A stretch of DNA of 64,000 nucleotides from Halobacterium sp. CBA1132 (GTDB taxonomy: Archaea; Halobacteriota; Halobacteria; Halobacteriales; Halobacteriaceae). Below, in pieces: positions 1-64,000 of this stretch. Each line of letters opens with the position of its first letter. The first letter of the stretch is position 1. The stretch covers positions 1,984,001-2,048,000 of the forward strand of contig NZ_BCMZ01000001.1 of assembly GCF_001485535.1 (NCBI RefSeq). Direction: 5' to 3'. The position numbers and the translations under genes are program-made. The notes beneath the pieces are model-generated. The model did no database searches and had not been told where the DNA came from. It saw only the letters and a list, made by a program, of their open reading frames with translations.

Positions 1-35
1 AGGCGTTTGGATTTTCCCGTTGATTTCTCCGGACG

Positions 36-125
36 GCTATATAGCGCTCGGTGAGACACACCCACAAACCGACGGCTACGCCCTTCTCACAGCAGTATAT
101 ATCACTCATATTATAGTTCATATAG
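36..125 (+). promoter_or_regulatory. pst operon promoter region with several TATA-like boxes
   Basis: The 147 bases before pstS hold no gene and are AT-rich compared with the rest. A perfect 10-bp palindrome centred on TATATA lies at 36-45 and may serve a gene left of the window. TATATAT at 96-102 and a pair of similar boxes at 107-116 (CATATTATAG) and 119-125 (CATATAG) follow. The 119-125 box is about 25 nt before the pstS ATG and would give a leaderless mRNA; the 96-102 box would start about 25 nt earlier. Two start sites depending on phosphate have been reported for a Halobacterium pst operon; applying this here is inference. Confidence 0.55.
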
Positions 126-147
126 CGGAACGTCTACCGTCCACGTG

Positions 148-1299
148 ATGGCGCAGGATTCGACGCGTCTGTCCGACCTCGTATCGCGGCGGAAATTCAT
201 CGCGACTGCCGGCGCAGCGGGCGTCGCAACGGTCGCCGGCTGTTCGAGCGGAGGCGACAGCGGAGGCGACACCAGCGAGCCGACCACTGCGGACACCGGA
301 AGCGACCAGGAGACCACCGCCGGCGAACAGTCCAACGAGATGGACACCAGCGTCCTGACCGGCGACGGCTCCTCGACGGTGTTCCCCATCACGAACACCG
401 GCGCGAGCTACTGGAACTCCAACCCCGAGGCCGGCGACGGCGACTACTGGCCGACCTCGTGGGCCGAGGAGTACGGCACCGACATGCGCCTCGCGGACTA
501 CTTCGCCAGCCAGTACGGCTACGAGCCGACCGGCGAGCGCTCGAACCCGCCGTTCCGCGTGAGCATCGCGCTCAGCCACTCCGGCACCGGCATCGAGGGC
601 GTCATGGAGGGTCGCGTCGACATCGGTGACTCCAGCGCGCCTGCCGCGGCCGAGCTCGCCGGCAGCGACCCCTCCGAAGAGACGCTGAACAACTTCACGG
701 ACCACGTCGTCGGCGTCGACGGCCAGCCCATCGTCGTCAGCAACGAAATCGCCGACGCCGGCGTCGAGAGCATCACCATCGAGGAGCTCCGGGCCATCTA
801 CCGCCAAGAGATTACGAACTGGTCGGAGCTCGGCGGCCCGGACCGCGACATCCTCGCGCTCGGCCGCGCCGAGGGCTCCGGGACCGACACCTCGTTCCGG
901 GCGAACGTCTTCGGCGACCCGAACGCCCCCATCAGTCCGGACCAGCGCTTCGGCCAGAACCAGCAGCTCCAGCAAGCGATTACGCAGGCCGACAACGCCA
1001 TCTCGTACATCGCGCTGGCGTTCGTCGAGCCCGACGGCGGGACGCCGCCCGTCGACCTCGTCATCGACGGCACGACGTACTCCTACGGCGAGAATCTCGG
1101 TTCCCAAGACTACCCGCTCTCCCGCGACCTCCACGCCTACACCTGGGAGGGGACCTCGCGGAAGGAAGCGGCGTTCATCAACTTCCTGCTGAGCGACTTC
1201 GGCCAGGAGACGTTCGTCCAGGCGAACAACTACTTCGCGCTCCCCGACGACCGGCTGCAGACCCAGCGCGAGAAGGTCGCGCCGTCGAACTACGAGTAA
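148..1299 (+). CDS. pstS: Phosphate-binding lipoprotein PstS
   Basis: Extracellular phosphate-binding protein (383 aa) that delivers phosphate to the PstCAB importer. The N-terminus has a twin-arginine signal (RRKF, Arg14-Arg15) and a lipobox ending at Cys32 (VAGC), so it should be exported folded and lipid-anchored. An acidic Ser/Gly/Thr linker follows. The binding-loop motifs of the PstS family are visible: GSSTVFP near residue 73, SGTGIEG near 148 and AEGSGTDTSFR near 240. A GTG at 145 just before the ATG is an alternative start. First gene of the pst operon; a 51-bp gap leads to pstC. Function is secure from motifs and context. Confidence 0.95.
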   Translation: MAQDSTRLSDLVSRRKFIATAGAAGVATVAGCSSGGDSGGDTSEPTTADTGSDQETTAGEQSNEMDTSVLTGDGSSTVFPITNTGASYWNSNPEAGDGDYWPTSWAEEYGTDMRLADYFASQYGYEPTGERSNPPFRVSIALSHSGTGIEGVMEGRVDIGDSSAPAAAELAGSDPSEETLNNFTDHVVGVDGQPIVVSNEIADAGVESITIEELRAIYRQEITNWSELGGPDRDILALGRAEGSGTDTSFRANVFGDPNAPISPDQRFGQNQQLQQAITQADNAISYIALAFVEPDGGTPPVDLVIDGTTYSYGENLGSQDYPLSRDLHAYTWEGTSRKEAAFINFLLSDFGQETFVQANNYFALPDDRLQTQREKVAPSNYE

Positions 1300-1350
1300 A
1301 CCCGGCTGCCGTGGCCGACTGCGGCCGCCTCGACACACGATTTATTCCAC

Positions 1351-2508
1351 ATGACTCAGTTACTCGGATGGACGCGGGAGCTGCCCACGCGGCTCCGCGC
1401 GTCCGTGATTCGGCGCGTCGAAGCGACCAGACAGTGGGCGTACAACTACCGGTCCAGAACGGCGGACGGCGCCATCGCGATGCACGCGCTCGTGTTCGGG
1501 TCCGTGCTCGCGACGTTTCTGTTGTTCTTCGCCGGCTCGGCGTGGACCGTCCTCCCCGTTCTCGCCTTCCTCGCCAGCATGGGCGTCGGCTGGTATCGCT
1601 ACCAGGCCGAGGCCGCGAAGGCGCTGACGTTCCTGACGACCGTCGCGACGGTGTCGATTCTGACGCTCATCGTCGCATTCCTCGTGATCGAGTCGCTGCC
1701 CATCGTCCGCGCCATGGGCGTGGACGTGTTCACGCAGGTCCGCAATCCGGCGATGGAAACCCCGAAACTCGGGCAGGGACTGTGGGGTCGAAACGATGTC
1801 TGGTCGCTCACGCCGATGATGGTCGGGACCGCAGTGACGACGGTCATCGCGACGCTCGTCGCCGCCCCCGTCGGCATCGCAGGCGCAGTGTTCGTCAGCG
1901 AAATCGCCCCCCGGCGCATCCGCGAAGTGGTCAAACCCGGCATCGAACTGATGGCCGGCATCCCCTCGATTACGTACGGGTTCATCGGCCTCACCATCGT
2001 CAACCAGTACTTCTACGCGAAGTTCCGCACGCCCACCATCGGGACGTACTTCGCGGCCGGCCTGATGATCGGCATCATGGCGCTCCCGACGGTCGTCACC
2101 GTCGCCGAGGACGCGCTCAACGCCGTCCCGGAGTCCATCAAGAGCGGCGCGCTCGCGATGGGGTCGACCCCGTGGCAGACCACCAAGAGCGTCACCATCC
2201 CCGCCGGGCTCTCCGGCGTCTCGGCGGGCGTCCTGCTCGGCGTCGGCCGCGCGATGGGCGAGACGATGGCCGCGACCGTGATGCTCTCGCACACGAAGGG
2301 GTTCCCGTCGCCGGTCTTCGACGTGTTCTCGAGCTACGGCGAGACGCTCACGACGGTTATCGCCTTCGAGGGCGGGAACGCCAGCGGCCTCCACATGAGC
2401 GCGCTGTTCGCGGGCGGCGTCGTGCTGTTCGTGATGGTGATGCTGCTCAGCGTCGGCTCCCAGTACGTCGAGTGGCGGATGCACCAGAAGCTCGGAGGTG
2501 AACGCTGA
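1351..2508 (+). CDS. pstC: Phosphate ABC transporter permease PstC
   Basis: Integral membrane permease (385 aa), one of the two channel-forming subunits of the high-affinity phosphate importer. About seven hydrophobic segments are seen, the first near residues 45-80. The C-terminal half carries the EAA loop that contacts PstB (SGALAMGSTPWQT, then VLLGVGRAMGET). The coding sequence ends in TGATG, so the last base of its stop codon is the first base of the pstA start codon, implying translational coupling. The N-terminal 40 residues are basic and cytoplasmic. Confidence 0.93.
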   Translation: MTQLLGWTRELPTRLRASVIRRVEATRQWAYNYRSRTADGAIAMHALVFGSVLATFLLFFAGSAWTVLPVLAFLASMGVGWYRYQAEAAKALTFLTTVATVSILTLIVAFLVIESLPIVRAMGVDVFTQVRNPAMETPKLGQGLWGRNDVWSLTPMMVGTAVTTVIATLVAAPVGIAGAVFVSEIAPRRIREVVKPGIELMAGIPSITYGFIGLTIVNQYFYAKFRTPTIGTYFAAGLMIGIMALPTVVTVAEDALNAVPESIKSGALAMGSTPWQTTKSVTIPAGLSGVSAGVLLGVGRAMGETMAATVMLSHTKGFPSPVFDVFSSYGETLTTVIAFEGGNASGLHMSALFAGGVVLFVMVMLLSVGSQYVEWRMHQKLGGER

Positions 2509-4115
2509 TGAGCAGCGTCACGCGCAACCGCCTCGTCGCCGGCGACTCGACGACCAGCGTTCTCGTTGCCCGCGGCGTCCTCGCCGTGTCCGCGCTGGCG
2601 TTTCTCGCGTCGTGGCTGGTCGTCTTCCAGTGGGTCGACGAGACCGCGCTCGTCGCCGGCGTCTCCGTTCTGAAGCTCCTCGGTGCCGCCCTCGTCGCAG
2701 CCGGCGTCGGCCTCACTGTCGTCGGTGTCGGCTCCCGACTCGAATACTTCGAGAGCACGCCGTCCGCGAGCGCCGGCCTCCCGGTCGGCTTCGTGTTCGG
2801 GGTGCTGTGGGCAATCCTCGGCGGCCTAATCGCCACGCGGCTGTTCGGGAACGCCGCCGCGGTGTGGCTCCCCGTCGCCGCCGTGTTCGGCGTCGCCGGC
2901 CTGCTCGCGTCGGTGCTCCCCCGCGAGGACGTCGGCTCCACCGTTCCGGTCGCCGCGATTCTCGCGCTGCTCGGCGGCTACGTCGCGGTCGGCGGTGTCA
3001 ACGCCGGGTGGACGTGGTCGCCGTCGTGGTCGTCGGCCGTGTTCCCCGGGAGCGAACTCGTGCCGCTGCTCGTCGTCTTCGGCGCGCTGTTGAGCGCGTG
3101 GAGCGCCGCGAAAGCCGGTGAGGGCTTCGGCGCGGAGGGCCGGCAGGCGGGCGCGTACTACCTCGTCGGCTCGGTCGTCTTCGCGATGCTCGGCGTGCTC
3201 GCGCTCCTGCTCGCGTTCATCGTCAAGAACGGCCTCGAAACCATGCTCACGGGGACGAGCCTCGTGGGCGGCCACCTCACGGTCCCGCTGCTCGGCTTCG
3301 ACGTGCCGTGGCCGGAGTTCCCGTTCCTGATGAACCAGACCGGCGGCCTCTTCGTCGAAGTGCCGGGCGTCCTCCCCGCCGTGATGGGGACGCTGTGGCT
3401 CGTGTTCGGCGCCGTCCTGTTCACCGTGCCGCTCGGCATCGGCGCCGCCGTCTTCCTCACCGAGTACGCCGAACGCGGCCGCTTCACGCAAGTCGTCGAA
3501 GTCGCCACCAACGGCCTCTGGAGCACCCCGAGCATCGTCTTCGGGCTGTTCGGACTGGCGTTCCTCGTCCCCCGCATCAGCGGCGGGAACTCCATCTTCG
3601 TCGGGCAACTCGTGCTCGGCTTCATGCTGCTGCCGCTCGTGCTCATCACGAGCCGCGAAGCCATCCTCGCGGTCCCCGACGAACACCGCGACGCCAGCGC
3701 CGCGCTCGGCGTGACGAAGTGGGAAACCATCCGCAGCGTCGTGCTCCCCGCCGCGATGCCCGGAACCATCACGGGCGTCATCCTCGGCGTCGGCCGCATC
3801 GCCGGCGAGACCGCGCCCCTGCTGTTGGTGTTCGGCGGGTCGCCGTACCCCAGCAGCTACCCGAACGTCCTCGGGAGCTTCCGGTTCAGCGCTCAGCCGC
3901 CGTTCGTCACCAACGACGCGCTGCTGTCCCCGGCGAGTGCGCTCCCCTACCAACTGTACTCGACGATTACGGCGGGCGTGTTCCCCAAGGAGATATTCAC
4001 GAACACCGAGTTCGGCTGGGGGACCGCGCTCGTTCTGCTGGGCGTCGTCGTCGGCCTCTACGCCGTCGGCGTCGCCAGCCGCCTCTACTTCCGGAGAAAG
4101 CTACACTATGAGTGA
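2508..4115 (+). CDS. pstA: Phosphate ABC transporter permease PstA with extra N-terminal membrane domain
   Basis: Second membrane subunit of the phosphate importer. At 535 aa it is nearly twice the usual length of about 280-300 aa. Residues from about 220 onward are a normal PstA with six membrane segments and the EAA loop ([12 protein letters not shown], then [12 protein letters not shown]). Residues 1-215 add about six further hydrophobic helices that belong to no domain I recognise. It overlaps pstC by one base and pstB by 8 bases. The extension may be a sensing or stabilising domain, which is inference only. Confidence 0.9.
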
Positions 4116-5013
4116 AACCGAAGCAGTCCACGAACCCAGCGAGCCAGCACAGCAACAGACGACCACCGGCGAGAGCGACGAACAGGTCCGCGACGCGTGG
4201 ACCGACTACGACTTCGCCGGCGACGCGAAACTCACAGTCGACGACCTCGACGTCTACTACGGCGACGAACAGGCCCTCCAGAGCGTCTCCCTCGACATCC
4301 CCGCCGAGAGCGTCACCGCGCTCATCGGTCCCTCCGGCTGCGGGAAGTCCACGTTCCTGCGGTGCCTGAACCGCATGAACGACCGCGTCGACAGCGCCCG
4401 CATCGACGGCTCCGTGAAACTCGACGGCGAGGAAATCTACACCGACGGCGTCAACCTCGTCGAACTCCGCAAGCGCGTCGGCATGGTGTTCCAAGAGCCC
4501 AACCCCTTCCCGAAGTCCATCCGGGATAACATCTCCTACGGCCCCCGCAAGCACGGCGACCTCGACACCGGTCTGCTCGCGCGACTGCTCGGCCACGACG
4601 ACCACCAACAGGAAGCCGATCTCGTCGAGCGCGCGCTCAAACGCGCGGCGCTGTGGGAGGAAGTCGAGGACCGCCTCGACGACAACGCGCTCGGCCTCTC
4701 GGGCGGCCAACAGCAGCGCCTCTGCATCGCGCGGTGTCTCGCCGTCGACCCCGACGTCATCCTGATGGACGAACCCGCTTCGGCCCTCGACCCAATCGCC
4801 ACCGCGAAAATCGAAGACCTCGTCGAGGAACTCGCCGAGGACTACACCGTCGTCGTCGTCACGCACAACATGCAACAGGCCGCCCGCATCAGCGACCAGA
4901 CCGCGGTCTTCCTCACGGGCGGGGAACTCGTGGAGTACGGCGACACCGACCAGATATTCGAGAACCCCGAGAGCCAGCGCGTCGAGGACTACATCACCGG
5001 AAAGTTCGGGTGA
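4108..5013 (+). CDS. pstB: Phosphate ABC transporter ATPase PstB
   Basis: Cytoplasmic ATPase (301 aa) that drives phosphate import. Walker A GPSGCGKS at residues 74-81, the Q-loop ([10 protein letters not shown]) at 126-135, the ABC signature LSGGQ at 197-201 and Walker B ILMDEP at 218-223 are all intact. A short acidic/His-rich insertion near 149-170 and a 40-residue polar N-terminus are extra to the bacterial core. The start is the ATG at 4108, overlapping the end of pstA (ATGAGTGA); an earlier in-frame start would lie inside pstA. phoU follows within a few bases. Confidence 0.95.
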
Positions 5014-5018
5014 TTCCC

Positions 5019-5693
5019 GTGCCACGCGAGGAGTTCCAGCAGTCCCTCGACGACCTCCGTGCCGGCGTCCGCGAGATGGGCGACCTCGTGTTGGGTCGCC
5101 TCGACGACAGCCTCGACGCCCTCGAACGAGGTGACGACGACCTCGCGCGCGCCGTCATCCAGGGTGACGACGAGGTCAACGAACGCTACCTCGCGCTGGA
5201 GAGCGAGTGCATCGACCTGTTCGCGCTCCAGCAGCCCGTCGCCGGCGACCTCCGGTTCGTCGCCGCGTCGTTCAAGATTCTCACCGACCTCGAACGCGTC
5301 GGCGACCTCGCGACGAACTTCGGCCGGTACGCGCTCGCCACCGACGACACCCGACTCGTCGACGTGGACGTCGTCGACGTCGGCCGGGACGCCCGCTCTC
5401 TCGTTTCGGACGCCCTCGACGCGTACGCCACCGAGGACGCCGACGCCTGCTACGACATCGCCGCCCGCGACGACGAGGTCGACGCGCTCTGTCAGGCCGC
5501 AAGCGAGCGCGTCGTCCGCGACCTCATCGAGCGCGAAGCCGGCGACGACCCCTGGCGGACCGAAGCGCTGATGGACGACGTCTCCCGGCTACTGTTGACG
5601 ATTCGCGACGTCGAACGCGTCGCCGACCACGCCGTCAACGTCGCGGCGCGCACGCTGTACGCCGTCGAGAGCGACCCGGAACTCGTCTACTGA
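5019..5693 (+). CDS. phoU: PhoU family phosphate signalling/transport regulator
   Basis: PhoU protein (224 aa) of two repeated three-helix bundles that links Pst transport to phosphate control. The family's acidic metal-binding patterns are seen in both halves (GDDEVNERYLALE near residues 48-60 and ARDDEVDALCQAA near 149-161, each followed by DLERVGDLATN or DVERVADHAVN). The chosen GTG at 5019 gives the usual PREEF-type start; a GTG at 5010, overlapping the pstB stop, would add three residues. Last gene of the pst operon, converging on secY with a 99-bp gap. Confidence 0.92.
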   Translation: MPREEFQQSLDDLRAGVREMGDLVLGRLDDSLDALERGDDDLARAVIQGDDEVNERYLALESECIDLFALQQPVAGDLRFVAASFKILTDLERVGDLATNFGRYALATDDTRLVDVDVVDVGRDARSLVSDALDAYATEDADACYDIAARDDEVDALCQAASERVVRDLIEREAGDDPWRTEALMDDVSRLLLTIRDVERVADHAVNVAARTLYAVESDPELVY

Positions 5694-5697
5694 CCGC

Positions 5698-5737
5698 GCT
5701 CTCGTTTTGGCTGTCGCTGGCCCGTAAACACAAAAAA
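5698..5737. terminator. Bidirectional terminator region between phoU and secY
   Basis: In the gap between the two convergent genes the plus strand has a short T-tract (CTCGTTTTGG, 5701-5710) just after phoU. The minus strand has a run of six T (AAAAAA at 5732-5737 on the plus strand), with more T just beyond, about 55 nt past the secY stop. T-rich tracts are the usual archaeal termination signal. No strong hairpin is seen. Confidence 0.5.
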
Positions 5738-5792
5738 TGGTCGTCGAAGTCGACGCGAGCGGTGGACCGCCCACCGAGTGTCCGGTGCGAAC

Positions 5793-7271
5793 TCAGTCGC
5801 CGCCGCCGAACATCTCCCGCATCATCGGGTGCATCTCCATCATCTGCTCTTCGGCAATCTCCTCGTAGAGCTTGTACGTGATAGAGATTGTCAGCAGCAG
5901 GCCCGTCCCGCTGATGTTCCCGATAGTTCCGAGCATGTTCGCCATCACCGCCAGCAGCCCGACGAGCGCGCCGCCGAGCACGGTGACCTGCGGGATGTAC
6001 CGCTCGAGGACCTTCTCGATGACCCCGAGGTTCTTCCGGAACCCGGGAATCTGCATCCCCGAGTTCTGAATCTGTTTCGCGGTGGCCTTCGGTCCCATAT
6101 CCGTCGTCTCCACCCAGAAGATGGCGAAGACGGCGCCGCCGACGATCATGAACGTCAGGTCGACACCGATGCGAATCATGATCTGCCACGGCTCGATGGT
6201 CGCCGGCGTACTGCCGAGCCACCACATCCAGCTCTCGCGGCTGTATATCGGCGAGAGGTAGTAGAATATCCCGCTGATAGCGGTGCCGCCATCGTTGTAG
6301 ACTCCGAGCCACGACGGAATGCCGACCGTCGAGTTCAGAATCTGCCCGATGAACTGGATGTTCGCCTGCAGCGCGCGAACGAGGATCATCGGCAGGACGC
6401 TCGCGTAGATGAGCTTCACGGGGAACCGACCGCGCGCGCCCTTCACGCGTGCGTGGCTCAACGGAATCTCGACGCGAACGCTCTCGGCGTACACGACGGT
6501 GACGTAGATGAGCAGCGTCGTGAACAATCCGAGGATGCCGCCCTGGATGAGCAGGTACGAGATCCCGTCCATCGAGAGTATCGGCGGGATGCCCGAGACG
6601 TTACCCAGCGCCAGCGAGATCCAGTTCGGGATGAGTCCCTGGTTCGGGAACTGTCCCTCCCAGAAGATCAGCCCGCCGACGAGGCTCTGGCTCACGCCCG
6701 CCACGATGAACAGGCCGATACCGGAGCCGACGCCCCACTTCGAGATGACCTCGTCCATGAACAGCAGGAGAATGCCACCGGTGGCAATCTGGGCGAACAA
6801 CAGCAGCTGCACGCCCAGCTCCCCGACGCCGAGCGACTGCGCGAGCGCCGCGCTAGGCTGGAGGAAGTTCCCGAAGAACACCATCGGGATGCCCGTCAGG
6901 AAGATCATCACGATCACCAGCATCTTCTGGAGACCCTGATAGATCGCCTGATCGCGGGGGTCGTTAGTGTCCAGACCCAGCAGGTTCGCGCCACCGAGCA
7001 GCTGCAAGACGATGCTCCCGGTGACGATGGGACCGATGCCGAGTTGCAGCACTGTACCCTGACCACCGGCGAGCAGGCTCCGGAACTGTCCGAAGAGGTC
7101 CTGGCTCGCGCCGGTGTCGAGCCCCCAGAGCGTGACGTTCGTCAGGAAGAAGTACAGGACGAGCACGCCGGCCGTCCAGTACATCTTCCGGCGGAACGGC
7201 ACGTGTCCTTCCGGACGCTGCACTGCGGGCATCCGCGTGAGGACCGGTGCGGCAGTCTCCTTCCATCCCAT
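5793..7271 (-). CDS. secY: Preprotein translocase subunit SecY
   Basis: Central pore subunit of the Sec translocon (492 aa, ten expected membrane helices). The N-terminus (GWKETAAPVLTRMPAV) and the first helix near residues 33-52 match archaeal SecY. The plug/second-helix region, the long periplasmic loop and the C-terminal cytoplasmic tail ending in Met-rich residues are present. It is the last gene of the ribosomal operon, 3 bp after L15. In many archaea adk follows secY; here the next gene is phoU on the other strand, so the operon ends here. Confidence 0.95.
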   Translation of the reverse strand: MGWKETAAPVLTRMPAVQRPEGHVPFRRKMYWTAGVLVLYFFLTNVTLWGLDTGASQDLFGQFRSLLAGGQGTVLQLGIGPIVTGSIVLQLLGGANLLGLDTNDPRDQAIYQGLQKMLVIVMIFLTGIPMVFFGNFLQPSAALAQSLGVGELGVQLLLFAQIATGGILLLFMDEVISKWGVGSGIGLFIVAGVSQSLVGGLIFWEGQFPNQGLIPNWISLALGNVSGIPPILSMDGISYLLIQGGILGLFTTLLIYVTVVYAESVRVEIPLSHARVKGARGRFPVKLIYASVLPMILVRALQANIQFIGQILNSTVGIPSWLGVYNDGGTAISGIFYYLSPIYSRESWMWWLGSTPATIEPWQIMIRIGVDLTFMIVGGAVFAIFWVETTDMGPKATAKQIQNSGMQIPGFRKNLGVIEKVLERYIPQVTVLGGALVGLLAVMANMLGTIGNISGTGLLLTISITYKLYEEIAEEQMMEMHPMMREMFGGGD

Positions 7272-7274
7272 GGG

Positions 7275-7736
7275 TTACTCCTCGCTGTCCTCGGTGCCGC
7301 GCTCGGAGACGACGGCGTCGCCGCCCTCGCTCTCGATGAGGTCGACGGCGCCCGCGGAGAACGCGTCCGCCGTCACTTCGAGCTGTTCGTGGACCTGTCC
7401 GCCACCGAGCACCTTCACCACGTCGGCCTCCCAGCCGTCCTCGGCGACGTCACGGGCGTCGATGCGGTAGCCGTACTCCGTCTCCTCGGCGACCCCATCT
7501 TCGGCGAACAACGCGATGTCCTCGTCGAGCTTCTGGACGGACACCTCGCGGACGTCGCGGTCGGTCTTCTCCGGGCGCTTGAAGCCGGACTTGCCGACGT
7601 CTTCGTAGTTGTGTTGCTCGTGCTTCTTGCGGCCCGCGCGACCGCGGCCACCGCGGTTACCGGCGCCGCGCCGGTTCTTGTGTGTGCCGCCGCCGTGCGT
7701 GCGGGAGCCGCGTTGTCGTCGTTTCTTGCTCGTCAT
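7275..7736 (-). CDS. rpl15: 50S ribosomal protein L15 (uL15)
   Basis: Large-subunit protein of 153 aa. The N-terminal 45 residues are the typical basic, Gly/Arg-rich extension that threads into 23S rRNA (SRTHGGGTHKNRRGAGNRGG), followed by an acidic globular domain with the KVLGGGQV motif. The start is the ATG at 7736, 2 bp after the L30 stop; longer in-frame readings run into the L30 gene. The C-terminus is unusually acidic, a halophilic trait. Lies between L30 and SecY as in other archaeal spc operons. Confidence 0.95.
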   Translation of the reverse strand: MTSKKRRQRGSRTHGGGTHKNRRGAGNRGGRGRAGRKKHEQHNYEDVGKSGFKRPEKTDRDVREVSVQKLDEDIALFAEDGVAEETEYGYRIDARDVAEDGWEADVVKVLGGGQVHEQLEVTADAFSAGAVDLIESEGGDAVVSERGTEDSEE

Positions 7737-7738
7737 GG

Positions 7739-8203
7739 TTAGTGCATGTCGGTGAGGAGGTCGTCGATCTCCTCGGTGGTGTGTTTGCCGAGCTGGCCGC
7801 CGTCGCTGACCGGCTTCTTGATGCCGTCGTGGCCGCCACGCGGCGGGTGCAGGCGCAGCGCGGGCGCCAGTCCGGACTCGCGGAGCGTCGTCTCCTCGTC
7901 GAGGAGCGCGCCCGCGAGGTCGTCGACGTCGTCGTAGTCGGTGTTCTCGGCGACCCACTCGTCGTCGACGTCCGCCGAACCCGTCTCGGGCTCGCCGCGG
8001 GCTTCGATGAGGTCCGCGAGCACGTCGCGGCTCGGTTCCCCGAACGCGACGAAGTCGTTGACCTTCGCGACCATCCCGTCGTAGGCGTCCGTCTCGGGGA
8101 CGAGCGCGCAGTGGTTGACGCTGTGGATGTTCAGCATCTCGAACGTGTCCACGACGTCCTCGCTGATGTTGACCTCGCCGCGCAGTTGGACGACTGCCTG
8201 CAT
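7739..8203 (-). CDS. rpl30: 50S ribosomal protein L30 (uL30)
   Basis: Large-subunit protein of 154 aa, the long archaeal/eukaryotic form. It opens with the L30 fold signature (AVVQLRGEVN, then LNIHSVNHCALVPET) and has the archaeal C-terminal extension with LHPPRGGHDG. The ATG at 8203 overlaps the stop codon of S5 by one base; a GTG just upstream would add one Met and is less likely. Sits between S5 and L15. Confidence 0.94.
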   Translation of the reverse strand: MQAVVQLRGEVNISEDVVDTFEMLNIHSVNHCALVPETDAYDGMVAKVNDFVAFGEPSRDVLADLIEARGEPETGSADVDDEWVAENTDYDDVDDLAGALLDEETTLRESGLAPALRLHPPRGGHDGIKKPVSDGGQLGKHTTEEIDDLLTDMH

Positions 8204-8841
8204 CACTCGATCACCTCACGCTGCTCGTGGGCGTGCTGGGGGACGCGGGCTTCCGCGGTCTTCCGGAGCGCGTTGAACGTCGCCTTCGCGAAGTTCACGG
8301 TCGTCCGGGTCTTCCCCGAGGAGCGCGTCCACACGTCCTCGATGCCTGCGAGCTCGAGGACGTGGCGCACGGTCTCGCCGCCCGCGAGGCCGAGGCCACG
8401 CGGCGCGGGAATCAGTTCGACCTCGACGCTCCCGGCCTGTCCGGTCGTCTTGAGCGCGACGGTGTGGGGGCGCCCACAGCCACACTCCCAAGACCCACAG
8501 CCGCGGGAGACGTCGATGATGTTCAGTTTCGCGACCTCGATCGCCTTCTGGATGGCGCCGCCGACCTGGTCGTCGCGGCCCTCCGCGTAGCCGACGTAGC
8601 CGTCGCGGTTACCGACGACGACCACGCAGCGGAACTTCACGCGTCGACCGGAGTCGGTCATGCGCTGGACCATGTTGATGTCCAGCACTTCGTCGTCGAG
8701 TCCCGGCAGCAGGTTGTCGACGATCTCCGGCTCCTTGAGCGGGAGTCCGCTGTCGAGGGCGTCGGACATCGAATCGATGTCGCCGTCCTTGACGAGGCGA
8801 CCCAGGCGTGTCTTCGGTTCCCAGGTGTCGTTGTAGCTCAT
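8203..8841 (-). CDS. rps5: 30S ribosomal protein S5 (uS5)
   Basis: Small-subunit protein of 212 aa involved in decoding accuracy. The dsRNA-binding-like N-terminal domain ([17 protein letters not shown]) and the C-terminal domain with the Gly-rich stretch ([14 protein letters not shown]) are clear. An archaeal Cys-rich segment ([12 protein letters not shown], residues about 117-128) could bind metal, as noted for archaeal S5. Overlaps L18 by 4 bases (ATGA) and L30 by one. Confidence 0.95.
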
Positions 8842-9395
8842 TCGTTGTCCTCCAAGATGGCCTCCCGCACTTCGTCGAAGTGCTCGGGAAGCTCCGTTGC
8901 GTCGAACTCGCCGCCGTACAGCGGCTCGTCGAGAGACTCGGCGTACTCCGCGATGTGTTCGCCGCGCGTCCGCGACCAGTCCGCGAGGACCGAGTCGTTG
9001 TGCGGGACGTCGAGGCCGGCGTCGATCGCGCCCTCTTGGATTGCGAACACCTTCGAACCCGGCGTCGCGGTGTTGAGGCCGATGTCGAGGACGGCCTCGT
9101 CAGCGTCCGAGTCCTTTGCGCGAACTCCGGCGAGCAGCCCCGTCAGGTACGCTGCCGGCAGGTTCCCCGTGGGAGCCTCCCAGCCGTACTCGGCGAGGTC
9201 GCTGGAGTGTGCGCTCGCGATTGTTTCGTCGCCGTCGGGGCCGGTAACGACCAGCTGCGCCGTGACGTGCTTGTTGCTCTTCCGAGCAACGAGCCGAGGT
9301 TTCCCTGACTTCAGGAGGCGCAACCTCTGATGGTAGTCGGTCCGGACCTCGCGGCGGCGCCGCATCGGCACCTTATATCGTGGTCCTGTCGCCAT
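8838..9395 (-). CDS. rpl18: 50S ribosomal protein L18 (uL18)
   Basis: 5S rRNA-binding protein of 185 aa. It shows the archaeal L18 N-terminus ([18 protein letters not shown]) and the motif [20 protein letters not shown]. The C-terminal half has a long acidic extension (ending EAILEDNE) that enlarges the 5S RNP contact in archaea. The start shares one base with the L19e stop, and the end overlaps the S5 start by four bases. Confidence 0.95.
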
Positions 9396-9844
9396 TAGCT
9401 ATCACCGTAGTGTTCTTCGACGTAGTTCTGGAGGCGTCGGACACTGTCGAACTCGCCACCGTTGGCCATGTTGTACAGTTTCCGGTACTGACTCTGGGTG
9501 ATGGACCCTTCGTCACGGAGTTCCCGGAGCGTCCGCCGCTGCGCGCGAATCCGACCCATGTACGACTCCTTGTCGTTCTGCCGAGCGCCCGACTTCCCCT
9601 TGCGGGAACCGGGGCCCTTCTGGTGGCCGTAGGCCTTCTTCTCGTCGCGCTCTCGTGCGCGACCGCGCGAATTTCCGCTCTTTTCCTCTGCCGCAATCGT
9701 CCCTTCGTCGACGAGCTCGCGGATGTCCTCGCGGGTAATCGCGTCCGCGATTTCCGCCTGCGCTTCGGGGTCGAACCAGACGCGGTTCTTCCCGACGTCG
9801 AGGACGTCGGCCGCGAGCCGCTTCTGTGCGCTCAGGTCGCTCAT
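9395..9844 (-). CDS. rpl19e: 50S ribosomal protein L19e (eL19)
   Basis: Archaeal/eukaryotic-specific large-subunit protein of 149 aa. It starts [20 protein letters not shown], the family's signature, followed by a helix-turn-helix, a basic linker ([19 protein letters not shown]) and a long C-terminal helix ending EEHYGDS that reaches toward the small subunit. Overlaps L32e by four bases and L18 by one. Its presence marks the operon as archaeal. Confidence 0.95.
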
Positions 9845-10554
9845 TGGTCAACCTCCACTTCGACGTAGGTCGGATTCAGGACGCGGATGCCCGCCTCTTC
9901 GGCCTGCTCCTCGATGCGTTCGCGCTTGCGTGCGCCAACCTTCGAGGCGATGCGGGCTGCCTCCGTGTCCGGGTCGATCTGGTCGAGGTCGTCCGCGTTG
10001 TGCACGCGAACTTCCTCGAAGCCGCTGGGGTGCTTGCCGCGGATTGCTTCCGGCGTCCGGAAGCCAGCCTCGACTTTGTCACCCTTGCCCTTCACGCCGC
10101 GGCGCTGCTTGGACAGCGTGCCCTTCGGGCGGCGCCACGACGACGGCGTGCGCTTCTTCTTGTGGTAGTCCTGCCGGTTGAACTGCGGTTTGCCCTCGCG
10201 ACGGCGCTTGTTCAGCAAGCGCTGCTCGTTGTCGCTGAGGTCCGGCGTCTTCTCGGTGAGGCCGCGGGGACGGAGCTCCGTCTCCACTTCCTCCTCGGCT
10301 GCTTCCTCTTCGGGTTCGGCTTCCTCGACTTCGGCTTCGGTCTCCGCTTCGACTTCTAGACCGCCGACGTCGGCTTTGATGCGCGCTGCGAGCGCGTTGC
10401 CGATGCCGGAGACGTCCGCGAGTTCGCTCTGGCTGGCTGCCCGCATGTCCTCGACGGACTCGTAGCCGGCCTCGCGGAGCGCTTCTGCCTTCGAGGGACC
10501 GACGCCCGAGATGTCCTCCAGCGTCTCTGGCGTGTCAGTTTCTTCTTCTGCCAT
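9841..10554 (-). CDS. rpl32e: 50S ribosomal protein L32e (eL32) with N-terminal helix-hairpin-helix domain
   Basis: Archaeal/eukaryotic large-subunit protein, 237 aa. Residues from about 110 to the end are the L32e core ([20 protein letters not shown], then [20 protein letters not shown]). The first 70 residues form a helix-hairpin-helix DNA/RNA-binding domain ([19 protein letters not shown], then [14 protein letters not shown]). A very acidic Glu-rich linker joins the two. The extra HhH domain is known from haloarchaeal L32e and explains the length against about 130 aa in other archaea. Confidence 0.94.
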
Positions 10555-10557
10555 CTA

Positions 10558-11094
10558 TCAGGCACCTCCCTTCGTGGGTTTCTCGACGATGTACACGCCG
10601 TCCTGGAACACGCGCGTGTCCTTGTCGGTGACGCGCGTCAGCTGTTCGATGTCGGCCGCCGTCTGGCCGACGTCCTCGATACTCGGGCCTCGGAGTGTCA
10701 CTTCTTCGCCGTCCACCGTGACGTCGGTGTCGCCGCGGACGGGCGTCCGTCGCGGCGCCTTCTCGCCGAGGAAGTTCTGGATGACGACTTCCTCGCCCTC
10801 GACTTCCACCTGCATCGGGAAGTGAGAGTAGTGGACTTCGAGCTGGTACTCCCAGCCCTCGGTGACGCCGTGGAACATGTTCTCCACGTGGCTCTCGAAC
10901 GTACCGACCGTCGAGAGCGTCTTCGCGTCGTCGACGTCGCTGGCCACGACGACGGCGTCGTCCTCGACGGAGACGCTGACGTCCGGGTACCAGAGGCGGC
11001 GCGACACGGACCCTTCGGGGCCTTCGACGGTGAGGTCGAGGTGGTCGACCTCCGCCGTCACGTCGTCCGGAATTTCGATTTCGACTCGTGCCAT
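10558..11094 (-). CDS. rpl6: 50S ribosomal protein L6 (uL6)
   Basis: Large-subunit protein of 178 aa near the GTPase centre, made of two similar alpha/beta domains. Seen: the N-terminal EIEIPDDVTAEVDHLDLTVEGPEG, the archaeal-type domain junction HYSHFPMQVEVEGEEVVIQN, and GPSIEDVGQTAADIEQLTRV near the C-terminus. The start at 11094 lies 2 bp after the S8 stop; L32e follows 3 bp downstream. Confidence 0.95.
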   Translation of the reverse strand: MARVEIEIPDDVTAEVDHLDLTVEGPEGSVSRRLWYPDVSVSVEDDAVVVASDVDDAKTLSTVGTFESHVENMFHGVTEGWEYQLEVHYSHFPMQVEVEGEEVVIQNFLGEKAPRRTPVRGDTDVTVDGEEVTLRGPSIEDVGQTAADIEQLTRVTDKDTRVFQDGVYIVEKPTKGGA

Positions 11095-11096
11095 GA

Positions 11097-11489
11097 TTAG
11101 TATACGTACGCGATCACTTGGCCACCGATGCCCTTCTCGCGGGCCTCGTAGTGGCTCATGATGCCGTGGCTCGTCGTGACGACGAGCGCGCCGTAGTCAC
11201 GGGCGGGGAGATAGCGCTTCTCCCACTTCTCGTACCCGTCGGCTGCCACGGAGTACCGTGGGTTCACGGGGCCACACTCGTTGATGGCACCTTTCAGTTC
11301 GACCTCGAACTTGCCGGCCTTCCCGTCGTCGACGAACTCGAAGCCGTCGATATACCCGCGGTCGTAGAAGACCTCGAGGACGGAGCCGACCATGTTGGAG
11401 GCGGGCTCTACTGTGTGCGTGAGGTGCCCGACGCTCTCGGCGTTATCGATGCCGGAGACTGCGTCGGACAGGGGGTCGTTTGCCGTCAT
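11097..11489 (-). CDS. rps8: 30S ribosomal protein S8 (uS8)
   Basis: Small-subunit assembly protein of 130 aa that binds helix 21 of 16S rRNA. The C-terminal signature (LVVTTSHGIMSHYEAREKGI) is intact, as is the N-terminal NDPLSDAVSGIDNAE. The ATG at 11489 is chosen because it is 2 bp after the S14 stop and matches family length; a longer in-frame reading to 11603 would overlap S14. The last residues are AYVY. Confidence 0.95.
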   Translation of the reverse strand: MTANDPLSDAVSGIDNAESVGHLTHTVEPASNMVGSVLEVFYDRGYIDGFEFVDDGKAGKFEVELKGAINECGPVNPRYSVAADGYEKWEKRYLPARDYGALVVTTSHGIMSHYEAREKGIGGQVIAYVY

Positions 11490-11491
11490 TG

Positions 11492-11647
11492 TTAGCTGTA
11501 CTTCTTGAAGCCCATCGAGCGGGCAATCTCCCGGAAGCACTGTCGACAGAGCCAGATGTCGTACTTGCCGACGAGGCCCTGCTTGCGGCCACAGCGCCGG
11601 CACTCGTGTGTCTGGCCCGTCTCTTCTGCTTGTTCGCTCTCGCTCAT
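11492..11647 (-). CDS. rps14: 30S ribosomal protein S14 (uS14), zinc-binding type
   Basis: Very small protein (51 aa). Translation gives an acidic start ([13 protein letters not shown]), then [17 protein letters not shown] and [18 protein letters not shown]. The two Cys pairs (CxxC...CxxC) form the zinc knuckle of the archaeal and C+ bacterial S14. Its start overlaps the L5 stop by 4 bases and S8 begins 2 bp later, exactly where archaeal spc operons place S14. Confidence 0.95.
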
Positions 11648-12168
11648 TCGTTGACCTCCACGTCGAAGTTCGCTTCGAGGAACGCGACCGCGTCCTCGGG
11701 GTTGAGTCGGTGGTTCGACGGAATCTGTCGGCTGACCTGGTCGCGCTTCGCGACCCGGTAACCCGGGCGCACGAGGTTCACGGTCACGTCGAGGCCGTAG
11801 ATTCCGATGTCGGGGTCGTACTCCTGACTCGGGAAGTCGGTGTGCTCTTCGATACCGAAGCTCACGTTCCCCGTGTCGTCGAACTGGCGTTCGGCCAGGT
11901 CGACTGTGGGGAGCGCGCGGTCGAGGAAGTCGTACGCGTCCTCGCCGCGAAGCGTGACCTTCGCGCCAATCGGGTCGCCCTCGCGGATACCGAACTCGGG
12001 TTCGGTGCGCTTGGCGGTGGTCCGGACCGTCTGCTGGCCCGTGACTTCCTCGAGGATGTTCTCCGCGTTCTGGAGGTCGACACCACCCTGACCGACGCCC
12101 ATGTGGGCGACGACCTTCTCGATGCGCGGCTCGCGCATCTCGTGGAAGTCGGCTTCAGACTCGCTCAT
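11644..12168 (-). CDS. rpl5: 50S ribosomal protein L5 (uL5)
   Basis: 5S rRNA-binding protein of 174 aa. Typical segments are [19 protein letters not shown] at residues 11-29, an [20 protein letters not shown] loop near 50, and [20 protein letters not shown] near the C-terminus. The end ([17 protein letters not shown]) is the archaeal-type helix. Overlaps S4e at its start and S14 at its end, each by four bases. Confidence 0.95.
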
Positions 12169-12884
12169 TCACCATCACCCGGGAGTTCGGCGTCGTCCTC
12201 GACGAACTGCTCGTCGATGACGACGACGTACTCTTCGACCGTCTCGAAGCTCCCGTCTGCGGTCTCCACGTAGACGGTGTTCTGAGCGCTGCCCGGCTGC
12301 ACCGAAATCTCGTCGATGCGGCCGATGTCGCCGGCGTGCTGGCCCGCAACTGCGGTGACCAGCGCGCCCTCACCGTACTCGAAGTGAGCGACGATGTCGT
12401 TGGACTCGTTGTCAACGACGATGGAGTCCTTCCCGCTGTAGACATCCTCGTCGACGAGCAGGTTCGTGCCGTCGTGGAGGTTCAGCTGGGACTTCCCGTC
12501 GGAGACGGTGGTCTTGTCCTCGACCTTGCTGAGCTTGCTGTCCGCCGCATCTGCTTCGATGGGCGTCAGCCCGAGTCGCCCCCCTTCGTCGGGGAAGACA
12601 CGGTAGTGTTCGTCGCGCTCGGGGAACGCCAGGATGTCGAACATCCCGATGGGGCGGTTGACGTCGCCGACCGAGGCACCGTTGACGAGCACGCCGTCGA
12701 TGTTGATGGCGTACTGCGCTTCGCTGGTGTCGTCGACGTAGCCCAGGACGTCCCGGAGCACGACGACGAGCGGTACGCCCGATTCGCCGTGCGGACCGGC
12801 CCCGGCCTTCGCGGTGAACGTCTCCGTCTTCCGCTCGACCGGCCAGGACTTCGGTACCGAGAGTCGCTTCTGGTGGTTCGTCAT
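12165..12884 (-). CDS. rps4e: 30S ribosomal protein S4e (eS4)
   Basis: Archaeal/eukaryotic small-subunit protein of 239 aa. It begins [20 protein letters not shown], then has the S4-type RNA-binding region with VDGASVG-like text ([19 protein letters not shown]), the central beta domain, and a C-terminal KOW-like stretch ([20 protein letters not shown]). The S4e-L5 order after L24 is the archaeal arrangement. Four-base overlaps join it to L24 and L5. Confidence 0.95.
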
Positions 12885-13237
12885 TCGTTGTCACCTTCGA
12901 GCCGCGCGGCGCGCACGTCGTCTTCGAGGTCGAGTTCGGTGACGCGGAGGTTGCTGGCGTCCATCGGCTTCGGCAGCTCCTCGCCGTCCGCCTTCTCGAC
13001 GGTGACGTCCTCCACGCGAACCGTCTCGTCGCGGAGGTCGACATCGACGACTTCGCCGGTCTCGCCGGCGTCGTCGCCGCGCATCACTTCGACGGTGTCA
13101 CCGACGTTGACGCGAACGCGTCGCTGGTCGTACTCCTCTCGGAGGTCGTCGGACAGCGTCGCGTGCACCTGCTTCTGTCGCTCGTGAAGCGGCGCGCGCT
13201 CCGTGCGGTTTCGCTGTTTGTGTGGTTGTTCGCTCAT
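12881..13237 (-). CDS. rpl24: 50S ribosomal protein L24 (uL24)
   Basis: Assembly-initiator protein of 118 aa. The KOW motif is plain ([20 protein letters not shown], residues about 38-57), preceded by a basic RNA-binding N-terminus ([20 protein letters not shown]). The C-terminal 40 residues are acidic. Starts 3 bp after the L14 stop and overlaps S4e by four bases. Confidence 0.95.
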
Positions 13238-13240
13238 GTT

Positions 13241-13639
13241 CTATACAATCATCGTCGCGGTACTCGCGATGGTACCGTACCGTTCCGCCACTTCGCGCGA
13301 AATCGGACCCTTGATCTCGGTCCCGCGAGGCTCACCGAGGTCGTCGATGATGACCGCGGCGTTGTCCTCGAACTTCACGCGCGTGCCGTCGGGCCGTCGG
13401 ATGGGCTTGCGCTGGCGCACGACGACCGCTTCGAGGACCTGGCGACGCATCTCCGGCGTCCCCTTGGTCACCGAGACGGTGATCGTGTCGCCGAGCCCGG
13501 CCTTCGGGTGGCGGTTCTTGGTTCCTTGATACCCTTTGACGCTCGTGATCTTGAGCTCGCGTGCGCCAGTGTTGTCGGCGCAGTTGATGAGCGAGCCCTT
13601 CTCCAGGCCCTGCGTGACGTCTGCCTTGATGGCTTCCAT
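13241..13639 (-). CDS. rpl14: 50S ribosomal protein L14 (uL14)
   Basis: Large-subunit protein of 132 aa at the subunit interface. The conserved [20 protein letters not shown] near residues 20-39 and the C-terminal [22 protein letters not shown] identify it. Its start codon shares one base with the S17 stop. The gene is of normal length, with no oddity seen. Confidence 0.95.
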
Positions 13640-13968
13640 CAGGCGTCACCTCCGTCGGTGACTTCGACGACCACGTGGGATTTGGTCTTCGAGAGCGGTC
13701 GGGTTTCTGCGATACTGACCGTGTCGCCAACCTCAACGTCGAGGCAGTCCGGCTGGTGAGCCGGGACGCGCGACCGCCGCTTCATGTAGCGGTCGTACTT
13801 CGGCACGAATACGTCGTATTCGCGCTCGACGACGATGGTCTTGTCCATGTCGGTGGAAGCCACTTCGCCCTCGAGAATCTGACCGCGCACGGACAGCGAT
13901 CCGTGGAACGGGCAGTCCTCGTGGGAGCACGTGCCTTCCGGTTCTGTTACGTTCAGTCCTATCGCCAT
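13639..13968 (-). CDS. rps17: 30S ribosomal protein S17 (uS17)
   Basis: Primary 16S rRNA-binding protein of 109 aa. The archaeal N-terminus carries [10 protein letters not shown] (residues 14-23), a short Cys/His motif, then the OB-fold with the signature [20 protein letters not shown]. The C-terminus has [20 protein letters not shown] as in other S17 proteins. The start overlaps the end of the RNase P gene by 10 bases. Confidence 0.95.
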
Positions 13969-14348
13969 TTCGAATCAACTCCGGTTTCGGAGCGTGTAGC
14001 GGGTCGTGAGAGCAACGCGACCCCATCCACCGTAACGTAGGCCGCGCCCTCGCCAGTGGTTTGGCTCTCGCCACCTGCAGGTTGAGACGCGGTCCCGGCG
14101 TCCTTCGCGGACGCCGCAGCTTCATCTGTGAGTCGGAACTCGAATGTAGCCCCCCGCTTGGGGACCTGTTTGACGCCCGAGGCTTTCTCCGAGGAGCGTG
14201 GCTCCTCGCTGTCGAAGACGAGCGTCCGCATCGTCTCGCGGACGATCTCGCCCTCGATGCCGACCCGTGACGGGTCGGTGGACTCGACGACCCGCGCGTG
14301 CAGGCCGACGAGTTCGTGTCGAGGCAGTGTCTCGGGCGTCACCGTCAT
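13959..14348 (-). CDS. rnp1: Ribonuclease P protein component 1 (Rpp29/Pop4 homologue)
   Basis: Protein subunit of archaeal RNase P (129 aa) that helps the catalytic RNA cleave pre-tRNA leaders. Typical are the N-terminal [19 protein letters not shown] and the Sm-like barrel with [19 protein letters not shown]. Its place between L29 and S17 is conserved in archaea. A low-complexity Ala/Ser/Gly/Thr stretch of about 28 residues (around 75-103) is inserted before the last strands and makes it longer than the usual 90-100 aa. Confidence 0.9.
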
Positions 14349-14349
14349 T

Positions 14350-14574
14350 TTACTCGCTCTCCGCTTCCGCTTCGAGGTCGCCTTCCTCGCGCTGAATCGT
14401 CTTGATTCGCGCGACCGTGCGACGGAGTTCGCCGATGCGGCCCGGGTTGTCCGGGGCGCCGCCAGCGGCCTTCACGGCCTTGGCGTTCAGCAGCTCCGTC
14501 TCGATTTCTTCCAGCTCTGCGTCCCGTTCCGCGGGGGTCATGTCCCGAATCTCTTCGGTGTGGAGAATCGCCAT
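14350..14574 (-). CDS. rpl29: 50S ribosomal protein L29 (uL29)
   Basis: Small two-helix protein of 74 aa near the nascent-chain exit. The pattern [25 protein letters not shown] and the C-terminal helix [19 protein letters not shown] fit the family. The tail is acidic ([10 protein letters not shown]). Overlaps the S3 stop by one base and ends 1 bp before the RNase P subunit starts. Confidence 0.94.
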
Positions 14575-15533
14575 TATTCCTCACCCTCCTCGGAATCGGA
14601 CTCGTCTTCGTCGGCTTCCATCTCCTCGAGGAGTTCCTCGGCGGTCTCCTCGGCCTCGCTGTCGACCTCGTCGAACTCTTCGACGTCCTCGGCGAGTTCG
14701 TCGAGGTCCTCCTCGACGTCACCGTCGGCGTCCGGCGGCGAGGTCGGCGACGAGCCTTCCTCGGCGTCGAGGTCTTCCTCGACGATTTCCTCGACTGCAG
14801 CCTCGTCGGCCGCGTCGGTCTCCGCCGCGTCCTCGGGCGCCTCGCCCTCGGCCTCGGCGTCTTCGCCTTCGCCTTCGAGGAGCTCTTCGAGTTCCTCGCC
14901 GGCTTCCTCCTCGTCGACGACGAGGTCCTCGATGTCCGCGTCCTCCTGGATCTCGAAGTCGTCGGGGAGCTTCGCGTTCGGCGGGATGATCTTGACGCTG
15001 ACACCGATGGTGCCGAGCTTCATCACCGCGACGCCCTTGCCGTGGTCGACGATCTCCTCGGCGGGCTCGCCGTTGTGCTTGATGTAGCCGCGGTTGAACT
15101 TCTCGACGCGGCCGCGGTTGCCGGTGACCTTCCCGCTGAGGACGATTTCGGCGCCGAGTGCGCCGGCGTCCATGATGCGGTCGATGGTCGTGTGTCCGGC
15201 CTTCCGGAAGTACCAGCCGCGTTCGAGCGCGTTCGCGAGGCGGTCCGCGACGATCTGTGCGTTGAGGTCCGGTTCGTCGACCTCCTGCACGTCGATCTGC
15301 GGGTCCTCGAGGTCGAAGCGCTCCTCGAGCTGCGTTGTGATCTTCCGGATGTTCTTCCCGCCCTTGCCGATGACCATCCCGGGCTTCTCGGCCTTGAGGA
15401 CGATCTGCATGCCCATCGGGGTGGGAGCGAGTTCCATGCCGCCGTAGCCGGCGCGAGCCAGCTCTTCGGCGAAGAACTCGTCGATTTGGGAGCGCTGGAG
15501 GCCCTGCTCGATGAACTCCATCTCGTCGGCCAT
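14574..15533 (-). CDS. rps3: 30S ribosomal protein S3 (uS3) with long acidic tail
   Basis: mRNA-entry-channel protein, 319 aa. Residues 1-205 are the normal archaeal S3: KH domain with [16 protein letters not shown] (residues about 51-66), RTAGH-like [14 protein letters not shown], and the C-terminal [19 protein letters not shown]. Residues about 206-319 are an almost purely Asp/Glu/Ala/Ser tail with hardly any basic residue. Haloarchaeal S3 proteins commonly carry acidic tails, but this one is long. One-base overlaps join it to L22 and L29. Confidence 0.95.
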
Positions 15534-16009
15534 TATGCGCTCACCTCCTCGGCGTCGGGTTCGGCGACCACGAGTTCGACGTCACAGAGGGTCGTGTTCC
15601 ACGGGTCCGCCTTCCCCATCGCGCGGGGTTTGCGGCCGCGGCTCTCGTCGACCTTGTGGGGTGCGACGTGTTCGATGACCATCTGGTCGGCGTCGAAGCC
15701 CTGCTGGTCGGCGTTGTTCGCCACGTTGTCGAGGAGCTTCTGGAAGTCCTTCGAGGCCTTCTCCGGGTACCGTCCGGCGTCCCAGCCTTCGATGTCGTTC
15801 CGGTGACCGACGCCGCTGTTGTGCTGCTTGAACGGCACGGACTGCTCCTCGTTGATGACGGCGTCGAGGTACTCGTGTGCCTCGGCGACCGTCTTGCCCT
15901 TGATTTCGCGGGCGATGGCTTTGCTGTGCTTCAGGCTGATGGAACGCTCTCGGAGCATCGCTTTCGCGGTGGTCTCCGGGTCCGTGTCCACGCTGTAGCT
16001 GATTCCCAT
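15533..16009 (-). CDS. rpl22: 50S ribosomal protein L22 (uL22)
   Basis: Large-subunit protein of 158 aa lining the peptide exit tunnel. Seen: AMLRERSISLKHSKAIAREI near residues 18-37, the archaeal insertion with HNSGVGHRNDIEGWDAGRYP, and the tunnel-loop region HKVDESRGRKPRAMGKADPW. The start follows the S19 stop by 3 bp. Confidence 0.95.
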   Translation of the reverse strand: MGISYSVDTDPETTAKAMLRERSISLKHSKAIAREIKGKTVAEAHEYLDAVINEEQSVPFKQHNSGVGHRNDIEGWDAGRYPEKASKDFQKLLDNVANNADQQGFDADQMVIEHVAPHKVDESRGRKPRAMGKADPWNTTLCDVELVVAEPDAEEVSA

Positions 16010-16012
16010 GGG

Positions 16013-16435
16013 TTATTTGAGCGGCACGAACTTCGAGGAGCGGGTCGCGCCGATGCCCGCCTGCCCGTGTTCGACCGACGTCCGGGTGAGCTGGAACTCG
16101 CCGAGGTAGTGCCCGAGCATCTCGGGCTGAATCTCGACGCGCTCGAACTCCTGTCCGGTGTACACTGCGAACGTCAGCCCGATGAACTCCGGCAGCACCG
16201 GCATGTCGCGCAGGTGCGTGCGGATGGGGTTGTTTGCCGTCTCTTCGGGCTTCGATTCGCGGGCTTCTTCGAGCACCTTCTGGTGTTCGTCGGAGAGCCC
16301 ACGGGTGATGGTTCGCCGCTGGCGTGCGGGGAGCAGTTCCGCGACTTCGTCCAGACTCATCTCCTGGAGTTCGTCGAGGTCGTAGCCGCGGTAGGTGAAC
16401 TCACCCTCGCGGCCGGTTCGGTATTCCGTACTCAT
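16013..16435 (-). CDS. rps19: 30S ribosomal protein S19 (uS19)
   Basis: Small-subunit head protein of 140 aa that binds with S13. The conserved core includes [20 protein letters not shown], the [20 protein letters not shown] motif and [20 protein letters not shown]. An N-terminal archaeal extension ([18 protein letters not shown]) precedes it. Starts 2 bp after the L2 stop. Confidence 0.95.
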
Positions 16436-16437
16436 GG

Positions 16438-17160
16438 TTACTTGTTGCCTCCGCGGCCGGTGCGTTTGGAGGCGATGTCGCCGACTTTCCGGCCCGGCGG
16501 CGCGTTACGGGAGACGCTCTTCGGTCGGCCGGGGTGCTGGCGGCCACCGCCACCGAACGGGTGGTCGACGGCGTTCATCGCAACACCACGGACGATGGGC
16601 CACTTGCCGCCGCGGGTCTTCATCTTGTGGTGTTTGTTGCCTGCCTTCACGAACGGCTTGTCCGTGCGACCGCCACCGGCGACGACGCCGATGGTGGCAC
16701 GACAATCCGGGGAGAGGCGCTTGACTTCGCCGCTGGGCAGCTGCACGACGGCGGCGTCGCGCTCGTGCGTGACGAGGTCGGCGTTGACCCCGCTCGCGCG
16801 AGCGAACTTGCCGCCGTCGCCAGGCTGACTCTCGACGTTACAGATGGGCACGCCCTCGGGAATCTCGCCGAGCGGCAGCGTGTTGCCCTCCTCGATGGAC
16901 GCCGAGATACCGACTTCGAGGGTGTCGCCGACTGCGACGCCCTCGCTGGCGAGCACGAGGCGCTGGTCGCCGTCCTCGAACTCGACGTTCGCGACCGGCG
17001 CGCTGCGAGCGGGGTCGTGTTCGATGTCCACGACTTCGCCCGAGAGCACGTCGGTGTCCTCGGTCTTACGGTGCGAGAGCTCTGCTTTGTACCGGTGGGA
17101 CGGCGCGCGGAACGTCGACGTACCGCGGCCGCGCCGTTGGCCTTGAATTCTTCGTCCCAT
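16438..17160 (-). CDS. rpl2: 50S ribosomal protein L2 (uL2)
   Basis: Highly conserved peptidyl-transferase-centre protein of 240 aa. It starts [20 protein letters not shown] and contains the key C-terminal stretch [20 protein letters not shown], whose His is important for activity in the family. The last residues ([17 protein letters not shown]) are basic. Starts 2 bp after the L23 stop. Confidence 0.96.
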
Positions 17161-17162
17161 GT

Positions 17163-17417
17163 TCAGAACACCCCGATGCGGGAGGCGACATCCTGCGCGT
17201 CGTCGTCCTCCGAGAGGGTGACGGTCGCCTTCTTCTCGGCTTCCGGCGTGATCTGTGTGTTCACGTTCGTGACCGTCACTTCGTACTGCGCTTCGATGGC
17301 GTCACGAATCTCGGGTTTGGCGGCGTCGATGTCGACGACGAACTGGAGCTTGTTTCCGAAGTCCATCTCGTCCATCGCCTTCTCGGTCACGATGGGGTAG
17401 TCGATGATGCCGCTCAT
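17163..17417 (-). CDS. rpl23: 50S ribosomal protein L23 (uL23)
   Basis: Exit-site protein of 84 aa that docks SRP and other nascent-chain factors. The N-terminal [20 protein letters not shown] and the helix [20 protein letters not shown] identify it; the compact archaeal form lacks the bacterial tunnel loop. Overlaps the end of L4 by four bases. Confidence 0.94.
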
Positions 17418-18166
17418 CGGTCGGCCACCTCCTCGACGGCGCTCTCCGTCCAGAGCGTGAGTCGGCCGGGCTCGGCGCCCGGAGCGAGGTCCTCTGCGTT
17501 GACTTCGCGGCCCGTCGCGACGTCGACACCAGCGAGGTTCCGTGCCGCCTTCGACGGCCCGGCTTCGCTGGAGGTCACGACCAGCAGCGACGAGGGCTCC
17601 TGGTACTTCCGGCCGCGGAGTGTCCCCTGGCCGGCGCGGACGTTGCGTCCGTCGTCGGCGCGCTCGACGTCCGTGTGGACGCCGACCGCTTCGAGGAACG
17701 CCACGACTTCCTGCGTCTTCACGAGGTCCTCGAAGTCGTCGCTGACGACCAGCGGGAGCTCGGTGTCGTCGTCGAACGCGTGACCGCGCTCGGCGACAAC
17801 GTCGGTGTCCGTGGTCGCCGCGATGGCGCTCCGAACGGCCGCCTTCCGCTCCTTGTCGTTGACGTCGAGGCCGGGGTCTTTCTCGGCTTTCGGCGGGTGC
17901 GCTTTGCGACCGCCGACGGTCTGCGGGACGCGCGCGCCACGGCCTTCCGTCTTCGGGACGTGAGCCATGCCGCGTCCGCTACCGTGGGACTCGGCGGAAG
18001 TGCGCAGGCCCGCGTACTCGTCGGAGCCGTGCTTCTGGGTTCGGTTGGCCTGAGCGGCGAGGACGGCACGCTTGACGAGGTCTGGTCGGACGGGTTCCGA
18101 GAACACGTCCGGCAGGTCGAGCGTTCCGGCGTCGTCGCCGTTCAGGTCGCGTACAGTTGCCTGCAT
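17414..18166 (-). CDS. rpl4: 50S ribosomal protein L4 (uL4)
   Basis: Large-subunit protein of 250 aa that reaches into the exit tunnel. The archaeal L4e type is clear from DLPDVFSEPVRPDLVKRAVL at residues 18-37, the tunnel-loop region with ESHGSGRGMAHVPKTEGRGA, and the C-terminal NLAGVDVATGREVNAEDLAP. Starts 2 bp after the L3 stop. Confidence 0.95.
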   Translation of the reverse strand: MQATVRDLNGDDAGTLDLPDVFSEPVRPDLVKRAVLAAQANRTQKHGSDEYAGLRTSAESHGSGRGMAHVPKTEGRGARVPQTVGGRKAHPPKAEKDPGLDVNDKERKAAVRSAIAATTDTDVVAERGHAFDDDTELPLVVSDDFEDLVKTQEVVAFLEAVGVHTDVERADDGRNVRAGQGTLRGRKYQEPSSLLVVTSSEAGPSKAARNLAGVDVATGREVNAEDLAPGAEPGRLTLWTESAVEEVADR

Positions 18167-18168
18167 AG

Positions 18169-19182
18169 TTATCCTTGGTTAGATTCGGTGCTCACGTAGC
18201 GCACCTCGGGGTCGAGGCGCGGCGACTCGCTCGGCCGGACGGCCGGGCGGAATCGCACGAGGCGCTGCTCCGGACCGGGCACCGAGCCCTTCACGAGCGT
18301 GTAGTTGCCGTCGACTTCGCCGTAGTTCGGGAAGCCGCCGGCCGCACTCACGGCCTCGTCGTCGCCGTCACCGAAGTCGATGACGCGCTTGTTGAGTTCG
18401 GTGCGCTGGTGGTAGCCTGTCTGCCCGAGCTGCGGAACCGTCGAACGGACACGAGACGGATTCCACGGGCCGAGGTTCCCGATGCGGCGCCGCCAGCCCT
18501 GGCGAGCGTGCTTGCCTTTCCGCTTCTGCACGCCCCAGCGCTTGACGGGGCCTTGGGTACCCTTGCCCTTCGTGACGCCGGCGACGTCGGTGAACTCGCC
18601 GGCACGGAAGACGTCGCCGAACTCGTGTTCGCCGCCGTCGTCGAGGAGGTCCGCTGCGAAGTCGACGCGCTCCTGGAGGGAGCCGCCGCCGACGCGCGTC
18701 TCCATGATGTCGGGCTGTTTCTTCGGAACGCTCGAGAGTTCGCCGGGAACCGTGTGGGTGACCACACGGACGTCGGCGATGTCTTCGGATTCGAGCGCTT
18801 CGGTCAATTCGTCTGTCTCTCCGCCCGTTTCCGGGACGGAGAGCGCGCGGTCGAGAGACTCGTGGGTGTCGTCGGCCCAGACTTCCGTGAGCGGCTTCTT
18901 GCCGTACGGCGTGTCTTCGTAGAGGCGGACGGCCGCCGCCCGCATGGGCGGCGTTTCGACGACGGTGACGGGCACGGTCGTCTCCATGCCCTCCGTCGGC
19001 GCGTTCGCCTTGTCGTCGACGAGGACGACGTGGGTCATGCCGGCTTTGTAGCCAGCGAAGCCCTGAAGGCCAACTTGGCCGTCGTTGTCGGGCCACGAGT
19101 TGAAGCGCGGTACTTCACTCTCCGCGCGCTTGCGGGGACTGAACCCCATCGAGCCTTTGCGTGGTCGGTTTGGCTGTGGCAT
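18169..19182 (-). CDS. rpl3: 50S ribosomal protein L3 (uL3)
   Basis: Early assembly protein of 337 aa, archaeal/eukaryotic long form. It starts PQPNRPRKGSMGFSPRKRAE and contains the L3 signature FTDVAGVTKGKGTQGPVKRW near residue 200. The HQRTELNKRVIDFG segment and the loop toward the peptidyl transferase centre (GQTGYHQRTELNKRVI) are present. The start is 4 bp after the methylase stop, giving a continuous operon. Confidence 0.95.
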   Translation of the reverse strand: MPQPNRPRKGSMGFSPRKRAESEVPRFNSWPDNDGQVGLQGFAGYKAGMTHVVLVDDKANAPTEGMETTVPVTVVETPPMRAAAVRLYEDTPYGKKPLTEVWADDTHESLDRALSVPETGGETDELTEALESEDIADVRVVTHTVPGELSSVPKKQPDIMETRVGGGSLQERVDFAADLLDDGGEHEFGDVFRAGEFTDVAGVTKGKGTQGPVKRWGVQKRKGKHARQGWRRRIGNLGPWNPSRVRSTVPQLGQTGYHQRTELNKRVIDFGDGDDEAVSAAGGFPNYGEVDGNYTLVKGSVPGPEQRLVRFRPAVRPSESPRLDPEVRYVSTESNQG

Positions 19183-19186
19183 CGTA

Positions 19187-20038
19187 TCACTCCGTGAGCG
19201 TCAGGCAGCCGAGGGAGGCGAACATTGCTTCTTCAGTTCGCACGACCCCGCTGCCCTGATCGGGGATGGTGTTGAGCCAGGCGTCGAATCGCGCGGGTGC
19301 GTCGGTAGATGGGTCGGCGACCGCCTCGCTGACCTCGTCTCCGGTGAGCCCGAGCATGGGCGGAAGCCCGCGTTCGGGCGCACCGAAGGCGACGGTCAGT
19401 CCGTCCCGGGCGGCGCGTTCGACGTACCCCCCGAGGGACGCCGCGGAAAGCGGCGTCCCGTGGCGAGAGGTGGCGATTCGAACGCCCGCATCGGGTCGGT
19501 CGAGAGCGTCACCGAGGCCCGTGCGTTCGACCGAGAACCCCGGGAGGGGTTCGTCGACCAGTTTCGCACGGACCGGTCGTCGCGAAGAGACCCTGATGGT
19601 CACGCGCTCCCCCTCCGTGAGCCTCATACCGGGAGGCGTTTGGAGCGAGATTGGGTGTTGCATTCCGCAATTGACCCGAACGCGCCCTTCAGATCCGACC
19701 TGGGTCACGATTCCCTGTCGTAACGACCCAGACCCGCTCGAGTCTGAGCCGGTCCATGACGAGAGACGGAGCGGCGGCAGGACACCGGCGTACTCCAGTT
19801 CGTCGCGCGTGTCGAAGGCCTCCTTTCGGAGGTATGGTGGCGTCGCGGCGTACCGCAACACCGTTTCGACGAACCCGCCGCCCCACTTCCGCTCGCCGTC
19901 TTCGTCGGGGAAGACGACGAGTCGGTCCATCCGGAACACCGCCGCCGCGCGGGCGACGTAACCGAGCTTGCGAGTTGCCTCGCGTTTGTCCTCGGCTTCC
20001 CGGACGAGGGACGACGGCACGAGTGCGCTGCGTGTCAT
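19187..20038 (-). CDS. SPOUT-superfamily RNA methyltransferase (COG2106 type)
   Basis: Putative RNA methylase of 283 aa leading the ribosomal operon. The region LVPSSLVREAEDKREATRKL at the start, the inserted OB-like part (RQGIVTQVGSEGRVRVNCGM) and the C-terminal knot region with LTVAFGAPERGLPPML and IPDQGSGVVRTEEAM match the archaeal family related to human SPOUT1/C9orf114. An archaeal member next to L3 is common and its target is thought to be rRNA. The ATG at 20038 is chosen as the conserved start; longer readings upstream lack conservation. Exact substrate unknown. Confidence 0.85.
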   Translation of the reverse strand: MTRSALVPSSLVREAEDKREATRKLGYVARAAAVFRMDRLVVFPDEDGERKWGGGFVETVLRYAATPPYLRKEAFDTRDELEYAGVLPPLRLSSWTGSDSSGSGSLRQGIVTQVGSEGRVRVNCGMQHPISLQTPPGMRLTEGERVTIRVSSRRPVRAKLVDEPLPGFSVERTGLGDALDRPDAGVRIATSRHGTPLSAASLGGYVERAARDGLTVAFGAPERGLPPMLGLTGDEVSEAVADPSTDAPARFDAWLNTIPDQGSGVVRTEEAMFASLGCLTLTE

Positions 20039-20093
20039 GCCGTGTCGCGTCCGTGTCTCGTCACGAGACTGTAGCGTAGATACCGACGCCTCC

Positions 20094-20103
20094 GGTAAAA
20101 GGG
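20094..20103 (-). promoter_or_regulatory. TATA-like box of the ribosomal operon promoter
   Basis: On the minus strand the sequence reads CCCTTTTACC, a good haloarchaeal TATA-like element. Its centre is about 60 nt before the methylase ATG, so the transcript would carry a leader of roughly 30-35 nt, unlike most genes here. No other promoter-sized gap exists within the operon, where gaps are 0-4 bp. Confidence 0.5.
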
Positions 20104-20283
20104 TGGCGTTTCCCATTCCACCCTGTGAGTGCGTTTCACGCCCGTCTACGGCCGAATACGTGTGCGAAGCGTTCGCACTCACTACGGGCCGCGATCTCGT
20201 TCTTCTTTGCGCGCACGCGACCCTGGAACCCGATGCGGGCAGTAGTCTGTCGGTCCCTCTCACGGCGGGTCGCAAAGAACGGA

Positions 20284-20290
20284 TTTATAT
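20284..20290 (+). promoter_or_regulatory. TATA box of tRNA-Gly, followed by a palindrome
   Basis: TTTATAT stands out in a GC-rich region 40 nt before the tRNA, predicting a start near 20312. A perfect 8-bp inverted repeat (TTCGTTCG at 20303-20310, CGAACGAA at 20315-20322, 4-nt loop) sits on that start site, between box and tRNA. The rest of the interval 20039-20329 has no convincing gene; a 7-bp hairpin GTGCGAA/TTCGCAC is also present near 20162-20178. Confidence 0.6.
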
Positions 20291-20329
20291 GTCACCCCGT
20301 CGTTCGTTCGAATGCGAACGAAGGCACGC

Positions 20330-20400
20330 GCGCTGGTAGTGTAGTGGTATCACGTGACCTTGCCATGGTCACAACCTGGGTTCAAATCCCAGCCAGCGCA
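20330..20400 (+). tRNA. tRNA-Gly (anticodon GCC)
   Basis: The 71-nt sequence folds into a full cloverleaf. The acceptor stem GCGCTGG pairs with CCAGCGC with discriminator A; the D arm has GTG/CAC; the anticodon stem TGACC/GGTCA encloses loop TTGCCAT, giving anticodon GCC; the T arm is CTGGG-TTCAAAT-CCCAG. CCA is not encoded, as is common in haloarchaea. It has its own TATA box. Its 3' end is the target-like half of a direct repeat found again 160 bp further on. Confidence 0.96.
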
Positions 20401-20407
20401 CTTCTCC
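20380..20407 (+). repeat. Direct repeat copy 1 (3' end of tRNA-Gly plus 7 bp)
   Basis: A 28-bp sequence, G, then TTCAAATCCCAGCCAGCGCA, then CTTCTCC, covering the T-loop, T-stem and acceptor 3' strand of the tRNA and the first seven flanking bases. The same 28 bp occurs without mismatch at 20540-20567. This is how attachment sites of integrases that use tRNA genes look. Confidence 0.9.
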
Positions 20408-20539
20408 TCTAACGCTCGCCGCTGAGCGATACGTGTGTCGCTCAGCGTGGGATGTGCGGCGTGAAGCGTATGGGATTTGAGCCTGCGAGTCGCAGCCCGC
20501 GCAGCCGAGCGTTGCGGGCGAGCAGGAACGTCTCGCATT
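20408..20539. other. Hairpin-rich non-coding spacer between the two tRNA-end repeats
   Basis: These 132 bp hold no gene. A perfect 10-bp stem with 8-nt loop lies at 20420-20447 (CGCTGAGCGA / TCGCTCAGCG) and could end the tRNA transcript. Further on, 20471-20480 (TGGGATTTGA) is the exact reverse complement of 20542-20551 in repeat copy 2, and nested inside are CCTGC/GCAGG (20482-20486, 20522-20526) and GCCCGC/GCGGGC (20495-20500, 20514-20519), so 20471-20551 could fold into one long imperfect hairpin. It may be the scar of a lost mobile element or a small structured RNA. Confidence 0.6.
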
Positions 20540-20567
20540 GTTCAAATCCCAGCCAGCGCACTTCTCC
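20540..20567 (+). repeat. Direct repeat copy 2 (duplicated tRNA-Gly 3' end)
   Basis: An exact 28-bp copy of 20380-20407, exactly 160 bp downstream. It is not part of a second tRNA gene: the sequence before it does not give the 5' half of a cloverleaf. It therefore looks like the distal attachment site left after integration into tRNA-Gly, with nearly all of the element lost or moved. Confidence 0.85.
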
Positions 20568-20660
20568 CGTTCACCACGACCGACAGCCCTGGTGCTGTCG
20601 GTCGGCCGGTATTCTCGTCGCTGCTGACTTGACGAGTGCGGCACTTGACGCCGCACTCGC

Positions 20661-20837
20661 CTACAGGCGGTCACGGAGCGTAGAGACGACAGCGACGCCG
20701 ACGGCGAGGACGGCGATACCGAACGCGACGGGGTTGGTGGTGCCGTCACCGAATCGCCAGCCGAGGGCGACGTAGCCGACGACGCCGACGAGGCACGCCA
20801 GCACCGCCACGAGCGTGACGACGCGATTGCGTTCCAT
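20661..20837 (-). CDS. Small two-helix membrane protein
   Basis: A 58-aa reading frame starting MERNRVV, with two hydrophobic helices (about residues 6-25, VTLVAVLACLVGVVGYVALG, and 36-52, VAFGIAVLAVGVAVVSTL) and a short charged end RDRL. I do not recognise a family. Codon use is GC-rich at third positions like neighbouring real genes, and the start is a clean ATG. It lies alone on the minus strand beside the tRNA-Gly repeat locus, divergent from the MFS gene. Confidence 0.6.
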   Translation of the reverse strand: MERNRVVTLVAVLACLVGVVGYVALGWRFGDGTTNPVAFGIAVLAVGVAVVSTLRDRL

Positions 20838-20892
20838 ACCCGAGTGTTCGACAGGTTGTCACTTGAATGGTGGTGACGACTCTCGTGCCACG

Positions 20893-21007
20893 AACCTATC
20901 AATTTCAGTACTTCAAATTCGTTCACCAGTTCAGGTTCGTCGGCAGGCTCGAAGTCCTCGGTTGCGGGGTTGTACGGTGATTCGAGTACCCACTGTGGGG
21001 TTGGTAA
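20893..21007 (-). pseudogene. Possible fragment of a lost gene
   Basis: In the 220-bp gap before the MFS gene the minus strand keeps an open frame behind a stop at 21008-21010. It reads like protein (segments PYNPATEDFEPADEPELV and NEFEVLKLIG) and has lower GC than its surroundings. There is no start codon in a sensible place and no recognisable family. With the tRNA-Gly repeat nearby it may be debris from an integrated element; it could also be chance. Confidence 0.2.
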
Positions 21008-21058
21008 TCACAGACGCGGAGGATATATGTCTGATTAGAATAACAGTCGGATGTCCCC

Positions 21059-22366
21059 ATGAGCCGCCTGTCGAAGGACGCGGTCATCCGGCGGTACTAC
21101 CTCTACCGGGCGACCGCGCGACCGAACTTCCACTACCCCGTCTACACGCTGTTCCTCCTGTTCAACGGGCTGTCGCTCCCGCAGATCGGGCTCATCGCGA
21201 CCATTCAGTCCGTCGTGGTCGTCGCCGGCGAGATTCCGACCGGCTACGTCGGCGACCGCATCGGCCGGCGGAACAGCCTCGCCGTCGGCGGACTCCTGAT
21301 GCTCGTCTCGAACGCCAGCTACCTCGTCGCCACCGACTTCGTCGGCTTCACCGCCACGTTCGTGCTGTTGTCCTTCGGCGGGACGTTCCTCTCCGGGAGC
21401 GGGAGCGCGTGGCTCTACGACACCCTCAAGGAACACGACATCGAGGACGACTTCACGAACGTCTCCGCGCGCTCGCGCGCGCTCTCCCGCTGGGTGCAGG
21501 TCGTCACCATCCCCATCGGCGGCGTCCTCTACTCCATCAACCACTTCTATCCGTTCTACGCGGGCGTCGCCGCCGCGGCGTTGAGTCTGGTGTTGGTGTT
21601 GCGACTGCCGAAGAACCGGATGTACGACGACAGCGTGTCCGCCGACGACCTCGCGGACGACGAAGACGACGACCGACTCACCATCGTGGACGCGCTCCCC
21701 ATCATCCGCGACCAGTTGCGCGCGCCCGACCTCCGGTGGTTCGTCGTCTACCTCGCGCTCATCGCGGGCGCCATCTTCACGATGGACATGTGGATTCAGC
21801 CCATCGCCCAAGAGTCCCTGCGCGCGTCGTTCGGCCCGACGCTGGAGGCGTGGGGGCTCACTGAGGGCGTCATCCTCGGCCTGTTGTACGCGGCGTTCAC
21901 GCTCATCGGCGCCGTCGCCAGCGACTACGCGGGCGACATCGAGGAACTGGTCGGCGTCCGCACGGCGATGATGGTGATTCCCGCGGCTATCGCGGTCTCG
22001 TACGTGCTCGCCGGCGTGTGGGCGGTGCTGGCGTTCCCGATGTTCTTCGTGATGAAGGGCGGGAGCGCGGTCACCGGTCCCATCCAGAACCGCTACATCA
22101 ACGACCAAGTGCAGTCGGTCGGCCGCGCCACCCTGCTGTCGTCGGTGAACATGCTCCGGCAGGTCGCGGGCATCCCGTTCCGCGTCGGCAGCGGCATCCT
22201 CGCGGGGATGTTCACGAGCATCCGCGCCGTCGCCATCCTCGGCGGTATCTTCCTCGTGGTGTCGTTCGTCCTCTGGACGGTCGTGCCGCCCGTGAGCGCG
22301 GAGTACGAGCCGCCCGACGCGGCCGGCGCGGGCGGCGCGGGCGCGGCCGACGCCGCCGAGGACTGA
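21059..22366 (+). CDS. MFS-family transporter
   Basis: Integral membrane permease of 435 aa with about twelve hydrophobic helices. The MFS loop 2-3 motif appears as GYVGDRIGRRNSL near residues 62-74. After helix 6 comes an acidic cytoplasmic loop (ADDLADDEDDDRLT). A conserved IQNRYINDQVQSVGRATLLS segment near 341-360 resembles a subgroup of archaeal MFS proteins annotated only generally. The C-terminus is Gly/Ala-rich. A TATA-like GGATATATG lies about 35 nt upstream. Substrate unknown. Confidence 0.85.
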   Translation: MSRLSKDAVIRRYYLYRATARPNFHYPVYTLFLLFNGLSLPQIGLIATIQSVVVVAGEIPTGYVGDRIGRRNSLAVGGLLMLVSNASYLVATDFVGFTATFVLLSFGGTFLSGSGSAWLYDTLKEHDIEDDFTNVSARSRALSRWVQVVTIPIGGVLYSINHFYPFYAGVAAAALSLVLVLRLPKNRMYDDSVSADDLADDEDDDRLTIVDALPIIRDQLRAPDLRWFVVYLALIAGAIFTMDMWIQPIAQESLRASFGPTLEAWGLTEGVILGLLYAAFTLIGAVASDYAGDIEELVGVRTAMMVIPAAIAVSYVLAGVWAVLAFPMFFVMKGGSAVTGPIQNRYINDQVQSVGRATLLSSVNMLRQVAGIPFRVGSGILAGMFTSIRAVAILGGIFLVVSFVLWTVVPPVSAEYEPPDAAGAGGAGAADAAED

Positions 22367-22409
22367 CCGCGTCGCTGCCGCTAAGTAGTGGCCCAACCCA
22401 GTACGGGTC

Positions 22410-22721
22410 GTGACAGTCATCGCACTTCTCAGCGTCGCACCAGTCATCGAAGAGAGCATGGCCGGCGACGTGGCCGACGCCGTCGCCGCGCTCGACGACT
22501 TCGACGTCACCTACGAGACGAACCCGATGGGGACGGTCATCGAAGCCGAGGATGTCGACACGCTGCTGGACGCGGTCGGCGCCGCCCACAAGGCCGTCGA
22601 GGGCGACCGCGTGAGCACGTTCCTGAAAATCGACGACAAGCGCAACAGCGACCAGACCGCCCGCGAGAAGGTCGACGCCGTCGAGCACGAACTCGGCCGC
22701 GAGGCCCGGTCGGACCGCTGA
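22410..22721 (+). CDS. MTH1187/YkoF-like thiamine-binding domain protein
   Basis: Small protein of 103 aa with a ferredoxin-like fold expected. The conserved LSVAPVIEESMAGDVADAVA start and the YETNPMGTVIEAE segment are the hallmark of the MTH1187 (DUF77) family, whose members bind thiamine or related ligands as tetramers. It uses a GTG start at 22410. It stands between the MFS gene and mch on the same strand; a role of the MFS permease in moving the ligand is only a guess. Confidence 0.8.
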   Translation: MTVIALLSVAPVIEESMAGDVADAVAALDDFDVTYETNPMGTVIEAEDVDTLLDAVGAAHKAVEGDRVSTFLKIDDKRNSDQTAREKVDAVEHELGREARSDR

Positions 22722-22771
22722 GCGCGCTTGGACTGAGAACCCTCTTGTGTCGGGGCGCCGAATCCAGCGGC

Positions 22772-23707
22772 ATGGACAGCCTCAATCGGATGGCGCTGGA
22801 GCTCGCCGACGAAGCCCTCGAATTCACCGAGGAGTTGGATGTCGGCGCGTTCGAGTTGGACAACGGCGCGACGGTCATCGACTTCGGCGTCGAGCACCGC
22901 GGCGGCCTCGAAGCCGGCCTGCTGCTGGCGGAACTCCAGACCGCGGGCTTGGCGACCGTGCAGACGCGCGTCGACGACGTCGCGGGCGCGACGTTCCCCC
23001 ACGTCGAACTCGCCTGCGACCGCCCCGCGGTCGCCTTGCTGGGGGCGCAGAAGGCGGGTTGGGAGCTCAGCGTCGACGACTACGAGGGACTCGGCAGCGG
23101 CCCCGCTCGCGCGCTGGTCGCCCGCGAGGGCGAGTACGAGGCCATCGACTACGTGGACGCCTTCGAGTTCGCGGTGCTGGCCTTGGAGAGCGACGCGTAC
23201 CCCACCGAGGCCGCCGCCGAGCAGGTCGCTGACCTCGCGGACGTGAACACGGAGAGCGTCTACCTGCCCGCGTACCGCACCGCGAGCGTCGCCGGCAGCG
23301 TCACCGCCGCGGCGCGCGCCGCCGAACTCGCGCTGTTCCGCCTCTACGAACTCGGCTACGACCCGACGAACGTCCTCACGGCGTCCGGGAGCGCGCCCGT
23401 CGCGCCCGGCGCGGGCGACGAGGAGGAAGCCATCGGCCGCACGAACGACGCGCTCGCGTACGGCGGCCGCGTCCACCTCACGGTCACCGAGGACTTCGAC
23501 GAGTTCGAGGCGGTGCCGTCCTCGGCGGCCGACCGCTACGGGAAGCCGTTCGCGGACATCTTCGCGGACGCCGACTGGGACGCCAGCGCCGTCGACGAGG
23601 GCGTCTTCGGCCCCGCGCAGGTCACCATCGACGTCACGGGCGGCCCGACGTACGCGCTCGGCGATGTCCACGAGGACCTGCTCGCTGACGGATTCAACAT
23701 CGCGTAG
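22772..23707 (+). CDS. mch: Methenyltetrahydromethanopterin cyclohydrolase
   Basis: Enzyme of 311 aa that interconverts methenyl- and formyl-tetrahydropterin in C1 metabolism. In non-methanogenic haloarchaea it is thought to work with a folate or pterin cofactor for purine and amino acid synthesis. Family features seen: LNRMALELADEALEFTEELD at the N-terminus, the conserved SVYLPAYRTASVAGSVTAAA, and GGRVHLTVTEDF near 230. The ATG at 22772 gives the normal length. Cytoplasmic; lies alone behind the thiamine-binding protein gene with a 50-bp gap. Confidence 0.92.
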   Translation: MDSLNRMALELADEALEFTEELDVGAFELDNGATVIDFGVEHRGGLEAGLLLAELQTAGLATVQTRVDDVAGATFPHVELACDRPAVALLGAQKAGWELSVDDYEGLGSGPARALVAREGEYEAIDYVDAFEFAVLALESDAYPTEAAAEQVADLADVNTESVYLPAYRTASVAGSVTAAARAAELALFRLYELGYDPTNVLTASGSAPVAPGAGDEEEAIGRTNDALAYGGRVHLTVTEDFDEFEAVPSSAADRYGKPFADIFADADWDASAVDEGVFGPAQVTIDVTGGPTYALGDVHEDLLADGFNIA

Positions 23708-23738
23708 CGCCAGGGGACAGACCCACCGGAGGGCGGCG

Positions 23739-23744
23739 TTTTAT
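23739..23744 (+). promoter_or_regulatory. TATA-like box of the carotenoid operon
   Basis: TTTTAT lies 26-31 nt before the crtD ATG in the 62-bp gap after mch. The spacing fits a leaderless transcript covering crtD-lyeJ-cruF, since the following genes abut or overlap. Confidence 0.6.
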
Positions 23745-23769
23745 CTTCCGTGCGACCCACGTTACGGGC

Positions 23770-25305
23770 ATGAACGCCCTGTCGGGTCAGTCGGTCGCCG
23801 TCGTCGGCGCGGGCTTCGGCGGCCTGTCGACCGCGTGCTACCTCGCGGACGCGGGCGCCGACGTGACCGTCGTCGAGAAGAACGAGCAGGTCGGCGGGCG
23901 CGCGAGCGCGCTCGAACGCGACGGCTTCACCTTCGACATGGGGCCGTCGTGGTACCTGATGCCGGACGTCTTCGAGCGGTTCTTCGCGGACTTCGGGACG
24001 GAGCCCTCGGACTACTACTCGCTGGAGCGCCTCGACCCCCACTACCGCATCTTCTTCAAGGACAACGCGGGCCGCCGCCCGGGCCGCGACGCGCCCGGCC
24101 TCGACGTGAACGCGGACGGCGACGTGGTCGACGTGACGCCGGACCGCGAGCAAGTCAAGGAGGTGTTCGACGCCTACGAGCCCGGCGCGGGCGAGAAACT
24201 GGACGACTACCTCGCGCAAGCGAAGGAGAACTACGAGGTGGGGATGGAGCACTTCGTCTACGAGGACCGCCCGCGGGTGCGGGACTGGCTGGACCCGGAC
24301 CTCGCGGAGTACGCGCGCGGCCTGACGCTGCTGGGGTCGATGCAGGACCACGTTGAGAACTACTTCGACCACCCGAAACTCCAGCAGATAATGCAGTACA
24401 CGCTGGTGTTCCTCGGCGGCGCGCCGAACACGACGCCCGCGCTGTACAACCTGATGAGTCACGTCGACTTCAACCTCGGCGTCTACTACCCCGAGGGCGG
24501 CATGTCCGGGGTCGCGGACTCCATCGCCGAACTCGCAGGGGAGTTGGGCGTGGAGTTCCGCACGAACCACCCCGTAGAGAAGATTCACGGCTACCGCGGC
24601 GGGTTCAAGGTCGAAACGGGCGGCGAGACGGACGTGCTCGCGGACGTGGTGGTCTCGGACGCCGACTACGCCCACACCGAGCAGGCGCTGCTCCCGCCGG
24701 AGAAGCGCCAGTACGACGCCGACTACTGGGAGTCCCGGACGTACGCGCCGTCGGCGTTCCTGCTGTATCTCGGCGTGGAGGGCGACGTCGAACCGCTCGC
24801 CCACCACACGCTCGTCCTCCCCTCGGACTGGGAGGAGCACTTCGGCCAGATTTTCGACGACCCGCAGTGGCCCGACGACCCCGCGTACTACCTCTGCGTG
24901 CCCTCGAAGACCGACGACGAAGTGGCGCCCGACGGCCACAGCAACCTCTTCGCGCTCGTCCCCGTCGCGCCCGGTCTCGACGACACCGCCGAGGTCCGCG
25001 ACGAGTACCGGAACCTCGTGCTCGACGACATCGCAGCGAACACGGGCGTCGACCTGCGGGACCGAATCGTCGTCGAGGAGCGGTTCTCCGTGTCGGAGTT
25101 CGCCGACCGCTACAACAGCTATCGCGGGACGGCACTCGGCCTCGCGCACACGCTCCGGCAGACGTCGCTGTTCCGGCCGCCTCACCGCTCGGACGCGCTC
25201 GACGGCCTCTACTTCACGGGGTCGTTCACGACGCCCGGCATCGGCGTGCCGATGTGTCTCATCAGCGGCGAAATCACGGCCGACTACGTCGTCGACGACG
25301 CGTAG
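23770..25305 (+). CDS. crtD: Carotenoid 3,4-desaturase (CrtD type)
   Basis: FAD-dependent carotenoid desaturase of 511 aa. The dinucleotide-binding motif is VVGAGFGGLS at residues 11-20, followed by EKNEQVGGRAS; the C-terminal FAD motif is GLYFTGSFTTPGIGVPMCLI. In bacterioruberin synthesis CrtD introduces the 3,4 double bonds between rounds of C5 addition. Choice of CrtD rather than phytoene desaturase CrtI rests on the neighbours lyeJ and cruF, the same trio shown to act together in Haloarcula japonica. The lyeJ start follows the stop directly. Confidence 0.88.
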   Translation: MNALSGQSVAVVGAGFGGLSTACYLADAGADVTVVEKNEQVGGRASALERDGFTFDMGPSWYLMPDVFERFFADFGTEPSDYYSLERLDPHYRIFFKDNAGRRPGRDAPGLDVNADGDVVDVTPDREQVKEVFDAYEPGAGEKLDDYLAQAKENYEVGMEHFVYEDRPRVRDWLDPDLAEYARGLTLLGSMQDHVENYFDHPKLQQIMQYTLVFLGGAPNTTPALYNLMSHVDFNLGVYYPEGGMSGVADSIAELAGELGVEFRTNHPVEKIHGYRGGFKVETGGETDVLADVVVSDADYAHTEQALLPPEKRQYDADYWESRTYAPSAFLLYLGVEGDVEPLAHHTLVLPSDWEEHFGQIFDDPQWPDDPAYYLCVPSKTDDEVAPDGHSNLFALVPVAPGLDDTAEVRDEYRNLVLDDIAANTGVDLRDRIVVEERFSVSEFADRYNSYRGTALGLAHTLRQTSLFRPPHRSDALDGLYFTGSFTTPGIGVPMCLISGEITADYVVDDA

Positions 25306-26133
25306 ATGCTGCGCTACCTGTTCGTCCTCTCGCGGCCGCGCTTCTGGTTGTACCTCGCCGGCCCCGTCGTCGTCGGCGTCGCGTACGCCGCCGAGACCGC
25401 CCCAGAGTTGTTCTCGGCGCCCGCAGTCGCGCTGTTCGCGTACTTCCTCGTGCCCGCGAACGTCTTCCTGTACGGCGTCAACGACGTCTTCGACCGCGAC
25501 GTCGACGAGGTGAACCCGAAGAAAGACGACAAGGAGGCGCGGTTCCGAGGCGGCCGCGCCGTCTCGGCGGTCGTCGTCGCCTCCGGGCTGCTACTCGTCC
25601 CGGTCGCGGCCGTCCTGCCGGCGGTGGCGTACCCGTGGCTCGTCGCGTGGGCGCTGCTCGCCGTCGAATACAGCGCGCCGCCGCTGCGCTTCAAGACGAC
25701 GCCGCTGCTGGACTCCCTCTCGAACGGCCTCTACGTCCTCCCGGGCGCGGCCGCGTACGCCGCCGTCGCGGGCCACCACCCGCCGCTGCTCGCGGTCGCT
25801 GGCGGCTGGCTGTGGGCGATGGGGATGCACACGTTCTCCGCGATTCCGGACATCGAACCCGACCGCGAAGCCAACATTACGACCACCGCCACCGCGCTCG
25901 GCGAGCGCCGCACGTACGCCTACTGCGCGGCCTGCTGGCTCGCGTCGGCCGCCGTCTTCGCCGCCGTCGACTGGCGCCTCGGCGCGGTCCTGCTCTCGTA
26001 CCCCGCGCTCGTCGCGGGCATCGTCGCTGTCGACGTGGCCGTCGACCGCGCGTACTGGTGGTTCCCATTCGTGAACACCGTCGTCGGCGCCGCGCTCACG
26101 CTCGGCGCGCTCTGGAGGCTCACGAATGTCTGA
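25306..26133 (+). CDS. lyeJ: Lycopene elongase/hydratase (UbiA family)
   Basis: Membrane prenyltransferase of 275 aa with eight or nine helices. The first Asp-rich motif is NDVFDRDVDE at residues 59-68 and the second is IPDIEPDREA near residues 184-193, both needed for Mg-prenyl-diphosphate binding. In haloarchaea this enzyme adds C5 units and water to the ends of lycopene, turning C40 into C50 carotenoid. Starts directly at the base after the crtD stop and overlaps cruF by eight bases. Confidence 0.9.
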   Translation: MLRYLFVLSRPRFWLYLAGPVVVGVAYAAETAPELFSAPAVALFAYFLVPANVFLYGVNDVFDRDVDEVNPKKDDKEARFRGGRAVSAVVVASGLLLVPVAAVLPAVAYPWLVAWALLAVEYSAPPLRFKTTPLLDSLSNGLYVLPGAAAYAAVAGHHPPLLAVAGGWLWAMGMHTFSAIPDIEPDREANITTTATALGERRTYAYCAACWLASAAVFAAVDWRLGAVLLSYPALVAGIVAVDVAVDRAYWWFPFVNTVVGAALTLGALWRLTNV

Positions 26134-26965
26134 GGCCTCCACGCGCGCCCGCGTCGAGGCCCGGCTCGACGAACTCGTCGCCGGGCACCGCTTCGAAATC
26201 GCGGTCGTGTTCCCCGTCGTCGGCGCCGTCCTCCTGCTCGCCTCGGCGTGGGGGTGGCTCCCCGAGCCGCTGGCGTTCAACCCCTACCTCGTGCTCGCGG
26301 GCGTCGCCGTGATGCGTCTCCCTCTGGTCGCGGGGTTGCTCCCGCTCGTCGACCGGAAGGCGGCCGTCGCCGTGCTGGCGCTCGTCGCGTACGCGTTCGC
26401 CATCGAGTTCGTCGGCGTCGCGACCGGCTGGCCGTACGGCCACTTCGAGTACCTCGTCGAGCTCGGGCCGATGCTCGCGGGCAGCGTCCCGCTCGGCCTC
26501 CCGGTGTTCTTCCTGCCGCTGGTCGTCAACAGCTACCTCCTCGTCCTCCTGTTGTTCGGGCGCCACACCCGCCGCGCGGTCGTCCGCCTGCCCGCCGTGG
26601 CCGCGGTCGTCGTCTGGATGGACGTCGTCCTCGACCCCGGCGCGGTCGCGCTCGGCTTCTGGGCGTACGGCACGGGCGGCGCGTACTACGGCGTCCCGCT
26701 GTCGAACTACCTCGGCTGGGTGCTCTCGGCGACCGTCTCCGTCGCCGTCCTCGACTGGGGGTTCGACCGCGCCGCGCTCCGCGACCGCCTCACGCAGTGT
26801 CCGTTCTTCCTCGACGACCTCGTGAGCTTCGTGCTGCTGTGGGGCGCGGTGAACCTCGCGTTCGGCCAACTCGTCCCCGCGCTGGCGGCGGGGCTGCTCG
26901 GCGTCGCGCTCGTAGAAACGGACCGCTTCGACTTCAGCGTGCTCCGCCGGAACCCCGCGCGGTAG
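26126..26965 (+). CDS. cruF: Bisanhydrobacterioruberin hydratase (CruF)
   Basis: Membrane protein of 279 aa (DUF422/CruF family) with about seven helices. Seen: LAFNPYLVLAGVAVMRLPLV, then FVGVATGWPYGHFEYLVELG near residues 93-112 and WMDVVLDPGAVALGFWAYG near 165-183, the conserved acidic and aromatic residues of the family. It adds water to both ends of bisanhydrobacterioruberin, the last step to bacterioruberin. Its stop codon abuts the stop of crtB (TAGCTA). Confidence 0.9.
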   Translation: MSEASTRARVEARLDELVAGHRFEIAVVFPVVGAVLLLASAWGWLPEPLAFNPYLVLAGVAVMRLPLVAGLLPLVDRKAAVAVLALVAYAFAIEFVGVATGWPYGHFEYLVELGPMLAGSVPLGLPVFFLPLVVNSYLLVLLLFGRHTRRAVVRLPAVAAVVVWMDVVLDPGAVALGFWAYGTGGAYYGVPLSNYLGWVLSATVSVAVLDWGFDRAALRDRLTQCPFFLDDLVSFVLLWGAVNLAFGQLVPALAAGLLGVALVETDRFDFSVLRRNPAR

Positions 26966-27934
26966 CTACGGCGCGGGGTGGGGGTCGCCGTGGCCGCGCC
27001 GGTGGTCGCCTGACGACGCGATGCAGCTCACGCGGTAGAACACGTACTCGGGGTCCTCGTAGAACGCCCACAGCGCTCGCGTCTTCGCCAGCAGCCAGAG
27101 CTTCCGCGTCGTCGAGAGGCTCGGCGTCTCCGTGAGCACGTCGTAGCCCCGGTTCCGAATCTCGCGGTGGTGGTCGGCGTACAGCACCGCGGACAGCAAC
27201 ACCGCGAACTGGCAGTCCTCGGGCAGGTACTTGATGCCCGCGACGCCCTCCCGGTACTTCGTCTCCGTGCGCGCCAACTCCGCGCGCATCGCGTCCCGGA
27301 ACCCCGACGTGACCTCGGCGCGGCGCAACTGCTCGACGGTGACGTCGTGCTCGCGGCGCGTCTCCCCGGGGAGGTAGACGCGGTCGTAGTCGCGGACGTC
27401 CTCGCGGACGTCCCGGAGGAAGTTGCTCAACTGGAACGCCTCCGCGAGCGCCGCCGCGTGCGGGGCCGCCGCCTCGGGGTCCTCGACCTCCATGATGGCG
27501 ACCATCATGTTCCCGACGGCGACCGCAGACCCCCGCATGTACGCCCCCAACTCCTCGTGGGTCTGGTAGCGCGTCTCTTCGAGGTCCGTGAGCATCGCGT
27601 CGACGAAGATGTTCACGTCCTCGTCGGGGATGTCGTGGCGCTCGGCGAGTTCGCGGAACGCCGCCAGCACGTCGGTCGTCTCGGCGTCGAGGCGCTCGGT
27701 GTCGGCGTCCTCTCCGAGCGCGGCCGCGCGAATCGCCTCCAGTTCCGCGCGCTGGGCGGCGGAGTCGCGGTCCTCGGTCGTGTCCACGACGTCGTCGGCG
27801 ACGCGGAAGAACGCGTACAGGACGTACGTCGCGTGGCGCACGCGCTCAGGGAGCAGGCGCGTCGCTACGTGGAACGTCTTACCCGTCCGCTGCTGTATCG
27901 CCTTGCTCGTCGATATTTGGGTGCTGTCGACCAT
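26966..27934 (-). CDS. crtB: Phytoene synthase
   Basis: Squalene/phytoene synthase of 322 aa that joins two geranylgeranyl diphosphates, the first step of carotenoid synthesis. Both Asp-rich substrate motifs are intact: DDVVD at residues 47-51 and RDVREDVRD at 174-182. FRVADDV and YLPEDCQFAVLLSAVLYADH also match the family. It converges on the crtD-lyeJ-cruF operon with no base between the stops. The 158-bp gap before its start holds no gene. Confidence 0.94.
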   Translation of the reverse strand: MVDSTQISTSKAIQQRTGKTFHVATRLLPERVRHATYVLYAFFRVADDVVDTTEDRDSAAQRAELEAIRAAALGEDADTERLDAETTDVLAAFRELAERHDIPDEDVNIFVDAMLTDLEETRYQTHEELGAYMRGSAVAVGNMMVAIMEVEDPEAAAPHAAALAEAFQLSNFLRDVREDVRDYDRVYLPGETRREHDVTVEQLRRAEVTSGFRDAMRAELARTETKYREGVAGIKYLPEDCQFAVLLSAVLYADHHREIRNRGYDVLTETPSLSTTRKLWLLAKTRALWAFYEDPEYVFYRVSCIASSGDHRRGHGDPHPAP

Positions 27935-28092
27935 GTGTGGGGGCCAGATGCGGCACTCCGGCGCGTGCAGCTCCCGGCGGTGCTACTATCCTGTTAGGTG
28001 TGAACAATCAAAAAACACGGTGTCGGCAGCGACCCCCGCCGGCTCTGCGACGGTGTCGCCGAACTCAAGGCCGTCCGCGCCCGACTGTCGGT

Positions 28093-28575
28093 ATGCAGCG
28101 CAAACCCGTTCCGGCGGCGCCGGCGTCGCTGTCCCGCCTCCGCGAGGTTCGCGACGCCGCTCCGCTGGTCCCCGAGTCCGAGGACGACTGCTGTCGGCGA
28201 CTCGTCGAGCGTGCGGGCGTCGAGGACCGCGGGGCGGCGTCGGCGTGGCTCGTCTTCCTGACCGCGCTCGGCGCCGTCGAGGAGACGGACCTCGGGTACG
28301 CTCGCGTCCGAGCGGACCGCGACCGCGCGACGCTCGCGGCGAACTTCCGCGAGAACGTCTTCCTCGCGCCCGAAGTCATCGACGCGCTCGGCGACGACCC
28401 TCGGACCCCCGAGGAAGTCTTCGAGGCCGTCCGCGAGCGCGTGCCGCGCTGGGAGCGAACGAAACGCCAAGACTGGGAGGGGTTCTGGACCGAGCGCGTC
28501 GAGCGCCGCCTCGACTGGGCGGTGTTGCTCGGTCTCGCCGAGCGCGCCGACGGCGGCTACCGGCGCGCGGACTGA
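28093..28575 (+). CDS. Conserved hypothetical haloarchaeal protein
   Basis: A 160-aa soluble, charged protein that I do not recognise. The predicted helix-rich pattern (SRLREVRDAAPLVPESEDDC, AASAWLVFLTALGAVEETD, LDWAVLLGLAERADGGYRR) resembles winged-helix pieces, with a C-terminal turn as in wing motifs, but this is weak. A WERTKRQDWEGFW segment is rich in Trp. Its stop (TGA) abuts the stop of the next gene on the other strand. The start is the ATG at 28093; its short upstream gap is shared with crtB. Confidence 0.75.
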   Translation: MQRKPVPAAPASLSRLREVRDAAPLVPESEDDCCRRLVERAGVEDRGAASAWLVFLTALGAVEETDLGYARVRADRDRATLAANFRENVFLAPEVIDALGDDPRTPEEVFEAVRERVPRWERTKRQDWEGFWTERVERRLDWAVLLGLAERADGGYRRAD

Positions 28576-28944
28576 CTACCCCTCGTACGCCGCGGTGCGC
28601 GTGTAGAACGCAAACTGTCCCGCCAGCACGCCGAGCGCGGCGACGCCCGCGGCGGCTATCGGGCCGTCGTAGCCGCTCGTGACCGCGAAGTACGCCGCGG
28701 CGAGACCGACGACGAGCGTCGCGCCCGCCGCAATCGCGCCGTCGACAATCTGTTCGGTGCTGGTGTGGTCGGCGTCGTAGGCGTCGCGGTCGAGGCGCGC
28801 GCTCGTGCGGACGAGCGACGGCGTCCCCGCCGCCAGTCCGACCGCGAGCGCGTACGGCGTCGCCACGGACAGCGAGAGTCCGCCGGCGATTGTCGCGGCG
28901 GCGACCACGCCGACGAGGAATTCGAGAGTGCGGCGGCTGACCAT
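28576..28944 (-). CDS. Small four-helix membrane protein
   Basis: A 122-aa hydrophobic protein starting MVSRRTLEFLVGVVAAATIA. Four membrane helices are likely: about residues 9-26, 28-45, 68-88 and 95-113. An acidic loop with RLDRDAYDADHTSTEQ separates the two hairpins. No family recognised. It converges with the 160-aa gene with no gap, and its start is 37 bp after the stop of the GTPase gene, so the two may be co-transcribed. Confidence 0.7.
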   Translation of the reverse strand: MVSRRTLEFLVGVVAAATIAGGLSLSVATPYALAVGLAAGTPSLVRTSARLDRDAYDADHTSTEQIVDGAIAAGATLVVGLAAAYFAVTSGYDGPIAAAGVAALGVLAGQFAFYTRTAAYEG

Positions 28945-28981
28945 GCCCGCGCTTCGCCCCGAGGCGCCGAGAAAGTTCGTG

Positions 28982-30598
28982 TTAGTCGGAGACGCTGGTG
29001 ACGGTGCCGACCCCCTTGCTCGCGCCCTCGCGGAACACGAACCGCTGGCCCTCCTCGACCAAGTAGGGGCGGAACTTGAATCGGACGCTCGTCTCGCCCG
29101 TGTCGCCGGGGAGTAGTTGGCCGTTCGCGGGTTCGAAGCGCGCGGCCTCCCCGATGGTTTCGAGGTGGACGACCGGCTCGTAGCCCGCGTCGATTCGCGT
29201 CGGGTGGTTCAACACCATCACTTCGGCCTCGAACTCCTGTACGGGGCTGGGTTCGGCGTCGGCCGGCAGCAGGACCATCCCGCGTTCGACGTCGGCCTCG
29301 CGGACGCCCTTCAGGGCGATGCCGACGATGCGGCCGGCCTCCGCTTGGTCGACGCGGTGGTAGTGCATCTCGATGGAGCGCACTTCGACCTCGCGGAAGT
29401 CGCCGTTCGGGAACGGCCCCAACAGGAGTTCGTCGCCGGCCTCCACGGTGCCGGATTTGACGGTGCCGGAGGCCACCGCGCCGACGCCCGTGACCTCGTA
29501 GGAGCGGTCGACGTACATCCGGAACGGCCCGCTGGCGGCCGTCGTCTTCGGGAGGCGCCGGAAGCACTCGTCGAGGACGTCCAGTCCCTCCATCGTCACC
29601 GCGCTCGTGCGGACGATTGGGACGACGTTGTCCCCGATTTCTTCGATTGCGGCGTCGACGCCGTGGCGCTCGACGGGAAGCGGCGTCCGGCCCGCGTTCC
29701 GCAGCAGGCGTTCGACCTCGCGCTCGACTTCGGCGACGCGGTCGTCGTCCACGAGGTCGGTCTTCGTGATGGCGACGATGGTCGGGAGGTCCGTCGCCAA
29801 CAGTACGCCCGTGTGTTCGCGGGTCGTCTTCGTCGGGCCGTCGTCGGCCGCGACGGTCAACAGCCCGTAGTCGAGTTGCTGGCCGACCAACCCCCGGATG
29901 GTCGTCGAGAGCCACGGCTCGTGGCCGACGGTGTCGACGAACGAGACGACGCGGTCGGCGCTCTCCACGACGGCCGCGCGCTCGTCCTTCCGGTGGGGGT
30001 TGCGCACGCGCATCGGCCCGTCGCCGTCGAAGCCGTAGACGCCGTAGGAGAGGTCCGCCGACAGTCCGCGTTCGACCTCGTGTGGCTGCACGTCGAGGAA
30101 GCCGCGCGTGGTGCCGTCGCCGTCGTCGGAGTCGCCGGTGACGAGGCTGCCGACCAGCGTGGACTTCCCGTGGTCGACGTGGCCCGCCGTCCCGACGATG
30201 ATGTGGTCGTCGTCGGGCGCCAGCGAGGCGCCGTCTCGGACGACGGCGACGCCGACGATGCCCTCGCCGGCGTCGTCGCGGACGCTGTCGACGCTCCACG
30301 TCTGTACGTCCGCGATGTGGGCGCCGGCTTCCTCGGCGAGCAGGCTCAGCACGTCCATCGTCTCGGAGAACGTCTCGGGGGGCACCCCCGCGAGGCCGCC
30401 GTCGTCGGTGACGCCGAGAACGTACTCGGCCTCGCCGTCGCCGGAGAGCACGCGGTGCCGCAGTTGCGCGGCGAGGCTCTCCATGCGGCCGTCGGCGAGG
30501 TGGACGTCGCGGCTGAACCGTTCCTTGAATTCGACGCTGCCGCCCTCCTGCTCCCCGCGGTCGAGTGCGCGGACCAAGCGGGCTCGGTCGCGGCCCAT
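28982..30598 (-). CDS. GTPBP1-like translational GTPase
   Basis: EF-Tu-superfamily GTPase of 538 aa. G1 is GTAGHVDHGKST at residues 136-147, G3 DTVGHEPW near 221, G4 TKTD near 276; beta-barrel domains II and III follow. The first 130 residues (VEFKERFSRDVHLADGRMES etc.) are typical of the archaeal/eukaryotic GTPBP1-GTPBP2 family, linked in eukaryotes to mRNA decay and rescue of stalled ribosomes. The ATG at 30598 has a TATA-like box at the leaderless distance; the much longer frame upstream overlaps the J-domain gene and is not used. Confidence 0.88.
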   Translation of the reverse strand: MGRDRARLVRALDRGEQEGGSVEFKERFSRDVHLADGRMESLAAQLRHRVLSGDGEAEYVLGVTDDGGLAGVPPETFSETMDVLSLLAEEAGAHIADVQTWSVDSVRDDAGEGIVGVAVVRDGASLAPDDDHIIVGTAGHVDHGKSTLVGSLVTGDSDDGDGTTRGFLDVQPHEVERGLSADLSYGVYGFDGDGPMRVRNPHRKDERAAVVESADRVVSFVDTVGHEPWLSTTIRGLVGQQLDYGLLTVAADDGPTKTTREHTGVLLATDLPTIVAITKTDLVDDDRVAEVEREVERLLRNAGRTPLPVERHGVDAAIEEIGDNVVPIVRTSAVTMEGLDVLDECFRRLPKTTAASGPFRMYVDRSYEVTGVGAVASGTVKSGTVEAGDELLLGPFPNGDFREVEVRSIEMHYHRVDQAEAGRIVGIALKGVREADVERGMVLLPADAEPSPVQEFEAEVMVLNHPTRIDAGYEPVVHLETIGEAARFEPANGQLLPGDTGETSVRFKFRPYLVEEGQRFVFREGASKGVGTVTSVSD

Positions 30599-30611
30599 GG
30601 GAACGGATTGG

Positions 30612-30636
30612 GGGGAAGCGGGTAAAAGCCTTCCCC
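30612..30636 (-). promoter_or_regulatory. TATA box of the GTPase gene inside an inverted repeat
   Basis: On the minus strand GGCTTTTACC lies 24-33 nt before the start. It is flanked symmetrically by a perfect 7-bp inverted repeat, GGGGAAG at 30612-30618 and CTTCCCC at 30630-30636. Such a repeat around the TATA box is a possible operator where a bound protein would block TBP. The rest of the 71-bp gap shows nothing else. Confidence 0.5.
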
Positions 30637-30669
30637 GGGTAACGGTTCGGAGACGCACGGAGACGCCGA

Positions 30670-31179
30670 TTAGTCGTCTTTGAGTCGTTCGTAGGCTTCG
30701 TTCACGCGAGCGAATTCGTCCTCGTCGCCGCCCCGGTCCGGGTGGAGTTCCCGCGCCTTCTCGCGGTACGCGGCCCGCACCGCGTCGCTGCTCGCGCCGG
30801 GTTCGACGCCGAGCACGCGGTAGTCCTCGCGGCGCGGGCCGGACGCCGCCCCGCTCGCCGTCTGTCGCCCGCCGCCGCGGCCGGCGCCGGCGCGCCCGCG
30901 GTTGCGTTCGCGACTGCGCCCGCTCGCTCGACCCTGGTGCTGGCTGGTCTGCTGGCGCTGTTCGCGTTCGTACTGCTCGCGGGAGACGCGGCGCTTGCGG
31001 TACGCCAACTCCGCGAGTCGGCCGGAGGCGTGCAGGTAGAAGACGGCGCCGGCGAGCGCGAACGGCACGGCGACGCCGAGCGCGACCGGACTGTAGACGA
31101 CGCCGAGCACGCCGAACACGACGCCGACGGCGCCGAACGTGGCCGCCATCCCCCAGACGATGCTCGCGTCGGTCCTCAC
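30670..31179 (-). CDS. Membrane-anchored J-domain protein
   Basis: About 169 aa. The last 60 residues are a J domain ([38 protein letters not shown]) with the HPD motif needed to stimulate DnaK/Hsp70. The first 60 residues hold two hydrophobic helices ([20 protein letters not shown] and [20 protein letters not shown]), and a basic Gly/Arg/Gln linker joins them. It probably recruits a chaperone to the membrane. The start is a GTG at 31179, about 30 nt from a TTTACG box; an ATG at 31149 is possible. Confidence 0.8.
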
Positions 31180-31257
31180 GGTGTACGCGCCAGTTCGGCG
31201 CGCGGACGTAAATGCTGTTGGCCCACACTCTTGGGGTTCGGCGCCGAACGCGACGAC

Positions 31258-31422
31258 ATGAGCGTCACCGGCCTCTGCCAGATTTGCGAGAGCGAGCAAG
31301 CACAGTTCACCTGCGACCGGTGTGGCGCGCTCGTCTGCCAGGCCCACTACGACCCCTCGACGGGCTACTGCACGGAGTGCGCCGCCGAAGTCCGCGGCAG
31401 CCCCGGGTCCGGGCCGCGCTGA
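31258..31422 (+). CDS. Small zinc-finger protein (HIT-type-like)
   Basis: A 54-aa protein starting MSVTGLC, with the pattern [20 protein letters not shown] then [15 protein letters not shown]. Six Cys pairs plus one His could bind two zinc ions in a cross-brace, as in HIT-type or B-box fingers. Such mini-proteins are common and mostly uncharacterised in haloarchaea. It is divergent from the J-domain gene and its stop abuts the stop of pyrF. Confidence 0.8.
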
Positions 31423-32226
31423 CTACCGGTGCTCGTTCAGGCGGTTCTTCAGCCGGCGCGCGGCCTCGCCGGCGGCGCGCGCCCACTCGGGCGAGTCCTC
31501 GCCCGCGAAGATGATGCCTCGCGTGGAGTTCACCAGCCCGACGCCCTCGTCGTTCAGGCCGTACTGGACTGCGGCCTCGGCGTCGCCGCCCTGCGCGCCG
31601 ACGCCCGGCACGAGGAACGGGAGTTCGGGCACGCGATCGCGCAGTTCTTCTAACTCTTCGGGCGCCGTCGCGCCGACGACGAGACCGATGTTGTCGTACT
31701 CGTCGTTCCAGCCCGCGGCGCGCTCGGCAACGTGCTCGTAGAGGCGGCGGTCGTACGCCGCGAGTTCGAGGTGCTGGAAGTCCATCCCGCCGGGGTTGGA
31801 GGTGCGACAGAGCACGAACACGCCCGCCTCCTCCTGTGAGAGGAACGGCTGGAGCGCGTCCTCGCCGAGGTAGGGGTTGACCGTGATTGCGTCGGCGTAC
31901 TCCAGCACGTCGGCGTACTGGCGGGCCGTGTTCCCGATGTCCGCGCGCTTGGCGTCCAACAGGACGGGGACGCCTTTCCCGTGGGCGTACGCTATCGTCT
32001 CGCGGAGCGCGCGCCAGCCGTCGCTGTCCTCGTAGAACGCCGCGTTCGGCTTGAAGACGGCGGCGTGTTCGTGGGTCGCGTCGATGACGCGGCGGTTGAA
32101 CGCCCACCGCGGCAGGTCGTGGTCCAGTACGTCCTCGGGGAGGCGGTCGAGGTCGGGGTCGAGGCCGACGCTGACGACGGTGTCGGCGTCCTCGATGCGC
32201 GCCGCGAGGTCGTCGAAGAAGCGCAT
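31423..32226 (-). CDS. pyrF: Orotidine 5'-phosphate decarboxylase
   Basis: Enzyme of 267 aa for the last step of UMP synthesis. The catalytic array DAKRAD is at residues 91-96 (Lys93 and the Asp residues), and the phosphate-binding region LVPGVGAQGGDAEAAVQYG near 215 is present, as is NSTRGIIFAG. The length and sequence match the type 2 family found in haloarchaea and some bacteria. The ATG at 32226 gives the conserved start MRFFDDL; an earlier start would add only six odd residues. Confidence 0.94.
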   Translation of the reverse strand: MRFFDDLAARIEDADTVVSVGLDPDLDRLPEDVLDHDLPRWAFNRRVIDATHEHAAVFKPNAAFYEDSDGWRALRETIAYAHGKGVPVLLDAKRADIGNTARQYADVLEYADAITVNPYLGEDALQPFLSQEEAGVFVLCRTSNPGGMDFQHLELAAYDRRLYEHVAERAAGWNDEYDNIGLVVGATAPEELEELRDRVPELPFLVPGVGAQGGDAEAAVQYGLNDEGVGLVNSTRGIIFAGEDSPEWARAAGEAARRLKNRLNEHR

Positions 32227-32277
32227 ACCTCCGCGTCCCGGCAAGCGAGCAAAAGCGGTTCGCTTCCGAGCCGGCCC

Positions 32278-32616
32278 TCAGACGGCGCCCATGTCGAACA
32301 GGCGGGCGGCGTGCTCGCCCTTCGCGAGCAGGACTTCCTCTAGCGACGGCGGGTTCTCGACGTCGACGCTGTCGAGGACGTCCTCGGGGACGGCGAGCGT
32401 GCGCTCGGGCACGTCGTCCTCGCCGTGGACGGAGAGGTGCGCGGGGCCGACTTTCATCACGAGCGGGAGGTCTGTCCGGGCGATACCGTCGTCGTCGGCG
32501 TACAGTTGCTCGTTGACGCGTTCGTGGTGACGGCTGTTGATGGCGGCGCGGTCGCCGCGCGTCGGTTCGACGTACAACCGTCCGAGGTAGTAGCCGCTGG
32601 AGAATGCCTCGAACAT
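32278..32616 (-). CDS. DUF5802-like haloarchaeal protein
   Basis: A 112-aa soluble protein starting MFEAFSSGYYLGRLYVEP. The sequence is of the kind labelled DUF5802 in haloarchaea, a recollection from sequence style rather than a search. Charged residues, a conserved-looking segment RDRAAINSRHHERVNEQLY and the end LAKGEHAARLFDMGAV suggest a small beta-rich protein. A TATA-like CTTATGTAG on the minus strand lies about 28 nt before the start. Function unknown. Confidence 0.75.
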   Translation of the reverse strand: MFEAFSSGYYLGRLYVEPTRGDRAAINSRHHERVNEQLYADDDGIARTDLPLVMKVGPAHLSVHGEDDVPERTLAVPEDVLDSVDVENPPSLEEVLLAKGEHAARLFDMGAV

Positions 32617-32732
32617 GTATGCTAACGTTTGGCACACTACTACATAAGCGCTCCGGCGAACCCCCGAGTCGTCGCCGAATTCCACCGAGAGCAGACACCC
32701 TTATCCGGTCTCGTCGCTAACTCAGGGTGAAC

Positions 32733-33383
32733 ATGGATTCGGGGGCACTGCTCAACATACTCGGCAACGAGAACCGGCGACGCATCCTCCGACTGCTCGC
32801 GCGCAAACCCTGTTACGTCACCGAAATCTCGGAGTCGCTGGGCGTCAGCCCGAAGGCCGTCATCGACCACCTCCGGCGGCTCGAAGACGCCGGCCTCGTG
32901 GAGTCGGAGGTCGACGACCAGCGGCGGAAGTACTTCCACATCGCCGAGAACCTCCGACTGGAGGTGCGGCTGTCGCCGTTCGACTTCGGCGCGAAGTCCG
33001 CGTACCCCGCGAGCGCGGACCTCGACCTGACGCGGTGCCAGCACGTCTCGATTCGCATCCAGCAGGACCGCGAGGACAACGTCGCCGCCCTCGCCGGGAA
33101 ACTACAGGAGCTCAAGGACCTCGAACGCGAGCTATCGCTGGCCCAACGCTGGGTGCACGGCCGGCTCGCGGACGCCCAAGACCGCCTCGGGGAGGCCGTC
33201 GGCGACGGCAACGAGCGCCTGTACGCGGACGTGCTCGCGGCGCTCGCGTCCGGGGACCGTACGGCGAGCGCGGTCGCCGGAAATCTCGACGCCCCGGAGC
33301 CGCTCGTGGAGGGCGTCCTCGAGACGCTGCGCGAGCAGGAGGTCGTCGAGCGCGTCGACGGCGAGTGGCACATCACCGAGTAG
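32733..33383 (+). CDS. ArsR-type winged-helix regulator with C-terminal coiled region
   Basis: Transcription regulator of 216 aa. Residues 1-75 form a winged helix (LLNILGNENRRRILRLLARK, YVTEISESLGVSPKAVIDHL, AGLVESEVDDQRRKYFHI) typical of ArsR/HTH_20 proteins. The middle has charged helices that could form a coiled coil (LAGKLQELKDLERELSLAQR), and the end carries a second winged-helix-like part (SAVAGNLDAPEPLVEGVLET). Target unknown. CCTTATCC at 32699-32706 fits a leaderless start; a GTG at 32727 would add two residues. Confidence 0.85.
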   Translation: MDSGALLNILGNENRRRILRLLARKPCYVTEISESLGVSPKAVIDHLRRLEDAGLVESEVDDQRRKYFHIAENLRLEVRLSPFDFGAKSAYPASADLDLTRCQHVSIRIQQDREDNVAALAGKLQELKDLERELSLAQRWVHGRLADAQDRLGEAVGDGNERLYADVLAALASGDRTASAVAGNLDAPEPLVEGVLETLREQEVVERVDGEWHITE

Positions 33384-33429
33384 CGCGGAGTAGCAACCTT
33401 TTCGTCGGCGCGCCCGGAAGCTACGCGAC

Positions 33430-34701
33430 ATGAACACAGGGGACCGCGTGCGCGTCGACCGCGACGGCACGACCCACGAGGGCGTGCTGTTGCCGTCGGC
33501 CGACTCCGACCACCTCGTCGTGAAACTCGACTCCGGCTACAACGTCGGCGTCGAACGCGACGCGGCCGACGTCGAAGTACTGGAGCGAGACGTCTACGAC
33601 GTCGAGAGCGACCACGACGAGGGCGCCGCCTCCGAGGTCGAGTTCGACGACGACCTGCCGACCATCGCGCTCATCTCCACCGGCGGCACCATCGCGTCCA
33701 CCGTCGACTACCGCACGGGCGCGGTCACCGCGCAGTTCGACGCCGAGGACGTGCTGCGGGCGGTACCCGACTTGGCGGGTCGCGCGAACTACCGCGGCCG
33801 CGTCGTCGCGAACATCCTCTCGGAGAACATGGAGCCGCCCATCTGGCAGGAACTCGCGGCCGCCGTCCGCGAGGAAATCGAGAACGGCGCCGACGGCGTC
33901 GTCGTGATGCACGGCACGGACACGATGCAGTACTCCGCGAGCGCGCTGTCGTTCATCCTCGACACGCCCGTTCCCATCGTCTTCACGGGCAGCCAGCGCT
34001 CCGCGGACCGGCCGTCCTCGGACAACGTGATGAACGCCGTCTGCTCGGTGGAGGCCGCGAAGGCCGACGCCGCCGAGGTGATGGTCTGCATGCACGCCTC
34101 CGAGAGCGACGACCGCTGCGCGCTCCACCGCGGGACGCGCGTTCGAAAGAACCACACGAGCCGCCGGGACGCCTTCGAGACCGTCGGCGCGGAGCCGCTC
34201 GGCTACGTCGACTACGACGCGGCCAGCGAGGACGCGACCGCCGAATCCCGCGGCGTGACGTTCACGAAAGAGCACGCCGAGAGGGGTGAGGCGGACCTCG
34301 ACAGCAGCCCCGACCTCGATGACGACGTCGAACTCGTGAAGTTCACGCCCGGGATGGACGACGCGTTCTTCGACCTCTGCGAGGGCAAGTCCGGCGTGAT
34401 TATCGAGGGGACCGGACTCGGTCACGTCCATACGCAGTTCATCGACCGCATCGAGGAGCTAGTCGAGGACGGCACGACGGTCGTGATGACCAGTCAGTGT
34501 CTGGACGGCCGGGTCTGCGACCGAGTCTACGACACGGGCCGCGACCTCCTCGACGCCGGCGTCGTGGAGGGCGAGGACATGCTCCCCGGCACCGCGAAGG
34601 TGAAACTGATGTGGGCACTCGCGAACACCGAGAGCGTCGCGGAGACGATGCGGACGCCGCTGGCCGGCGAAATCACGGACCGCTCGGTCCCGTGGGAATG
34701 A
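33430..34701 (+). CDS. gatD: Glu-tRNA(Gln) amidotransferase subunit D
   Basis: Asparaginase-like subunit of the archaeal GatDE enzyme (423 aa) that releases ammonia from glutamine to make Gln-tRNA(Gln). An N-terminal Tudor-like domain (residues 1-60) precedes the asparaginase fold, with TGGT at 84-87 and VVMHGTDTM near 156 carrying the catalytic Thr and Asp residues, and the Lys in GTAKVKLMWAL near the end. gatE is not in the window. The stop overlaps the next ATG by four bases. A TATA-like CCTTTTCG lies about 28 nt upstream. Confidence 0.94.
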   Translation: MNTGDRVRVDRDGTTHEGVLLPSADSDHLVVKLDSGYNVGVERDAADVEVLERDVYDVESDHDEGAASEVEFDDDLPTIALISTGGTIASTVDYRTGAVTAQFDAEDVLRAVPDLAGRANYRGRVVANILSENMEPPIWQELAAAVREEIENGADGVVVMHGTDTMQYSASALSFILDTPVPIVFTGSQRSADRPSSDNVMNAVCSVEAAKADAAEVMVCMHASESDDRCALHRGTRVRKNHTSRRDAFETVGAEPLGYVDYDAASEDATAESRGVTFTKEHAERGEADLDSSPDLDDDVELVKFTPGMDDAFFDLCEGKSGVIIEGTGLGHVHTQFIDRIEELVEDGTTVVMTSQCLDGRVCDRVYDTGRDLLDAGVVEGEDMLPGTAKVKLMWALANTESVAETMRTPLAGEITDRSVPWE

Positions 34702-35624
34702 CCGGGGACATCGAGATTCGACCCGCCGAGTTGGGCGACTACGACGACGTGGTGGCGTTCGCCAGCGACACGTGGGCGGACCGCCGCGAGGACGGCGACT
34801 ACATCCCGCGCGTCTTCGAGGACTGGGTGGAGAGCGACGGCCCGCGCCAGCGCACGCTCGTCGCGGACACCGGCGACGATATTGCGGCAATCGCGCAGTT
34901 CGTCCTGCTCTCCGAGCACGAGGCGTGGGCGCAGGGGATGCGCACGAACCCCGACTACCGCGGACAGGGCGTCGGCTCGACGCTCGTTCACGCGGGCTTC
35001 GACTGGGCGCGCGAGCGGGGCGCGACGGTCGCGCGCAACATGGTGTTCTCGTGGAACGTGATGGGATTGGGACACTCGCGGGCGACCGGGTTCGAGCCGT
35101 CGACGGAGTTCCGCTGGGTGCATCCCGAGCCGAACCGCGACGCCAGCCCCGGTCACGAGATTACCGACGACGCGTACGCCGCGTGGCAGTGCTGGCAGGA
35201 CAGTCCGGCCCGCGACCACCTCCGCGGACTGGTGATGCACACCGACGAGTCGTGGGCACTGTCGGAACTCACTCGGAGCCGACTCGAAGCGGCCGCCGAC
35301 CGCGACGCGCTCGTCGTCGCGCACGACGAGACGACCGGGACGCGCGGGTTCGCGTTCCGCTCGCGGACGTTCGAGCGCGAGGCCGACGGCGCCGGACAGA
35401 CGGTGGCGGAGTACGGCGTCGCCGCGTGGGCCGACCAGTCGGCGTGCGCATCCGTGCTCGAAGCGATTTCCGCGGACGCCGCGAGCGTCGGCGCCGACCG
35501 CACGCGCGTGCTGATTCCCGAGACCGTGGAAGCGGTCAGCGACGTCGCGGCCACGCGCACCGAAATCGGCGAGGAGCCGGACTTCGTGCTGGCCGCCGAC
35601 CTCACCGCGGACTACCGAGCGTAG
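34698..35624 (+). CDS. GNAT-family N-acetyltransferase
   Basis: A 308-aa protein. Residues 1-150 are a GNAT domain: the acetyl-CoA motif appears as MRTNPDYRGQGVGSTLVHAG with RGQGVG, followed by RNMVFSWNVMGLGHSRATGF. The second half (from about 180) looks like another, degenerate GNAT domain with VAEYGVAAWADQSACASVLE. It is translationally coupled to gatD by ATGA overlap. A link to tRNA or ribosome modification is plausible from context only; substrate unknown. Confidence 0.82.
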   Translation: MTGDIEIRPAELGDYDDVVAFASDTWADRREDGDYIPRVFEDWVESDGPRQRTLVADTGDDIAAIAQFVLLSEHEAWAQGMRTNPDYRGQGVGSTLVHAGFDWARERGATVARNMVFSWNVMGLGHSRATGFEPSTEFRWVHPEPNRDASPGHEITDDAYAAWQCWQDSPARDHLRGLVMHTDESWALSELTRSRLEAAADRDALVVAHDETTGTRGFAFRSRTFEREADGAGQTVAEYGVAAWADQSACASVLEAISADAASVGADRTRVLIPETVEAVSDVAATRTEIGEEPDFVLAADLTADYRA

Positions 35625-35673
35625 GCGTCGCCGAAACGTTTTGTCGCCGGGCCGGGTAGCTACGGGCACCCGA

Positions 35674-37317
35674 ATGCCCGACTTACGGGATCTCCCGCGC
35701 CGGCCGTCCGACCTGACCTACCGACAGCGACTCGTGGCGGTGTACGCCGTCGGCCTCATCTCAGTGGTACTGACATTCACGGCGCTGTACTACTGGGGGA
35801 TGGCCAATCTGGAGGGGCGGCCGCGGTCGCCGTTCCAGGCGTTCAACACCGTCATCGAGACGCTGACGACGACGGGGTTCGGCGCGGACTCGCCGTGGCA
35901 GACGCCGTGGATGAACCTCTTCGTCGCGACCATCCAGGTGTCGGGGGTCGTCATTGGGTTCGTGACGCTGCGCGTGCTCGTCATCCCGCTGTTCGAGCGC
36001 ACGCCGCTGAACCTCGACGACCGCCTCACGCCGAAGAACGACCACGTCGTCGTCGCGGAGTACGGCCACGACTCCGAGGTACTGCTCGACGAACTGGAGG
36101 AACTGGACGTCGACTACGTGCTCGTCGAATCGGACACCGAGGAGGCCAAGCGGCTCTCCGACGACGGCTACCAGGCCATCAACGGCGACCCTGAGGACGG
36201 CGACGACCTGGAGCGCGCGTTCGTCGGGGCGGCCGACGTGCTCATCACGGACGCCGGTGACGAGACGGCGAGTGTCGTGTTGACCGCGCTGGAGCACAAC
36301 GAGGACCTCCGGGTGGTGAGCTTCACGGCGTCGACCCGGCGGAAGGCCGCGCTCGCGGAGGTCGGCGTCGACCGCAGCGTCGCGCCCCACGCGCTCATCG
36401 GCCAGCGGCTCGCGGAGAAGGCGACGACGCCGGTCTCGGTCGGCGAAGCGGCGACCGACGAGGTCGCCATCCGGGAGCTTCTGGTGCGCCGGGACAGCCC
36501 GCTGCACGGCGTCCGCGTCCGGGAGTCGCCGCTCGCCAGCCACCCCGAGTTGACGCTCGTCGCGGGCTGGTTCGACGGCGAGTTGCGACTCCCGCCGTCG
36601 CCGGAGGACCCCCTCACGCCGAACACCGTCCTCGTCGTCGCGGGGCCGGCGGACGTCATCGACGAGGTCACCGGCGAAATCGCGGGCGTCCAGCGCTCGC
36701 GGCTGCGCGACCACTCGCGAGTCGTCGTCGCGGGGCTGGGAGAGGGCGGCGCGGCGGCCGTCGACGCGCTGCCCGAGGACGTCGAGGCGACGACCATCGA
36801 CGAGTCCGCGGCGACCGACCCCGACGTGGTCGGGGACGCGACCGAACCCGAGACGCTGGAGGCCGCGAACGTCGGGGACGCCACGGCGCTCGTCGTCACG
36901 GTGAACGACGACGCGACCGCGCTGTTGACCGTGGCGATGGCGCGCTCGCTGACCGAGGACGTGGAGATTCTCGCGCGCGTCACGGACACGGAAAAGGCGT
37001 CGGCGGCGTTCCGCGCGGGTGCCGACTACGTGCTGTCCGTCCAGCGCGTGAGCGCGCGCCTCGTCGCCGCGGAGGTCCACGGCGAGCGCGTGATGGACCC
37101 GGTCGGGCAGATTCGACTGGTGCGCGCGGACGCCGCGCCGTTCGTCGGCGAGACGGTGGCGACGGCGAGCGACCCGCAGAAGGGGTGGACGGTCGTCGGC
37201 GTCGTCCACGACGGCGAGGTGGACACGAACCAGACCGCCGCAATCGAGGCCGGCGACGAGGTGTTCGTCGCGGGCAGCGACCGCGCCATCCGCAAGTTCG
37301 AGCGGTCCGTCGAGTAG
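35674..37317 (+). CDS. Two-helix potassium channel with two RCK regions (GFG filter)
   Basis: Protein of 547 aa. Two membrane helices (about residues 21-42 and 80-106) surround a pore loop with filter TTTGFG at 65-70, fitting TxGFG, followed by Ala instead of Asp. Two TrkA-type Rossmann domains follow: the first (HVVVAEYGHDSEVLLDELEE) lacks the GxGxxG pattern, the second (VVVAGLGEGGAAAVDALPED) keeps it. Each has a C-terminal TrkA-C piece (GVRVRESPLASHPELTLVAG; PFVGETVATASDPQKGW). The ATG at 35674 is chosen because of a TATA-like ACGTTTTGTC about 30 nt before. Confidence 0.85.
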   Translation: MPDLRDLPRRPSDLTYRQRLVAVYAVGLISVVLTFTALYYWGMANLEGRPRSPFQAFNTVIETLTTTGFGADSPWQTPWMNLFVATIQVSGVVIGFVTLRVLVIPLFERTPLNLDDRLTPKNDHVVVAEYGHDSEVLLDELEELDVDYVLVESDTEEAKRLSDDGYQAINGDPEDGDDLERAFVGAADVLITDAGDETASVVLTALEHNEDLRVVSFTASTRRKAALAEVGVDRSVAPHALIGQRLAEKATTPVSVGEAATDEVAIRELLVRRDSPLHGVRVRESPLASHPELTLVAGWFDGELRLPPSPEDPLTPNTVLVVAGPADVIDEVTGEIAGVQRSRLRDHSRVVVAGLGEGGAAAVDALPEDVEATTIDESAATDPDVVGDATEPETLEAANVGDATALVVTVNDDATALLTVAMARSLTEDVEILARVTDTEKASAAFRAGADYVLSVQRVSARLVAAEVHGERVMDPVGQIRLVRADAAPFVGETVATASDPQKGWTVVGVVHDGEVDTNQTAAIEAGDEVFVAGSDRAIRKFERSVE

Positions 37318-37359
37318 TCGGTCTCGCGGCCGCACGTTCGGTTCGTGACTTCGCCGCTG

Positions 37360-37659
37360 TTACTCGCCGGACAGCGGCTCTCCGCGGCGGTCGATGCGAG
37401 TGGCGGGCAGCCCCGCTCGGTCCGCGTGTTCCTCGATGGCGGCCTCGTCTTCGGCGCGGTAGTGACAGAACGTCCCTGTCACCTCGCCGGCGTCGTTTTT
37501 CATGACCTCGGATTCGACCCACCGGATGCCGACGCCCTCGTCGCGGAGCGCCGCCAGCGCCTCGCCGGACTGCTCGCCGGCGGCGGCCAGTTCGTCCTCG
37601 GTAATCGGTTCGTCGAGGCTACGGAGAATCAGGAAGTCCTCCAGTTCGTCGCCGTTCAT
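37360..37659 (-). CDS. DUF4242 family protein (possible nickel/metal-binding)
   Basis: A 99-aa ferredoxin-like protein. Its C-terminal half has the family text GTFCHYRAEDEAAIEEHADR and AGLPATRI, and a VRWVES-like motif (GIRWVESEVMKND) before it. Relatives are annotated DUF4242 or SCO4226-type nickel-binding proteins; metal binding here is not shown by visible residues beyond Cys and His in the FCHY stretch. Faces the channel gene with a 42-bp gap. Confidence 0.75.
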   Translation of the reverse strand: MNGDELEDFLILRSLDEPITEDELAAAGEQSGEALAALRDEGVGIRWVESEVMKNDAGEVTGTFCHYRAEDEAAIEEHADRAGLPATRIDRRGEPLSGE

Positions 37660-37745
37660 GGAATCCCACCAACACGAACAGGCGATTCGACCGGGAAAGT
37701 AGTTTGGCCGGGTCGGACGCAGAACGGGGCCGTCGATGCCGTCGC

Positions 37746-38501
37746 TCAGACGAGTCGCGAGGGGTCACCGGCGTAGTCGACGACACCGGGGTAGTCCGCG
37801 ATGACGCCGTCGACTCCGGCGTCGCTGCACGCGACGGCGTCGTGCCAGTCCGTGACGGTCCACGCGTTGACGGTGCGGCCGTCGCGGTGCGCGTGGTCGA
37901 CGACCGACTCGGTGAGGCCGTCGACGGGCGCGTGGAGCGCACGGCAGTCGAACTCGCTGGCGCGCGTGAGTCCGCGGTCGGTGTCGAGGCAGAGCGCCGC
38001 ACGCGGGGTGTCGGGCAGCACTTCGGTGGCGGCTTCGAGCGCGCCGTCGAAGAACGACGAAACCACGACGGGCGCCTCGCAGTCCGCGAGCGCGTCAGCG
38101 ACCGACTCGACGAACGGCCGCCAGACGGCCGCGTCCGGCCCGGAGAGGCCGAGCGTCGCGTCCTCGCTGCCGGGAGTCTTGAGTTCGACGTGGAACGCCA
38201 CGCCCGCTGGCACGAGGTCTGCGACCGCCGACAGCGTCGGCACGGGTTCGCCGCTCCCGAGCACGGACGCGTCGGCGAGCGCCTCGGGTGTCGCGTCCCA
38301 GACGAACCCCTCGGCGTCGGTGACACCACGAGAGTCGCCATCGCCGTCGAGGCGCTGGTCGTGGAAGACGACCGGCGTGCCGTCGGCTGCCGGCTGGACG
38401 TCCACCTCGACGCCGTCCGCGCGCTCGCGGGCCGCTCGCACCGCCGCCGCGGTGTTCTCGGGCGCGATACCGGCGAACCCGCGGTGGGCGATGGTAAACA
38501 T
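37746..38501 (-). CDS. Glycerophosphodiester phosphodiesterase
   Basis: A 251-aa TIM-barrel enzyme splitting glycerophosphodiesters to glycerol 3-phosphate and alcohol. The active-site His pair is in AHRGFAGIAPENTAA (residues 5-19) and VVFHDQRLDGDGDS, with the metal ligand GVEVDVQ before it. The end has TVNAWTVTDW and DGVIADYPG, as in the family. No signal peptide, so cytoplasmic. The start overlaps the stop of the SAMP-like gene by three to four bases. Confidence 0.9.
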   Translation of the reverse strand: MFTIAHRGFAGIAPENTAAAVRAARERADGVEVDVQPAADGTPVVFHDQRLDGDGDSRGVTDAEGFVWDATPEALADASVLGSGEPVPTLSAVADLVPAGVAFHVELKTPGSEDATLGLSGPDAAVWRPFVESVADALADCEAPVVVSSFFDGALEAATEVLPDTPRAALCLDTDRGLTRASEFDCRALHAPVDGLTESVVDHAHRDGRTVNAWTVTDWHDAVACSDAGVDGVIADYPGVVDYAGDPSRLV

Positions 38502-38773
38502 CAGCCGCCGCTCACCGGCGGGAACAACGCGAGTTCGTCGCCCGAGTCCAGTTCCGTGGCGAGGCCGTCGTCGTGCGCGACGTTCTCGCCGTTCCGCAGG
38601 ACGTTGATGTGCTCGTGGACGTCGCCGGTCTCGGTCAGGACGCGGTCCCGGAGCGCGGGCCGGTCGTCGAGCAGGGCGTCGAGGGCGTCCCCCACTGTCT
38701 CCGCCGACTCGTCGACGGTGATTCGGCGGTCGCCGCCGACCTCCGCGAGGTCCGCGAACAGCTTCCACTCCAT
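38501..38773 (-). CDS. SAMP/MoaD-type ubiquitin-like protein
   Basis: Small beta-grasp protein of 90 aa starting MEWKLFADLAEVGG and ending FPPVSGG. The free C-terminal Gly-Gly is what an E1-like enzyme (UbaA) adenylates. Haloarchaeal relatives act as small archaeal modifier proteins (SAMP) attached to other proteins, or as sulfur carriers for molybdopterin and tRNA thiolation. Which of these applies cannot be told here. The ATG at 38773 gives the family's usual length. Coupled to the phosphodiesterase gene by ATGA-type overlap. Confidence 0.85.
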   Translation of the reverse strand: MEWKLFADLAEVGGDRRITVDESAETVGDALDALLDDRPALRDRVLTETGDVHEHINVLRNGENVAHDDGLATELDSGDELALFPPVSGG

Positions 38774-38833
38774 GCACGCCCCTCGGCGGCGGCGACGCAT
38801 AGGTGCTACGGGGTCGGCAGCGCGTGCGGCGGC

Positions 38834-39985
38834 CTACTGGCTCGGGGACTCGTCGACCGGTTCCTCGGGGGCGGCCGCGGCGGCGTCCACGCGGCGCGCG
38901 ACGTCCGGCCGCGCGACCACGTAGAGGGTGTCGCCGGCGGCGAGTACGCGCGACCCGCTCGGGATGGCGTCGACGCCGGTGTCGCCGCGGACTGCAACTA
39001 CGGTCCCGTCGACCGTGGCGACCTCGGCGCCGTCGAGGGCGCTGTCCGCCGCCACGGTCACGACGACCATCGTCTCGTCGGCGGCCCGCAGCAGCGACGC
39101 GAACTGGCGGTCCGCGCCCGGCTCGTACGGCAGCGTGAGCAGGCGGTAGTCGCCGCCGGCGAGCGTGCGCGCGTCGTACTCGTCCAGCGACAGCGTCACC
39201 GTGTCCTCGTGGGTCGCGCGAATCTCCGCGGTGGCGACGCGCTCGGCGGCCTCAGTCTCGGTGCTTGGCTGCCACACCTGCACGAGGTCGCCGGGACCCG
39301 CGGCGTTCGGCGGGTCAGCGTGCACGGCGACGGCCGCGGTGCCCGGCGGCAGCGTCGGCCCGATACCGGCGGTGCGGCTCCCGAGCGCGAGGTACGTCGC
39401 GGTGCCGTCGTCCGCGAGTTCGACGTCGACGTAGCCGATGTCGTAGTCGTCTTTCAGTCGCGTCACGACGCGGTCGCGGAGCTCCGCGACGGTCAGCCGG
39501 CGCGGGAAGATGAGCGTCTTCCCCGCCAGTGCCTCCTTGACGTCGTCGGCGACCGGGTCGTAGCCCTCGATGTCCTCGATGGACTCGGGGAGTTCGACCG
39601 CGACGGCGCGCCCGACGGCTTTCACGATGCGGCCGACCTCGCCTTCGAGTTCGCGGACGCCGGTCGCGGCCAGAATCTGGACGCCGACGCGGTCGCCGGC
39701 GCGGCGCGCGGCGGGTTCGAAGAGCACGGCGACGCCGAAGACGGCGAGGTTGAACCCGACCGCTTCGACCGAGAGCGCGTCCGTCCGGCCGGCGATTGCC
39801 TGCCCGAGTGCGACCCGCGTGTTGAGGTAGAACGCCACGACGGAGACGTCCACGAGTATCCCCACGCCGAACGGGAGTTCCTGCCGGAAGTACCACCGGA
39901 ACGCCGCCGCGAGCAGCGCGACGGCGACGCCCGCGGCGAGGACGACGCCGCCGGCCTGCGCGAGTTCGGTCGTCGACACCGGCAT
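38834..39985 (-). CDS. Membrane TrkA-C protein, paralogue of the next gene
   Basis: A 383-aa protein with three N-terminal hydrophobic helices (about 10-30, 40-57, 75-93), then a soluble region ending with TrkA-C-like domains (TLPPGTAAVAVHADPPN; AEVATVDGTVVAVRGDTGVD). It has no Rossmann nucleotide-binding domain. Residues about 125-205 (IEGYDP, FPRRLTVAELRDRVVTRL, VDVELADDGTAT) are similar to a region of the neighbouring gene. It probably regulates potassium flux as a partner protein; inference. ATG 39985 overlaps the stop of the upstream gene. Confidence 0.75.
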   Translation of the reverse strand: MPVSTTELAQAGGVVLAAGVAVALLAAAFRWYFRQELPFGVGILVDVSVVAFYLNTRVALGQAIAGRTDALSVEAVGFNLAVFGVAVLFEPAARRAGDRVGVQILAATGVRELEGEVGRIVKAVGRAVAVELPESIEDIEGYDPVADDVKEALAGKTLIFPRRLTVAELRDRVVTRLKDDYDIGYVDVELADDGTATYLALGSRTAGIGPTLPPGTAAVAVHADPPNAAGPGDLVQVWQPSTETEAAERVATAEIRATHEDTVTLSLDEYDARTLAGGDYRLLTLPYEPGADRQFASLLRAADETMVVVTVAADSALDGAEVATVDGTVVAVRGDTGVDAIPSGSRVLAAGDTLYVVARPDVARRVDAAAAAPEEPVDESPSQ

Positions 39986-41205
39986 CACTTCGCCACCTCC
40001 TCGAAGGCGTCGAGTTCGCGGCGCGGCCCGGCGACGAACAGTTCGTCGCCGGCCGACAGCGACGCCTCACCGTTCGGGGCGACCGTCCACGCGCCGTCGT
40101 GGCGGACCGCCAGCACGGTGACGCCGTACGTCTCACCGACGCTCGCCTCGCCGAGCGTGGTGTCCACGACGGGGGTGTCGGCGCCGAGGGTGAGCCGGCG
40201 GACGCGCTGGCCGCCGCGGCGCAGCAGTCCGAGGAGTTCGTACTCGCGGCGGGTGCCGCGAGCGCGTACGGCGACGCGAGTGTGGTCAGCCGCGAGCAGC
40301 GACTCCGCCTCCGAGCGCTGGACGGCGACGGTGACGCGGCCCTCGCCGCCCGTCGTCGTCGGCGCGAGTTTCGCGGCTGGCTCGGCCTCCGCGGCGTCGT
40401 CGGTGGCTGCGGGCGCGGTCGGTTCCGGTGCGGGCTTCCCGCCGGACTTCGCGGAGACGACGGTGCCGTCGACGCGGTCGTCGCCCGCGAGCACGCTCAC
40501 CTCGTCGCCGCGCGCGATGCCCGTGGGAACGAGCGCGGGCACCGACACCGCGCGCTTCCCGATTGGCGTCCGCTTGGAGACGCCGGCGGCGGGCGGCGCG
40601 GCGGAGACGGTCGCGCGGCCGTGTTCGTCGACGGTCACTGAGGCCTCCTGCACGTCGAACTCCGAGCGCAGGCGGTCGACGAACCGCCCCTCCAGTTCCG
40701 ACAGCGGGAGGTCCGCGGGGAAGCGCCACTCGGCGTCCTGAATCGACGCGCGCAGCGACTCCGGAAGCGGCGGGTAGCCTTCGAGGTCGCGGACGCCGCC
40801 GACGACGCTCACTGCGACCTCGTTGCGGCCGCCGACGAGTTCGATGGCGTCGGTGTGGAGCGTGCGCTCGCGCAGCGACCGCAGGCTGATGCGCCGCGGC
40901 AGCGTCGACCCGAGCCTGTCACCCACGGCGTGCGTGTAGAACGTCAACAGCGCGACCACCAGCAGCGCGACCACCAGCGTCGTGGAGTTCGCCGCCTGCG
41001 TAATCGTCGGGTCAGCGAACGCGAGCAGGCCGCCGTTGACGCCGGCGAGCGCGACACCGAGCACGACGACACCGAACGCGGGGATGCTGAGCCCGGTGAC
41101 GTACTTGAAGAGGAAGCCGAAGCCGAACGACACCAGCGCCGGAATCACGCCCGCGAGCAGCCCGAGGTAGATGCCGTGCAGCGCCTGCACGGGAGTCGAA
41201 GTCAT
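39985..41205 (-). CDS. Membrane TrkA-C protein, paralogue of the previous gene
   Basis: A 406-aa protein with three N-terminal hydrophobic helices (about 10-32, 36-60, 72-90). The middle holds the same unnamed domain as its neighbour (DLEGYPPLPESL, FPADLPLSELEGRFVDRL, VTVDEHGRAT). A TrkA-C-like domain (GKRAVSVPALVPTGIARGDE) follows, then an Ala/Pro/Glu linker and a last TrkA-C-like domain (GEASLSAGDELFVAGP). No Rossmann domain. Divergent promoter shared with the channel gene: TATA-like GCGTTTAGTC lies about 28 nt upstream. Confidence 0.75.
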   Translation of the reverse strand: MTSTPVQALHGIYLGLLAGVIPALVSFGFGFLFKYVTGLSIPAFGVVVLGVALAGVNGGLLAFADPTITQAANSTTLVVALLVVALLTFYTHAVGDRLGSTLPRRISLRSLRERTLHTDAIELVGGRNEVAVSVVGGVRDLEGYPPLPESLRASIQDAEWRFPADLPLSELEGRFVDRLRSEFDVQEASVTVDEHGRATVSAAPPAAGVSKRTPIGKRAVSVPALVPTGIARGDEVSVLAGDDRVDGTVVSAKSGGKPAPEPTAPAATDDAAEAEPAAKLAPTTTGGEGRVTVAVQRSEAESLLAADHTRVAVRARGTRREYELLGLLRRGGQRVRRLTLGADTPVVDTTLGEASVGETYGVTVLAVRHDGAWTVAPNGEASLSAGDELFVAGPRRELDAFEEVAK

Positions 41206-41228
41206 ACCCCCGACGAGTCGCGCCCGCG

Positions 41229-41263
41229 ACTAAACGCTACCGACGCGTGCCGCCGTTCTTAAG
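41229..41263. promoter_or_regulatory. Divergent promoter between TrkA-C gene and channel gene
   Basis: In the 82-bp gap, the minus strand has GCGTTTAGTC (41229-41238) about 28 nt from the start at 41205. The plus strand has GTTCTTAAGG (about 41254-41263) about 28 nt from the start at 41288. Both fit leaderless transcription. Confidence 0.5.
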
Positions 41264-41287
41264 GCGGGCGACCACGCGCGTGATGAC

Positions 41288-42451
41288 ATGGACGTACCGG
41301 GCGCCAAGCGTGTGACCGGCCGAGTAGCTGTCGCGCTGACGCTCGCCGTCGCCGCGCTCTCCGTCGGCGTCGGCATCCTCGGCATCGTCAATCCGACGGC
41401 GAACTTCGGGCCGTTCGCGCAGTACATCCCCCCGACGGTCAGCCAGACGGCGGGCTTCACGGGCTCGCTGACCGGTTTCCTGATGGTGATGAGCGCGCTC
41501 GGCCTGCGCCGCGGCCTGCGGGCGGCGTGGTACTCGACGCTCGTTCTCCTCCCCGTGACCGCCCTGCAGGGACTGGTGCAGGCGACACCGTACTCGGTGC
41601 CGCTGGTGGTGCTGTCGGTGCTCTCGATGCCCGTGCTCGCGGTGGCGCGGAGCCGCTTCGACGAGCCGATTTCGCTGTCCACGAGCCAACTCGCCGCCGG
41701 CGGCGCGCTCGCCGGCGTGCAGGCGTACGGCACCATCGGGACGTGGGCGCTCCGCGGGGAGGACGGCTTCCCGGGTGTGACCACGATGCTGGACGCGTTC
41801 TACTACACGCTCGTCACCTCCAGCACCGTCGGCTACGGCGACGTCACGCCGGTCACGCAGGAAGCACGGCTGTTCTCGCTGTCCGTGCTGGTGTTGGGGA
41901 CCGCGAGTTTCGCCATCGCGCTCGGCGCGCTGCTCGGTCCCGCCCTCGAAGCCCGGTTCGCGAGCGCCCTCGGACGCATGACACAGAGCGACCTAGAGTC
42001 CCTCGACGGCCACGTGGTCGTCGCGGGCTACGGCGACCTGACGGAACCGATTCTGACCGAACTCGCAGAGAGCGGCCGGCAGTTCCTCGTGGTGACGCGG
42101 GACGGCGACGACGCCGCGGAACTCCGGGACCGCGACATCGACGTGCTCGCGGGCGACCCCGCCGACGAGAAAATCCTCGCACGGGCGGGGGTCGAGCGCG
42201 CCCGAGCGGTGGTCGCGGCGACCAACGACGACGGCGAGGATGCGCTCGCGATTCTCACCGTCTCCGAGTCGTTCCCCGACGTGCGCGTGGTCGCCGCCGC
42301 CACCGAACGGGAGAACGAGCCGAAGCTCCGCCGGGCGGGCGCGGACACCGTCATCAGTCCGATGGTCATCGGCGGACGGCTGCTCGCGCGCTCGGCGCTC
42401 GGCGACGAGCACGCCGAGGCGGAGGCCGCCCACGTCCTCGACGACGAGTAG
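41288..42451 (+). CDS. Potassium channel with RCK domain
   Basis: A 387-aa channel. Four to five N-terminal hydrophobic helices (about 12-34, 55-72, 80-98, 103-120, 135-155) precede the pore with the canonical filter TVGYGD at residues 180-185, an inner helix (195-217) and a cytosolic RCK/TrkA-N domain beginning GHVVVAGYGDLTEPILTELA at 241. No TrkA-C domain follows. The nucleotide-binding glycines (GYGD) are kept in part. It abuts the stop of the HPP-USP gene (TAGTCA). Confidence 0.9.
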   Translation: MDVPGAKRVTGRVAVALTLAVAALSVGVGILGIVNPTANFGPFAQYIPPTVSQTAGFTGSLTGFLMVMSALGLRRGLRAAWYSTLVLLPVTALQGLVQATPYSVPLVVLSVLSMPVLAVARSRFDEPISLSTSQLAAGGALAGVQAYGTIGTWALRGEDGFPGVTTMLDAFYYTLVTSSTVGYGDVTPVTQEARLFSLSVLVLGTASFAIALGALLGPALEARFASALGRMTQSDLESLDGHVVVAGYGDLTEPILTELAESGRQFLVVTRDGDDAAELRDRDIDVLAGDPADEKILARAGVERARAVVAATNDDGEDALAILTVSESFPDVRVVAAATERENEPKLRRAGADTVISPMVIGGRLLARSALGDEHAEAEAAHVLDDE

Positions 42452-43894
42452 TCACGCCGTGTGGACGATGGCGATGTCCGTGTCGAGGTCGCGGACGCGC
42501 TCGTAGGTCGGCCGCGAGAAGAACTTCGACGCCGCCGAGCGGTCGGTGCTGGCGCCGAGGAACACGAGGTCGTAGTGGGCGTCGTTGCGCTCGACGAACT
42601 CTTCGATGGATGACCGCGAGACGCGCGTCTCACAGCGCGTGTCCACCGTCTCCGTGAGATTCGCGAGCATCGACTCCGTGGGGCGGCGTTCGCGCTCGGT
42701 GTCGATGCACGAGCAGACGCTGATGGAGCCGTTCCGGCTGGCGAGCCGGCCGGCGTAGTCCAGCATCGCGTGCGCAACATCCGACGCGCTGCGCACGGGG
42801 ACCATGATGCGCCGCCAGCGCGTGCGTTCGCCCGTGGACTGGAGCGCGACGACGTCGATGTCGCTGGCGAACAGCGACCGAAGGAACGGCGTCAGCGTGG
42901 CGTCCTCCCGGCACTCGAACGGTGTGACGACGAGGTCGCAGTTCGCCTCGTCGGCCGTCGACAGCACCGTCCCCGCGGCGTTGCCGTCCGCGACTGCGAC
43001 CGCCACGTCGCAGGGGACGCCGACGCTCGTTTCGATGCGCGCGGCCTGCTGTTCGAGTTCGCGCGCGGCGGCGTCGGCGGCCTGTTCCTCGCCGGTGGAC
43101 TCGGCGTCCTCGACGTAGTCTGCACCCTCGGTGCCGATGCACTCGCGCTCGGCGGCCGCGATTTTCTCGTCGTCGACGATGTCCAGCAGGACGACCTTCC
43201 CGGCGTCGTGGGCGGCCGCGATGCGCGCGCCGAGCATCGCGGTCTCCTCGGCGGTGTCCCCGCGTATCGGCACGATGACGTGGTCGTCGGCTTCCGTCGT
43301 CCGGTAGAGGTAGCGGGCGCGCTCCTCGTAGACCTCGCGGCGCCACACCACGAACACGACGGCGACCAGCGACGACGACAGCGCGACGCCGGCGACGTAC
43401 GCGAACTGCGCGGTCCCCGTGATGAGCACGAGCAGCGCGGTCGAGAACGCGGTCGGGAGTTCGAGGTCGAGCGCCCACGTCGCGCCGCCCGTGAAGAGGA
43501 CGCCGAGCGCGGCGGCGCCGGCGTTGATGCCCAGCGACGACGGCGGGATGCCGTACGCGTACGACGCCGCTTCGACGGCAATCCAGCCGCAGAACGCGCC
43601 AACGGTCATGCCGCCGACGAACGTCTTCGGGTTCGAGTAGCGGCCCTCGGGCTCGGAGAACAGCGTGTAGGTGCCCGACGCCAGCGGCGGGAACAGGAGA
43701 AACGACACCGCGCCGACGGTGTTCGCCAGCAGCGTCACGAGGCCGACGAGCAGCGGCACGAACAACAGCACGCAGACGTGCAGGAGGTTGCTGGTCGTCT
43801 CCAGCCACTTCCGGAACGACCGGAGTTCGCGGCGTTCGAGTCGGGCGGCGCGCCGCCGCGCCGCCGCGAGCCGCTGCCGCAACTCCGAGAACAT
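42452..43894 (-). CDS. HPP-family membrane protein fused to universal stress domains
   Basis: A 480-aa protein. Residues about 30-190 contain five to six hydrophobic helices with the HPP-type text LLFPPLASGTYTLFSEPEGR (containing FPPLAS and EPEG) and GGMTVGAFCGWIAVEAASYA. From about 205 two universal-stress-protein domains follow: DHVIVPIRGDTAEETAMLGA with CDLVVTPFECRE, and RRIMVPVRSASDVAHAMLDY ending YDLVFLGASTDRSAASKFF. The fusion suggests a membrane protein gated or tuned by nucleotide-binding USP domains. HPP relatives include nitrite transporters. Exact role unknown. Confidence 0.8.
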   Translation of the reverse strand: MFSELRQRLAAARRRAARLERRELRSFRKWLETTSNLLHVCVLLFVPLLVGLVTLLANTVGAVSFLLFPPLASGTYTLFSEPEGRYSNPKTFVGGMTVGAFCGWIAVEAASYAYGIPPSSLGINAGAAALGVLFTGGATWALDLELPTAFSTALLVLITGTAQFAYVAGVALSSSLVAVVFVVWRREVYEERARYLYRTTEADDHVIVPIRGDTAEETAMLGARIAAAHDAGKVVLLDIVDDEKIAAAERECIGTEGADYVEDAESTGEEQAADAAARELEQQAARIETSVGVPCDVAVAVADGNAAGTVLSTADEANCDLVVTPFECREDATLTPFLRSLFASDIDVVALQSTGERTRWRRIMVPVRSASDVAHAMLDYAGRLASRNGSISVCSCIDTERERRPTESMLANLTETVDTRCETRVSRSSIEEFVERNDAHYDLVFLGASTDRSAASKFFSRPTYERVRDLDTDIAIVHTA

Positions 43895-43943
43895 GTTCAG
43901 CCAGTCCGCGAGCCCGGCAGTTGGGTGTTTCGGCTGGCGGGCG

Positions 43944-44720
43944 TCAGGCGAGTCGCGTCACGGCGTCCAGCGAGATGTCGATGGCGCGCGCGACGTTGTT
44001 CTTCGCTTTCTCGGGGAGTTCGTCGTCGCTGTCCGCGCCCTTCTGGTTGCCGGCGACGAGGTTGCCGTCGGCCGTGCAGATGGCGCCCGCGGCGAGGCCC
44101 TTGCGGCGCGCCAGCGAGAAGACGGTCGCGGCCTCCATCTCGACGGCGAGCAGGCCGGCATCGTTCCAGTCGTCGACGAAGTCCTCGTCCTCGTTGTAGA
44201 ACGCGTCGTCGCTGACGATGGGGCCGACGTGGACTGTGGCCCCGGAGGGGCCGTCGCGGGTCGGGGAGTCCTCGTGCGACCCGACCCCTTCTCGTGCTTC
44301 GGCGGAGTCCACGAGGCTCGTGAGTACGTCGAAGTCCGGGACTGCGGGGTAGACTTCGGACTCGTAGCGCTTGCTCGTGCCCTCCTCTTTGGCGGCGCCG
44401 GTCGCGACAATCATGTCACCGACATCGATGTCCGCTTGGAGCGCGCCGATGGTGCCGACGCGCAGGAACGTCTCCACGCCCACGCGCGAGAGTTCCTCGA
44501 CGGCGATGGCTGCGGAGGGGCAGCCGATGCCGGTCGAGGAGATTGTGAGGTCGACGCCGTCGTAGGTGGCGTTGACGACCTTGTACTCGCGGTTCTCGGC
44601 GACGACCTCGCTGTCGTCGCAGTGGCTGGCGATGCGGTCGACGCGGCCCGGGTCGCCGGGCAGCAGCGCGATGTCGTAGACGTCGCCTTCCTCGACTAGC
44701 AGGTGGGGCTGTTTGGCCAT
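43944..44720 (-). CDS. Nucleoside phosphorylase (uridine phosphorylase family)
   Basis: A 258-aa enzyme of the PNP/UDP family that splits nucleosides with phosphate to base and ribose 1-phosphate. Seen: VYDIALLPGDPGRVDRIASH (LPGDPxR motif) at residues 14-33, the substrate region SSTGIGCPSAAIAVEELSRV and the ribose-binding NDAGLLAVEMEAATVFSLAR. The choice between uridine and purine substrates cannot be made from motifs. The ATG at 44720 has a TATA-like CTCTTTTTCTC about 27 nt upstream. It may feed the pentose pathway genes 2-5 kb away. Confidence 0.88.
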   Translation of the reverse strand: MAKQPHLLVEEGDVYDIALLPGDPGRVDRIASHCDDSEVVAENREYKVVNATYDGVDLTISSTGIGCPSAAIAVEELSRVGVETFLRVGTIGALQADIDVGDMIVATGAAKEEGTSKRYESEVYPAVPDFDVLTSLVDSAEAREGVGSHEDSPTRDGPSGATVHVGPIVSDDAFYNEDEDFVDDWNDAGLLAVEMEAATVFSLARRKGLAAGAICTADGNLVAGNQKGADSDDELPEKAKNNVARAIDISLDAVTRLA

Positions 44721-44795
44721 GCCAGCGATTCGACGCTCGCGGAGAAAAAGAGCGGGGATTGCGGTTAGCGCGCGACGCGGCGGGTCGCCCGTCGA

Positions 44796-44805
44796 ACTTT
44801 TTGTA
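44796..44805 (+). promoter_or_regulatory. TATA-like box before the DxKA membrane protein gene
   Basis: ACTTTTTGTA at 44796-44805 lies 27-36 nt before the ATG at 44832, in the 111-bp divergent gap to the phosphorylase gene. The spacing fits a leaderless or nearly leaderless transcript of the two-gene unit. Confidence 0.5.
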
Positions 44806-44831
44806 CCGGGGCGAGGGAACCGAGCACCACG

Positions 44832-45338
44832 ATGGCGGAGAAGCCGGACTCCACGGCGACGCTCCGGTCTGCCTGTGAGGAGTCTCGAGCCGTATTGGAC
44901 CACGAAATCGACATCCTGAACGACATCGACGACAAGGCGATTTGGACGGTACGCACCGCCGTCATCATCGTCGGGCTCGTCGTCTCGGCCGCGAGTATCG
45001 CCGGCAATCAGGGAGTTTCACCGCCGTCGTCGGTGAAGGTCACGGCAGGTGCCGGCGTGGCGGTGTTGCTCGCGACGATGGCCTCGGGCGTGCTGACGTA
45101 CTCCATTTCGGCACCTGAACCCGGGATTAGCGCCCAGTACCGGACCGCCGTACTGAACGAGAACATCTCCGAAGGAGCGTGGCGACGCGAACTGCTCGAA
45201 GGATACAATCGGTGGATTGCACAGATGCAGCTCGTCAACGAGAAGAACGGTTTCTACCTCTTCGTCACGCAGGCCTCGCTCCTGGTGGGCGTGGTGCTAC
45301 TGGCTGTCGCCGGAGGTTTAACAGTATGGAAGCTATAG
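44832..45338 (+). CDS. Three-helix membrane protein with DxKA motif (possible nucleotide-sensing effector type)
   Basis: A 168-aa protein not matching a family I can name with certainty. A charged N-terminal helix (CEESRAVLDHEIDILNDIDD) leads into DDKA at residues 33-36, then TM1 (about 39-58), TM2 (69-92), an amphipathic segment (EGAWRRELLEGYNRWIAQMQ) and TM3 (143-165). The helix-DxKA-TM-TM layout resembles Pycsar PycTM (DUF5706) and SLATT membrane effectors, but the likeness is by eye. A 57-aa gene overlaps its 3' end. No cyclase gene is near, so a defence role is unproven. Confidence 0.7.
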   Translation: MAEKPDSTATLRSACEESRAVLDHEIDILNDIDDKAIWTVRTAVIIVGLVVSAASIAGNQGVSPPSSVKVTAGAGVAVLLATMASGVLTYSISAPEPGISAQYRTAVLNENISEGAWRRELLEGYNRWIAQMQLVNEKNGFYLFVTQASLLVGVVLLAVAGGLTVWKL

Positions 45339-45499
45339 ACGACTCTATGCCGATGACCGAACCACGGGAGTCCGGCGAAGAGTTCGGCGACGTGGAGCTG
45401 GAGCCCCATCGCTCGTACAAGGCTCCGGCAGCGGTTCGCCGGCTCGCGGCGAAACTCGGGTTCCGGTCGCCGAACGACCCCGCGACCGAGCGCGAATAA
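45326..45499 (+). CDS. Small polar protein overlapping the DxKA gene
   Basis: A 57-aa charged reading frame starting MEAIDDSMPMTEPRES and ending AAKLGFRSPNDPATERE. It overlaps the last 13 bases of the membrane protein gene, so it would be translationally coupled. Met codons at 45347 and 45353 are alternative starts. A conserved-looking patch is EPHRSYKAPAAVRRLAAKL. No family recognised; it may be a partner or regulator. Could be a spurious frame, though the overlap arrangement and codon bias favour a real gene. The following 78 bp hold nothing. Confidence 0.5.
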   Translation: MEAIDDSMPMTEPRESGEEFGDVELEPHRSYKAPAAVRRLAAKLGFRSPNDPATERE

Positions 45500-45577
45500 C
45501 TGCGGCTCTCGTCGCGTTCTCTCCGAAGACAGTTCTCTCGCTGTTATCCGTGAGACAGTCGTCAGCTTCGGCAACGC

Positions 45578-46513
45578 TCAACGGGACACCAGCCCTCGGG
45601 GCCGTTCGGATTCCAGCGCGGCGGGCCACTCCGTGTCGATTCCTATCCACGACGCGCCCCAGTCGTCGGTCTCGAAGAACCCGCGGTTCGTCGCAGCGAC
45701 GGCTTCTCCCGACCCAGTTGCCACGAGCACGGACGCGAGCAGCCCGTTCGGTCCCGGTAGGTCCTCGCAGCGCTCCCAATCAGCATCTGCGCCGTTCTTC
45801 CGGAAGACCGCGCTGCTCGCGGTGCCGGCGTCGTGCGCGCTGCGCGGGCCGTCGGCGGCGGAGACGAGCACGCGCTCGGGGTCGCCGGGGTCGCAGACGA
45901 CGCTCCAGCAGTACGTGCGGTCGAGGCCTGCTTCCACGGTGCGCCAGGAGTCGCCGCCGTCCTCGGTAACGTAGAAGCCGTCGCCGGCGGCCGAGTACGC
46001 GAGGTCGGGGCGGTCGCGGTGGGTCGCCATCGAGTGCGTGTCGTAGGGCCCAGAACGAACGCGGTCCTGCCACGTCTCACCGCGGTCCGTCGACCGGACG
46101 AGCGCGCCGGCTTCGACGGCGACGTAGAGCCGTTCGGGCGTGGGTTCGAGCCACCGAACGTGGTGTGTAGAGGGTCGTGGTGGGAACGCCCAGTCGTCGC
46201 TGGACGGCAAGTCGGTGAGTCCCTCGCACTCGGTGAACGTCTCGCCGCCGGGCGCGTGGTAGACCGCGCTCGGCTCGGTTCCCGCCCAGACGCCCGACTC
46301 GTGGACGGCGACTGCGGTCACGTCGCCGACGTCCGCGACGCGCATCCAGTCCGCCGAGTCGGTGTCGGACTGGCGGTAGACGCCGTCGCTGGTCCCGCAG
46401 TAGACGCCGAACGGGCCGGCGTCGAGACACTGCACGTCGCCGGAGCGAACTGTCTGGAGGCTGCCGTCGTCGAACGCGAGCACGCGGTCGGGGAACGCCG
46501 CGAGGAGTCGCAT
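45578..46513 (-). CDS. Asp-box (BNR/sialidase-like) beta-propeller protein
   Basis: A 311-aa protein of repeated beta strands. Three Asp-box motifs are seen (STDRGETW, TEDGGDSW, TDDWGASW, pattern SxDxGxTW), as in sialidase-like and VPS10-type propellers. Other repeats (GVYCGTSDGVYRQSDTDS, GVWAGTEPSAVYHAPGG) fit blades. Active-site residues of true sialidases are not evident, so it probably binds rather than cuts. No signal peptide is visible, so cytoplasmic. Haloarchaeal relatives are common, with unknown role. Confidence 0.8.
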   Translation of the reverse strand: MRLLAAFPDRVLAFDDGSLQTVRSGDVQCLDAGPFGVYCGTSDGVYRQSDTDSADWMRVADVGDVTAVAVHESGVWAGTEPSAVYHAPGGETFTECEGLTDLPSSDDWAFPPRPSTHHVRWLEPTPERLYVAVEAGALVRSTDRGETWQDRVRSGPYDTHSMATHRDRPDLAYSAAGDGFYVTEDGGDSWRTVEAGLDRTYCWSVVCDPGDPERVLVSAADGPRSAHDAGTASSAVFRKNGADADWERCEDLPGPNGLLASVLVATGSGEAVAATNRGFFETDDWGASWIGIDTEWPAALESERPRGLVSR

Positions 46514-46549
46514 ACAGTCGGCTACACGGGCCACCCACCTAAACGTGGG

Positions 46550-47440
46550 TCAGAACTGCTGGTCGAGGAACGCCTCGACTTCCGGGTACGTCGGCGCGGT
46601 GCGCGCGCCCTCGGCCTGCGCGGCGAGCGCGCCGCAGGCGTTCGCGAACTCCAGCGCGCGCTCGTAGTCGTCCGGGTGGTCGAGGAGGACGGCGATGAAG
46701 CCGGCGGCGAAGGCGTCGCCGGCGCCCGTCGTGTCCACGGGGTCGACGTCGAAGCCGGGGTGTTCGAGGGACGCGTCGGGCGTGTGGACGGTCGCGCCCG
46801 CCGCGCCGTGTTTCACGACGACGACGCGGTCGCCGACCTCGGACTCGGCGTACGTGGCGTCCTCCTCCAGGATTTCGAGGGCTTCGCGGTCGTTGACGAA
46901 GAGGACGTCGCAGCGCTCGATGGTCGCCGCGTAGTCGCGCTCGTCCAGCCGGCGGCCCGGGTCGAACGAGACCGTCGCGCCGGCTTCGGCGGCGAGTTCC
47001 GCGATGCGCGTGGCGGTCTCGGGGCGCTGGCTGGTGAGGTGGACGTGGTCGGCGGCCCGGACGTAGTCGGCGTCGACGTCCGCGGGCGCGACGGCTTCGT
47101 TGGCGCCGTCGTTGCCGAGCACCATCACCTCGCCGTCGCCGTCCACGACGAGGTACTTCACGCTCGTCTCGGCGTCCTCGACGACGCGGAGGCCGTCGAG
47201 GTCGACGCCGACGCGGTCCAGTTCCCGGCGCGCGAGCAGGCCGTTCTCGTCGTCGCCGATGCTCCCGACGAGCCCGGTGTCGACGTCGAAGCCCGCGAGC
47301 GCGACCGCCGCGTTGGCGGCGCTGCCGCCCCCGGAGCGGCGCTGGGAGACGATGCGGGCTTCGCCGTCGGGTTCGGGGAGGGCGTCGACGCGGAGCGTGA
47401 CGTCCCAGTTGACGTGGCCGGCGGCGACGACGCGAACCAT
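46550..47440 (-). CDS. PfkB-family sugar kinase (ribose 1-phosphate kinase candidate)
   Basis: A 296-aa kinase. The family signature 1 region is GGGSAANAAVALAGFDVDT (residues 37-55) and signature 2 is DTTGAGDAFAAGF (236-248) with the catalytic base Asp242 and anion hole GAGD. The substrate-binding DVTLRVDALPEPDGEARI is at the N-terminus. It lies two genes from ribose-1,5-bisphosphate isomerase. In haloarchaea, a PfkB enzyme phosphorylates ribose 1-phosphate to feed that isomerase, so this is a candidate by context; other sugar or nucleoside substrates remain possible. Confidence 0.85.
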   Translation of the reverse strand: MVRVVAAGHVNWDVTLRVDALPEPDGEARIVSQRRSGGGSAANAAVALAGFDVDTGLVGSIGDDENGLLARRELDRVGVDLDGLRVVEDAETSVKYLVVDGDGEVMVLGNDGANEAVAPADVDADYVRAADHVHLTSQRPETATRIAELAAEAGATVSFDPGRRLDERDYAATIERCDVLFVNDREALEILEEDATYAESEVGDRVVVVKHGAAGATVHTPDASLEHPGFDVDPVDTTGAGDAFAAGFIAVLLDHPDDYERALEFANACGALAAQAEGARTAPTYPEVEAFLDQQF

Positions 47441-47464
47441 GTGCCGGCGGTTGGGTCGGTCGCG

Positions 47465-48283
47465 CTAAAACCCTGCGGGATTCGCGGCGACGAACAGCAA
47501 GACGTTGTGCGCGCCCGGACCGAGGCCGACGGCGGTGACGACGGCGAGCAGGAGGTTGCCCTCCGCGGGGTCCTCGCGGACGTACTCCGCGAGCAAGAGA
47601 ACGACAGCGGCACCGAGAGCGGTCTTCACGAGGACGAACAGCCAGCCGACGCCGATAACCGGGGCCGTCGGGAGTTCGGCGGCGGCGTGCATGATGGCGG
47701 CGGACAGCGGCGTCTGCTCGCCGAAGCCGAGCACGTCCACGCCGACGGCGGTGGAGGTGCCGTCGAGGACGTGCGCGAAGACGGCGAGCGCGCCCGCGCC
47801 ACCGACGGCGGCGACGTCGTCCGGTCGCAGTTGCTCGACCACCCACCACGCGACGTGGCCGAGGACTGCGGCGGCGACGACAGCAGCGAGCGGCCACGCT
47901 AGCGTCAGCGTGTCGTGCGCGAGCGCGTAGCCGACGGCTGCTGCGGTGGGCGCGAGGGTGAGGACGCCACCAGTAGCCGCGAGCGCGAGCAGCGGCCGGG
48001 CGGTGCGGCGCGCGGCCAGCCACGTCGCGCCCGCGGCGGCGAACGTCGACGCGTAGACGATTGGGGAGCCGAAGAACGGAGCGATTGCGTCGGGGAACAC
48101 GCCGAGCTGGAAACAGACGTACAGCGTCGACCCGAGCACCATCCACGGCCCGAACGCCAGCACCGTGCGGTCGGTGACCGGCGGCGACTCGCGGACGAGC
48201 AGCCAGCCGACGGCGACGACGGCGACGGCGACGACCGCGAGATACGGGAGCGACGGGAGCGCGAACCCGGAAGGCAGGACCAT
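47465..48283 (-). CDS. DUF63 family membrane protein
   Basis: A 272-aa protein with about eight membrane helices (PYLAVVAVAVVAVGWLLVRE at the start, then MVLGSTLYVCFQLGVFPDA, ALAVFAHVLDGTSTAVGVDV and others). The motif HVLDGTSTAVGVD in the middle and HAAAELP further on match archaeal DUF63 proteins, whose role is unknown. Conserved His and Asp within helices suggest an enzyme or metal-dependent transporter. It stands between the PfkB gene (24-bp gap) and the isomerase gene (34-bp gap), so co-transcription is likely. Confidence 0.85.
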   Translation of the reverse strand: MVLPSGFALPSLPYLAVVAVAVVAVGWLLVRESPPVTDRTVLAFGPWMVLGSTLYVCFQLGVFPDAIAPFFGSPIVYASTFAAAGATWLAARRTARPLLALAATGGVLTLAPTAAAVGYALAHDTLTLAWPLAAVVAAAVLGHVAWWVVEQLRPDDVAAVGGAGALAVFAHVLDGTSTAVGVDVLGFGEQTPLSAAIMHAAAELPTAPVIGVGWLFVLVKTALGAAVVLLLAEYVREDPAEGNLLLAVVTAVGLGPGAHNVLLFVAANPAGF

Positions 48284-48317
48284 ACCGGGAGGGTGGACGC
48301 GCCGCGTGAAAACCTTG

Positions 48318-49262
48318 TTATTCCTCCGCCCACGGCTCGCTGGTGCCCTCGCCGTACAGTTCCCGCATCAGCGTGACGATGCTCTCGGGCGGGAACTGGC
48401 CGCGCTCGGTGACGATGGCGTCGACGTACCGCGGCGGCGTCACGTCGAACGCGGGGTTCTCGACGTCCGGGTCCCCCATCTCCGCGCGCTCGTCGTCGCC
48501 GAGGACTTCGGTCTCGTCGCGCATCTCGATTTCGACGGTGTGGCCGGTGAGCGTGTCCGGGTGGAGTTTCAGCGTCTGCGCGGCGACCATCACGGGGACG
48601 CCGCGCTCGCGGGCGGAGACGGCGAGCATGCTGGTGCCGATTTTGTTGACGACGGAGCCGTCGGCGGCGATGGAGTCCGCGCCCACGAGCACGTGGTCGA
48701 CGTCGTCGAGGTAGCGCCGCGCCGCGTTGTCCACGACTATCGTCACCGGGATGTCCCAGTCGCGGAGCTGTTCGGCGGTGATGTGGCCCTGCTTTCGCGG
48801 GCGGGTCTCCTTGACGATGGCCTCGATGTCCTTGCCGTCGTCGAGCGCGGCCTCGACGCACGCCAGCGCGTCCGTGGAGTGGCAGTGCGTCATGATGGTG
48901 TCGCCGTCCCGCAGGCGGTTCGCGCCGATGGCGCCGAGGTCGTCCTGCGCGCGGTCCAACTGGTCGCGGAACCGCTCGGCCGCCTCGACGGTGGCCGCGC
49001 GGAGGTCCGCCACGGAGTTGCCGTCGACCTCGTTGAGGACGTACCGGAGCGCGTTCGGTAGGCTGACCGCCGTCGGGCGAGTGTCCCGGAGGCGGCGCGC
49101 GGCCGCGCGGAGTTCCTTCCGGAATTCCGCGGGCGTGTCGGCGTCGCTGTCGCGGGCCTGCGCTTCCAGCGCCTCCGCAGCGGCGCGTGCGATGGTGGCG
49201 GCGCCCCGGACTTCCATCTCCGCGATGTCCTCGGCGGTGGTCTCGACCTCCGGTGCGAGCAT
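48318..49262 (-). CDS. Ribose 1,5-bisphosphate isomerase (eIF2B-like family)
   Basis: A 314-aa enzyme turning ribose 1,5-bisphosphate into ribulose 1,5-bisphosphate. The catalytic Cys127 (IMTHCHSTDAL) and Asp196 (VGADSIAADGSVVNKIGT) correspond to the active residues known in the Thermococcus enzyme. Related eIF2B subunits lack this pair. With no RuBisCO in the window, it likely serves the nucleotide degradation route reported in haloarchaea. A TATA-like CGCTTAGG lies about 28 nt before the start. Confidence 0.9.
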   Translation of the reverse strand: MLAPEVETTAEDIAEMEVRGAATIARAAAEALEAQARDSDADTPAEFRKELRAAARRLRDTRPTAVSLPNALRYVLNEVDGNSVADLRAATVEAAERFRDQLDRAQDDLGAIGANRLRDGDTIMTHCHSTDALACVEAALDDGKDIEAIVKETRPRKQGHITAEQLRDWDIPVTIVVDNAARRYLDDVDHVLVGADSIAADGSVVNKIGTSMLAVSARERGVPVMVAAQTLKLHPDTLTGHTVEIEMRDETEVLGDDERAEMGDPDVENPAFDVTPPRYVDAIVTERGQFPPESIVTLMRELYGEGTSEPWAEE

Positions 49263-49307
49263 GCCCGAGAAGAGTTGCCGCGGCCACCTAAGCGTTGGCG
49301 AAGCCGG

Positions 49308-51674
49308 CTACTCGTCGTCGACCTCGAACTGGCCGAGGAGGTCGTTGAGTTCCTCGACGCGGGCTTCGAGGTCGCCGGCGCGGTCGGCGACCTGCGTGAC
49401 CGAGGCGGTCTGCTCCTCGGCGGCCGCGGAGACGTCTTGGGCCTCCTCGGCGGTCTTGTCGCTGAGGTCGCGGACCTCGTCGGCCATCGTGACGACCTCC
49501 TCGGTGGAGGCGGCCTGCTCGTCGGTCGCCTCGTTGATGGACTGCACGCTCGTGTTCGCGGTCTCGACGCGCTCGACGATGTCGTCAAGCGAGGACAGCG
49601 CGTCGTCGATGGTCTCGGTGCCGGTGTCGACGCGCTCGCCGAGTTCGTGCATGTCCTCGACGGTGTCGTCGACCTCCCCGCGGACGGACTCCACGAGGTC
49701 CGCGATTTCGGTGGCGGACTCCTTGGTCTCCTCCGCGAGGCTCTTGACCTCGTCGGCCACGACGGCGAACCCGTCGCCGTCTGTGTCGGCGTGGCTGGCC
49801 TCGATGTTCGCGTTCAGCGCGAGCATGTTCGTCTGGTCGGCGATGTCCGTGATGACATCGGTCACCTCGCCGATGGAGGAGACGGCGTCTTCGAGCGCTT
49901 CCACGCGCTCGATGGCGTCGTCGGCAGTCTCCTCGATGCGGTCCAGTTCCGCCATCGCGGCCTCCGCCTGCTCGGCGCCGCGCTCGCCCTCGGCGGCCGC
50001 CTTATCGACGGTCTGGGCGACGTCGTCCGCGCTCGCGGCGATTTCCTCGACGGTCGCGGACAGCGACGTCACCTCGTCGCCGACCTCGTCGAGGTTCTCG
50101 CGCTGGGTCTCCGCGCTCGCGGAGATGCCCTGCACGCTGTCGCTGACCTGCTCGCTGGCGTTCCGAATCTCGCCCGCGCTGGTGGCGACGTCGCGACTGG
50201 AGTCGTCGACGGCGTCGGCGATGTCGCGCACCTGCTGGATGGTGCCTTCGAGGTCGTCCATCATCTCGTTGAACGCGTCCGCGATGGCCTGCATCTCCTC
50301 GCTGTCGGCGTCCGGGTCGAGGCGACGCGTCAGGTCGCCGTCCGCGGTCGCTGCCATCTCCTCGCTGAACGCGTTGGCGGTCGCCTCCAGTTCGTCGTTG
50401 AGGCGCTCGGCCTCCTCGCGGGTCTGCTCGGCGTCCGCTCGCGCGGCCTCGATGTCCGTGATGAGGGTTTCGAGGCGCTCGTGCATCTCAGACAGCGAGT
50501 CGCCGAACGACCCGGGGAGGTCCTCGTCGAGCACGTCGTCGTCGAACTCCTGTGCGGCGAGGGCGTCCGCTTGGTCGGCGGCGGTCCGGAGGTACGACCG
50601 CATCGAGCGGAACGACCCGACGAGTTGGCCGACCTCGTCGGTGCGGCGGGTCTCGGGGAGGTCGGTGTCGAGGCGGCCGGCGGCGATGGCGTTCGCGCGC
50701 TCGGCGACTTCTTCGAGCGCGTTCGAGGTGCGCCGGCCGACGGTCAGCCCGACGGCGGCGACGCCGACGAGCGCGATGACGACGAGCGCGACGACGCTCG
50801 TGGTGACCTGCGACTGGAGCGCGTACGCGTCGCTGCGGGGGACGTGGTACGCGAGCACCCAGTCAGTGCCGACGACGGGCGTGTACGCCGTCGCGTACTT
50901 GCCGGCGTCCATGCCCGTGCGCTCGCTCACGACGCCGAACGTCGTGTCACCGGCGCGCGCGGTCTGGACGCCCTGCGGGAGCGCGCCGTCGCTGGTCGTG
51001 TACGGCTCAAGCAGTGCGCGGTTACGGTTGTCGAAGACGACGTCGCCGTCGCCGCCGACGACTTTCACGTCACCGGTAGCGGTCGGGGAGTTGAACGACT
51101 GCGAGCGCTCCGCCAGCGACGCGGTCAACACGACCGCGCGCCCGGACTCCCCGACGGCCGTGGAGAACGCGACAACGGGTTCGCTGCCTGCTTCGTAGGG
51201 TTCGGAGAGCGCGACGTCGTCGACACCCTCGCGAAGCGTGGACAGCCACGGCGTGTCGTCCGAGGAGAGCGTCGACCCCGCGCGGTCGTCGTCGGTGCTC
51301 GCGACGACTTCGCCCGCGGTCACGTCGACGTAGTGAATCGAGTACACGTCGGTCGGAAGCGTCGCGAACGTGCGTTCGAGGCGCGTGCTGACGTTCGCGT
51401 CGTCGCCTTCGAGGTCGTTCGCGATGAACCGCGTCGTGGCCTGCTTCTGACTCACCCAGTCGTTGAGCGCGGCGGCCTGCTGGTCGGCGATGCCGGAGAC
51501 GTCGGCCTCCGTGTCGGCGCCGACGGTCTGCTGGGTCTGGAGGTGGACGACGCCGCCGGCGGCCGCGAGCACGAGAACGACGACCAGCAGGAGGACGTTG
51601 AACTTCAGCGCGTAGCTTCCGCGCACCCGGTCGGGGAGGTACTTCTCGAAGCGGCCGTCGATGCGGTCGCTCAC
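49308..51674 (-). CDS. basT: Methyl-accepting chemotaxis transducer (BasT-like)
   Basis: A 788-aa Halobacterial transducer. Two membrane helices (about 25-45 and 290-313) flank a large extracellular sensor domain (residues 46-285, dCache-like). HAMP domains lie near 315-365 and 430-500, and the signalling domain has the hairpin tip DITDIADQTNMLALNANIEA, followed by GFAVVADEVKSLAEETKESA. Several Glu/Gln pairs are candidate methylation sites. The start overlaps the stop of the binding-protein gene by four bases, the same pairing as basB-basT in Halobacterium, which mediates taxis to branched-chain amino acids, Met and Cys. Confidence 0.88.
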   Translation of the reverse strand: MSDRIDGRFEKYLPDRVRGSYALKFNVLLLVVVLVLAAAGGVVHLQTQQTVGADTEADVSGIADQQAAALNDWVSQKQATTRFIANDLEGDDANVSTRLERTFATLPTDVYSIHYVDVTAGEVVASTDDDRAGSTLSSDDTPWLSTLREGVDDVALSEPYEAGSEPVVAFSTAVGESGRAVVLTASLAERSQSFNSPTATGDVKVVGGDGDVVFDNRNRALLEPYTTSDGALPQGVQTARAGDTTFGVVSERTGMDAGKYATAYTPVVGTDWVLAYHVPRSDAYALQSQVTTSVVALVVIALVGVAAVGLTVGRRTSNALEEVAERANAIAAGRLDTDLPETRRTDEVGQLVGSFRSMRSYLRTAADQADALAAQEFDDDVLDEDLPGSFGDSLSEMHERLETLITDIEAARADAEQTREEAERLNDELEATANAFSEEMAATADGDLTRRLDPDADSEEMQAIADAFNEMMDDLEGTIQQVRDIADAVDDSSRDVATSAGEIRNASEQVSDSVQGISASAETQRENLDEVGDEVTSLSATVEEIAASADDVAQTVDKAAAEGERGAEQAEAAMAELDRIEETADDAIERVEALEDAVSSIGEVTDVITDIADQTNMLALNANIEASHADTDGDGFAVVADEVKSLAEETKESATEIADLVESVRGEVDDTVEDMHELGERVDTGTETIDDALSSLDDIVERVETANTSVQSINEATDEQAASTEEVVTMADEVRDLSDKTAEEAQDVSAAAEEQTASVTQVADRAGDLEARVEELNDLLGQFEVDDE

Positions 51675-52903
51675 TCGCCGTCACCCCCGAAGTACGAGCG
51701 CTGGAGCAACTCCAGTGTCTGTACGCTCCCGGAGTTGACGCGCTCGATGAGGTACGACGACAGCGGTTCGAGGTCCGCTTGGAGGTCGACGGCGCCCGAG
51801 GCCCCGCGGTAGTTCACTTCGCGACCGGCGTCGAACAGCGTGCTCGCGCGGTCGAACTGGCCGACCGTGACGGAGTGGCCGGTGCCGCCGGCGACGTCGC
51901 GCAGCGACTGCGCGATTGCCGTCGAGGAGACCTCGCTGGCGCGCTCGCCGGCCAGCGACGCGAGCATCGCGGCGTCGTAGGCGTTGGTCGTGTACGCCAT
52001 CAGCGGCTGGAGGTCAGAGAGTTCGCGCTGGAGGCGCTGGGTGCCGACGGTGCGCGCGGACGCCACGGAGGGCGTGTACGTGCCCTCGTAGTTGTCGTCG
52101 GTGGCGTCCAGTGACATGCCGGCGCTGACGACGACGTCGCCGTCGTAGTCCGCGCCCACGAGTTCGTTCAGGACGGTCGCGGAGGGGCCGGGTGTTCCGA
52201 CGAAGACGACCGCGTCGGGGTCGCCGCCGGTCGCGGCGTCGACCCGGGTCGTGGCGTTCGGCTCCGAGGGCGCGAACGGCACCGTCGCGCGGACGGTGGT
52301 GTCGGTCGCGTTCTCGATGCCGTCGACGAGCGCACTGCCGAACGCGTCGTCGACGTAGAGGATGGTGGCGTCCGCGGCGTCGGCGTACCGGGCGTCGTCG
52401 AGAATCTTCGCCATCGCGGTGGCCTGCTGGCGGTCGTTCGGGCACGTCCGCCCGAAGAACTTGGCGTCGTCGGTGCGGCCAGCGGACGCCAGCGACGGAC
52501 TGGTGCTGGACGGGCTGATGAGCAGGACGCCGTCCTCGGCGGGGCGGTCGGCCAGCGACGCGGTGACGTTGCTGAGAACCGCGCCGACGATGGCGACGGC
52601 GCCGGCGTCGACGAGCGACTGGTAGGCGTCCTCGGCCGTCGCGGGGTCGGCGGCGGTGTCCGCGGACTCGTGGACGACGGTGCGACCGTGGATGCCGCCA
52701 GCGGCGTTGACGTGCTCGACGGCCGCGTCGATAGCGCGCTGGTGGTGGGAAGCGAACGTCGCGAGCGTTCCTGCGCCGGAGAGCGGGAGTAGTGAACCGA
52801 TGGTCACGGGGTCGTCTTGGCCGCCGAGGCCGAGACAGCCCGCGCCACCAGTCAGCGCGGTGGCCGTCGCAGCGAGCCACCCGCGCCTGCTGACTTCGTG
52901 CAT
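51671..52903 (-). CDS. basB: Amino-acid-type substrate-binding lipoprotein for chemotaxis (BasB-like)
   Basis: A 410-aa periplasmic-binding-type protein. The N-terminus has a twin-arginine signal (SRRGWL, Arg6-Arg7) and lipobox TGGAGC with Cys23. The rest is the leucine/isoleucine/valine-binding fold: [59 protein letters not shown]. No ABC permease or ATPase follows; it is paired with the transducer gene, which identifies it as a chemotaxis receptor partner. A TATA-like AAGCTTAAG lies about 28 nt upstream. Substrate is inferred from the Halobacterium pair. Confidence 0.85.
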
Positions 52904-52991
52904 ACCACCGACAGCCGAGTTCCCCCACTTAAGCTTTGAGTGCGAGTTATCAGAAGCATCAATTCAGCCCCGCTCCGTCGAATGTTTCGCC

Positions 52992-53002
52992 AATATTTTA
53001 AT
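52992..53002 (+). promoter_or_regulatory. TATA box of deoC
   Basis: AATATTTTAAT, the most AT-rich stretch in this gap, lies 23-33 nt before the ATG at 53025. This spacing predicts a leaderless transcript and decides between that start and the ATG at 53001, which would overlap the box. Confidence 0.65.
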
Positions 53003-53024
53003 GAAAGACTTGGTTACTCGTACC

Positions 53025-53663
53025 ATGAACCGCGAGGAGGTCGCCGCCCGCATCGACCACACCGTACTCGGCCCCGAGACGACGCCAGCGGACGTCGAAC
53101 GCGTCGTCGAGGAAGCCGACGAGTACGGGCTGAACGTCTGCATTCCGCCGTGTTACGTCGCCGACGTCCGGAGCTACGCCCCAGACGACCTCACCGTCGC
53201 CACCGTCATCGGGTTCCCCCACGGGCAGCACACCCCGGCGGCGAAAGCAGCGGAGGCCGAACTCGCGCACGAGGACGGCGCCGACGAACTCGACGTGGTG
53301 ACGAACGTCGGCCGCCTGAAAGCCGGCGAACTGGACGCCGTGCGCGAGGACCTCGAAGCCGTCGTCGACGCCACCGACCTCCCGGTGAAGGTCATCATCG
53401 AGACGCCGCTGCTCGACGACGACGAGAAGCACGAGGCGTGTCAGGCCGCCGTCGACGCGGGCGCCGACATGGTGAAGACCGCGACCGGCTTCTCGGACGG
53501 CGGCGCGACGGTGCCGGACGTGGAACTGATGAGCGAGTACCTCCCCGTGAAGGCCAGCGGCGGCGTCGGCGACTACGCGGACGCAGTTGCGATGTTCGAC
53601 GCGGGCGCCGAGCGCATCGGCGCGAGTTCCGGCGTGAACATCGTGGAGACGTTCGACGACTAG
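53025..53663 (+). CDS. deoC: Deoxyribose-phosphate aldolase
   Basis: Class I aldolase of 212 aa that cleaves 2-deoxyribose 5-phosphate to glyceraldehyde 3-phosphate and acetaldehyde. Schiff-base Lys151 is in [10 protein letters not shown]; the neighbouring Lys122 ([11 protein letters not shown]) and Asp90 (DELDVV) complete the active site. [20 protein letters not shown] and [17 protein letters not shown] are also typical. Starts at the ATG at 53025. It may work with the phosphorylase and pentose genes of this region to salvage nucleosides. Confidence 0.94.
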
Positions 53664-53736
53664 GCAGTCCTCGCCGGGAGCGTCGCCGGCTATCGTCGTG
53701 CTTTTGGCCGCGGGCGGCCAACGATTGGGTCAACGC

Positions 53737-55038
53737 ATGGCCCAGTACCACATCGAGACGTACGGGTGTACCTCGAACCGCGGCGAGAGCCGCGAAATCG
53801 AGCGGCGCCTCCGCGACGCCGGCCACCACAAGGTCGAGGGGGCCGACGACGCGGACGTCGCCATCCTCAACACCTGTACGGTCGTGGAGAAGACGGAGCG
53901 CAACATGCTCCGACGGGCCGAGGAGTTGGAGGACGAGACGGCGGACCTCATCGTCACCGGCTGTATGGCGCTGGCGCAGGGCGAGGAGTTCGCCGACGCG
54001 GACGTCGACGCGCAGGTGCTGCACTGGGACGACGTGCCCGAGGCCGTGACGAACGGCGAGTGCCCGACGACGACGCCGGACGCCGAACCCATCCTCGACG
54101 GCGTCATCGGCATCCTCCCCATCGCCCGCGGCTGCATGAGCAACTGCTCGTACTGTATCACGAAGCAGGCGACCGGGCGCGTGGACTCCCCGCCCGTCGA
54201 GGAGAACGTCGAGAAGGCGCGCGCGCTCGTCCACGCCGGCGCGAAGGAGATTCGCATCACTGGACAGGACACGGGCGTCTACGGCTGGGACGAGGGAGAG
54301 CGCAAGCTCCCCGAACTCTTGGAGCGCATCGCCACCGAAATCGAGGGCGACTTCCGCGTCAGAGTAGGGATGGCGAACCCCGGCGGTGTCCACGGCATCC
54401 GCGAGGAACTCGCCGACGTGTTCGCCGAGCACGACGAAATCTACAACTTCCTGCACGCGCCCGTGCAGTCCGGCAGCGACGACGTGCTCGAAGAGATGCG
54501 CCGCCAGCACGAGGTCGAGCAGTATCTGGACATCGTGGAGACGTTCGACGACCGCTTGGAAGAGTGGACGCTGTCGACGGACTTCATCGTCGGCTTCCCG
54601 ACGGAGGACGACCAGGACCACGAGCAGTCGATGGCCCTCCTGCGGGAGACCCGGCCGGAGAAGATCAACGTCACGCGGTTCTCCAAGCGCCCCGGCACGG
54701 ACGCCGCGGACATGAAGGGGCTGGGCGGGCAGACGAAGAAGGACCGCTCGAAGGCGATGACCGACCTGAAGATGGACGTGGTCGGTGACGCCCACGAGGA
54801 GATGGTCGGCACGGAGCGCGACGTACTCGTCACCGAGCAGGGGACGGGGGACTCCGTGAAGTGCTACGACCAGTCCTACCGCCAGATTATCGTCCAGAAC
54901 GCCGCCGAGTACGGCCTCGAACCCGGCGACTTCGCGACCGTCGAGGTCACCGGCCACCAGACCGTCTACGCGTTCGGCGAACCGGTCGCGCCCGCTGACG
55001 CCGACGCGGACGGCCGCGCGAGCACGACCGCCGACTGA
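53737..55038 (+). CDS. tRNA-t6A37 methylthiotransferase (e-MtaB type)
   Basis: Radical SAM enzyme of 433 aa that adds a methylthio group to t6A37 in ANN-decoding tRNAs. The N-terminal UPF0004 domain carries Cys11, Cys47 and Cys76 for the auxiliary iron-sulfur cluster (YGCTSNRG, LNTCTVVE, VTGCMA). The radical SAM triad is RGCMSNCSYC with Cys133, 137 and 140. A TRAM domain lies at the C-terminus (ERDVLVTEQGTGDSVKCYDQ). The archaeal/eukaryotic CDKAL1-like subgroup fits. ATG at 53737 has a TATA-like GTGCTTTTGG about 33 nt upstream. Confidence 0.93.
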   Translation: MAQYHIETYGCTSNRGESREIERRLRDAGHHKVEGADDADVAILNTCTVVEKTERNMLRRAEELEDETADLIVTGCMALAQGEEFADADVDAQVLHWDDVPEAVTNGECPTTTPDAEPILDGVIGILPIARGCMSNCSYCITKQATGRVDSPPVEENVEKARALVHAGAKEIRITGQDTGVYGWDEGERKLPELLERIATEIEGDFRVRVGMANPGGVHGIREELADVFAEHDEIYNFLHAPVQSGSDDVLEEMRRQHEVEQYLDIVETFDDRLEEWTLSTDFIVGFPTEDDQDHEQSMALLRETRPEKINVTRFSKRPGTDAADMKGLGGQTKKDRSKAMTDLKMDVVGDAHEEMVGTERDVLVTEQGTGDSVKCYDQSYRQIIVQNAAEYGLEPGDFATVEVTGHQTVYAFGEPVAPADADADGRASTTAD

Positions 55039-55041
55039 GGG

Positions 55042-55569
55042 TCACGTCGCCGCTCCGTTCTCACCGTTCTCGCCGTCAATGAGTCGCCGCAGGAGCCACT
55101 CGGCGGCGAGCAGGACAACCGTAGCGACCGCGAACACGGGTGCGAAGACGAACCCCCAAATCGAGAGGACGCCCGTCTCGCCGCCGACGTGCAGGAACGC
55201 GTACCACGTGAACGCGGTCACGACGAACAGCGCGAGAAGCGCCGAGAGGTAGCGGAAGCGGGCGTACGCGTACGTCGTCCCACCCGAGAGGACGGCGGAA
55301 CCGACACCGCCGATGGCGACCCAGGCGGCGAGCGCGTCGACGGCCTGCGAGAACGCCACCGGGTAGAAGACCGCGCGCACGACCGCCCAGAGGCCGAGCG
55401 TGAGGACAGTGTAGATGGCAGCGACGCGGACGGCAGCGGTTCGGGGCGACCACTCCGGCCGCAGGAGGGCGAGCCGGCTGACTGTCGACGCGACGGCGAG
55501 CGCGACCACGCTGGCGACGCCGGCGGCCGCGAGTGAACTCCCGAGGACCGAGCACCCCTGGCCGGGCAT
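55042..55569 (-). CDS. Five-helix membrane protein
   Basis: A 175-aa hydrophobic protein of unrecognised family. About five helices are likely: residues 12-32, 47-67, 80-99, 105-126 and 134-155. Short basic loops lie between (RLALLRPEWSPRTAAVR) and the tail is polar (LRRLIDGENGENGAAT). Its stop is 3 bp from the stop of the MtaB-like gene. On the minus strand a TATA-like CGTTAAGTG lies about 25 nt upstream of the ATG. Function unknown. Confidence 0.75.
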   Translation of the reverse strand: MPGQGCSVLGSSLAAAGVASVVALAVASTVSRLALLRPEWSPRTAAVRVAAIYTVLTLGLWAVVRAVFYPVAFSQAVDALAAWVAIGGVGSAVLSGGTTYAYARFRYLSALLALFVVTAFTWYAFLHVGGETGVLSIWGFVFAPVFAVATVVLLAAEWLLRRLIDGENGENGAAT

Positions 55570-55632
55570 TAGCGAATAGACGAAGGAACGACACTTAACG
55601 GCGGAGCGGAGTTCCAGCGACTGCGAACAGCG

Positions 55633-55779
55633 TTACCGCTTCGTCTGGACGTTCGTGCTGCCGCAGTCCGGGCACTGCGTCATCGAGCCGAGCGTGGGAT
55701 GCGTGCCGGAGTCCCAGTCGCCGTTCGACGGCGCGGTACGACCGCACCCGAGACACTGCAGTTGGGTCGCCTCGCTCAT
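55633..55779 (-). CDS. Small CPxCG-type zinc-ribbon protein
   Basis: A 48-aa protein starting MSEATQLQC, with CLGCGRTAPS and, 27 residues on, CPDCGSTNVQTKR. Two CxxCG knuckles make a complete zinc ribbon. Such tiny proteins are abundant in haloarchaea and a few affect biofilm, swarming or stress responses. The start at 55779 is a clean ATG and the frame ends in TAA. It sits between the membrane protein gene and the CDF gene, all on the minus strand. Confidence 0.8.
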   Translation of the reverse strand: MSEATQLQCLGCGRTAPSNGDWDSGTHPTLGSMTQCPDCGSTNVQTKR

Positions 55780-55864
55780 GCGCGGCGCTTCGACGCGAGC
55801 CCTGAAAGAAGTTCCTGCCGTTCGGGCGCTACGGGTCGCTTCGCCGTCAGCACGCCGGGCGTCG

Positions 55865-56758
55865 CTACGCGGGGCCGCCGTCCTTCCACTCGCCGAGTTC
55901 CTTCGGGTCGACGTGGACGAACACGTCGTCGACCTCCGGAATCTCCCGCACCGACTCGATGATTTCGGTCTCGATGTCGTGGGCCTCGTGGAGGGTCATC
56001 TCGCCCTCGACTTCGACGTGGAGGCTGACGTCGACCTCCGGGCCGACGTAGTGGGCGACGACGTCGTGGGCGCCCTCCACCTTGGGGTGGGCGAGCGCGC
56101 GTTCGAGAATCTCCTCGCGGAGCTCCTCGGAGGGTGCGGCGCCGACGAGGTAGTTGACGTTGTCGCGGACGATTTCGTAGCCCGTGTAGAGGATGCCCAG
56201 CGCCACGACGAGCGCCGCCAGCGGGTCCAGAATCGGGTAGCCGGCGGCGGAGCCGAGGACGCCAGCCAGCGCCGCGCCCGCGGTGAGGATGTCGTTGCGG
56301 TTGTCGAGAGCGGTCGCGCGAATCGCGGGCGAGCGGTAGCGCTCGGCGACGTCCAGACAGTAGTAGTAGAGTGCGTACTTCCCGACGGCGGTGCCGACGA
56401 GCACGACGACGCCCGCGAGGCCCGCGCTCCGGCCGTACGACCCCGCGAGCAGCGACGACGCCGCCGACCAGATGACGGCGGCGCCGGCGCCGAGGACGCC
56501 GACGGCGACGAACAGCGAGACGAACGGCTCGATTCGCTCGTGACCGTGCGGGTGTTCGAAGTCCGGGGGCTGCGTGGTGAGGTAGAGACCGCCGACGACG
56601 ACCAGCGAGTACGCCACGTCCGCGAGGCTGTTGACGGCTTCGGAGCCGACAGCGATACTGCCGGTCGTCCACCAGACGACGGCTTTCGCTGCGACGAGGG
56701 CGAGGTTCGCGGCGAGGACGACGCCGCCGACCCGCCGGACCGCGCGTCTCCGGTCCAT
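55865..56758 (-). CDS. Cation diffusion facilitator (CDF) metal transporter
   Basis: A 297-aa CDF transporter that exports divalent metals such as Zn, Mn or Fe. Six helices are expected; metal-site residues appear as SEAVNSLADVAYSL (an N, D pair in TM2) and ATALDNRNDILTAG (D, N, D in TM5). The loop TTQPPDFEHPHGHERIEPF carries the family's His-rich segment. The C-terminal cytoplasmic domain (PKVEGAHDVVAHYVGPEVDV) is complete. The ATG at 56758 is chosen; a GTG two codons earlier is possible. Metal specificity unknown. Confidence 0.9.
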   Translation of the reverse strand: MDRRRAVRRVGGVVLAANLALVAAKAVVWWTTGSIAVGSEAVNSLADVAYSLVVVGGLYLTTQPPDFEHPHGHERIEPFVSLFVAVGVLGAGAAVIWSAASSLLAGSYGRSAGLAGVVVLVGTAVGKYALYYYCLDVAERYRSPAIRATALDNRNDILTAGAALAGVLGSAAGYPILDPLAALVVALGILYTGYEIVRDNVNYLVGAAPSEELREEILERALAHPKVEGAHDVVAHYVGPEVDVSLHVEVEGEMTLHEAHDIETEIIESVREIPEVDDVFVHVDPKELGEWKDGGPA

Positions 56759-56798
56759 CGACACAACCTTCCTCGCCCGGGTGGTTCGGTGTTTCGAT

Positions 56799-57341
56799 TC
56801 AGTCGAAAACGAGCTTCGGCGCGCCGGCCTCCGTCTCGACGGCCGCGGGGTGGTCGGCGAACGCCTCGTGGAGGCGGTCGTAGGACTCGTCGAGGGCTTC
56901 GACGATGACCTTGGTGTCCCCGATAACGGGCATGAAGTTGGTGTCGCCGCTCCACCGCGGCACGACGTGCGTGTGGAGGTGGTCGTCGATGCTGCCGCCG
57001 GCGGCGTCGCCGCCGAGGTTGAGGCCGGCGTTGAAGCCGTCCGGGGAGAACGCCGCTTCGAGCGCGTCGAAGGTCGCCTGCTTGAGGCGAGCGTGGTCGA
57101 GCAGCGTCTCGTCGTCGAGGTCAGTGTAGTCGCCCGTGTGCTCGCGGGGGATGACCATGCAGTGCCCGGGGCTGTACGGGTAGTTGTTCAACATCACGAG
57201 CGCGTGTTCGGCGCGCGCGACGACGAGGTTTTCCCGGTCGTCGCCGCGCTGTGGGTACTCGCAGAACACGCAGTCGACGTCCTCGTTCTTGTCGTCGCGT
57301 TCGACCCACTCGATGCGCCACGGCGCGAACACCTGGTCCAT
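56799..57341 (-). CDS. HIT-family nucleotide hydrolase/transferase
   Basis: A 180-aa histidine-triad protein. The catalytic motif is HLHTHVVPRW at residues 121-130 (HxHxHxx), and a zinc-type CVFC at 24-27 matches the archaeal/bacterial HIT group with an ATP adenylyltransferase-like N-terminus (FAPWRIEWVE). The N-terminal MDQVFAPWRIEW start at 57341 is chosen over an ATG seven codons earlier. On the minus strand a GTAAAACACC box lies about 30 nt upstream. Natural substrate is unknown. Confidence 0.88.
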   Translation of the reverse strand: MDQVFAPWRIEWVERDDKNEDVDCVFCEYPQRGDDRENLVVARAEHALVMLNNYPYSPGHCMVIPREHTGDYTDLDDETLLDHARLKQATFDALEAAFSPDGFNAGLNLGGDAAGGSIDDHLHTHVVPRWSGDTNFMPVIGDTKVIVEALDESYDRLHEAFADHPAAVETEAGAPKLVFD

Positions 57342-57463
57342 ACCAGAGGGTCGGCGGCCCACGCCAGGTGTTTTACGGTGAAATGTATGTCAAATGTTCA
57401 CATTCACCACTTTGGTCGGTTATTTACTTGCGGGAGTTGTCAGCTCGAAGTGGAGTGGTCCCG

Positions 57464-57664
57464 ATGGCCAGTAAAACCCCACAGGCCGACGCCATGACCG
57501 AGCCGTGCCCAACCTGCGGGTACGAGACCCCGCACACGGTCACCGTCGAACTCCGAACGGAGAGTGCCGACGACCAGAACGCGGCGTTCTCCCGGGAGCC
57601 CTACCGCGTCACGACCTGCCGGGAGTGCGGCGACGTGCGCGCCGAGCGCATGAACGACGCCTAG
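57464..57664 (+). CDS. Small zinc-ribbon protein
   Basis: A 66-aa protein with CPTCGYETPHTVTVELRTES and, 30 residues later, CRECGDVRAERMNDA, two CxxCG knuckles around a short beta segment. It is of the haloarchaeal mini zinc-finger type without known role. The gap before it (57342-57463) holds an AT-rich stretch with GGTTATTTACTTG near 57417-57429, a promoter candidate. Its stop overlaps the stop of the methionine aminopeptidase gene in the shared bases CTAG. Confidence 0.75.
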   Translation: MASKTPQADAMTEPCPTCGYETPHTVTVELRTESADDQNAAFSREPYRVTTCRECGDVRAERMNDA

Positions 57665-58551
57665 TTCGTCGTGACTTCGCAGCCGTCTTCGGTGACGACG
57701 AGCGTGTGCTCGTCTTGGCTGACGAGCGCGCCCTCCTGTTCTTTCAACACCGGGTACGACCGCACGATGTCCGCCATCTCGAGGCGGCGGAGACTCATCT
57801 CCGCGCGCGGCCCGTCCAGCCACCGCGCCGCGAACGGCAGGCCGTCGAACTGTTCGAGGTCGTCGAGCAGTTGGCGCGCGCGGCGGTCCCGGACGCTGCC
57901 GTCGCCGACGACCTCGTAAATCTCGGTCGCCGACCCCTCCGAGACCTTCCCCGTCCCGGTGGTGGCGAACGGCTCGATGGCGAGCACGTCACCGACCTGC
58001 AGTTCCGTCCCCGAGTCCAGTTTCCGGTTCGGGACGTTCGGCCCCGTGTGCGCGTCGAAGACGTCGACGCCGTGCCCGGTGAGATTGACCACGGGATTGT
58101 AGCCGTAGGCCTCGATGACGTCCTGAATCTCGGCGCCGATTTCGCCCGTGTGGACGCCCGGTTCGACGGCGTCCACGGCGGCGTCGAGCGCCTCCTCCGC
58201 GGCTTCGACGAGTTCGGGGTTCCCGGAGAGGTCGACGGTCGTCGCGGCGTCCGCGATGTGGCCGTCGACGTGCACGCCGACGTCCAGACACACCATCTCC
58301 TCGCCGAACTCCGTGTCGTCGTCGGCGCCCGGCGCGGCGTGGCTGGCCTCCTCGTCCACGCTGATGTTCACGGGGAACGCCGGTTCGCCGCCGAGTTCCC
58401 GGATTCGCTCCTCGGCGAACTCCGCGACCTCCAGTTGCGTCGCCCCGACCTCCACGCGGTCGGCGGCCGCCTCCATCACGTCCGTCAGAATGTCGCCGGC
58501 TTCCACGTACTTCTCGTACGCCTCGGAACCGACTTCGACGCTGTCTGCCAT
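57661..58551 (-). CDS. map: Methionine aminopeptidase
   Basis: A 296-aa type 2 methionine aminopeptidase that removes the initiator Met. The five metal ligands can be seen: Asp in LDVGVHVDG, Asp in DAATTVDL, His in NLTGHGVDVFDAH, Glu in AIEPFATTG and Glu near the end (VVTEDG). The insertion of about 60 residues around LLDDLEQFDGLPFAARWLDG marks the type 2 (archaeal/eukaryotic) form. The ATG at 58551 is the conserved start. The 160-bp gap upstream carries a hairpin. Confidence 0.93.
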   Translation of the reverse strand: MADSVEVGSEAYEKYVEAGDILTDVMEAAADRVEVGATQLEVAEFAEERIRELGGEPAFPVNISVDEEASHAAPGADDDTEFGEEMVCLDVGVHVDGHIADAATTVDLSGNPELVEAAEEALDAAVDAVEPGVHTGEIGAEIQDVIEAYGYNPVVNLTGHGVDVFDAHTGPNVPNRKLDSGTELQVGDVLAIEPFATTGTGKVSEGSATEIYEVVGDGSVRDRRARQLLDDLEQFDGLPFAARWLDGPRAEMSLRRLEMADIVRSYPVLKEQEGALVSQDEHTLVVTEDGCEVTTN

Positions 58552-58593
58552 ACCGAATCGTTCGCCCGAACGCGGGAAAGAGGTTGCGGGATT

Positions 58594-58611
58594 GCGCGGT
58601 CGAGACCGCGC
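58594..58611 (-). terminator. Hairpin downstream of the isoaspartyl peptidase gene
   Basis: A perfect 8-bp stem with a 2-nt turn (GCGCGGTC-GA-GACCGCGC) lies in the 160-bp gap between the stop at 58712 and the map start. No strong T-tract follows on the minus strand. It may stabilise the 3' end of the upstream mRNA. Nothing else is evident in this gap except a GGTCT/AGACC pair overlapping the end of the upstream gene. Confidence 0.35.
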
Positions 58612-58711
58612 GCGAACGACGCTGCGCCGACTCGCCCGACCACGAGGAAGAACAGCGCCGCTCACGGCTCACTGCGTTCGCCGCTCGCGATAACGAGGGT
58701 CTTCGCTGCGC

Positions 58712-59590
58712 TCAGACCGTCGCTGTCTGCATCTGCTCGGAGTTGAACGCCTCCCCGACCGTCCCGTCCCCGCCGAGCACGATGACGCCCGCGGACGACC
58801 CAGTCATATCGTCGAACTCCTCGATGGCTCGGTCGGCGGCCGCCTGCGCGTCCAGTCCGGATTCGAGGTGGCGGACGGCGCGCCGCGTCAGCGTCGCCTT
58901 CGCGATGTCCTCGCCCGCGCCAGTGGCCGATGCCGCACCCGCCGGCGCCGCGTAGAACCCCGAGCCGATTTGAGGGACGTCACCGACGCGACCTGCGAGC
59001 GCGAGCCAGCGACCGCCCGTCGACGTCGCCGTCGCGAGCGTCTCCCCGTCGAACGCCACCGCGCCCACCGTGTCGTGGTCCTTCTGGTCGCGGCCTTCAG
59101 GGTCCGTAGCGCCGAACTTGTCCCGAAGCCAGTCACGATGTGCGAGCGGGCCGCCCTCCGGGCGGTCGTCGAGCGCGTCCCAGCGCTCGCGGGTGTCCTC
59201 GCTCCAGAGGTCGCACTCGACGTCGATGCCGATGTCCGCCGCGAAGTCGACGGCGTGGACGCCGTTCAAGAGGACGTGTGGCGTCTCCTCCATCACGGCG
59301 CGAGCGACCGAGACGGCGGCCTCGACGCCCGGCATCGACGCCGCCGCTCCGGCCTCCCTATCACTCGTCATCAGGCCGGCGTCCGTCCGAATCACGCCGT
59401 CTGACTGGACCGCTCCGCCCGTCCCCGCGTTGAATCGGGAGTCGGCTTCGAGAACGCGGATTGCGGCCTCCACTGCGTCCACAGGGTCGGCCTCGTCGGC
59501 GCCCGCGTCCGCGGCCTCGTCGAGAGTCGCCTGTCGCGGCACTGGTTCGTCCACGCTCGCGCCCGCGCCGCCGTGTACGATGACCTGCAT
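58712..59590 (-). CDS. Isoaspartyl peptidase/plant-type L-asparaginase
   Basis: An N-terminal nucleophile hydrolase of 292 aa that repairs or degrades isoaspartyl peptides and asparagine. Autocleavage occurs before the nucleophile Thr174 in HDTVGAVAF, splitting the chain into two subunits; the substrate-binding region SATGAGEDIAKATLTRRAVR is after it. The N-terminus MQVIVHGGAGA is conserved, fixing the start at 59590. Cytoplasmic; no operon partner. Confidence 0.9.
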   Translation of the reverse strand: MQVIVHGGAGASVDEPVPRQATLDEAADAGADEADPVDAVEAAIRVLEADSRFNAGTGGAVQSDGVIRTDAGLMTSDREAGAAASMPGVEAAVSVARAVMEETPHVLLNGVHAVDFAADIGIDVECDLWSEDTRERWDALDDRPEGGPLAHRDWLRDKFGATDPEGRDQKDHDTVGAVAFDGETLATATSTGGRWLALAGRVGDVPQIGSGFYAAPAGAASATGAGEDIAKATLTRRAVRHLESGLDAQAAADRAIEEFDDMTGSSAGVIVLGGDGTVGEAFNSEQMQTATV

Positions 59591-59698
59591 ACGCCAGCCT
59601 GTCCGACCCGACCGCTTAGTGTGGTGGGGTTCGTGCGCCCCTCGCCGGACCGACACCGAACTACGGGGCGTGTTGACGTACCTGCGCGAAACAGCAGT

Positions 59699-59707
59699 CC
59701 TTTTAGG
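59699..59707 (+). promoter_or_regulatory. TATA-like box of icd
   Basis: CCTTTTAGG lies 20-34 nt before the two candidate icd starts (59727 and 59733) in the gap that icd shares with the divergent peptidase gene. It fits a leaderless or almost leaderless transcript. Confidence 0.5.
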
Positions 59708-59732
59708 CGCTTCGGGAGACCTTCATATGACT

Positions 59733-60976
<1,244 letters not shown>

Positions 60977-60992
<16 letters not shown>

Positions 60993-61053
60993 GGCGAGTT
61001 CTTCGGGCCCTCGGCTCGCGCCGAGGATATCGAGGACCTCGCGTAACGAGGTC
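60977..61053 (+). terminator. Three tandem hairpins behind icd
   Basis: Hairpin 1 has a perfect 13-bp stem (60977-60989 with 60993-61005) whose 3-nt loop is exactly the icd stop codon TGA. Hairpin 2 has a 7-bp stem with a 4-nt loop (61009-61026). Hairpin 3 has a 7-bp stem with a 5-nt loop (61035-61053). A T-rich tract (CTAACTCGTTTCTTCTTTCG) follows near 61066-61085. The array probably ends the transcript and protects its 3' end; any regulatory role is inference. Confidence 0.75.
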
Positions 61054-61123
61054 TTCGCGCCGTCTCTAACTCGTTTCTTCTTTCGACCCGCTACTCGTCA
61101 GCGACGCATCGGCGACAACGCAT

Positions 61124-61441
61124 ATGCGTCTCGGTAGCGTACTACAGAGCGTGCCAGAGGACGACGACTTCGGCGGCATCGACGTACCGGGAATGGAAGA
61201 CATCGCGCGGGCCGAGCAGGAACTCACCGTTCGCGTCGAGCGGCGCACGTACGACAAGCCCGTGACCGTCGTGGAGGGGTTCGACCCCGACGCGACGGAC
61301 GTCGGCGACGTGGCGACGACGCTGAAGAAGTCCCTCGGCGCGGGCGGCACGGCCAAGGAGACCAGCGTCGAGGTGCAGGGCGACCACGAGGACCGCGTGA
61401 AAGACATCCTCGAAGAAGAAGGCTTCACCGTCGAGCGGTAG
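61124..61441 (+). CDS. SUI1/eIF1-like translation factor
   Basis: A 105-aa protein of the SUI1 family. The core includes LTVRVERRTYDKPVTVVEGF, TTLKKSLGAGGTAKETSVEV and VKDILEEEGFTVER, with LGAGGT and the Lys/Gly loop that contact the ribosomal P site in eIF1. The N-terminal 20 residues (LGSVLQSVPEDDDFGG) replace the zinc-type N-terminus seen in other archaeal SUI1 proteins, so this is likely a paralogue. It converges on the cupin gene with 1 bp between stops. Confidence 0.85.
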   Translation: MRLGSVLQSVPEDDDFGGIDVPGMEDIARAEQELTVRVERRTYDKPVTVVEGFDPDATDVGDVATTLKKSLGAGGTAKETSVEVQGDHEDRVKDILEEEGFTVER

Positions 61442-61442
61442 C

Positions 61443-61781
61443 TCACTCCTGCCAGTCCGGATTTTCGCGCGGCGGCGAGAAGACATCGAGGCCGCGGACG
61501 CGCTCGCCGCTCTCGTTGAGCGCGGCGTGGGGCTCGCCGCCGGGAATCGTGTACGACTCGCCGGCGGCGACCGTGAACTCCTCGCCGGCCACGAGGAACG
61601 TGAGTTCGCCCTCGTAGACGAAGCCCACCTGCTCGTGGTGGTGGTCGTGTTCCGGGACGTCCGCGCCGGGTTCGATGGTGACGTGCTGGACGCTCATGTT
61701 CTCGCCGACCGCGAGTTCGGCGAGGAAGACGCCGTCGATGGCCTCTACGGGGTCGTGGTCCGCGAGGGAGTCAGTCTCCAT
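61443..61781 (-). CDS. Single-domain cupin protein
   Basis: A 112-aa small cupin. The metal-binding motifs are PEHDHHHEQVGFVYEGELTF (His, His, Glu) and GGEPHAALNESGE (His). The end is polar. Such small cupins range from sugar isomerases to dioxygenases, so no reaction can be given. The ATG at 61781 gives METDSLADHD; a longer reading upstream has no family support. Its stop lies 1 bp from the SUI1 gene stop. Confidence 0.85.
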   Translation of the reverse strand: METDSLADHDPVEAIDGVFLAELAVGENMSVQHVTIEPGADVPEHDHHHEQVGFVYEGELTFLVAGEEFTVAAGESYTIPGGEPHAALNESGERVRGLDVFSPPRENPDWQE

Positions 61782-61831
61782 GGAGGGTGGACGAAACGCG
61801 CCGACAAAAAGCCGCGTGTCGGCACCACCGC

Positions 61832-61933
61832 TCAGCGCGAGTCCGCGAGCGGGTTCGCGGGCACGCCGACGTGCTGGTGGCGGCGGTAGACGTAGGCAGC
61901 GGCGACCAGCGGCGCGACTGCGGGGACGACCAT
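61832..61933 (-). CDS. Tiny single-helix membrane protein (tentative)
   Basis: A 33-aa frame starting MVVPAVAPLVAAAYVYRRHQ and ending NPLADSR: one hydrophobic helix with a basic tail. There is no family to compare. A TATA-like ATAAACG on the minus strand about 40 nt upstream could serve it or, read the other way, the next gene. The frame also continues upstream without an ATG. It could be chance. Confidence 0.3.
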   Translation of the reverse strand: MVVPAVAPLVAAAYVYRRHQHVGVPANPLADSR

Positions 61934-62006
61934 CAGGAAGTACAGCGCCGACGGCGTCCACGCTGGGACGGGACGTTTATCAGCGACGCCGCCCGATTCG
62001 GAGGTG

Positions 62007-62531
62007 ATGACGTACGCGGTCGTCGGCTGCACGGACTGTGGCGCGCTGTGGGTCGTGGAGGGACGCCCCGACACCTCGGGCTGTCCGCGCTGCGAGCGGC
62101 GCCACCAGTTCTCGAAACTCCGGAAGTTCGTCCAGACCGACGACGAGGACCACGCCCGCGAGGCGCGGGCGTCGATGCTCGCGAACCGCGCGGGCCACGG
62201 CGACGCGTTCGCGGAGCTGGACGACTTCACGACGCTCGGCGACTTCGCGGAGGACGCGGGGATGAGCGACGAGGAGTTCCTCGACTCGGCAGGCGTCGAC
62301 GTCGAGGAAGTGTCGGCCGTCGAGGAGCGCGTCGAGCAGTCCGGGCGCAGCCTCGGGAAGCGCGAGGCCGTGCGGACGGCGCTGCGCGAACTCGACGAAC
62401 CCACGGAAGCCGAGGTGAAGGCGTTCGCGGCCGAGCACGGCGTCGACGGGGAGTACGTCGAGCGCGCGCTCGACAAACTCCGGCGTGCCGGCGACGTCAC
62501 CGAGTCCGGCGACGGGTTCCGGCTACTGTAG
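62007..62531 (+). CDS. DUF5817-like zinc-ribbon/winged-helix protein
   Basis: A 174-aa protein. The first 30 residues contain a zinc ribbon (GCTDCGALWVVEGRPDTSG, then CPRCERRHQF). The rest is helical with DUF5817-like acidic segments and a winged-helix-like C-terminus (KAFAAEHGVDGEYVERALDK, GDVTESGDGFRLL). It probably binds nucleic acid; no more can be said. A GTG at 62004 precedes the ATG. GTTTATC about 28 nt upstream fits a leaderless start. Confidence 0.75.
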   Translation: MTYAVVGCTDCGALWVVEGRPDTSGCPRCERRHQFSKLRKFVQTDDEDHAREARASMLANRAGHGDAFAELDDFTTLGDFAEDAGMSDEEFLDSAGVDVEEVSAVEERVEQSGRSLGKREAVRTALRELDEPTEAEVKAFAAEHGVDGEYVERALDKLRRAGDVTESGDGFRLL

Positions 62532-62577
62532 CCGGCGACCCACACGTTCTTGCCGGTGGCTGTGCGAGGTTCCGACG

Positions 62578-62919
62578 ATGGACGGACGGCTGGCGCGAGT
62601 CTGGCAGGTCGTCGTCGGTGTGACGCTCGTGAGCGCAGCGGTCGTGGTCGTGCTGGCGAGCACGGACCCGTCGTGGCCGGTGCCCGGCGTGTCGACGCTG
62701 GCGGCGCTGGCCGGCGTGTTCGTGGCCGGGTTCACGCTCGCCGCAATCCTGCGCGTGCTCGCCGGCGAACACGACTACGGCGTCGGGAACCTCCTCGCCG
62801 TTATCGGCTGGCTCCTCCTGCTGTTCGGCGAACTGTTCGAGAGCGAGGCCGCGACTGTCGGCGGTATCGCGGTCGTGCTCGCGGCGGGCTCGTACCTCGT
62901 CTGGCTGGCCCTCGATTAG
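62578..62919 (+). CDS. Small four-helix membrane protein
   Basis: A 113-aa hydrophobic protein with about four helices (WQVVVGVTLVSAAVVVVLAS, STLAALAGVFVAGFTLAAIL, GNLLAVIGWLLLLFGELFE, TVGGIAVVLAAGSYLVWLAL). One acidic loop (AGEHDYG) sits in the middle. The ATG at 62578 is chosen for the clean N-terminal MDGRLAR. Its stop overlaps the stop of the small gene on the other strand. No family recognised. Confidence 0.7.
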   Translation: MDGRLARVWQVVVGVTLVSAAVVVVLASTDPSWPVPGVSTLAALAGVFVAGFTLAAILRVLAGEHDYGVGNLLAVIGWLLLLFGELFESEAATVGGIAVVLAAGSYLVWLALD

Positions 62920-63050
62920 AGCGGGCCGCTGGGGAGCGCGCGCAGCAGCGTCAGCGCGAGGACGAGCACCGTCAACAGCAGCTTCAGCACCCGGAGCACG
63001 CGCACCGCCCGCGACCGCCCCTCCGGCTCGTCACCCGAGTGTGCGTTCAT
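62916..63050 (-). CDS. Small single-helix membrane protein
   Basis: A 44-aa protein: a polar N-terminus (NAHSGDEPEGRSRAVRVLR) and one hydrophobic helix (VLKLLLTVLVLALTLLRAL). A good TATA box, GTAAAATAAT on the plus strand at 63071-63080, is about 25 nt before the ATG on the minus strand. This and the family-typical stop overlap with the gene opposite support it as real. Function unknown. Confidence 0.6.
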   Translation of the reverse strand: MNAHSGDEPEGRSRAVRVLRVLKLLLTVLVLALTLLRALPSGPL

Positions 63051-63070
63051 ATTCCAGTCCAGGGAGTGCG

Positions 63071-63080
63071 GTAAAATAAT
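63071..63080 (-). promoter_or_regulatory. TATA box of the 44-aa membrane protein gene
   Basis: ATTATTTTAC on the minus strand, unusually AT-rich for the region, sits about 25 nt before the ATG at 63050. It points to a leaderless mRNA and is the main reason to believe the tiny gene downstream. Confidence 0.55.
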
Positions 63081-63113
63081 TCCGTGTCTGCCGCGGGGTG
63101 AAACTGAAAGTGC

Positions 63114-63458
63114 TCAGAAGGTGGCGGCCAACAGGACCGCGCCGGCGACGCCGACGCCGGACAGCCAGCACACGACGTCGAGCGGGTTCGGAACGGGGAG
63201 GATGCGGTCTGGCTGGTAGTCCGACGGGTCGCCGGCCTCGGCCCCGACGAGGGCGCTTCCAGCCGCGGTCTCGATGCCGGCGTCCGTGGCACCGACGACG
63301 GCGGGGACGACCAGTAGCGGGACGCCGAGCGTCAGCACGCCGAGCAGTTTCAGGGGGAAGTCCACGAGCACGGCGACGCCCGCCAGCAGCGCGACGGTGA
63401 CGGGGCCAGCGACGACGCCGTAGCGAAGCGCCGCCGTACGGAGGGAGTCGCTCGCCAT
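63114..63458 (-). CDS. Membrane protein of about three helices
   Basis: A 114-aa protein with hydrophobic helices at about residues 13-33 (VVAGPVTVALLAGVAVLVDF), 36-56 (LLGVLTLGVPLLVVPAVVG) and 95-112. An acidic loop of about 25 residues (EAGDPSDYQPDRILPVPNPL) separates helix 2 from helix 3. No family recognised. It lies 46 bp after the hmgA stop on the same strand and could be in its operon. Confidence 0.7.
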   Translation of the reverse strand: MASDSLRTAALRYGVVAGPVTVALLAGVAVLVDFPLKLLGVLTLGVPLLVVPAVVGATDAGIETAAGSALVGAEAGDPSDYQPDRILPVPNPLDVVCWLSGVGVAGAVLLAATF

Positions 63459-63504
63459 GCGCGGCAAATCGCGACGCCGCCGGAAATGTCTTCTCCTGAA
63501 CAGT

Positions 63505-64000
63505 TCAGCGGCCGAGCTCGGCGTGCGCCGAGGAGAGGTGGCGGGACGCGAGCGCGGCGAGCAGGCTGAGCTCACCGGCGAGCGCGCCCGCGGCGATGAT
63601 TTCCGCGAGCGCGTCGGCGTTCGACCCGGCCGGGTCGCCGCCACCGCGCACGCCGAGCACGTCCAGCGCCTCGCGCTGGGTCGGGAGTTTGGTGCCGCCG
63701 CCGACCGTTCCGACTTCGAGGCTCGCGAAGTTCACCGAGGCGTACAACTCCTCACCCCGGTCCTCGACGGTCGTGATGGCGTTCGAGCCCTCGACGACCT
63801 GCGCGGCGTCCTGCCCGGTCGCGAGGAAGACTGCAGCGACGGTGTTCGCGGCGTGTGCGTTGAATCCGAGGCTACCGGCCTTCGCGGAGCCGACGAGGTT
63901 CTTGCGCGTGTTCGCTTCCTCGATGGCCTTCGGGGTGGTGTCGAAGCGCTCCTCGACGACCTCTCGGGGGATGGTGACGTCCGCGGTGACGGTGCGGCCG
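63505..64000 (-). CDS. hmgA: Hydroxymethylglutaryl-CoA reductase, C-terminal part (cut by window edge)
   Basis: The last 165 residues of class I HMG-CoA reductase, which makes mevalonate for archaeal isoprenoid lipids and carotenoids. The dinucleotide- and substrate-binding stretch VGTVGGGTKLPTQREALDVL and the catalytic-His tail LASRHLSSAHAELGR are present, as are LGFNAHAANTVAAVFLATGQ and VTIPREVVEERFDTTPKAIE. The start lies beyond position 64000. This is the target of statins, against which haloarchaeal hmgA up-mutations give resistance. The 5' part cannot be judged. Confidence 0.92.
   Translation of the reverse strand, partial: GRTVTADVTIPREVVEERFDTTPKAIEEANTRKNLVGSAKAGSLGFNAHAANTVAAVFLATGQDAAQVVEGSNAITTVEDRGEELYASVNFASLEVGTVGGGTKLPTQREALDVLGVRGGGDPAGSNADALAEIIAAGALAGELSLLAALASRHLSSAHAELGR

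Follow-up and report, generated by a model that had tools for sequence, protein, structure and literature searches.

Why does a glycine tRNA gene of Halobacterium sp. CBA1132 carry a second, exact copy of its own 3' end a short distance downstream? The sequence-only reading of this locus noted that such a repeat has the form of the attL and attR sites left by integrases that use tRNA genes, and considered both the scar of a lost element and a small tRNA-linked repeat unit.

Here we demonstrate that the duplication closes one member of a family of non-coding, foldable units of about 90-200 bp (typical units 54-400 bp) located directly behind tRNA genes. Its members have a common layout, a direct and an inverted repeat matched to their own tRNA, tandem arrays, shared interiors and a conserved hairpin, and differ in copy number and content between related species. 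The data suggest, at roughly even confidence, that the family consists of short mobile units, non-autonomous and placed in tRNA genes by insertion at the T-loop.

The duplicated 3' end of tRNA-Gly(GCC)

The window, that is, the whole stretch of 64,000 nucleotides analysed here (contig NZ_BCMZ01000001.1, positions 1,984,001 to 2,048,000), contains a tRNA-Gly(GCC) gene whose last base falls at 20400 or 20401. As had been reported, 28 bp around its 3' end recur exactly 160 bp downstream: GTTCAAATCCCAGCCAGCGCACTTCTCC is present in identical copies at 20380-20407 and 20540-20567, separated by 132 bp and flanked by differing bases. The 21-mer core of this repeat has only these two sites in the window (0 matches in 100 shuffles), and exact matches to its first 18 bases in the 3.0-Mb genome are confined to the same two copies. 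While all 28 bp match, the extent of the duplicated block needs refining, in that the tRNA-derived part ends at nt 73 and the last 7 bases (CTTCTCC) are the pyrimidine-rich start common to units and trailers.

The 132 bp between the copies hold neither integrase nor cargo, and contain two hairpins, A and the GC-rich B, with an inverted T-arm copy (IR) between them (Table 1). Both the spacer hairpin and the long nested hairpin expected from the sequence were recovered, the latter at 20471-20551 through pairing of IR positions 20471-20480 with positions 20542-20551 of the second copy, the direct repeat (DR). A stretch of 166 nt at this locus folds better than its shuffles (z -2.7 as RNA, -3.3 as DNA). 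Across the family the tRNA 3' end is followed by the pyrimidine-rich start and then by hairpin A, IR, hairpin B and DR, and Halorubrum arrays, like the window locus, are closed by terminal hairpins. The mini-hairpin motif had 0 occurrences in the window and is not a general feature of it.

Table 1. Parts of the unit behind tRNA-Gly(GCC), in window coordinates
Part	Position	Strand	Basis
tRNA-Gly(GCC), host gene of the unit	20330..20400	+	ARAGORN, Infernal tRNA match
Copy 1: T-loop, T-stem 3' strand, acceptor 3' strand (nt 53-73)	20380..20400	+	Exact direct repeat; block borders from 177 units
Whole unit: trailer/hairpin A, inverted T-arm, hairpin B, direct copy	20401..20560	+	Layout recurring at at least 22 other tRNAs of the genome and in other haloarchaea
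Pyrimidine-rich unit start CTTCTCC, again after copy 2 at 20561-20567	20401..20407	+	Base frequencies where units begin, past last copies and downstream of tRNAs lacking units
Hairpin A, 12-bp stem, 4-nt loop	20420..20447	+	Inverted-repeat and folding analysis
IR, inverted T-arm copy TGGGATTTGAGCC	20471..20483	+	Covaries with own tRNA
Hairpin B, conserved stem with T.T mismatch, GC-rich inner stem	20484..20537	+	Covariation in the family
DR (copy 2), identical to nt 53-73 of the host tRNA	20540..20560	+	Exact direct repeat
Terminal hairpin downstream of the last copy, placed as hairpin A is, with a perfect 11-bp stem	20577..20604	+	Inverted repeat

Elsewhere in the window, Rfam recognises an L4-Archaeoglobi ribosomal-protein leader at positions 19593-19692 of the minus strand, scoring 67.8 bits against a cut-off of 34.5, within the ORF that precedes the gene for ribosomal protein L3.

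Units lie behind about half of the tRNA genes of the genome

A genome search with the tRNA and spacer retrieved matching arrangements at tRNA-Gly(CCC) (75% over 221 bp) and tRNA-Ala(CGC), and inspection of the 3' flanks of 30 tRNA loci extended them to about twenty tRNA genes for various amino acids. When the genome was searched with R1, a covariance model built on IR-hairpin B-DR, there were 38 matches, the majority less than 1 kb behind a tRNA on the same strand. With the tRNA set enlarged by three genes missed initially (one Met gene with an intron and two Pro genes), R1 and flank inspection together place units at at least 23 of at least 43 tRNA genes, or about half. The idea of a small tRNA-linked repeat unit, and the proposal to look for it at other tRNA genes, are thus borne out on a large scale. 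The window locus holds a single unit; tandem copies occur at other loci in this and other genomes, the longest arrays here being of four units, at tRNA-Val GAC, and tRNA-Glu is followed by an exact 114-bp tandem duplication.

Far copies within 20 kb were found behind two unit-less tRNAs only, tRNA-Ala(GGC) and tRNA-Arg(CCT), the latter being of the hairpin type. At tRNA-Ala(GGC) (L153, C1:721500-741289, minus strand) there is a provirus-like element of 13.4 kb whose integrase is close to the right end; a hairpin and a further partial tRNA-Ala 3' end follow the element.

What is copied from the tRNA

When the DRs of 177 units are compared with their own tRNAs, identity is near complete over nt 54-73 and no more than background upstream of nt 52 or beyond nt 73, so that the duplicated block starts in the T-stem/T-loop (nt 52-54) and ends at nt 73, the mature 3' end. 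Because the search behind these 177 units demanded a match to nt 54-73, the identity inside the block is partly selected, whereas the sharp drop outside it is not. The IR also tracks the variable T-arm bases of its own tRNA, with C opposite G57 in 16/16 units and A opposite T59 in 7/7. The possibility that the second copy is an unrelated conserved sequence, named by the sequence-only reading as the case against an attachment-site origin, does not hold.

Hairpins A and B are not tied to the host tRNA. The best off-locus match of a unit interior lay at a tRNA for another amino acid in 69 of 130 cases, one unit is common to a tRNA-Ser (G209) and a tRNA-Asp (G261) at 83% over 116 nt, and whole units are common to tRNAs of different genera. 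Fidelity of the DR follows no clear trend with array rank or distance from the tRNA, which leaves unproven that units were added one by one at the tRNA.

Some units depart from the simple layout. Several (L012, L013, L037, L047, L057, L060 and L062) have a second, two-hairpin insert of about 50 bp within the T-arm of the DR, at a roughly constant point and ending near GCTCA plus TCCC, as if the event at the T-loop had been repeated. Four others (L018, L019, L024 and L025) have one extra T-loop base in the DR (TTCACAATCC or TTCAATATCG), facing an IR that lacks it and leaving a single-base bulge.

A conserved fold on the tRNA-sense strand

The outer stem of hairpin B is maintained by compensatory changes: pairing is kept in 98% of cells, double changes number 30 where shuffles give 9.4 (0/500), and the covariation score is 0.53 against 0.18 in shuffles, with slid controls near zero; the sequences in these and the following counts are related, and p-values are indicative only. 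Within the stem a T.T mismatch is kept in 64/96 units, and 53/96 hairpin Bs have a C(GNA)G apex triloop. Fold z is below -3 in 87/117 units, and the tRNA-sense strand folds better than the antisense strand (82/117), an advantage seen with RNA as well as DNA parameters. The structure-bearing strand is thus the tRNA-sense strand. Its advantage grows when G-U pairs are forbidden, and such pairs are rarer on the sense strand; since the bias does not come from G-U pairs, these data do not favour RNA over single-stranded DNA or tell the two apart. The GNA triloops had pointed to DNA, and the strand and G-U tests do not decide between the two.

This folding brings in the main rival to mobility, in which the unit is a functional trailer RNA, co-transcribed with the tRNA, processed to a structured small RNA and kept by selection. 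The covariation of hairpin B, the better folding of the sense strand and the way in which the IR follows unusual T-arm bases of its own tRNA are all consistent with such an RNA, as is a bacterial parallel with the same part order. In E. coli K-12, the last 19 nt of tRNA-Tyr (AATCCTTCCCCCACCACCA) recur three times with 178-bp spacing behind the gene at tyrT/tyrV (RttR/rtT region, 1287066-1287236), each copy preceded by an inverted copy, GGGGAAGGAT (the exact complement of ATCCTTCCCC), and by internal hairpins. The K-12 record annotates a small RNA, RttR, at these repeats; to our knowledge, its function is unclear. On the other hand, about half of the tRNA genes are without units and the same tRNA can have or lack one in sister species (see below), which makes the unit dispensable for tRNA expression, and the strand bias is not of the kind that G-U pairing would produce. 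We therefore think it unlikely that trailer function explains the units, although an RNA role and mobility are not mutually exclusive.

In layout, the tyrT repeats are the closest known parallel, with 3' end, trailer, IR, hairpins and DR in the same order. They differ from the haloarchaeal units in being near-identical, with an encoded CCA, at the one locus read here, whereas the haloarchaeal family occupies about half of a genome's tRNA genes, has interiors common to several tRNAs and, at the three loci of this genome scanned, gave no Rfam match over the unit.

Units are restricted to Halobacteria in the searches made here

Within the order, R1 matched 51 of the 53 genomes searched; in the rest of the phylum it matched none of 242. 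Across 84,980 bacterial and archaeal species, an exact 24-base pattern was found in 51 stretches, in Halobacteria only, among them Halorubrum, Halobellus, Natrinema and Halosimplex; 40 of the 49 assessable matches lie no more than 700 bp behind a tRNA. Among 40 strong sampled matches from more than 20 genomes, 37 immediately follow a tRNA and have a DR that repeats the 3' end of that tRNA. In two of the three exceptions the unit follows a displaced tRNA 3' end, which an integrase-bearing island of 8.1 kb or 1.97 kb separates from the intact tRNA, and the third (L106, G028:C1:418729) has no matching tRNA within 60 kb upstream. The L106 unit has a clear IR and DR (TTCAAATCCGGTCGGCGTCG) and may be an orphan or far-displaced unit.

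Searches with the window unit gave no match in phages and one in plasmids, behind a degenerate tRNA on a Natrinema megaplasmid. A pattern scan of viral contigs gave six matches, every one of them unrelated coding DNA, leaving no genuine viral contig with a unit. An Rfam 15 cmscan of three loci of this genome gave, the tRNA aside, no credible match over the unit and none above the gathering score. The open literature searched does not describe the haloarchaeal unit; most subscription papers lie outside that scope, so its novelty is provisional.

Copy number changes between related species

At the tRNA-Gly gene of the window, sister species have an upstream flank that is 90-96% identical and a unit number of 0 (G002, G008), 1 (G001, G003, G006, G010) or 2 (G012). 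Nine Halorubrum genomes likewise have 1, 2 or 3 units between their second tRNA-Asp gene and the same downstream gene, mostly with exact 20-nt DRs and differing interiors.

Could such differences arise with no dedicated mobile process, an ancient unit having been spread by gene conversion between T-arms and by repeat slippage? The tandem duplication at tRNA-Glu, one Halorubrum array with two near-identical units and two Halorubrum species with a common hairpin A and different hairpin B modules fit this. Conversion would, however, have to swap unit interiors yet spare the acceptor end of each tRNA at both borders, and the whole units held in common by tRNAs of different genera argue against it as well; we consider this explanation rather improbable.

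Islands displace units

The attachment-site form of the repeat raises a further alternative, namely that a classical provirus or island was once present and left a scar. That form is partly upheld, in that the 3' part of the tRNA is repeated directly and the tRNA is intact, but integrase and cargo are absent and the block is unlike that of a real element at the same site. The sister species G007 carries a 7.6-kb element in this tRNA-Gly, with an integrase-like gene adjoining the tRNA, a point in favour of a scar. The repeat of this element, however, runs from the D-arm region to nt 73 (nt ~14-73, 60-odd bp) and not from nt 53 to 73, which means that the 28-bp repeat of the window is not the scar of such an element. 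In addition, the spacer is a conserved structured unit found at many tRNAs and not random remnant DNA, and islands at other tRNAs are placed between the tRNA and a pre-existing unit, so that islands displace units and did not make them. The scar explanation is already largely refuted, and we regard it as very improbable.

No integrase or transposase gene was found in the units, none of the genome's integrases lies inside an array, and no unit free of any tRNA remnant was seen together with a recombinase. A 1.97-kb insert at tRNA-Val of G010 encodes a single integrase and has a 28-bp T-arm/acceptor repeat block.

In the CBA1132 genome, tRNA-His is separated from its distant DR by an HNH endonuclease gene (L147/L229, C1:2260905-2262013). 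The 28 best homologues of this gene in Halobacteria, itself included, all adjoin the 3' side of tRNA-His, mostly in the same orientation and in about five cases convergently, and a second HNH subfamily adjoins tRNA-Gln(TTG). As a driver of the units this nuclease was rejected, since, conserved as it is beside tRNA-His, a far-side copy is present in 2/28 loci only.

Small units that may be mobilised in trans

Taken together, presence and absence between species, exact borders, unit traffic and conserved folding make small T-loop units mobilised in trans the simplest explanation. A unit would enter the tRNA gene at the T-loop; the 3' end of the tRNA would stay intact, with nt 53-73 present once more at the far side of the unit, and an existing array could gain new units. 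A mobilising enzyme acting in trans probably recognises the sense strand in its folded form, be it single-stranded DNA or RNA, and a tyrosine recombinase would be the best candidate for this enzyme because T-arm-specific integrases occur in the same genus, as in the tRNA-Val insert of G010. Selection for the hairpin, or palindrome correction, may keep the IR in step with the DR.

These T-arm blocks as integrase targets, together with a tRNA 3'-end repeat reaching nt 73 and an intact tRNA, recall the archaeal integrative elements that target tRNA genes with tyrosine integrases (PMC8371274). Unlike those elements, the units have no integrase and no cargo, measure about 100-200 bp, are structured and form tandem arrays.

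Arrays of integron attC sites also offer a likeness, being short folded sites with imperfect inverted arms and exchangeable units; the extra unpaired bases in some haloarchaeal arms (TTCACAATCC) are attC-like, as are the folded single-strand site and its conserved structure, a resemblance and not membership. The attC R-box has the consensus GTTRRRY, from which the arm GTTCAAA(T) of most units departs, and, unlike integrons, the units are anchored at a tRNA gene, with no integron integrase or gene cassettes seen. It is a more speculative and doubtful extension that the units form a class-wide haloarchaeal system of minimal, folded, gene-free cassettes, captured at the T-loop and set in tRNA-anchored, integron-like arrays behind about half of all tRNA genes, on whose single-stranded hairpins a recombinase would act in trans.

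Structured repeat arrays matched to their own tRNA at about half of the tRNA genes are absent from Rfam and from the open literature searched. Short tRNA-end duplications in haloarchaea should accordingly not be called provirus scars. With these arrays the old puzzle of the tyrT repeats of E. coli has a many-locus version in archaea that are genetically tractable, where it becomes testable whether such arrays are mobile elements, RNA genes, or both.
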